IMG/VR virus record: IMGVR_UViG_3300006315_000011 | Coordinates: 1 to 23,554 of that record | DNA: 23,554 nucleotides | Strand: one strand, 5' to 3' | Source: a virus | Shown: piece by piece, positions 1-23,554 of the stretch | Position numbering within the stretch: position 1 is the first letter of the stretch | Layout: every line of letters starts with the position of its first letter | Position numbers and translations under genes: made by a program | Notes under the pieces: generated by a model | Database searches by the model: none | The model's input: only the letters and a program-made list of their open reading frames with translations | Told to the model about the DNA's origin: nothing

Positions 1-1468
1 GATACTGGCTTTGAAGCCACTGGTAATCCGTGGTTAATTTACTTATAATCGTTGTATAAAGACTAATCTTTTTTTGCAGATTAGCATTGTACTCTTGAAT
101 TTCAACATCTATTGTAGCTTGTGCTTTTGCCAATTCAGCTTGGTACTTTGTTACTTCTCCATTTAACTTAGCTTGTTCTTCTGCTAATTCACTTTGATAA
201 GCTTGTACCTGTTGATTCATCTGAGCAGTTTTTAAAGATAATTCATTAGTATACTGAGAAACCTCAATCTGATTCTTAGCTGCTTCTTTCTGAACTTCAG
301 CTTGATATTTAGAAACCTCAGTATTGACTCTAGCTGTTTCATCTTCTAATAACGATTGATGCTTCTGTACACTTGAATTAAATGTTTGCAATGACTCGGC
401 TAAGTCTGCTTGATGCTTCTGAACATCCGCATTAAAAGCCGCTTGACCTTTTTCTATCTCTTTTGAATATTCGCTTAATAAAACACTAGCCCTTTGAAGC
501 TCTTGAGCTGCTACATTTATAGTAGCTTGAGCCATTTCCTCATCTTCGTCTTTTAACCAATATCCAGCACTCTGTGGAGTTGAATCTTGACCACTACCAC
601 TAGCTTCATCAGTGGCTATTCCAACATCAATTAAATTTTTAGCTTGAGTTAAAGCATCTGATACTTCACTTGGAACACTCGGCAATGTTAAGTCAGCTAT
701 AGCACCTGGATCAGACCAAGTTCCAACCGCAGCTCCACTGACATTTATACCTCCTGGTAAACTTGTAGAGATACTTAAATCTGGAGGTAATCCAGCTGAC
801 ATACTTATCGCACCAGGTAAACTGGAACTAACACTTATTGGATTTGGCAAACTTGTTGAAATACTTAAGCCTACACTTAAATCTGATATAGCATCAAATA
901 CTGTCGTATCAGAATCTAGATCAGTAGGTAACTTAGCATTTAAAGCAGCCATTTTATGATGTAATAACTGTGCCGCTGCATATAGTACCACTGCATGATA
1001 CATCTCAGATGGAAAATTATCTATCGCACTATCTGTACCAGCAACTGAAGTATCAGGTAATACTATACTTATCTTAGCTGTTTGATTTGCAGTAGGGGTT
1101 GGTAAAATAGTTAGAACTGCATTATTAACATAGTAAACTGGAGAATTAACACTTGCATAATAGAGGCTATCTGAATTAGCCGCATTGCTTCTAAAAGCTG
1201 CATTTATTGGACTACATTTCAAGTCTTCTCCACTACTATCAGCATTTGTTCTAACTACATCTATAATCTTAGAGTTAGTACTTAATGTTAAAGTAGGAGA
1301 ACTATTGTTTAAAGTCTGCAATGAAGCAAACAATGGTAACATATCAGGATTACCCTTCTCTACCATAGAGATAACCCATTGCACACCATTTGCTAAGAAC
1401 TTTGATATAGCATTTGGATATGCATCAGTTTCTCCAGCATAATTACCTATTTCAGCGTTAAATGCCAC
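1..1468 (-). CDS. Putative virion protein with 18-residue helical repeats, C-terminus cut by window edge
   Basis: The open frame runs from a GTG at 1468-1466 off the left edge, giving 489 complete codons. The GTG shares a base with the TAG of the upstream gene, and AAAGGA sits about 10 bases ahead of it. Residues 1-195 look like a folded domain. Residues 201-240 are four copies of a 10-residue beta-type repeat of the form h-S-h-S-x-x-L-P-x-x. Residues 331-474 are eight copies of an 18-residue Gln/Glu/Ala-rich helical repeat. I do not recognise the family. Its place at the end of the capsid operon points to a virion component such as a connector, fibre or internal protein; that is inference. 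An elongated tail or fibre role is suggested by the repeats but not shown. Confidence 0.8.
   Translation of the reverse strand, partial: MAFNAEIGNYAGETDAYPNAISKFLANGVQWVISMVEKGNPDMLPLFASLQTLNNSSPTLTLSTNSKIIDVVRTNADSSGEDLKCSPINAAFRSNAANSDSLYYASVNSPVYYVNNAVLTILPTPTANQTAKISIVLPDTSVAGTDSAIDNFPSEMYHAVVLYAAAQLLHHKMAALNAKLPTDLDSDTTVFDAISDLSVGLSISTSLPNPISVSSSLPGAISMSAGLPPDLSISTSLPGGINVSGAAVGTWSDPGAIADLTLPSVPSEVSDALTQAKNLIDVGIATDEASGSGQDSTPQSAGYWLKDEDEEMAQATINVAAQELQRASVLLSEYSKEIEKGQAAFNADVQKHQADLAESLQTFNSSVQKHQSLLEDETARVNTEVSKYQAEVQKEAAKNQIEVSQYTNELSLKTAQMNQQVQAYQSELAEEQAKLNGEVTKYQAELAKAQATIDVEIQEYNANLQKKISLYTTIISKLTTDYQWLQSQY
47..478 (-). repeat. Eight tandem 18-residue coding repeats (54 bp each)
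   Basis: Residues 331-474 of the left-edge protein divide into eight consecutive blocks of exactly 18 residues with no gaps. The common pattern is a hydrophobic residue, then x-K/E-Y/H-Q-x-E-L at the front and Q-A-x-x-N-x-E at the back. Eighteen residues equal five full turns of an alpha-helix, so the same face repeats with little supercoil. The blocks are diverged in sequence, so this is an old protein repeat and not a recent DNA duplication. Confidence 0.85.
749..868 (-). repeat. Four tandem decapeptide coding repeats (30 bp each)
   Basis: Residues 201-240 of the left-edge protein are four 10-residue units. Each alternates hydrophobic and Ser residues and then reaches Leu-Pro at positions 7-8, as in LSISTSLPNP and ISVSSSLPGA. 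A fifth, degraded unit follows. The pattern suggests short beta-strands with turns, as in beta-solenoid or shaft-like segments. Confidence 0.8.
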
Positions 1469-1671
1469 TAAACTACCTGTCCTTTTCTTGTCCTAGCCAT
1501 TACTTCGCTTTTGCTCATCTTCTTGCCCTTAGGAGATTTTCTATTTATCTTCTTAGCAGTAGAAAGCAACTTACCGCGAGACATTCCAGTTTTAGTTGCA
1601 TAATACTTTATAACAGACATTCTATTTTTACGCATTGCATTTACTAATACTTTTGCTACTGCACCAGTCAT
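1468..1671 (-). CDS. Small basic protein of unknown function (67 aa)
   Basis: Starts with ATG at 1671, overlapping the stop of the preceding tiny gene (ATGA), and its TAG overlaps the GTG of the next gene. This tight coupling on both sides supports it as real. The product is strongly basic, with Lys/Arg spread through most of its length and Lys-rich stretches near residues 40-52 and 60-64. It has no membrane segment and no motif I recognise. A nucleic-acid-binding or virion-packaged basic protein would fit, but that is a guess from charge alone. Confidence 0.65.
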   Translation of the reverse strand: MTGAVAKVLVNAMRKNRMSVIKYYATKTGMSRGKLLSTAKKINRKSPKGKKMSKSEVMARTRKGQVV

Positions 1672-1793
1672 TTTTTCTTACTCTTTTTTGTTTTCTTTGA
1701 ATTGGTATTTTGCTTGCGTCTGCTATGATCATTTACTTCTTCCTTACCAGACTGCCAAGGGCCACCAATATCATTACTAGTTACAATTTTCAT
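1668..1793 (-). CDS. Tiny lysine-rich protein (41 aa)
   Basis: ATG at 1793 is preceded by GGAAAGGATAAT, a good ribosome binding site with 6-base spacing. The frame ends in TGA overlapping the next ATG. The last 15 residues are almost all Lys, Ser, Asn and Thr, ending KKSKKK. It is the first gene after the hairpin that follows the capsid gene. No family recognised; support is the binding site and translational coupling. Confidence 0.55.
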   Translation of the reverse strand: MKIVTSNDIGGPWQSGKEEVNDHSRRKQNTNSKKTKKSKKK

Positions 1794-1810
1794 ATTATCC
1801 TTTCCAGTTA

Positions 1811-1830
1811 GGGGGGCTAAAAAGCCCCCC
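1811..1830 (-). terminator. GC-rich hairpin after the capsid gene
   Basis: A perfect 8-bp stem, GGGGGGCT with AGCCCCCC, encloses a 4-base loop. It lies 13 bases past the stop of the major capsid gene. The minus-strand side has no T-run after it, so it may act as a partial terminator, an RNA-processing site or a 3'-end stabiliser. Any of these would let capsid message exceed that of the genes beyond it. Confidence 0.6.
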
Positions 1831-1843
1831 ATAAATTACTGAA

Positions 1844-3265
1844 TTATGCGAACTTTAACAAGGTATGAGTTTCAGGTAAAGCAATCTCAAGACCAGCTTC
1901 GGTCAAGATCATATCTTTTCTTCCGTCAACATTGTTGTTCTGTACATTAGTGATAATGTGCGTATCTCTCGATGTGCCATTAGCAGCTAATGGACGATAT
2001 GCTACATTCTTCATGTCAATCATAATGGCGTAGTCTTCCCACATTCCTCTGAATAAAGGTTGCTCGACCAAGTGTAAGTCACCGTAAAGTGTATTTACGC
2101 GTGTTACATTGTGTCCGAATGAACCTTTAACATTCTGAATGTCGACATTATAACCATTTGAACCACCGCTAGAAGTAGCTGTGTGTCCAAGTGCCATTGT
2201 GTTTCCTAAGAAAGAGCTTCCGCCAAGTTTGTTAAAGTAACTTAACACTTTTCTTGAAGCAAGTACAAGTTTGTTTCCGCTATTACCTGATTCAGGTGAG
2301 AAAACATCTTCCATTGCATCAATAAAATCATCATAAGATGAAGAAGCATAAGTAAAGGTTTTAATCTTTCCATAAGCTTCTGTGTAGGGTACAATACCCC
2401 ATGAACGACGAACAGGCCCTGTTGAGGTTGAATCATCTGATCCAATACCAAACAACATTGCATGCTCTAAGTCCATTTTATGTTCCATTAACTTTTCTTG
2501 CCAGACTCGCTTGTACTCATTAGATACACCACGATAGCGGGTAGCCAATGAAGTTCCAGAAAATAAAGAGATTGCCGTTTTAAAAATCTGACAATATCCT
2601 TCTCTATCATAGAACTCGTCTTTCCATCCTTCAGGATCGGTTGATCCCTCAGCCCATGCTGAACCAACAACTTGTCCCTTACTATCAGCATCAATGCGAA
2701 GTTTAGAAGCAGAAGCTTCTGTAATTTCACCATTGACAGATGCAGTTGGTTTATAAACAACCTTTATGAATGTACCAGAAATTCTTGCATACGCAGCATT
2801 TGTTGTCAAATCTGGGTCTGCTGATAATTTCCAATAACCAATAGCTCCGACATCACTGCCATCACTACCATCGGCATCATATTCACATTCGATTGCTACC
2901 ATCTGACCGTTAAGTAAGAAGTTAGGTTGAGTTGCTGTAGTTACAACGCGACCGTATTTATCATAAAGACAGTCCACCTGCAGATTCGATATATTGAAGT
3001 TAGCATCACTTCCACCATGTGCAGAAGTTACTGCTGCTGTTTGTACTTCAAAATTACGACGCTGCCATTGATGACGCTGCTCTAAAAATTTAAAAACAGG
3101 ATCATCAGTAGGCTTCTTTGCTACTTTAGACAAATAGGTAAAGAATGGAGACTGTTTAGGAGCGAGTTCTGACACTTTTTCCCCGAAATTATACATCCGT
3201 CTAGAATGATCAATCGAGGATGACTGCATACCGCCACCAGCGGTTATACTATATACATTTGCCAT
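1844..3265 (-). CDS. Major capsid protein (473 aa)
   Basis: The product resembles the phage major capsid proteins of the SU10/DUF5309 group, expected to have the HK97 fold. The N-terminus has the YSITAGG-type opening and a segment (residues about 30-75) rich in basic and aromatic residues, as in related capsid subunits. Position supports this: terminase, portal, scaffold and then this gene, in the usual phage order. TAGGAG lies 8 bases ahead of the ATG. Its base composition is visibly more GC-rich than most of the window, consistent with codon choice for heavy expression. A GC-rich hairpin follows directly. The family assignment is from recognition of sequence style and order, not from an alignment. 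Confidence 0.82.
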   Translation of the reverse strand: MANVYSITAGGGMQSSSIDHSRRMYNFGEKVSELAPKQSPFFTYLSKVAKKPTDDPVFKFLEQRHQWQRRNFEVQTAAVTSAHGGSDANFNISNLQVDCLYDKYGRVVTTATQPNFLLNGQMVAIECEYDADGSDGSDVGAIGYWKLSADPDLTTNAAYARISGTFIKVVYKPTASVNGEITEASASKLRIDADSKGQVVGSAWAEGSTDPEGWKDEFYDREGYCQIFKTAISLFSGTSLATRYRGVSNEYKRVWQEKLMEHKMDLEHAMLFGIGSDDSTSTGPVRRSWGIVPYTEAYGKIKTFTYASSSYDDFIDAMEDVFSPESGNSGNKLVLASRKVLSYFNKLGGSSFLGNTMALGHTATSSGGSNGYNVDIQNVKGSFGHNVTRVNTLYGDLHLVEQPLFRGMWEDYAIMIDMKNVAYRPLAANGTSRDTHIITNVQNNNVDGRKDMILTEAGLEIALPETHTLLKFA

Positions 3266-3284
3266 CTTTAACTCCTAGTTAGTT

Positions 3285-4217
3285 TCAATTCCAAGGATTC
3301 TGTTTATTATAATCAGCTATCATACTGTCTATAATCTTGTCTTCTACAGAATCCTCATTCTGTCCAGTTTGAGAAGGCATAACACCCATCGAAGCAGGTA
3401 CTTGCTGTGCCCTCTTCACTTGCTCAAACTCCCTTGAAGGAGCTGATTGTGTTTGAGGGGAGCCGTATCCTTTATCGGATGCATATAATTTCCAAAGATT
3501 ATCGAGATTAATAGAACTTGGGTCAGACATAACTCTTACGAAATCTTCAGCAACTTGTGAATCAACTTTATATTGATTCATAACCTGCTGTTTGACACCG
3601 TCCATTTGCTGTATCTGCTTTTGTTCCGCCTCACGACGCTGAATATCAGCTTGACGCTCAGTGCGTATCTTTTCTCTTTCATCCTGCATCATCGCCATTT
3701 GGTACTCAAACTGTAAGTTTTTGTATTCATCCATTTGGTCACGCCATGTTTGCTCAGATTGAACAAATCTAGCGCTTTCAGAAGAAGGATCGGATAGCGC
3801 TTCGTCCATTGAAAAATTATAAGGTTTCTGCGGTTTCTCTGGTGGGTCTGGAAAATCTGGTTCAGGTTCCTCTACTGGTTGAGGCTCTTGCTGAGCAGGT
3901 GTCTGCTGAGTAGCAAGCTGATTGAATTGCTGCTGCAATTGATCTCGCTCGTTTTTCATTTTATCAGCCTGAGACTGCCAATATTGGTACCTTACTTCAT
4001 CATTATTCTGAGGGACTTCAACTTGAGCTTCCTGTTGGGGTACAGATTCTGGCTCAGCAATTGCTTGCTCAACATCATCTGCTCCATCGAAAGCTTCCGC
4101 TACAGACCCTTTGTCACCACCGAATATGACATCATCAACTAATGAGCCCTCATCCTGAGGATCAACAGAGTGAACCTCTGGAGGTGCAGGGGTAGTCAAT
4201 TGTTCTGTTTCTGCCAT
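3285..4217 (-). CDS. Capsid scaffolding protein (310 aa)
   Basis: Lies between portal and major capsid genes, the standard place for a scaffold. The protein is acidic and rich in Gln, Glu and Pro. Residues about 75-110 and 160-215 have the charge and Gln pattern of long helices or coiled coils, with a proline-rich acidic linker at about 112-140. Low-complexity acidic N-terminal third and helical middle are typical of phage scaffolds, which fill the prohead and leave before DNA packaging. No protease motif was seen, so it probably exits rather than being cleaved in place. GGAGA precedes the ATG. The next gene starts 19 bases downstream. Confidence 0.7.
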   Translation of the reverse strand: MAETEQLTTPAPPEVHSVDPQDEGSLVDDVIFGGDKGSVAEAFDGADDVEQAIAEPESVPQQEAQVEVPQNNDEVRYQYWQSQADKMKNERDQLQQQFNQLATQQTPAQQEPQPVEEPEPDFPDPPEKPQKPYNFSMDEALSDPSSESARFVQSEQTWRDQMDEYKNLQFEYQMAMMQDEREKIRTERQADIQRREAEQKQIQQMDGVKQQVMNQYKVDSQVAEDFVRVMSDPSSINLDNLWKLYASDKGYGSPQTQSAPSREFEQVKRAQQVPASMGVMPSQTGQNEDSVEDKIIDSMIADYNKQNPWN

Positions 4218-4225
4218 AATATCTC

Positions 4226-6415
4226 CTATTTTTTAGATTGCTTCTTCTTAGGGCTCGAAGAAGGTGAATCTGATTTTGAGGCCTCACTGACCTCTTTTTT
4301 AACTTGCCCTAAAGCGTCATCTAGGCGTTTCTCAAATAGAGTGCCAGACATCTTCGCCCTACCTTCAGTATTCTTTAGGTTGGACTTTGTTTTTTCGATT
4401 TCGGCTTTCATTTTGGCGTGATAAATTTCACGCTCTCTTGTCTGCAAGTCTCCTTGCATACTCTTGATAGTCTCAGTTGCCTGCTCCAATTGCGACTGCA
4501 ACTGTTGTATCAAATCTGTTCTCTGCAGGACACCCTGCATATCGAAGACTTCTGTCTTCTTTAAAACTTCTTGTTTATCTATAATGCCTTTCTCATAAGC
4601 ATCCATATACATCTCTAGCTGTGCCATTCTATTTGTAGGCATTGTAGAACCTGTAACTACAACTACATCGTACTTTCCAACTGTTATATCATTTAAAACT
4701 TTAATCTCACCTGAATGGTCATCATAAAGTCTCTTATTTACAGTATACTCATTTATAGAGTTGTTAGGCTGGATAAGTCTAACTACCTTTTGAGTGGTGT
4801 ATAATTGTTGCATTATTGGTATAGTAATTTGTCCTAACCTATTTAGACCAGCTTCAATATCAGCCAGTTTGCTTTTCATCTTACGCTGACCAAATTCGTC
4901 AAGACTTACTGTAGCCTTGTATGTATGAGGAGCAACAGCAGAATTTCCCATAGTCATCTCATAAAGACCTAATTGATGATCTATATCATTCTTAGCTGTA
5001 TTCTCATTAGAATATAACTCGTTCGGTAGGGGAGTTGGCTGAACGGGGGTTGGCTGCCCTTGATCAAAATCAACCTCGATGGCTACTCCAGGCTGAGCCC
5101 ATTTCTGCTCGAACTCCCTCATATCTACCGAACCTGATGGTATTAAAATCTTTGTATTTGTACTTGTAGTAGCATGGGCGATAATAAGACTTCTCGTTTT
5201 ATTAATGTATTCCTGCATACCTTTAACCATGCGAACATCTGACATAGGATAGGGGGTTCTGGTATGTTGGTTCATAAAGAACACAATCGGATACTTATCG
5301 ATAGGGAGGATACGAGAATATAAAAGCTTATCGCCCATAATTACACATTGTTTAATTCTTTTTGTTGGCACAACAACTACTTCTATTTGACCAGCTTCAA
5401 CTAATTGAGCAAATGTTATCTCTTGGATATCGGGCTCTTCTGGTAACTCTAAGTTCCCCTGAGCTCTTCCTTGTTGCAGTTTTTCTTGATATAATGCTTG
5501 TAATTGTTGTATTGCTGCTTGAGCCTGTTCTGGTTCTACTACTACCTGCCCTTGTATAATCCAAGCAGGCTGTTTTAAATATTCTTTATAATCTTCTTCG
5601 TCAAGTAAGTCTTCATCTCCAGTCATACTCTCAAAGATTCTATAATGATCTATCATTAGTGGATAATATCTTTCATATCCTCTAATATATTCTTTACTTT
5701 CACCAAAATTATGTATTGTCTGGGTTTCAGTAGATTCAGGCCAAGTTGTCTCACCATCGTCTTCTCTTGCTGTATTTGGCCTATCAGATAAAAATGTTTC
5801 TGTACTAGCATTTTTTATAGCTTTTTTATACATAGGATACAAAGCCTTAGCCTGGTCTTTTGTATATAGTCTAGATATAATAATATTCTCTGCATCATCT
5901 GCAAATGGATGTCTTGAATTTGGGTCTATATAAACATCAAGTGGGTCTATATCGTGAATGCATACTTCACCTTTTCCCATATCCATCATTGGGTCTATTG
6001 CAACTAGAGCACACCCAAGCCCAGTTACATAATAATCATCTACAATTCTTCTTAATACAGTATTCCCCTCTGATATCTGCCAGATATATTCTAATAATCC
6101 ATTTATAGCTTGAGCTACTGAATTATCACTATCTTCTCTAGGGGATACTCTGAATTGTGGTTTATTAGCAGTGATTAAAGCTTTTGCTGCTTCTACTGCT
6201 GGATGAATACGATTTACAACTAATGGAGCCTGCCCTCTCTCCTCCAAAAGACGCTTCTGATCTGCTGTCCATTGCTTGCCGAGGCGAAATTCTCTATCTT
6301 CTTGAGCATGATTTGCCCATACTTCTCGCTTCTTTGAGTATGTTTTCCACAAATCATGTGTTTCTTCGACGAGTTTTTTGCCACTTTTCTGTGATTTTGA
6401 GTTGTAAGCCATCAT
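4226..6415 (-). CDS. Portal protein, P22-like (729 aa)
   Basis: Forms the dodecameric ring at one capsid vertex through which DNA enters and leaves. Length matches the roughly 725-residue P22-type portals. The N-terminal 130 residues carry the pattern of that family: an RLGKQW-type segment, a conserved VVNRIHP block and the following helix with ITANKP. The middle contains the IDPLDVYIDPNSRHP segment common in these proteins. The last 110 residues are charged and helical, ending in a Ser/Lys-rich tail, probably the coiled barrel region. Two adjacent ATG codons open the frame; the first is used here, and the second would shorten it by one residue. It sits directly after the terminase gene. Confidence 0.88.
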   Translation of the reverse strand: MMAYNSKSQKSGKKLVEETHDLWKTYSKKREVWANHAQEDREFRLGKQWTADQKRLLEERGQAPLVVNRIHPAVEAAKALITANKPQFRVSPREDSDNSVAQAINGLLEYIWQISEGNTVLRRIVDDYYVTGLGCALVAIDPMMDMGKGEVCIHDIDPLDVYIDPNSRHPFADDAENIIISRLYTKDQAKALYPMYKKAIKNASTETFLSDRPNTAREDDGETTWPESTETQTIHNFGESKEYIRGYERYYPLMIDHYRIFESMTGDEDLLDEEDYKEYLKQPAWIIQGQVVVEPEQAQAAIQQLQALYQEKLQQGRAQGNLELPEEPDIQEITFAQLVEAGQIEVVVVPTKRIKQCVIMGDKLLYSRILPIDKYPIVFFMNQHTRTPYPMSDVRMVKGMQEYINKTRSLIIAHATTSTNTKILIPSGSVDMREFEQKWAQPGVAIEVDFDQGQPTPVQPTPLPNELYSNENTAKNDIDHQLGLYEMTMGNSAVAPHTYKATVSLDEFGQRKMKSKLADIEAGLNRLGQITIPIMQQLYTTQKVVRLIQPNNSINEYTVNKRLYDDHSGEIKVLNDITVGKYDVVVVTGSTMPTNRMAQLEMYMDAYEKGIIDKQEVLKKTEVFDMQGVLQRTDLIQQLQSQLEQATETIKSMQGDLQTREREIYHAKMKAEIEKTKSNLKNTEGRAKMSGTLFEKRLDDALGQVKKEVSEASKSDSPSSSPKKKQSKK

Positions 6416-6428
6416 TTAATATTACTAC

Positions 6429-7964
6429 CTACATAGTTAACCAGTCAAGTATTTTATTGCTTTTTATCTCAAGTTCTTCTTTAGGGTCAAATTCATCCCT
6501 TTTTATCCTACAAGGTTTTGCTCCTTCAAGTGCAGTCCATACTGCATCCATAATATCATCGTTCTTACCTCTTGGATAAGATAAGAACTCTTGCTGAGCT
6601 GTCAAGTCTTGTGGTCTAAAGAAAAACTCTCCTTTCGCAAAGATTGGTACTAATGATAGTAATCTTTCACTCTTTCGGTTCCGTGGTTTTACACCTTTTT
6701 CCAAACCTGGTATATATAAATTCTTTTCGAGCATTATCGCTCTCGTTGCGCTTCGAAGTGCTTCCTGGTATGCAACTGTCTCAATCTTCATTCTTTTTGG
6801 ATTGAATCTTTCATAAATATCAATAATCTTTTGAGGTTGCCTCGCAGGATCGAGCCTTTCCCTAAAAATGTCGACAATGTACTTATTATTGTCAGCATCA
6901 ATAGCAATGGTAGCAATAACAAAATAGTCAGCACGGGCACTAAGACTAGATGCAGGATCGACTCCAGTATAGAGCTCGACTGGTATGATTTTCTTTTCAT
7001 CTCCAACTTCCCTTACCAAACAAGGTTGGCTGTTTATTTTTTCAAAGTCATAATGATGTAATTTTATATAGTCTGGCTTAAATGGAGCATCATCTGGAGA
7101 TTGAGCAATATTCATGTACTCCTGGTAGAATCCATTAATATTACCAACACTCTCAAACTCGCTCTTTATTTGTAGTATTCTCTCCTTTGGGAACCTTTCA
7201 GGCCATATACTATTCTCATCATCATCCCAAATACTATACCACAATGTCTTCCAAGCGGGACTATCTTTAGCCCAATATAAGAAACAATCTTCAGAAATAA
7301 CAGTACCAATCATAATTATCCTACCATCGTCTGATAAGGATGGTATTACAGCTTCTGTCATCCACTTTCTGTTTTTTGTTCGTCCTTCTGGGGTAAAAGC
7401 GTTTAATTCAGATTCAAAATCATCTACTATAATAACATTAGGTCTGGTATCTCCCTCAATAAAACCACGGACTCTTTGCCCAGTACCAACTGCAACAATA
7501 CGAGTTCCGTTCTTTAATATGACATCGGTTCCAGTCCATCTCCTTGCAGTAGTAGAACTGAAATCTCCAAATATCTGTCTATAATTATCACTATGATCTA
7601 AATGATATTTAATTCTAGATAAAAAGTTTATTGACTGAGCTTGAGACTCAGAAACAACAACAATGAATAAATCTTCCTCTGGTTTCTTATATGCTATCTT
7701 ATATAATGGAAATATCAGAGAACATACTGTACTCTTAGCAGTTCCCCTGGGTGCGGCAATTAAAACACGCTTTGTGTCATCATTCTTTAATTGTTTATAA
7801 ATATCTCTATGAAACGGTGGTGTATCCTTAGCTAATGCCTTTGGAAAACAATATTTACCAAACCAACCCATATCTCTCTCAAATTCTTTCTTTTCATTAT
7901 CGAGAGCATAGTTTGACTCATAATCAATATCTTTTTTTAGTCCTTTTTGGACTATTGCTTCCAT
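6429..7964 (-). CDS. terL: Terminase large subunit (511 aa)
   Basis: The ATP-driven packaging motor and headful nuclease. The N-terminal ATPase has a Walker A-type loop APRGTAKST at residues 71-79 and Walker B VIIVDDFE at 177-184. The C-terminal RNase H-like nuclease shows an acidic start at GVDPASS (Asp336), Glu395 in a KIETVAYQ segment and the final acidic cluster KNDDIMDA (Asp469, Asp470, Asp473). Length is normal for the family. The ATG overlaps the stop of the upstream gene as TAATG, so translation is probably coupled to the putative small subunit. The portal gene follows 13 bases later. Confidence 0.93.
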   Translation of the reverse strand: MEAIVQKGLKKDIDYESNYALDNEKKEFERDMGWFGKYCFPKALAKDTPPFHRDIYKQLKNDDTKRVLIAAPRGTAKSTVCSLIFPLYKIAYKKPEEDLFIVVVSESQAQSINFLSRIKYHLDHSDNYRQIFGDFSSTTARRWTGTDVILKNGTRIVAVGTGQRVRGFIEGDTRPNVIIVDDFESELNAFTPEGRTKNRKWMTEAVIPSLSDDGRIIMIGTVISEDCFLYWAKDSPAWKTLWYSIWDDDENSIWPERFPKERILQIKSEFESVGNINGFYQEYMNIAQSPDDAPFKPDYIKLHHYDFEKINSQPCLVREVGDEKKIIPVELYTGVDPASSLSARADYFVIATIAIDADNNKYIVDIFRERLDPARQPQKIIDIYERFNPKRMKIETVAYQEALRSATRAIMLEKNLYIPGLEKGVKPRNRKSERLLSLVPIFAKGEFFFRPQDLTAQQEFLSYPRGKNDDIMDAVWTALEGAKPCRIKRDEFDPKEELEIKSNKILDWLTM

Positions 7965-8764
7965 TACGCTTCCTCTTCTTTACCTTCTTCTTTTTTTTCT
8001 GTTGTCTCTGCCAGCCCATGTAGTTCCTCCGTTTGTGTTGCTTTAAATAGTTTTTTCTTCTCTTTTATGTCTGCTAATGTATGCTCTACAGTAGAAGCTT
8101 CTATCTGATGGGTAGTAACAACTTTACTTTTACCCTTCATATCATTCATATCCATAAGCTTATCTAATATAGATATAGCAGTCTTGGGATCACCGTCCTT
8201 ACCCATTCTCTCACCGTCCCAATCCATAACATTGTCTAATACTGCGGCAAGAGCTCTAGCTGTATCCATTTTCCCTATTGGAAACTGTTCAACTATCTTA
8301 TCTAACTCATCATTTACCATTTTTCTAAAGACCTCCATTTTCATTGTCTTGTTTAACGAATATCGTTTATTATCTGGAATACTGCCAAAAACTAAATGAA
8401 TAGCAGCTTTCTTATTCATTCCAGGTTGTGCCATAAGATGTGCTAACTTTTTCATGTTATCATTGTTACTTACGAACTTACCACGATTATTCTTACCACT
8501 TTCGGTATAATTATTTACTCTTCCAGAAGATTTTATATCATCTTTGCTAGAACGCACAAATGACGGCCCCCAAGGATACTTGACCTTGAAGGTTCCTCCC
8601 TTTAATTCATTCTTCTTTAGGCATTCTGCTACCTCTCCGTCAGAAGAAACACCATACTCACCTACAGAAACTTCAAAAGGGTGTTTATACGACAAACCCA
8701 GCTCATCCGCTTCTTCTCGTGAATAAACTGGGTATTCTTTTCCAGATACTACTTCGTATCGCAC
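7964..8764 (-). CDS. Putative small terminase subunit (266 aa)
   Basis: No motif decides this one; position does. It lies directly before the large terminase and is joined to it by a one-base stop/start overlap. It begins with GTG at 8764. Residues 1-95 contain a segment rich in Gly, Asn, Arg and Lys that reads like a short DNA- or numod-type binding repeat. Residues 100-215 are predicted helical. The last 40 residues are highly charged, with an acidic Glu-rich end. Small terminase subunits recognise the phage DNA and are often this variable. A DNA-binding protein of another kind is a fair alternative. Confidence 0.5.
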   Translation of the reverse strand: MRYEVVSGKEYPVYSREEADELGLSYKHPFEVSVGEYGVSSDGEVAECLKKNELKGGTFKVKYPWGPSFVRSSKDDIKSSGRVNNYTESGKNNRGKFVSNNDNMKKLAHLMAQPGMNKKAAIHLVFGSIPDNKRYSLNKTMKMEVFRKMVNDELDKIVEQFPIGKMDTARALAAVLDNVMDWDGERMGKDGDPKTAISILDKLMDMNDMKGKSKVVTTHQIEASTVEHTLADIKEKKKLFKATQTEELHGLAETTEKKEEGKEEEA

Positions 8765-8772
8765 AAATAAAG

Positions 8773-8892
8773 TTACTTACCTCGCTGACTGTAAACGCCA
8801 CGAGAAACTTCTGCAACTACAGGTTTAGCTTTCTTAACCGTCTTCTTTACAGTTTTTGCAACTTTCTTTACTGCTTTTTTTGCTTTAGCCAT
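8773..8892 (-). CDS. Lysine/alanine-rich histone H1-like peptide (39 aa)
   Basis: ATG at 8892 has a strong AAGGAG site 6 bases ahead, placed over the stop of the peptidase gene. Residues 1-23 are almost entirely Lys, Ala, Val and Thr in a repeating KK-A/V-x-K pattern, as in the tails of bacterial and eukaryotic H1-type proteins. The last 10 residues change to a mixed sequence ending in QRGK. It ends 8 bases before the GTG of the putative small terminase. The composition predicts DNA or polyanion binding, perhaps as a packaged DNA-condensing peptide; this is inference. Confidence 0.6.
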   Translation of the reverse strand: MAKAKKAVKKVAKTVKKTVKKAKPVVAEVSRGVYSQRGK

Positions 8893-8895
8893 TTT

Positions 8896-9288
8896 CTACT
8901 CCTTTATTTCAAAGTGTACTAAATCATCAAATCTATTATCTTTTGTCTGGGTATCTTGATCCCAGTCTCCACCCCATCTTATATTTAGTCCCATCTGCTT
9001 AGCAATTCCAATAACGAACCCGCCAAAATAATGAAACCTATCCCTATCAGACCAATCAATAGGGTAAGGGGCAACATCAACAGCAATACTAGGACTTTTA
9101 TTATGTTTACCCTTAGGGAACTTAAGTTTACTATTCCCCTTCCTATATGCTTCATTCTGCTTCTCTTTTCCCCTATGTCCCTCTATAATTGTACAATCAA
9201 AGTGTTTTACCACCTCATTGAACAACTTTACTAATCTTTCATCGCAAGTATGCAGTCTGCTCTTGCTTCTTGTACTGAATCTAGGCAT
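8896..9288 (-). CDS. M15-type D-Ala/L-Ala-D-Glu peptidase, endolysin candidate (130 aa)
   Basis: Predicted zinc peptidase that cuts the peptide part of peptidoglycan at lysis. The VanY/M15 signature is present: a basic entry segment with EGHRG at residues 36-40, zinc ligands His62 and Asp71 in the KHNKSPSIAVD block, an RWGGDW segment at about 104-109, and Asp122 with His125 in DLVHFE near the end. It has the length of a bare catalytic domain, with no added wall-binding domain and no signal peptide, so it would need a holin. The gene immediately upstream encodes a holin-like protein and overlaps it by one base. Confidence 0.85.
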   Translation of the reverse strand: MPRFSTRSKSRLHTCDERLVKLFNEVVKHFDCTIIEGHRGKEKQNEAYRKGNSKLKFPKGKHNKSPSIAVDVAPYPIDWSDRDRFHYFGGFVIGIAKQMGLNIRWGGDWDQDTQTKDNRFDDLVHFEIKE

Positions 9289-9593
9289 TATTGCTGTCTC
9301 CCATTTATTCTACCTTTTAAATATGCCAGATCATCGGTCACATCGTTCAATTCTTTCACAATGTCTTCTCGATGTCTCTGACTAGTATCGTCAGATTTAT
9401 TCCATCTTTCGATCAATTTTATAGTAATTCCCTCAACATTCTCTATAGTCTCTTCCATCTTGGCTATATTCTGTCTTATACTGTCTAAATCTTCATTTTG
9501 TGTTTTTTGGCTTTTGATTAGGTTCATAATCATCATTACAAACAATGAGACTATTATACCAATCGCACCGTATTCCATATAAACATCCATCAT
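9288..9593 (-). CDS. Holin-like membrane protein (101 aa)
   Basis: One hydrophobic segment spans residues 7-26 near the N-terminus. A charged stretch of about 75 residues follows that reads as a coiled coil with no further membrane segment. This layout matches single-span holin or holin-like proteins found next to endolysins. The stop overlaps the peptidase start as TAATG, forming a two-gene lysis cassette. The frame begins at ATG-ATG. Because class assignment of single-span holins is weak from sequence, a membrane-anchored accessory protein remains possible. Confidence 0.65.
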   Translation of the reverse strand: MMDVYMEYGAIGIIVSLFVMMIMNLIKSQKTQNEDLDSIRQNIAKMEETIENVEGITIKLIERWNKSDDTSQRHREDIVKELNDVTDDLAYLKGRINGRQQ

Positions 9594-9645
9594 ACAAACT
9601 TATCCTTACATTCATTGTATTATTCGTAGCCCACTTATCCACAGG

Positions 9646-9665
9646 AAAAAATTGAGGGGCCCCTC
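9646..9665 (-). terminator. Small palindrome plus T-run after the 71-residue gene
   Basis: On the minus strand the perfect palindrome GAGGGGCCCCTC begins right at the stop codon of the upstream gene and is followed by AATTTTTT. A stem of only 4-5 bp can form, so it is a weak intrinsic terminator at best, placed between the 71-residue gene and the lysis cassette. Confidence 0.4.
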
Positions 9666-9880
9666 TAAAACGGTACTTCATTGGGATCAGCTTTGCTGCC
9701 TGCATTGTACAGGATTTCGCCCTTTTTACGACTCTCGTAGAGCCCGACGACTCGATGGTAATGGTCTTCTCTTCTTTTCTGAGCCATGAAACCCGTTATT
9801 TCTTCCATATCTTTATAAATCTTTTGATAATTTAAAGAATCATCGCTCTTAATATAGTCATATATGTTAAAACTAGACAA
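9665..9880 (-). CDS. Small protein of unknown function (71 aa)
   Basis: The frame starts at TTG (9880), 8 bases after the stop of the preceding gene, with only a weak AGAAGAT-type site. A first in-frame ATG lies about 24 codons later, so the true product may be shorter. The protein is charged, with a Tyr/Asp-rich N-terminus and an Arg/Lys-rich middle. No motif recognised. Support comes from its fit between flanking genes and its end at a hairpin. Confidence 0.5.
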   Translation of the reverse strand: MSSFNIYDYIKSDDSLNYQKIYKDMEEITGFMAQKRREDHYHRVVGLYESRKKGEILYNAGSKADPNEVPF

Positions 9881-9888
9881 GATGTTTT

Positions 9889-10569
9889 CTATCTTCTAAA
9901 TCCATAGCCCTCAAGCCATTTATTTATCTCTTTCCAGTCTCTGGCGGTACCTGCATCCTTTAATTTACCTGCACCCTCCAATTTACCAATGTGCTCAGAA
10001 ACCCCCTGCAATCTTTTATTCTGCATTCTTATCCAATAGTCCTGTGCTTCTGGAGACATTTTCTCTGCAAACTTAGGAAGTTGATCACTAGTATGCATCT
10101 GGGAACCTCCACCTACCTTCCTATGCCCCTTCACATACCATTCGGGAGTTCTTCCCTCGAAAGGCATATATTTACCCTTTCTCATACTAGAATATCCGCC
10201 TCCAGCAGCTTTACTTGTAGCCGAAGACTGGTAAAATGGCTGTATAAACTTTTTTCCATCCTTGCCAATAGTCTCTACAGCAACGATGCTACGAGCAGGC
10301 TGTCCTTTTTCTGCTACTCTTAAAACATGGGGTAAAATCTTAGAAGCTCCAGCTCTCATTCCTCTCGCAACTCTACCTACTTGACCTATAACTGGTGTAG
10401 CCATTGCAGCATCCATTAGAGAACCACTTTGACCCTCTGGTCTATGGGTTGCTCCAGTAGCAAATTCCAATGCTGGAGTCAAATAAGGCTTGACTTCTGG
10501 TATTTCAGAAGATTGCTGATATTTTCCTCCTGTTACTAATCCTAATAATGTAGGTTTATCTGGGTTCAT
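9889..10569 (-). CDS. Phage protein of unknown function, possibly minor virion (226 aa)
   Basis: Starts with ATG at 10569, overlapping the stop of the upstream tiny gene as ATGA. The first half is Gly/Ala/Pro-rich, with a small-residue stretch at about 34-65 that might insert in or line a membrane. The middle has a block with FIQPFYQSSATSK and then PFEGRTPEWYVKG, a pattern I associate with conserved uncharacterised phage proteins. The C-terminal 70 residues are basic and helical. It precedes the lysis genes, so an internal or tail-associated virion role fits, but this is inference from position. Confidence 0.65.
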   Translation of the reverse strand: MNPDKPTLLGLVTGGKYQQSSEIPEVKPYLTPALEFATGATHRPEGQSGSLMDAAMATPVIGQVGRVARGMRAGASKILPHVLRVAEKGQPARSIVAVETIGKDGKKFIQPFYQSSATSKAAGGGYSSMRKGKYMPFEGRTPEWYVKGHRKVGGGSQMHTSDQLPKFAEKMSPEAQDYWIRMQNKRLQGVSEHIGKLEGAGKLKDAGTARDWKEINKWLEGYGFRR

Positions 10570-10703
10570 TTTCCTTGACCTCTGTATCTCTTGATATATC
10601 GCTTCTTAGAGCCTTTATGGGAGTACTTTGTTAGTGTGCTTTGACCTTGAGCGGTCTTTTTACCTTGTTTCTTTGGTTTATACTCTGGTGTATTATATCT
10701 CAT
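10566..10703 (-). CDS. Tiny basic RGQG-tailed protein (45 aa)
   Basis: ATG at 10703, TGA overlapping the next ATG. The protein is about one third Lys/Arg and ends RYRGQGK. Similar short phage proteins with a basic body and a YRGQG-type end occur in many tailed phages without known function. This is the first gene of the minus-strand late block, so late transcription should start in the region just to its right. No clear ribosome binding site was seen. Confidence 0.55.
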   Translation of the reverse strand: MRYNTPEYKPKKQGKKTAQGQSTLTKYSHKGSKKRYIKRYRGQGK

Positions 10704-10869
10704 TTGAAGCCAAAAGCTTAACTAAGAAGAAATCGCTTTCTTTTTGCTTATAATATATATAATAATAACTACTATATGCAATAATCAAGTAAAGCTTTAC
10801 AGCTTTTTTGTTAAGTGTAGTTATAGTAGCATATGGGAATTTCAGGAAATTTTTTAAAAAAAATATTTT

Positions 10870-10902
10870 GGCTTAGGGTTCCTGATCCTAATAGCCTTTT
10901 TT
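10870..10902 (+). terminator. Terminator-like stem with T-run
   Basis: GGCTTAGG pairs with CCTA-AT-AGCC (8 bp with a 2-base bulge) around an 8-10 base loop and is followed by six T on the plus strand. It lies upstream of the first plus-strand gene, so it would attenuate any transcript entering from the AT-rich stretch to its left. Confidence 0.5.
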
Positions 10903-11047
10903 ACCAATTTTTTTTCTAGATTGGGAATGCGTGATATACAGGTTGCTACCCCCCATCAAAATTCACTGGGTGGGTTGCCTCCCAGGTTGAATTTATGTTG
11001 GGAGCTGACGCAATTAGCCCCCTACTTACCTCTGCAAGAGGTTTGCA

Positions 11048-11076
11048 GTATCATATAGTATCATATACATATGATA
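11048..11076. repeat. Operator-like direct and inverted repeats
   Basis: GTATCATATA occurs twice head to tail at 11048-11057 and 11058-11067, a spacing of one helical turn. The second copy is also half of a perfect inverted repeat, TATCATAT-AC-ATATGATA, at 11059-11076. This arrangement, 30 bases before a start codon, is typical of a protein-binding operator. The bound protein is unknown. Confidence 0.5.
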
Positions 11077-11106
11077 TCTTCATAACTTAACCAAAAGGTA
11101 TACCTT

Positions 11107-11478
11107 ATGGCTGAAGTAATAAAGACTGATAGTAACATCGTAGACGATGCTACATTCAGCAATACTGCAGCAGGCACCACCTTCCGTGGCTCCTTTGAAC
11201 CAGAGCGTGACCGCACTGGTAAGATTCTCTACACGAGCAATCTCAAAGTACGCACACTGCAAGTTGAGCGCACATTCCCAGCTGTTCTCACAGCTAAGAC
11301 TGTTGCGAAAGTTGCTAAAGCTTCCGAGAAGCTTGATCAACCTCTCAATGTGCAGGAAGGTGTCGACTATCGCCTATCTGGTGAACCCACCGAGTTCGAA
11401 GGAACCGATGAGTTACCAGCGTCGAAAGTCGCCTACTACAAGCCTGTTGTCCTCAGGGACAGCATTAGCTTTTCGTAG
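11107..11478 (+). CDS. Unknown protein, single-gene unit with codon bias (123 aa)
   Basis: ATG at 11107 follows AAAAGG within a short palindrome. The product is soluble, with many Thr, Val, Glu and Lys residues and no membrane segment; it reads as beta-rich in residues 20-60 and 85-123. I do not recognise it. Its codons are clearly more GC-rich than those of neighbouring early genes and look like the capsid gene, which suggests high expression. It has its own leader and its own very strong terminator, so it is probably made alone and in quantity, for instance as an abundant early protein or a binding protein. The frame overlapping it at 11147-11506 is not coding. Confidence 0.75.
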   Translation: MAEVIKTDSNIVDDATFSNTAAGTTFRGSFEPERDRTGKILYTSNLKVRTLQVERTFPAVLTAKTVAKVAKASEKLDQPLNVQEGVDYRLSGEPTEFEGTDELPASKVAYYKPVVLRDSISFS

Positions 11479-11485
11479 TGCCTGC

Positions 11486-11536
11486 AAGGAAATGATAGTA
11501 GCGTAGCAAGCAACTGATACTATCATTTCCTTTTTT
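11486..11536 (+). terminator. Strong intrinsic terminator
   Basis: A perfect 15-bp stem pairs 11486-11500 with 11518-11532 across a 17-base loop and runs into six T. It begins 7 bases after the stop of the 123-residue gene. Mirror-image A residues are lacking on the other side, so it acts mainly on the plus strand. Confidence 0.9.
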
Positions 11537-11542
11537 CATAGC

Positions 11543-11572
11543 TTGTATAGTTAGTAAGAGTGTGCGTATATT
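11543..11572 (+). promoter_or_regulatory. Possible sigma70-type promoter
   Basis: TTGTAT (11543-11548) and TATATT (11567-11572) are 18 bases apart, directly after the strong terminator and 55 bases before the next small gene. Match to consensus is fair at each box. In an AT-rich genome such matches arise by chance; the position after a terminator is what favours it. Confidence 0.35.
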
Positions 11573-11627
11573 GTAACGCATAGGCTGGTACAGGCATAGC
11601 AATTAATTAATAAGATAAGGGGTTAAG

Positions 11628-11795
11628 ATGAATAACCAAAGTGGATACAATAAAAGATCATTGAAAGAGCGTGAAAATATGGCGATTACAGTTTATAAAT
11701 ATCTATTAGATAATAATAGAATAGCTTATGAAGGCGCAGCTCACACCCGTTTAGATGAGTTAATCAAACGCAAAGCGATGAGAAAAGAGGGTTAA
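11628..11795 (+). CDS. Small charged protein of unknown function (55 aa)
   Basis: ATG at 11628 has AAGGGG 5-8 bases ahead. The product is highly charged, mostly helical in pattern, with a basic end RKAMRKEG. No family recognised; a small DNA-binding or host-takeover peptide would be in keeping with size and position. Its stop codon lies inside the first arm of the structured element that follows. Confidence 0.55.
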   Translation: MNNQSGYNKRSLKERENMAITVYKYLLDNNRIAYEGAAHTRLDELIKRKAMRKEG

Positions 11796-11870
11796 ACAGC
11801 ATTAAAGTAAAGGAGCCCAAAGGGTCAAAGCTCTACAGACGCGAGAGCCTTTACAAATAAAACTGTTTAA
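11792..11870 (+). ncRNA. Branched RNA-like element 1
   Basis: Outer arms TTAAACAG (11792-11799) and CTGTTTAA (11863-11870) pair perfectly. Inside, GTAAAGG (11807-11813) pairs with CCTTTAC (11848-11854). Inside that are a CCC-AAA-GGG hairpin (11816-11824) and a CTCT/AGAG hairpin (11831-11834 with 11844-11847). The result is a compact three-way junction. No reading frame uses this stretch apart from the last codons of the 55-residue gene. It could be a small RNA or an mRNA 3' structure; a terminator follows at once. Confidence 0.5.
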
Positions 11871-11875
11871 TAGTT

Positions 11876-11918
11876 AGAGAGAAAGCGACATTTTAAACGA
11901 TGTCGCTCTTTCTCTTTT
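11876..11918 (+). terminator. Intrinsic terminator
   Basis: AGAGAAAG-CGACAT pairs with ATGTCG-CT-CTTTCTCT as a stem of 14 bp with a 2-base bulge around an 8-base loop, followed by TTTT. It ends the transcript carrying the 55-residue gene and the branched element before it. Confidence 0.75.
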
Positions 11919-11989
11919 AAAATAAGTTAAAATAAACCTTGCATTATAATAATTGTATCACTAATATTTATTAATCGAAAGGGTAAAAA

Positions 11990-12187
11990 ATGCAAATATT
12001 CGAAAGATATAAAGCAAATCTCAGAGTACACGGAAATAAAGTATATTCTTATGAAACAGATGTAGCAAATATTGATCATAAAGATAGAACTATTACACCG
12101 AATAAATACTACTCAATGACAACATCAAAACATATCAATTATGTAGCAAATGAATATGGCTACAAAGTAAATAAGCAAAACATTTAG
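11990..12187 (+). CDS. Small phage protein with YS-x-TTSKHINYVA motif (65 aa)
   Basis: ATG at 11990 with GAAAGGGT ahead of it. The body has a beta-type segment with SYETDVANID and then YSMTTSKHINYVANEYGY at residues about 42-58. I have seen this combination in short uncharacterised phage proteins now grouped under a DUF name, so it is likely a genuine conserved family. Function is unknown. A TATAAT at 11945-11950 lies 40 bases before the start and may be its -10 box, though no good -35 was found. Confidence 0.7.
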   Translation: MQIFERYKANLRVHGNKVYSYETDVANIDHKDRTITPNKYYSMTTSKHINYVANEYGYKVNKQNI

Positions 12188-12189
12188 TA

Positions 12190-12273
12190 ATGTTATTAGA
12201 ATATTTACTTACAATAGGGCTTATAGTGTGCCTTATAAATATATTCATACTAACAAAACACTATAATAGATAA
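12190..12273 (+). CDS. Possible 27-residue membrane peptide
   Basis: Starts 2 bases after the stop of the preceding gene. Residues 2-21 are almost all Leu, Ile, Val, Cys and Thr, enough for one membrane span, and the tail is KHYNR. Short hydrophobic phage peptides of this size exist, but there is no separate ribosome binding site, so it depends on reinitiation. It could also be chance. Confidence 0.35.
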   Translation: MLLEYLLTIGLIVCLINIFILTKHYNR

Positions 12274-12310
12274 TTTACTTAAGTATATTATCAGCTATTT
12301 GAAAATTAAA

Positions 12311-12923
12311 TAGGTTTGTGAGGTTCTTGAAACATAGTATAAAAGTCCTACCGAGATTATCTGGAGCGATAATACAAACCTAATACTAAATGGTAGGTTT
12401 TAAAACTGTTGAGCCTGATCAGCAACACATAGTTTTATAAATTCCATCCTAAGAGTTATGCATACTTCCAACAAGGCGTGCAGCTTAGGGTAATCATCCA
12501 GATGTCTCGTTAGTCTGGCTATTATTGCTAAATATTGTGATAATACGAGTTTAAAGACACTATGATTACACGGTGAGACAACAAACGAAGTTTTGTTATG
12601 GCGGATACTATGATGATATGGGAAAGTTGTCCCAATGTTATAGTCAAGCAGTTACACAGAATGCATAAGAAATAGTAATATTTCGGTGTATTGTCAATCA
12701 ATGTAGAGTAATGTCTATGAGATTGCCTAGCAATAGGGAGCTGTGGTATCCGTGATCCGAAAGGACACAAAGCCAAAACAACCTCACTTACAGGTAGATA
12801 GTTATTTTACTATCAGCGTAAATCCTGTGGAATACCTACCAAAATATTTAGGCTGCGAGTCTTATTAAATAATAACTCTCGGATTGTTTGATATAATCAC
12901 CGTTTCGCAGCCTATAATTTTTT
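12311..12923 (+). ncRNA. Candidate large structured phage RNA, about 610 nt
   Basis: The 752 bases between 12274 and 13025 hold no credible gene but many complementary segments. Seen by eye: TAGGTTTGT 12311-12319 with 12374-12382; GTGAGGTT 12318-12325 with AACCTCAC 12780-12787 (long range); CCTACC 12347-12352 with 12392-12397; ATTATC 12356-12361 with 12368-12373; TAAAACT 12401-12407 with 12431-12437, enclosing GTTG/CAAC; ATCCTAAG 12446-12453 with 12484-12491; CCAGA 12498-12502 with 12514-12518, whose loop CTCGT can pair with ACGAG 12545-12549; AACAAA 12580-12585 with 12592-12597; GAAATA-GTAA-TATTTC 12669-12684; CAATC 12695-12699 with 12721-12725; GTG-A-TCC-GAAA-GGACAC 12752-12768; GATAGT 12797-12802 with 12809-12814. 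It ends in a terminator stem. Two GNRA loops and crossing helices suggest a real fold. GOLLD or ROOL-like RNAs are the closest known idea. The strand is taken from the flanking genes. Confidence 0.55.
12849..12923 (+). terminator. Branched terminator-like stem closing the structured region
   Basis: TAGGCTGCGA (12849-12858) pairs perfectly with TCGCAGCCTA (12905-12914), and TAATTTTTT follows. Two smaller hairpins lie inside, TTATT/AATAA at 12862-12875 and GATT/AATC at 12883-12898, making a cloverleaf-like outline. It is not a tRNA: no T-loop sequence is present. Confidence 0.6.
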
Positions 12924-13025
12924 ATTATTTAGGTGCAATAGTGGATAATATTGCTTAAATTAATTGGTCTGACACTACGATTAAGCCTAATTGAATTTTT
13001 CTAGAACCCTAAAATAGGAGGATAT

Positions 13026-13385
13026 ATGGACGGATTAATGCAAGACCTAATAATAATGCTATCTTTTGGTATATTTGGCGTAGTAGTAATAATAAAACAT
13101 TTTGAGCTTCTTAATGAAATAAAACGGATTAAGAAGGAACTGGCTAATGCACGGGAAATTGGTGACTTAAGTAAAATGCAAAATGATATTATTGAACTAA
13201 AACAAAATTGTATCAATATTGACGCTAAGTACAAGATCAAAGATGAATGGACAACTAACAGACTTCAACAAGTAATTGACATAATGCAGCAACAAATGAG
13301 TGTGCAAGATGCTATAAATACATTTGATAATGCTAAGGAATTAGTTAAATCTTATGAAAAAGGAGCAGGTATTAAAGATGTCTGA
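13026..13385 (+). CDS. Single-span membrane protein with coiled coil (119 aa)
   Basis: TAGGAGGATAT precedes ATG, a near-ideal ribosome binding site. Residues 5-24 are a hydrophobic membrane segment; residues 25-70 and 78-112 have heptad-like patterns of Leu, Ile and Lys/Glu. The N-terminus is short and acidic, so the coil would likely lie in the cytoplasm. The 40 bases to the left include a GCTTAA/TTAAGC pair at 12953-12986 in the leader. First gene of the run that leads to the ubiquitin-like cassette. Function unknown. Confidence 0.7.
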   Translation: MDGLMQDLIIMLSFGIFGVVVIIKHFELLNEIKRIKKELANAREIGDLSKMQNDIIELKQNCINIDAKYKIKDEWTTNRLQQVIDIMQQQMSVQDAINTFDNAKELVKSYEKGAGIKDV

Positions 13386-13617
13386 TTGTTGTACAGATTG
13401 CGATTATTGGAGCAACATAGAAAATAAAATAGATACTCATATTGATAATGAGATCAAAGAGTATAAGTTAATAAACATTGCGAAGAAGGACTCTAAAGAC
13501 ACAAAACTTTTAATGATTAAGCCCTATAGCAAAAACAATAATGCTAGGGGAAAAGTGGATCATTTTAAAGACGAAGTTTCTAGGGCTAAGGTTGGCACTA
13601 CTTCTTCGCATAAATAA
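13378..13617 (+). CDS. Small Cys-containing protein of unknown function (79 aa)
   Basis: I choose ATG at 13378, which overlaps the end of the preceding gene by 8 bases; an earlier in-frame ATG at 13354 would add 8 residues but has no binding site. The N-terminus is MSDCCTDCDYW, with a C-x-x-C pair that might bind a metal. The remainder is charged, and the last 25 residues are basic. No family recognised. Confidence 0.6.
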   Translation: MSDCCTDCDYWSNIENKIDTHIDNEIKEYKLINIAKKDSKDTKLLMIKPYSKNNNARGKVDHFKDEVSRAKVGTTSSHK

Positions 13618-13620
13618 TAA

Positions 13621-13714
13621 ATTTGATTATTCAGAGGGAGCCAGGTAAACTGGAGTAGTGGTAGGTAGTGGTGGACTGGGTTGAAAAGCACCAGTCGTGT
13701 ACGAATAATCAAAT
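13621..13714 (+). ncRNA. Branched RNA-like element 2
   Basis: A perfect 12-bp closing stem, ATTTGATTATTC (13621-13632) with 13703-13714, starts 3 bases after a stop codon. Inside are hairpins CCAG/CTGG (13641-13644 with 13650-13653) and GACTGG/CCAGTC (13674-13679 with 13691-13696). A repeated GTAGTGGTAG/GTAGTGGTGG lies between them. No open frame uses it. Confidence 0.55.
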
Positions 13715-13725
13715 AATAATGACAT

Positions 13726-13806
13726 AGGATGCAGTCACTGATAAAGGCAAAAGGGTAGCCACTCATAGCAGAGTTTGAGAAACTCTCACACTGCATCTTT
13801 GTCCTA
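13726..13806 (+). ncRNA. Branched RNA-like element 3
   Basis: GATGCAGT (13728-13735) pairs perfectly with ACTGCATC (13790-13797), with optional outer pairing of TAGG/CCTA. Inside are GGC/GCC (13746-13748 with 13758-13760) and GAGTTT-gag-AAACTC (13771-13785). It ends next to AAGGAGG, the ribosome binding site for the 74-residue gene, so it may control translation of the following operon as well as being an RNA in its own right. Confidence 0.5.
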
Positions 13807-13817
13807 AGGAGGATAAA

Positions 13818-14042
13818 ATGGATTTAGACCCAAGTGTTTTACAATCCAAAACAGTAGCAAAAATAATAGAAGTTCTAAAATTAGCAAGGACTATTACCAA
13901 AAGTGGAAGTAATTACAATAAAGCTATTAATAATAAAATAGAAGAAGTTGTAGAGCAGCATCAAAAAGCAATAGATATTCCCAGGGTAGGTAAAAAACCT
14001 GAAATAAGTCCATATTTAAGAACTTATAAGGTGAATTTATGA
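13818..14042 (+). CDS. Small helical protein of unknown function (74 aa)
   Basis: CTAAGGAGGATAAA precedes the ATG, a strong binding site. Residues 8-55 look helical, with Lys/Glu/Ile content; the end is Pro- and Tyr-containing. No family recognised. Its stop overlaps the next ATG, and it is the first of three coupled small genes leading to the Ubl gene. Confidence 0.6.
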   Translation: MDLDPSVLQSKTVAKIIEVLKLARTITKSGSNYNKAINNKIEEVVEQHQKAIDIPRVGKKPEISPYLRTYKVNL

Positions 14043-14293
14043 GTATGGAGATAAAAATAGAAGATAATAAAAATCTTGATAAAATGTATCAAATCAATAA
14101 AATTGAAAGAACATCTTATCAGGGTGAAGTAGATGGTCATAAATTTACATATATAACTAAAAGTGTGGCTATTCCACATAGATCGTCATTAATTTGGCAG
14201 AAAGAGGGAAAGGTTCCTTCTAATATCAAGAACAAAGCAGCAAGTAGAATAGCTAAAATAATAGCTGCAATTAAAAAAGGAGTTGAGGAATGA
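14039..14293 (+). CDS. Small basic protein of unknown function (84 aa)
   Basis: ATGA overlap on both sides. AAGGTG lies 6-8 bases ahead of the first ATG; a second ATG two codons later is possible. A beta-type middle (residues 24-45) is followed by a basic helix from about residue 58 to 82 that ends in Glu. No motif recognised. Confidence 0.6.
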   Translation: MSMEIKIEDNKNLDKMYQINKIERTSYQGEVDGHKFTYITKSVAIPHRSSLIWQKEGKVPSNIKNKAASRIAKIIAAIKKGVEE

Positions 14294-14475
14294 CTCAATT
14301 TGAATGGCTCGTATTAGCCGTAGGCCTATTATCTGGAAGTTTTATAACAAGTGTTTGTTATTGTTTCCCTATGAGAAAGCTTAAAAGACAATTATACAAA
14401 TTAAGAGGTCAGGTTTATTACTGGTCAAGACAGATGCCAGTAGCCAAAAAACGCGGAAGACCTAAGAAAAGTTAA
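14290..14475 (+). CDS. Membrane protein with basic AT-hook-like tail (61 aa)
   Basis: Residues 5-27 form one membrane span. The rest is basic and ends KKRGRPKKS, whose GRP core flanked by Lys/Arg is the AT-hook pattern for minor-groove binding of AT-rich DNA. A span plus a DNA-binding tail would tether AT-rich phage DNA to the membrane; that role is inference. The start overlaps the upstream gene by ATGA. The frame ends 37 bases before the Ubl gene. Confidence 0.6.
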   Translation: MTQFEWLVLAVGLLSGSFITSVCYCFPMRKLKRQLYKLRGQVYYWSRQMPVAKKRGRPKKS

Positions 14476-14512
14476 ATCTGTTTAACCCCCTAAATACCGA
14501 TCGGAGGATAAA

Positions 14513-14722
14513 ATGGCTAAGGTTACAGTCATATCATACCACAACGGAGGTATGCCCAGGGAGATGGAAGGTGGAACACCATCTGAGCTTGCTCAGGAGT
14601 TAGACCTTTCACTTCAAGGTGTTCAAATACATGTAGACAGTGGTGAGGCTAACCCCTCTCAAACTCTCGCTGATGGTCAATTTGTCTCTTTTCAAAAGAG
14701 CAAAGTAGCATCAGGTAAGTAG
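14513..14722 (+). CDS. Ubiquitin-like beta-grasp protein (69 aa)
   Basis: Predicted protein tag of a ubiquitin-like conjugation system. The sequence fits the beta-grasp order: strand KVTVISYH (3-10), second strand to about 19, helix GTPSELAQELDLS (21-33), strand VQIHVDS (37-43), and a final strand after TLADGQFVSF (51-60). That LADGQ-V-F turn and strand is the ThiS/MoaD and PRTRC-C hallmark. The tail is KSKVASGK, so the usual terminal Gly-Gly is replaced by Ser-Gly-Lys; a JAMM enzyme could trim the Lys. GGAGGATAAA precedes the ATG. Codons are GC-richer than those of its neighbours, like the capsid gene. A sulfur carrier for cofactor synthesis is the alternative, but no ThiG, MoaE or other pathway gene is present. 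Confidence 0.75.
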   Translation: MAKVTVISYHNGGMPREMEGGTPSELAQELDLSLQGVQIHVDSGEANPSQTLADGQFVSFQKSKVASGK

Positions 14723-14741
14723 ACCCCCGTCTGCATACAAG

Positions 14742-14779
14742 AGAATAGGGTGGAGTTTAATTACTTCGCCCTGTTCTTT
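14742..14779 (+). terminator. Terminator or attenuator between Ubl and E2-like genes
   Basis: A 15-bp stem pairs 14742-14756 with 14763-14777, including three G-U pairs, across the loop TTAATT. A short TTT follows before AAATAA. The weak T-run suggests partial read-through, so that Ubl message would exceed message for the three enzymes. Confidence 0.6.
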
Positions 14780-14817
14780 AAATAATCCCAATAACTTAAA
14801 TAATAATAGGAGTTATC

Positions 14818-16533
14818 ATGACTTACAAAATTGATAAAACCTTTCCAGCTAAGTTAGGAGATATCACAGATACACGATCATTACCATTTGATGTAAATGC
14901 TGCAGCTTATGAAGGTAGGCTAAAAAGAGTATTTAAAAAATTGTTTGGTAGTAAAGTAGTAGAAAATGATTATTGGAAAACATTAATCAAAATGATATCT
15001 GATCCAAGTGAAACATTTGGATTAGTAGAAATTGATGGTTTCCTATCTGATATGGCAGGAAAAGATGATATTGCATTAGTATTTAATATGGGAATACCAA
15101 GACTCAGAGGAAGAAAAGTATATTATTTAGACAGAATATATGTCAGAATACCAATGAATGGTGATTTAAAATTTTACAATTCAGGAGTAGAAGATAATGA
15201 TGTATATTGGCATAGAGATTACAAAGTTCCTGCTTGGCATCCACATATTCAAAATGCAGTAGCGTGCTTAGGTTCTTATGGAACTGAATTAGCAAGATGG
15301 AAATCTGAAGCAAACCCTATAATGTATCTAAGAACATTACATATGTTTTTAAATACTTGGAATAGACAATCACCTTTCTTTGATATTAATAATACTAAGA
15401 TAGATTGCCAAAGTGATAAAAAATCATTTAAACGATCAAAGATATTTAATAGTATGTTTAATCATGGTCTTGCAAGTCCAGTAAAAGATGAAAATTTTAT
15501 CCTGGATAATGTAGATAAAATAAATACTGGTTCAGTTCAAAATGATATTTATATCATTGCGACAATTCTCGAAAAATTGTATTATGTAAGAGAAGAAATC
15601 GGAAGTGAAATAGTTAATAAAATGGATCATGATCAATGGCTTTACTTACGAAATATTCGTGAAGAAGCTGTTAAAAGAAGAGGTAATTCTAGTTCATTAA
15701 GGTCTTTTAGTCTCATTAATGCAAGAACAGAAGTTCGTATTATGATTCCTGAATATAATAATGAAACTACTTCAGTAAGAAGAAAATCAATAAAGACGCA
15801 TAAAGTAACAAGTACAATGGAATATAGAGTAAAGAGCAATATATTAAGAGGATTAGAATATTTAATGGAAAATATATATAATTATCTTAACAAGGGAGCT
15901 ATTTATAATATAATTTACAATGAATCTGATTATGCTATTAATCTTTATTGTAATTATTATGTTCCAGCTTTAGTTAGAGAACAGAAGCATTTTGATAAAA
16001 TGACAAAGACTGATAAATATCTAACAAGAATACATAGGGAAAGTAGCGAAAGCAATATAGTAGATAGATCGTTAACTAAAGATAAGTTTGATTTAATAAG
16101 AAGAACTAATCTTAGAAGACAGAGAACTAATCGAATGATGATAAAACATTATGGTGATATGTTTACAAAAGATTTTGTCTATGAAACTATTTGCAATAAA
16201 ATAAAAGATGCTTTCTATTATCAAATAGATGAAGAAATGCATGATTGGCAAACATACCCTAATCTTTTGGATAGAGGAGCTTTCTGGATTAATGCAAATA
16301 TATATCACGCTGATGAAGATTATGATATGCATGTAGAAATCTTAGAAGGATTATATCCAAATAACTTAACTGAATTAATAAAACTATATGAAGATATTAA
16401 AAGAAGTGTAATTCAAGAAGAATCTAAACATTTAATATCAGAGTATTCAAAAGTCATAAGGAGTCTAGAAAAATATGACAAAACTAATCATACCGAAGAA
16501 GATACACAACAAGTACACCTATCTTTTGAATAG
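14818..16533 (+). CDS. E2-like ubiquitin-conjugating domain fused to a large helical region (571 aa)
   Basis: Residues about 65-190 look like an E2 (UBC-fold) domain: strands at FGLVEID (67-73), IALVFNM (85-91) and VYYLDRIYVRIP (101-112), then the loop PAWHPHIQNAVACLG with His141, His143 and Cys150, then a helix with the segment MFLNTWNRQSPFFDI (176-190). An HPH-x-n-CLG arrangement ahead of a helix with an N-x-x-SP-aromatic end is what prokaryotic E2 families show; Cys150 would take the Ubl as a thioester. Residues 200-571 are charged, Tyr/Asn/Lys-rich and helical, with no family I know; they may choose the target. TAGGAG precedes the ATG. The end overlaps the JAB gene by 59 bases. The E2 call rests on this motif and on the neighbours. 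Confidence 0.7.
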   Translation: MTYKIDKTFPAKLGDITDTRSLPFDVNAAAYEGRLKRVFKKLFGSKVVENDYWKTLIKMISDPSETFGLVEIDGFLSDMAGKDDIALVFNMGIPRLRGRKVYYLDRIYVRIPMNGDLKFYNSGVEDNDVYWHRDYKVPAWHPHIQNAVACLGSYGTELARWKSEANPIMYLRTLHMFLNTWNRQSPFFDINNTKIDCQSDKKSFKRSKIFNSMFNHGLASPVKDENFILDNVDKINTGSVQNDIYIIATILEKLYYVREEIGSEIVNKMDHDQWLYLRNIREEAVKRRGNSSSLRSFSLINARTEVRIMIPEYNNETTSVRRKSIKTHKVTSTMEYRVKSNILRGLEYLMENIYNYLNKGAIYNIIYNESDYAINLYCNYYVPALVREQKHFDKMTKTDKYLTRIHRESSESNIVDRSLTKDKFDLIRRTNLRRQRTNRMMIKHYGDMFTKDFVYETICNKIKDAFYYQIDEEMHDWQTYPNLLDRGAFWINANIYHADEDYDMHVEILEGLYPNNLTELIKLYEDIKRSVIQEESKHLISEYSKVIRSLEKYDKTNHTEEDTQQVHLSFE

Positions 16534-17305
16534 GTTTAAGAGCTTAGAGTGGTCTGGCCCTGCATGGTATAGAGTTAAAACAGATAAAGATGGTTTTCCA
16601 ACTGAATGGAGAATTATTCATTTCCACCCATTAGATTTAGGCAGTCATGCTGCTACTGAGTGGGAAGCTAAAGACTTAGCTAAAATTCTGAAAGAAACCT
16701 ATGCTCTTATGCCAAGCTTGAAGAAAGCTTACATGGGTTTAATCCATAGTCATAATACTATGGGAGCGTTCCTATCTGGAACGGATACAAGTACAATCCA
16801 AGAGATGGCACCTGATGAAGGATTCTACGGCAGCTTGGTGGTCGCCAGTGCTGGCAAAGCTTTGCATGCCTTTGGATTTGGTTACAAAGATCAGTATAAA
16901 TGTGCTCATTCAATAGAGGTTGATGAAAAGGATATAGAAATTAATATTCCTGGTTTAAAACCTGAAGATGAATGGGTCGCTATAGCTGATAAGATTGAAA
17001 AAGATAAGCCAAAATCTAAATCTGGAAATCAGGTAGCTATATGGAATGGTCGTAGATTACAAAATGTTCCAAGTGTTAATAACATTGCGAATAATAAGAA
17101 AGAAGTTATATTAAGTAAATTAACTGCTAAGAAGAGAAAAATAGCTGAAGATATTTTATTAAAAAATGATGCAGCAGAAATGACTGATATAGCAGCAGAA
17201 GATGCTTTACATAATCTTGGAATTGATCTAATGGATGTATTAAAGCTTATGGACGACGATTATAATTATGGATATGGATATGGAGGCTATAATGGATTCT
17301 ACTAG
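16475..17305 (+). CDS. JAMM/JAB-domain Ubl isopeptidase (276 aa)
   Basis: Predicted zinc metalloprotease that removes Ubl from targets and may trim the Ubl tail. The JAMM motif is complete: Glu25 in LEWSG, then His91-Ser-His93, Ser101 and Asp104 in HSHNTMGAFLSGTD, the spacing H-x-H-x7-S-x-x-D. This form, with EWSG and MGAFLSGTD, is like the JAB proteins that accompany E1 and E2 genes in prokaryotes. Residues 145-245 are a charged helical region of unknown role, and the C-terminus is acidic then Tyr/Gly-rich (YGYGYGGYNGFY). AAGGAG is 11 bases before the ATG, inside the upstream gene; the start overlaps the E2-like frame by 59 bases, and its stop lies in the E1-like gene. Confidence 0.88.
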   Translation: MTKLIIPKKIHNKYTYLLNRFKSLEWSGPAWYRVKTDKDGFPTEWRIIHFHPLDLGSHAATEWEAKDLAKILKETYALMPSLKKAYMGLIHSHNTMGAFLSGTDTSTIQEMAPDEGFYGSLVVASAGKALHAFGFGYKDQYKCAHSIEVDEKDIEINIPGLKPEDEWVAIADKIEKDKPKSKSGNQVAIWNGRRLQNVPSVNNIANNKKEVILSKLTAKKRKIAEDILLKNDAAEMTDIAAEDALHNLGIDLMDVLKLMDDDYNYGYGYGGYNGFY

Positions 17306-17957
17306 ATTCTTAAGAAATAAGGATTTGATTCCTCAGAGTAAACTAGACCATATTGGTCTGGTTGGATTAGGAGGTATCGGCTCACAGCTGGTACCTCTTT
17401 TATCCATCATGGGATGGAAGAAAATGACAGGCTGGGATCACGATAGATTAGAAGAACATAATTTGAGTACCACAATGTTTCCTCAAGGAGCATTAGGTAA
17501 ATCAAAAGCTGAAGTAGCTGAAAATGTTTCTAATTTATATTCTGTTAAGCCTGGGAATAATAGATTCTTTGAAGAATACTATGATGAAACAAGTCCCACA
17601 TTACCGAAAATGATCACTTGTCTTGACAATATGGAAGGTAGGTTAGTAGCCTATAATAAATGGTTAGAACAAAGCAATAGACAATTCTTTATTGATTTAA
17701 GAATGGGAGCTATGGCTATGGAAATCATTACAGCAACTAAGGAAAATGATAAGTATTTAGATACCTGGTTGCCTTCTCATGAGATAAGTGAAGAACCGTG
17801 TACAATGAAGCATACAATCTTTACAGCTTCTATAGTTGGAGGCTTTGGCGTAGACCAAGTCTTTAATGTAGTTGCAAAAAGACCGTACTATTCGTATATT
17901 TGGATAGGCTTAATGCCACTCGAAATGCGAACTGAAAATCTCATTATAACACACTAA
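17292..17957 (+). CDS. E1-like Ubl-activating enzyme, ThiF family (221 aa)
   Basis: Predicted to adenylate the Ubl C-terminus and pass it to the E2-like protein. The Rossmann nucleotide site GLGGIGS is at residues 25-31. It is followed by acidic Asp49 and Asp51 with EEHNLS (53-58), the usual ribose and metal site of ThiF/E1 enzymes, and by CLDNMEGR (110-117). Cys170 in EEPC is the best candidate for the thioester cysteine. The paired C-x-x-C zinc sites of ThiF and MoeB are missing, which fits the compact E1 forms of conjugation systems. I choose ATG at 17292 with GGAGG 5 bases ahead; a start at 17268 would add 8 residues with no binding site. It overlaps the JAB gene by 14 bases. Confidence 0.87.
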   Translation: MDSTRFLRNKDLIPQSKLDHIGLVGLGGIGSQLVPLLSIMGWKKMTGWDHDRLEEHNLSTTMFPQGALGKSKAEVAENVSNLYSVKPGNNRFFEEYYDETSPTLPKMITCLDNMEGRLVAYNKWLEQSNRQFFIDLRMGAMAMEIITATKENDKYLDTWLPSHEISEEPCTMKHTIFTASIVGGFGVDQVFNVVAKRPYYSYIWIGLMPLEMRTENLIITH

Positions 17958-17969
17958 AAAGGATAGTCT

Positions 17970-18830
17970 ATGGATATTAATGTAAGAAAAGTATCTACTG
18001 ACTGGACGACTTTGCCTACTGGGCTGACTTGGTATTTTATCGGTCAGCCTAAGACAGGCAAGACAACACAAGCCAGTAAATGGAGTCCCAATGGAGCCGA
18101 GGGATGTCTATTAATTGATACTGATTTAGGCTCTGATTTTGTTGAGGGAGCGAATACAGTTACTGTTACCTCATTAAATACACCAGTAAGACCCAAAATG
18201 ATTGATAATAAACAAGTTACAGAAAAAGGTAAGCCCGTTACAGAGGTTGTACCACATGATGAACGAGGTTATTATAATCGATCTGGAGATATCGGAGAAC
18301 CAATGGAAGTATATTCTATGGTAGAAGTATACTATTGGTTAAAAGATAATTTGAAAAAATTACCTTATGATACTATTGTTATTGATACTATTGATCATAT
18401 AAATAGATGGATCGAATTAGAAGTATGTGATGAAAGAGGTCAAGCAGCAATGGGAGAAGGTTCTTCCTGGGGTGCTGACTGGGCACAGGCGAGAAAGAAG
18501 AATCTTGACATAGTAAAAAAGTTTCAAACATTGTGTAAATCATTAGGGAGAAATCTCGTATTGATTTCACATGCTAAAAGTACCGTTATAACTGACGGTA
18601 AAAGTCAGTTAGGGCCAGAGTTACCCAGAGGGTTAGCTTATGCTTTAACTGCAAGTGCAGATGTGATAGGGTACGCTATGGCTTCTAAAGAAGATGGAAA
18701 ATTCTATCTTTCTTTTAAGGCATATGATGAAAGGACTGTAGGCAGTAGGCTCAAGCCGTTAGCCCAGAAAGTCCTTGAATTTGATTACGATAGCGTAATA
18801 AATGAAATCCTAAAATACAAAGAAGAATAG
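17970..18830 (+). CDS. Sak4-like RecA-fold recombination ATPase (286 aa)
   Basis: Single-strand annealing recombinases of the Sak4 type are small RecA-core NTPases coded next to an SSB in many phages. Here Walker A GQPKTGKTT lies at residues 25-33, Walker B TIVIDTID at 135-142, and a polar loop with LISHAKS at 198-204. The acidic, Gly-rich GEGSSWGADW segment at 162-171 is also typical of this group. AAGGAT precedes the ATG, 12 bases after the E1-like gene, so it is in one transcript with the Ubl cassette. An SSB-like candidate follows directly, supporting the assignment. Confidence 0.8.
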   Translation: MDINVRKVSTDWTTLPTGLTWYFIGQPKTGKTTQASKWSPNGAEGCLLIDTDLGSDFVEGANTVTVTSLNTPVRPKMIDNKQVTEKGKPVTEVVPHDERGYYNRSGDIGEPMEVYSMVEVYYWLKDNLKKLPYDTIVIDTIDHINRWIELEVCDERGQAAMGEGSSWGADWAQARKKNLDIVKKFQTLCKSLGRNLVLISHAKSTVITDGKSQLGPELPRGLAYALTASADVIGYAMASKEDGKFYLSFKAYDERTVGSRLKPLAQKVLEFDYDSVINEILKYKEE

Positions 18831-18839
18831 GAGACGCCT

Positions 18840-19475
18840 ATGCCATTTAGAGGTTCTTACGAACAAAGTTCAGACAACTCAGGAGGAGCAAATTTTCTTG
18901 GATATCAAGAGGTTGCATTAACTGATGTTGTAGATAAATCAGCTGATTATCCAAATATGGATATGTTTCTAGAAATACATTTTAGAAATGGAAATTCACA
19001 ATATCCCTGGAAATATAGTCTATTAGGCTCATTTGACAGAGAAGATGATGATACTATATCTGGAAATAGCAGTTTATTAAAAAGAATCCTGTACTTTACT
19101 GATGCTATTGGCTGGTCTGGTGGTGTTAATAAATATGGTAAGTGGGTAGACAATGATGATAAAGCTGTAGAAGATATTGCAGGTTTATTCAATAGTGAGT
19201 TTACTGCTGCCAATTATGGATTAACAGATTCAGAAGCTGAACATAAGTATTATATATATACTTATAAGAAGTGGAATGAAAAAGCTGGAAAAGCATACAC
19301 TACTGTATGTCCAAAAATTGTAAAGAATGACGAAAGAAATCGAAATGATCTCGAAAGTTATATCAAATACATGAAAGCTAATAAATTCATTGTAGAGCAC
19401 GATGATACAAAAACACCTGTTTCTAATGGGGACATGACCAGTACCACTACTGGTAGTTCTCGAAACATGTTCTAA
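18840..19475 (+). CDS. Putative single-stranded DNA-binding protein (211 aa)
   Basis: Called from place and shape more than motif. It lies 9 bases after the Sak4-like gene and just before the primase-helicase, the usual location of phage SSB-like proteins. Residues 20-170 alternate beta-type segments with aromatic residues, as in OB folds. The C-terminal 35 residues are disordered, Ser/Thr/Asn-rich, and end in Asn-Met-Phe, a hydrophobic tip like those SSBs use to bind partners, though the acidic tail is weak. GGAGACGCCT lies ahead of the ATG. DUF669-like proteins are the known comparison. Confidence 0.5.
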   Translation: MPFRGSYEQSSDNSGGANFLGYQEVALTDVVDKSADYPNMDMFLEIHFRNGNSQYPWKYSLLGSFDREDDDTISGNSSLLKRILYFTDAIGWSGGVNKYGKWVDNDDKAVEDIAGLFNSEFTAANYGLTDSEAEHKYYIYTYKKWNEKAGKAYTTVCPKIVKNDERNRNDLESYIKYMKANKFIVEHDDTKTPVSNGDMTSTTTGSSRNMF

Positions 19476-21308
19476 GTGGAACTTTATCACGAAGTAGCGA
19501 TAGGGGGCCCTCAGAACAGAGGGCTCCTTATTCCTCAGGAACAAGTGATTGATGTTATATTAGAACACGGTCAAAAATATGCTGTATACAAGAGTCTATA
19601 TCTATACGATGAAGAAGGAAGACAGTATCATAAGCTAAGAAAAACATTTAAAGATTTTCTAGGTAAGAGATACATAAAAGATGTATTAATTGATATAGAT
19701 AGAGCTGATAACACTGACGAATATACACTAAACAAAACAAAAAGTGTATTATTTGAATTAGAAGAGTTAGGAGTTCAAAAACGCTCTTATAATATCTATT
19801 TTAGTGGAACTGGATATCATATAATAATAAGTGGAGAATGTTTTAATTTCCCAGAAGGAAGTTCGGATTTACCGTTTATTGTTAAAGAAACTATGAATAA
19901 TTTATTCAGTGATATAGATTTAGCAGTATATAATAGAACATCAATATATAGATGTGAAGCTACCTTGAATCCAAAATCTGGATTATATAAAATTCCATTA
20001 AATCATAAAGAAATAAATACTCTTTCAGCTGAAGATATAATATCTAATGCTAAAGATCAAATTATATCTCAAGGTGAACCTATTTGGGGAGATGGTGAGT
20101 TACAAAAGAATGTACTTACTGAAGTTCCAAAAATAAGGGTTATGGAATCAAATGTAGAACCACGCAATATAGTGCCCTGTGTTCAAAAGATGTATAAACT
20201 TGGCCCAGAAGAAGGATCAAGAAATAATACTTTGATGCGAATAGCATCCCATTTCTTTAGGCACGGTATACCAAGTGAAGCAGCTAAGGCTTCATTATTG
20301 CATTGGAATAACGGACAATTAAGAAACGATGTAATTATAAAAAAGGTAGAAGACACCTATCGTGGTGGATACAAATATGGCTGTAAAGATGTATTAATGG
20401 CTAAGTACTGCCAAACGCATTGTATCCATTACAAAAGAAAAGATTATTTGATTGATGTAAAGAATAGTGAAGAGCTGCAATCAGAATTGGCAGAGAGATT
20501 AGAAACTGATTTTTCTGGTAGAACAATTGATTTAGCTCAGTCATTAGGAGTACATGATAAAGATGCAACAGTATATCCAGGTGAATTAGTAACTATATTT
20601 GGATCAACAGGAGCTAACAAAACGGCTCTTGCTCAAAATATAGTGCTAGGTTATAATGCTGAGTATGATCAAATAGTCAAAGAAAAACAAATACCAACAT
20701 TATTCTTATCTTTAGAATTATCAGGATTTGTAATGCATAGAAGAAATTTACAAATTGTTTCAGGAGCAGATAAAAATACTGTAATGAACAAATATAAAGC
20801 TCTCTATGATTACCACAAAGAAGAACTAAGCCACATAATAATGCAATCAGTAAGCCCCACAATACCACAAATACAAGACAAGATTAAACAGCTGCAACCT
20901 AAATGTGTTGTAATTGATTATATAGACCTCGTAGATGTACCTTTTAATAAAAGAGGAGAGTACGAAAAGCTTAATTATATAAGCCACTCTCTATCAAATG
21001 TTGCAGTAAATGAAGATATTATTATCATACAGATTTCTCAAGTATCAAGAGATTACTCTAGAAATCAGATAATGGATTTATATGCAGCTAAAGGGAGTGG
21101 AGCAATTGAAAATGCTTCAAGAAAAGTTATTGGTATAACAGGTTCTTCAGATGAAACTGAAAAGAAAGTCTCTTTATTCAAGAACAGCGATGGTGATCTC
21201 TTCGATGTCAAGTTAGAATGGACACCATCATTTAGATTAAAGAGAAAAAAGACTGAAGAAAAAATAGATAAGCCAATGAAAAAGAAATTCACAATAGTGG
21301 AGGAATAA
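19476..21308 (+). CDS. Primase-helicase fusion (610 aa)
   Basis: An AEP-type primase and a DnaB-type helicase in one chain, for phage DNA replication. Residues 65-175 hold the primase signature: DVLIDID (Asp73, Asp75), the SGTGYH loop (110-115, His115) and DIDLAVYNR with YRCEAT and YKIPL further on. Residues 230-320 form a linker domain with Cys303, Cys312 and Cys316, a likely metal site. The helicase shows Walker A GSTGANKT (366-373), Walker B CVVIDYID (477-484) and QISQVSR (519-525). It starts with GTG at the base after the preceding stop, with no good binding site, so it depends on coupling. The stop overlaps the next ATG (TAATG). Confidence 0.88.
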   Translation: MELYHEVAIGGPQNRGLLIPQEQVIDVILEHGQKYAVYKSLYLYDEEGRQYHKLRKTFKDFLGKRYIKDVLIDIDRADNTDEYTLNKTKSVLFELEELGVQKRSYNIYFSGTGYHIIISGECFNFPEGSSDLPFIVKETMNNLFSDIDLAVYNRTSIYRCEATLNPKSGLYKIPLNHKEINTLSAEDIISNAKDQIISQGEPIWGDGELQKNVLTEVPKIRVMESNVEPRNIVPCVQKMYKLGPEEGSRNNTLMRIASHFFRHGIPSEAAKASLLHWNNGQLRNDVIIKKVEDTYRGGYKYGCKDVLMAKYCQTHCIHYKRKDYLIDVKNSEELQSELAERLETDFSGRTIDLAQSLGVHDKDATVYPGELVTIFGSTGANKTALAQNIVLGYNAEYDQIVKEKQIPTLFLSLELSGFVMHRRNLQIVSGADKNTVMNKYKALYDYHKEELSHIIMQSVSPTIPQIQDKIKQLQPKCVVIDYIDLVDVPFNKRGEYEKLNYISHSLSNVAVNEDIIIIQISQVSRDYSRNQIMDLYAAKGSGAIENASRKVIGITGSSDETEKKVSLFKNSDGDLFDVKLEWTPSFRLKRKKTEEKIDKPMKKKFTIVEE

Positions 21309-21862
21309 TGGCAACAACAAAAGAAATAGTTGGTGAGTTGATTGATGTAAATCAACAAATGGAATTACTAGAAAAAAACAATGACATTGACATGGAAGAG
21401 CACAAGCTTCTCGAAGAGAAGCGAATGACACTACACAAGCAAGTCAGGACAAAAATCCAAAATGTCGACTACTTTATGATGGAACTTAACAAAAAAGAAC
21501 ACTTAATTGATGCTGAGGTTGAAGCACTAAAAGATGAGATTGACAGGTTAAGGTCTCGAAGAAGAGGGTTGGAGAGAACGAAAGATTTCTTCAACAAAAA
21601 TCTTCTTCCAGCAGTCATAATGGAAATTGGGAATGATGATGGAGTATATGAAACTGATACCGCAAGGTATAAGCTTTATGAAACATTTGGCCCAGTAGAT
21701 GTTGATCCTCATAGTATATCAGACGACTTTAAGAAAGTTGAGATAGTTGAGAAATTGGATAAAGTAAAAGCTAGAAAAGCTGCTATTGCGGCATTTAATT
21801 CTGAAAAAGATATGCCAGAAGGCATAAACATAAAGAAAGTTAAACGCGTAAAGAGATCGTAA
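21308..21862 (+). CDS. Siphovirus Gp157-like protein (184 aa)
   Basis: Matches the style of the Gp157 family, found in many phages beside recombination genes: a long N-terminal helical region with heptads and many Glu/Lys (residues 5-105), then a shorter folded end with a beta-type segment at about 113-130 and a basic C-terminus KVKRVKRS. The ATG overlaps the stop of the primase-helicase gene. The function of the family is not settled; association with DNA replication or host immunity to infection has been proposed. Family naming is from pattern recognition. Confidence 0.7.
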   Translation: MATTKEIVGELIDVNQQMELLEKNNDIDMEEHKLLEEKRMTLHKQVRTKIQNVDYFMMELNKKEHLIDAEVEALKDEIDRLRSRRRGLERTKDFFNKNLLPAVIMEIGNDDGVYETDTARYKLYETFGPVDVDPHSISDDFKKVEIVEKLDKVKARKAAIAAFNSEKDMPEGINIKKVKRVKRS

Positions 21863-21908
21863 TTTGGACTCATTATTATCTCTTGCAACCTCTACGAGTT
21901 TAGCTATA

Positions 21909-21995
21909 AATTATATAGGGCTCAGTTGTTCCACTTGCTCCCAGAATGAGTATAGTAGACAGTGAGAAATACACCTATGCTGAGCCCTTATAATT
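21909..21995 (+). ncRNA. Long imperfect stem abutting the HNH start codon
   Basis: A 16-bp stem with one bulged T pairs 21909-21925 with 21980-21995. Its core is GGGCTCAG/CTGAGCCC, and its far end stops one base before the HNH ATG at 21996. The 54 bases inside can form a CACT/AGTG pair and a CTC/GAG hairpin. Length and outline are tRNA-like, but no T-loop or D-loop sequence fits, so it is not a tRNA. It leaves the HNH gene without a free ribosome binding site. Confidence 0.5.
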
Positions 21996-22436
21996 ATGAA
22001 GTATGATAAAACAGCATTTCAAGAGGTATTAGAGCCTCATCATCGTACTTATTGGAAGATTGCTTATACCAAGCTACAGAGGAAAATGCAAAGCCTCAAA
22101 TCCTCCCTTAAGAAACGATCAGAAGATTCAGAAGTAATATTTGATATTACAATGGATCAGCTTCGTGAAATGTTTTATCATAAATACGGTAAATCATGTA
22201 AATACTGCAGAAGAAAAATGACATTAAGAAATATGGTTTGTGACCATATCATCCCGCTAGCAAAAGGTGGAGATTCAGTTATTGACAATCTACAGTTAAT
22301 ATGTAAATCATGTAATACCAGGAAAGGCCCATTAGATGAGAAAGATTTTGAAGAACTTATCTTATGGGTAGAAACATTAAAAGATGAAACAAAAGAATAT
22401 GTGCTGCGAAAGCTAGCAAAAGGAGGAAGATACTAA
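21996..22436 (+). CDS. HNH endonuclease (146 aa)
   Basis: A beta-beta-alpha metal nuclease. Zinc-binding Cys68 and Cys71 (CKYC) and Cys103 and Cys106 (CKSCN) surround the catalytic core: Asp83-His84 in CDHIIPLAKGG, Asn98 in DNLQLIC, and Asn107. The first 60 residues are basic and helical, probably DNA-binding. As a stand-alone phage HNH protein it could be a homing nuclease, or a nuclease that cuts host DNA or helps packaging. The start is fixed by the stem that ends one base before it. It overlaps the next gene by one base. Confidence 0.85.
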   Translation: MKYDKTAFQEVLEPHHRTYWKIAYTKLQRKMQSLKSSLKKRSEDSEVIFDITMDQLREMFYHKYGKSCKYCRRKMTLRNMVCDHIIPLAKGGDSVIDNLQLICKSCNTRKGPLDEKDFEELILWVETLKDETKEYVLRKLAKGGRY

Positions 22437-22762
22437 TGAAATTAGATCATGAACAATATGAAATTTTAATGACAGCTCTACAAAATTATAGAGGAGAACT
22501 TTATATAAATAGTGGTGACACTACAGTTTTAAATAAAGTTAATGACCTTTGTCAAGCAATTGAAGATGAGAAAAAGTCAATAGATAAAGACCAGAAAAGA
22601 ATCCCAGTAACTGAAGATATGTATAAAGTAAAAGAAACAAAACCAATAACAATGGCTGAGGCTGTAGAGATTAGCCCTGATACAGATGTTGGTTCTGAAA
22701 CTGGTATAGAGCGAGATTACGCTAAACAAGGTAAGCCTGGATGTGGAGTTTGCGATGATTAA
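22436..22762 (+). CDS. Small protein of unknown function with C-terminal CGVC (108 aa)
   Basis: ATG overlaps the HNH stop (TAATG), with AAAGGAGG ahead. Residues 1-60 look helical and acidic/basic mixed; residues 60-95 have a Thr/Glu/Val-rich extended pattern; the end is PGCGVCDD. A C-x-x-C pair near the terminus might bind a metal or form a disulfide. No family recognised. Coupled at its end to the nuclease gene that follows. Confidence 0.6.
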   Translation: MKLDHEQYEILMTALQNYRGELYINSGDTTVLNKVNDLCQAIEDEKKSIDKDQKRIPVTEDMYKVKETKPITMAEAVEISPDTDVGSETGIERDYAKQGKPGCGVCDD

Positions 22763-23195
22763 CGATGCTGACTTATCATTTAAAGATAGAAATATCAACA
22801 GAATAAATAGAGCAGAAGAATCTGCTATAGAATACTTTGATAAAAATAATATAAAATATGTAAGATATGGTTTCGATGAAAAAAATAGAAAAATAGAATC
22901 TGATATTTGGTGGAACTTACCTCAAATAATTAGATCATCTCCTGATTTTATTGCAAAAAACGATACTACTGTATTCGTTGAAGCAAAAGGATATAGGGGA
23001 GATTTAAAAATAAAGGTAAACGACTTAATAGCATATGAACATTGGAATAGAATATTGCCATTATGGTTATATGTTAAGAATTTCGACACTAAAGAAGAAA
23101 ATATAATACAATTTGAAACTATGGAAAAGAAGATATATCAATGTGAGACTGGGCAGTACCAAGATAATGGAAAAACATATTTTATATATCGTTAG
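22755..23195 (+). CDS. PD-(D/E)XK family nuclease (146 aa)
   Basis: The restriction-endonuclease fold signature is present: Glu22 in a first helix, then SPDF with Asp64 and FVEAKG with Glu76 and Lys78, that is P-D-x(11)-E-x-K. Small stand-alone nucleases of this kind are common in phage replication modules, including VRR-NUC-like ones, and may act on branched DNA or in recombination. I chose ATG at 22755 with GGAG 6 bases ahead; the GTG at 22743 would add 4 residues. It overlaps the preceding gene by 8 bases. The exact subfamily is not clear. Confidence 0.8.
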   Translation: MINDADLSFKDRNINRINRAEESAIEYFDKNNIKYVRYGFDEKNRKIESDIWWNLPQIIRSSPDFIAKNDTTVFVEAKGYRGDLKIKVNDLIAYEHWNRILPLWLYVKNFDTKEENIIQFETMEKKIYQCETGQYQDNGKTYFIYR

Positions 23196-23203
23196 GAGCA
23201 AAG

Positions 23204-23380
23204 ATGACTAAAGATGAATATGCTAAAATTGTTGGCAAAAGAGAACTAAATTCAGTAATCCAAAATTTAGAAACTGAAATACAAAATATGTACGATTTAA
23301 TAGGCGACTTAGAAAAAGGAAAAATATCAATTGAAGATATACCAAAATGCTATAAAGATATTGTAAAAAACGAAATATGA
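23204..23380 (+). CDS. Small helical protein of unknown function (58 aa)
   Basis: TTAGGAGCAAAG precedes the ATG, a good binding site. The product is almost wholly helical and charged, with Leu/Ile spacing that suggests a short coiled coil over residues 12-40. Its TGA overlaps the next ATG by ATGA. No motif or family recognised. Confidence 0.6.
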   Translation: MTKDEYAKIVGKRELNSVIQNLETEIQNMYDLIGDLEKGKISIEDIPKCYKDIVKNEI

Positions 23381-23554
23381 AAACGATATTACATTTATGT
23401 GCCGATATTGGAAGTGATTCAAAACCTTATCTAGATAATGGATATAATGTTATAAGAGTAGGAAAAGAAATTGGAGTAGAAAATTTTACGCCACCTGAAG
23501 ATGTCTACGGAATCATAGCAAATCCACCCTGTACTGAATTTAGTTTTGCAAGAA
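23377..23554 (+). CDS. Cytosine DNA methyltransferase, C5-type, N-terminal part
   Basis: The frame is cut by the right edge after 59 codons. The start LHLCADIGSD is the S-adenosylmethionine-binding loop (F-x-G-x-G type motif I, here in a shifted form found in phage enzymes). At residues 46-52, GIIANPPC carries the Pro-Cys catalytic motif IV, followed by TEFSFA as in C5 cytosine methylases. Modified cytosines could protect phage DNA from host restriction. Whether the rest of the protein is intact cannot be seen. Coupled to the gene before it by ATGA. Confidence 0.75.
   Translation, partial: MKTILHLCADIGSDSKPYLDNGYNVIRVGKEIGVENFTPPEDVYGIIANPPCTEFSFAR

Follow-up and report, generated by a model that had tools for sequence, protein, structure and literature searches.

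What is known of ubiquitin-like protein (Ubl) conjugation in bacteria concerns mainly antiphage defence. The plasmid PRTRC system, which we take to be the same as the row 6d operons of Iyer et al. 2006, has Ubl, E2, JAB and E1 components, and these four are also found in the Bil (BilABCD) antiphage operons where the letters A to D follow the order Ubl-E2-DUB-E1. The E2s of the row 6d operons are without the classical histidine before the cysteine (PMC1779556). Among the Bil proteins, BilA contains two Ubl domains, a CEHH motif is present in BilB, and BilD is a pseudo-dimeric E1 with a Cys domain (PMC11354881). Type II CBASS has E1, E2 and JAB activities in Cap2 and Cap3, with Cap2 (L103 provides an example) being an E2-E1 fusion without a Ubl.

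A phage cassette compared with described systems

In the 23,554 nt of IMG/VR virus record IMGVR_UViG_3300006315_000011 analysed here (the window), four consecutive ORFs at 14513-17957 encode a Ubl, an E2-like protein, a JAB protease and an E1 (Table 1). A preliminary description of the sequence had placed them there as a complete phage pathway beside replication and recombination genes, and homology, conservation of catalytic residues, the predicted Ubl fold and synteny bear this out. Here it is the phage side that owns a complete Ubl pathway. A search of related phages for the same gene order, as had been suggested, found it among IMG/VR relatives in no fewer than 41 distinct cassettes, a recurrence that makes chance arrangement untenable. 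In these relatives p211 and the primase-helicase normally adjoin the cassette, Sak4 usually does so, and both the E2/JAB and JAB/E1 gene pairs usually overlap. Invariant in the aligned sets are the E1 Cys, the JAMM residues, the E2 HxH...CxG and the Ser-Gly end of the Ubl.

Table 1. Features of the cassette and its neighbours in the window
Feature	Position	Strand	Basis or remark
Ubl, 69 aa, predicted single beta-grasp domain	14513..14722	+	AF2, Foldseek, profile match to ThiS
Ser67-Gly68 of Ubl	14711-14716		1-residue tail follows
17-bp RNA hairpin, Ubl-E2 gap	14740..14779	+	z=-6.4
E2-like protein, 571 aa	14818..16533	+	UBC profile match, invariant motif, AF2
C150 of E2	15265-15267		
JAB/JAMM (MPN+) protease, 276 aa	16475..17305	+	Prok-JAB sub-threshold; intact motif
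E1/ThiF adenylating enzyme, 221 aa, single domain	17292..17957	+	Pfam ThiF; GLGGIGS
Candidate thioester Cys170 of E1	17799-17801		Cys178 if start is 17268
Sak4-like ssDNA-annealing ATPase (neighbour)	17970..18830	+	PHROG 124, E=2e-25; comes after E1 in most relatives
211-aa protein p211 (neighbour), function unassigned	18840..19475	+	No family match; syntenic in relatives
Primase-helicase (neighbour), PriCT + DnaB_C	19476..21308	+	Domain matches; synteny in relatives

The possibility that the cassette is an optional accessory is rejected, as among 38 helicase loci with more than 7 kb upstream, some of which overlap one another, only L138, whose helicase sits at a contig end, is without it. A cellular origin is likewise rejected, since two scans of cellular genomes yielded only two matching MAG contigs, one of them clearly phage-like. 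On the best reading the cassette is core to the gene content of these phages, and it is probably expressed together with the replication module.

The likeness to PRTRC and Bil systems pointed out in the preliminary description holds for the components and their order but does not extend to membership, and by the features tested the cassette is neither. The NCBIfam model for PRTRC ThiF, TIGR03736, scores 25.8 bits on the window E1 against a cut-off of 144.75 and PRTRC models have no match to the window JAB, E2 or Ubl up to E=1, so PRTRC membership is rejected. Pfam, run on window proteins though not on each small ORF, gave no ParB, PRTRC partner genes (ParB-like, E, F) were not seen and, unlike the row 6d E2s, the window E2 has HPH before its Cys. 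With regard to Bil, the phage Ubl has one domain in place of the two in tandem in BilA; the histidines of the BilB CEHH motif come after the Cys whereas HPH of the phage E2 precedes Cys150 with no conserved His after it; and BilD has an inactive and an active adenylation domain whereas the phage E1 has only one. Bil membership is rejected on these three grounds; the PADLOC BilD model gives only 16.7 bits (E=5.5e-4) on the window E1, and E1-E2 model matches are also weak. In contrast to the CBASS Cap2 fusion, the phage cassette has four separate genes including one for a Ubl, no CD-NTase was recognised among the scanned window proteins, and the cassette does not classify as CBASS Cap2/Cap3.

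The four proteins

The 69-residue protein had been proposed to be beta-grasp, and structure prediction agrees with this instead of giving another fold: the AF2 model (mean pLDDT 83.7) has its elements in beta-grasp order and in Foldseek its highest match is to the Ubl sulfur carrier TtuB (TM 0.75), with SUMO and archaeal ubiquitin also matched. Comparison of the family profile with ThiS 2cu3 gives a match with E=2e-6, and searches of Pfam, NCBIfam, PADLOC and PHROG gave nothing significant for the window Ubl. Its C-terminal SG is invariant in the aligned family, where the tails after it are 0-11 residues, and this glycine together with the predicted fold is what is expected of a beta-grasp modifier.

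Homology of the E2-like protein to UBC is supported by a profile match. Aligned by hhalign with a UBC profile (four yeast E2 sequences, all confirmed as Pfam UQ_con), the E2 profile matches over the active-site half with a score of 31.6, while 60 column shuffles reached at most 20.5. The alignment pairs HPH with HPN, C150 with Cys and N182/S185-P with N/D-P, so that the HPN-like motif, Cys and N..S/D-P are in UBC order and with the spacing of eukaryotic E2s; the phage E2 would show a eukaryote-like HPN-type motif. H141, H143, C150, G152 and S185 are invariant in all 26 E2 sequences, and the AF2 model (pLDDT 87.5) has an order of secondary structure compatible with UBC. The E2-type site HPH...Cys150 that had been noted stands, but the E2-like part is only approximately the first 200 of the 571 residues, the UBC-like domain with HPH at 141-143, C150, N182 and S185. 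In contrast to eukaryotic UBC E2s, the phage E2 is without Pfam-level similarity and has in addition a 370-aa C-terminal domain that is mostly helical and fast-diverging. Pfam, NCBIfam, PADLOC and PHROG gave nothing significant for E2, Prok-E2_B has no match in the window, and hhalign of E2 against CBASS Cap2 and against a Natrinema candidate E2 was not significant. Whole-chain Foldseek, a search dominated by the helical part, gave no significant PDB match and no UBC structure; the best BFVD match of the full E2 is an unnamed protein (E=1.3e-5).

The genes for JAB and E2 share 59 bp, and nearly all relatives retain this overlap. Though Prok-JAB scores 17.4 bits on its product, under the cut-off of 25, the metal and catalytic residues attributed to it are all present as the JAMM/MPN+ pattern E + HxHx7Sx2D, and E25, H91-S-H93, S101 and D104 are invariant in 34 of 34 sequences including those of crAss phages. 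The E1 is matched by Pfam ThiF at 41 bits (cut-off 28.1), has the nucleotide-binding GxGGxGS as GLGGIGS, and is without the usual NxxRQ arginine. A longer ORF of 229 aa starts at 17268, but the Shine-Dalgarno GGAGG before 17292 supports the latter start, with which the original numbering of Cys170 is correct. This candidate catalytic Cys is invariant in 35/35 sequences including crAss and Fpv1, and neither it nor Cys150 of E2 was absent from the aligned homologs.

Counterparts in Crassvirales and Fipvunavirus

The same gene order is present in Crassvirales (crAss001 gp79-gp78-gp77-gp76, DAC15_91-88, Kolpuevirus, Mahlunavirus and others) and in Flavobacterium Fipvunavirus phages (FpV4 gp53-52-51-50), where annotation of the genes goes no further than thiamine biosynthesis, metalloprotease or hypothetical. 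Shared with the window are the order, E1 homology (window E1 against the crAss E1 profile gives E=2.6e-23 in an alignment that runs through the Cys), the JAMM motif, replication-module location, an E2 position with HxH...CxG (HSH...C.G in these phages) and an invariant Ser, and a Ubl domain whose last residues are KSG, or RSG in a few cases. Unlike that of the window, however, this Ubl is made with an extension of roughly 110-210 aa after the Lys-Ser-Gly. In cr106_1 an HNH gene splits the Ubl gene exactly after KSG, separating the extension; Rfam shows no intron at the split. The crAss Ubl and E2 have only weak profile similarity to the window family (E 0.005 and 0.003 respectively) and no structural-database match, and they are assigned by synteny and motifs.

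Crass-like phages are common in the human gut, and the presence of the cassette in cultured members could not have been seen in the earlier reading of the window alone. Neither 'ThiF' nor 'ubiquitin' is in the main texts of the crAss papers PMC7886860 and PMC6235969, and publications with both 'crAss-like' and 'ubiquitin', a set of incomplete coverage of which one was text-checked, appear by title to be unrelated to it. The Crassvirales/Fipvunavirus cassette is apparently undescribed so far. As the pathway reaches cultured crAss001 and DAC15, it is experimentally testable now.

Proposed pathway and alternatives

The pathway is well supported, and the conjugation chemistry very probably operates. 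JAB would trim the residues after Ser-Gly (1 in the window phage, 0-11 in its relatives, >100 in crAss phages), exposing the C-terminal glycine for E1 to adenylate, after which E1 would take the Ubl onto Cys170 and pass it to Cys150 of E2. The UBC-like domain of E2 may then join the Ubl to a target protein from which JAB could take it off again. No separate E3 is apparent, and the large domain fused to E2 may pick the target; if the proposal is true, a fused recognition domain replaces E3. A reversible phage-encoded pathway of this kind, with a substrate-selecting E2 and most likely host targets, is the reading to which we incline by a modest degree. That targets are host proteins differing between hosts, either in defence or as objects of takeover, we infer with about even confidence. 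The wider proposal is more tentative: whole phage lineages, including cultured human-gut Crassvirales, may run their own Ubl system as a core infection tool, in which host proteins, probably those of defence, are tagged in the course of infection by an E2 that carries its own fast-evolving E3-like domain, the viral E1-E2-Ubl-deconjugase set being complete.

It is divergence between close relatives that bears on the targets. Between the window and L003 identity is 100% for Ubl, 98% for Sak4, 96% for E1, 95% for the JAMM domain, 92% for the helicase and 84% for p211, with 67% in the UBC part of E2 and 40% in its C-terminal part. The dN of the latter is 0.56 versus 0-0.10 in the other genes compared; its dN/dS lies at about 0.6 with a likewise raised dS, and the fast divergence could instead be relaxed constraint or recombination. 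Divergence so far ahead of the rest most likely reflects targets that vary between hosts, and as sequence evidence it favours these over conserved phage proteins. Substrates among the phage's own replication and recombination proteins, such as Sak4, p211 or the primase-helicase, would be in keeping with the regulation of replication by SUMO and ubiquitin on PCNA, with the site beside Sak4, p211 and helicase in the marine-type family, and with the location in crAss phages, where the cassette has primase on one side and uracil-DNA glycosylase on the other. That the same pathway acts on them is nevertheless unlikely, though worth keeping in mind: a substrate that is conserved ought to restrain change in whatever recognises it, and the candidates are 84-98% identical between the window and L003, where the E2 C-terminal domains are only 40% identical.

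Bil systems being antiphage with the same four components, and the window E1 having the weak BilD and E1-E2 matches, the cassette might be carried against competing phages and tag their structural proteins. This is improbable given that the cassette belongs to the core and stays with the replication genes even among deeply diverged phages, that cellular genomes are without relatives save the two MAG contigs, and that Bil-specific architecture is absent. More doubtful again is a sulfur-carrier system of the ThiS/MoaD/TtuB type, with a Ubl thiocarboxylate thiolating tRNA or other nucleic acid, to which the top TM-score to TtuB and the ThiS profile match would point; every complete cassette includes an E2-like protein whose Cys is invariant, the window has no recognised sulfurtransferase or thiouridylase, and sulfur carriers are not known to need an E2. 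Slightest is the likelihood of a decoy, competing with Ubl-based defences of the host but with no real conjugation, as raised in the preliminary description: nothing specific was found in its favour, and no catalytic residue varies even among deeply diverged phages, so that activity appears selected.

The Ubl-E2 gap of the window has potential for hairpin formation, as do 25 of 31 such gaps (z<=-2). One control gap folds comparably well, for which reason the hairpin is rejected as a cassette-specific signal; speculatively, it may act as a processing site or partial terminator and in this way determine the ratio of Ubl to enzyme.

Products of the cassette

Layout of the 23.5 kb IMG/VR virus record
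Feature	Coordinates	Strand	Position
SU10-type major capsid protein, portal, terminase, endolysin (tailed-phage genes)		minus	
Small variable genes		plus	upstream of Ubl
Ubl (ubiquitin-like modifier)	14513-14722	plus	
E2 (conjugating-type protein)	14818-16533	plus	
JAB (JAMM protease)	16475-17305	plus	
E1 (ThiF/E1 adenylating enzyme)	17292-17957	plus	
Sak4, 211-aa protein, primase-helicase, Gam-like protein, HNH/endonuclease VII-like protein		plus	downstream of E1, in order

The E1 is above the Pfam ThiF cut-off, its profile matches the SUMO and NEDD8 activating enzymes as well as UBA5, MccB and MoeB in the PDB, and its Cys is invariant in 35 of 35 aligned sequences, as befits the ThiF/E1 enzyme of the preliminary description. 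The numbering of its candidate thioester residue, Cys170, is right, since GGAGG is present upstream of 17292 and not of 17268; Shine-Dalgarno-like sequences also precede Ubl, E2, JAB, Sak4 and the 211-aa gene. JAB matches Prok-JAB below threshold, and the full set of JAMM metal and catalytic residues ascribed to it (E25, H91, H93, S101, D104) shows no variation across 34 sequences. The Ubl is, as proposed, a predicted beta-grasp protein: its AlphaFold model (pLDDT 83.7) has a TM of 0.75 to TtuB and also resembles SUMO and archaeal ubiquitin, and the family profile matches ThiS in the PDB (E=2e-6), the top-ranked match in that search being a repeat protein with no single repeat reaching significance. 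All 24 aligned sequences have Ser-Gly at the end of the domain, followed by a tail of 0 to about 10 residues, and two sequences stop exactly at the Gly.

The E2 model is confident (pLDDT 87.5), with a predicted alpha/beta domain at the N-terminus and a long helical region. At the sequence level the most telling test was profile-profile comparison with yeast UBC (four sequences, each confirmed as UQ_con), in which the window-family core aligns exactly at HPH/HPN, Cys and N-x-x-S/D-P, scoring 31.6 against a maximum of 20.5 among 60 column-shuffled profiles. H141, H143, C150, G152 and S185 are invariant in 26 of 26 aligned sequences, S185 occupying what we take to be the position of the conserved Asp/Ser of eukaryotic E2s. 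The E2-type assignment is supported by the profile match and the active-site motifs; a structure search with the whole chain gave no UBC match.

From these sequence features we infer the chemistry step by step. JAB would mature Ubl by cutting after SG, E1 would adenylate it and then carry it as a thioester at Cys170, and Ubl would pass to Cys150 of E2, whose C-terminal domain would recognise targets for attachment; JAB would also take Ubl off targets.

Spread and divergence among relatives

E1 searches of IMG/VR gave 31 loci at first and later 80. These comprise 64 different E1 sequences and 41 different complete cassettes, and every cassette, at E1 identities down to 43%, has the order Ubl-E2-JAB-E1 that the preliminary description proposed to look for in related phages. 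E2 shares about 40-120 bp with JAB, except in the two most distant cassettes, and JAB shares 4-68 bp with E1, overlaps that suggest translational coupling. The cassette is core, not accessory, in these phages, being missing from just one (L138) of 38 partly overlapping loci with primase-helicase and >7 kb upstream. The L138 helicase sits at a contig end; this contig, whose primase-helicase segment is related (81% over part of it) and which has no Ubl cassette upstream, may represent a cassette-losing lineage or an assembly chimera. In the L061 group Sak4 went unrecognised. Among 84,980 cellular genomes, a pattern-based scan yielded no relatives of the window E1; the crAss E1 profile matched only two MAG contigs, L139 and L140, the latter with crAss-like gene order. 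A near-full-length relative has a 2823-aa open frame (L101:11830-20000 to L102:1-301; G001 31830-40301), a possible giant internal virion protein.

Between the window and its close relative L003, identity is 100% for Ubl, 95% for the JAMM domain, 96% for E1, 98% for Sak4, 92% for the helicase and 84% for the 211-aa protein, and falls to 67% in E2 residues 1-200 and 40% in residues 201-571 (dN 0.56, dS 0.93). In other compared pairs, too, the E2 C-terminal part ranks with the most variable segments, and in crAss phages it is less conserved than the N-terminal part in nearly every comparison. The small genes upstream of Ubl diverge fast too (46-72%). If the tail chooses targets that differ from host to host, one would expect this combination of a changing E2 tail and a constant core for activation and deconjugation; relaxed constraint or recombination could also produce such divergence.

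A strong hairpin lies between Ubl and E2 (window 14740-14779; L003 2720-2759; L004 6389-6514), and L003 and L004 have nearly identical flanks around different hairpin sequences, as if it had been swapped as a unit. In relatives, the gap downstream of the Gam-like gene (e.g. L003:10024-10147) contains a stable hairpin followed by GTGAGTAAAAAC, conserved across several of them.

Known systems and crAss-like counterparts

The cassette, whose four components the preliminary description compared with those of plasmid PRTRC systems and bacterial antiphage Bil operons, would work like these, but membership in either fails on the features tested: TIGR03736 gives 25.8 of 144.75 bits for PRTRC, and whereas Bil has two Ubl domains, an E2 histidine motif after the Cys and an E1 of more than one domain, the phage cassette has one Ubl domain, the motif before the Cys and a single-domain E1 (Bil features from PMC11354881, those of the row 6d operons compared for PRTRC from PMC1779556). 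The literature searched, which included few subscription papers, yielded no account of a Ubl-E2-JAB-E1 cassette in a phage. A Natrinema plasmid (L105:2240-4379) has a ThiF gene with, judged by eye, a JAB-like N-terminus and E1-like C-terminus; ahead of this gene lie a small ORF resembling Ubl and a 134-aa candidate E2 that lacks the HPH motif.

Searches with E1 and JAB pick out 74-76 records of annotated phages, almost all of them Bacteroides crAss-like or Flavobacterium Fipvunavirus phages. In the cultured phage crAss001, gp79-gp78-gp77-gp76 are flanked by primase and uracil-DNA glycosylase: gp76 is the E1 (E=2.6e-23 to the window E1, running through the Cys), gp77 the JAMM protein, gp78 contains HSH...C.G and, further along, a Ser, both invariant within the crAss-phage group, and the gp79 N-terminal domain ends KKIKSG before a long extension. 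The arrangement recurs in DAC15, six other crAss genomes, a rodent-faeces phage and the Fipvunavirus phages Fpv1 and FpV4; PHROG profiles connect gp79 with Fpv1 gp58 and gp78 with Fpv1 gp57. Direct profile matches to the window family are weak (Ubl E 0.005, E2 E 0.003), so the crAss Ubl and E2 assignments lean on position and motifs.

The genome cr106_1 (L099:1677-2880) is a natural experiment in sequence form: a free HNH gene divides its Ubl gene exactly behind KSG. The first of the resulting ORFs finishes with IKSGKF and the extension is now a separate ORF, so that a nearly mature Ubl would be made on its own. In Fpv1 the JAB gene, intact in FpV4, is split directly ahead of the HSH active-site codons by a group I intron-like element (L033:4970-5215; Rfam RF00028, 43.4 bits, under the gathering score of 50). 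The crAss Ubl extensions carry a conserved C-terminal tail motif like EI[DN]xMF (e.g. L034:9128-9805, L036:3517-4278), possibly a short docking motif.
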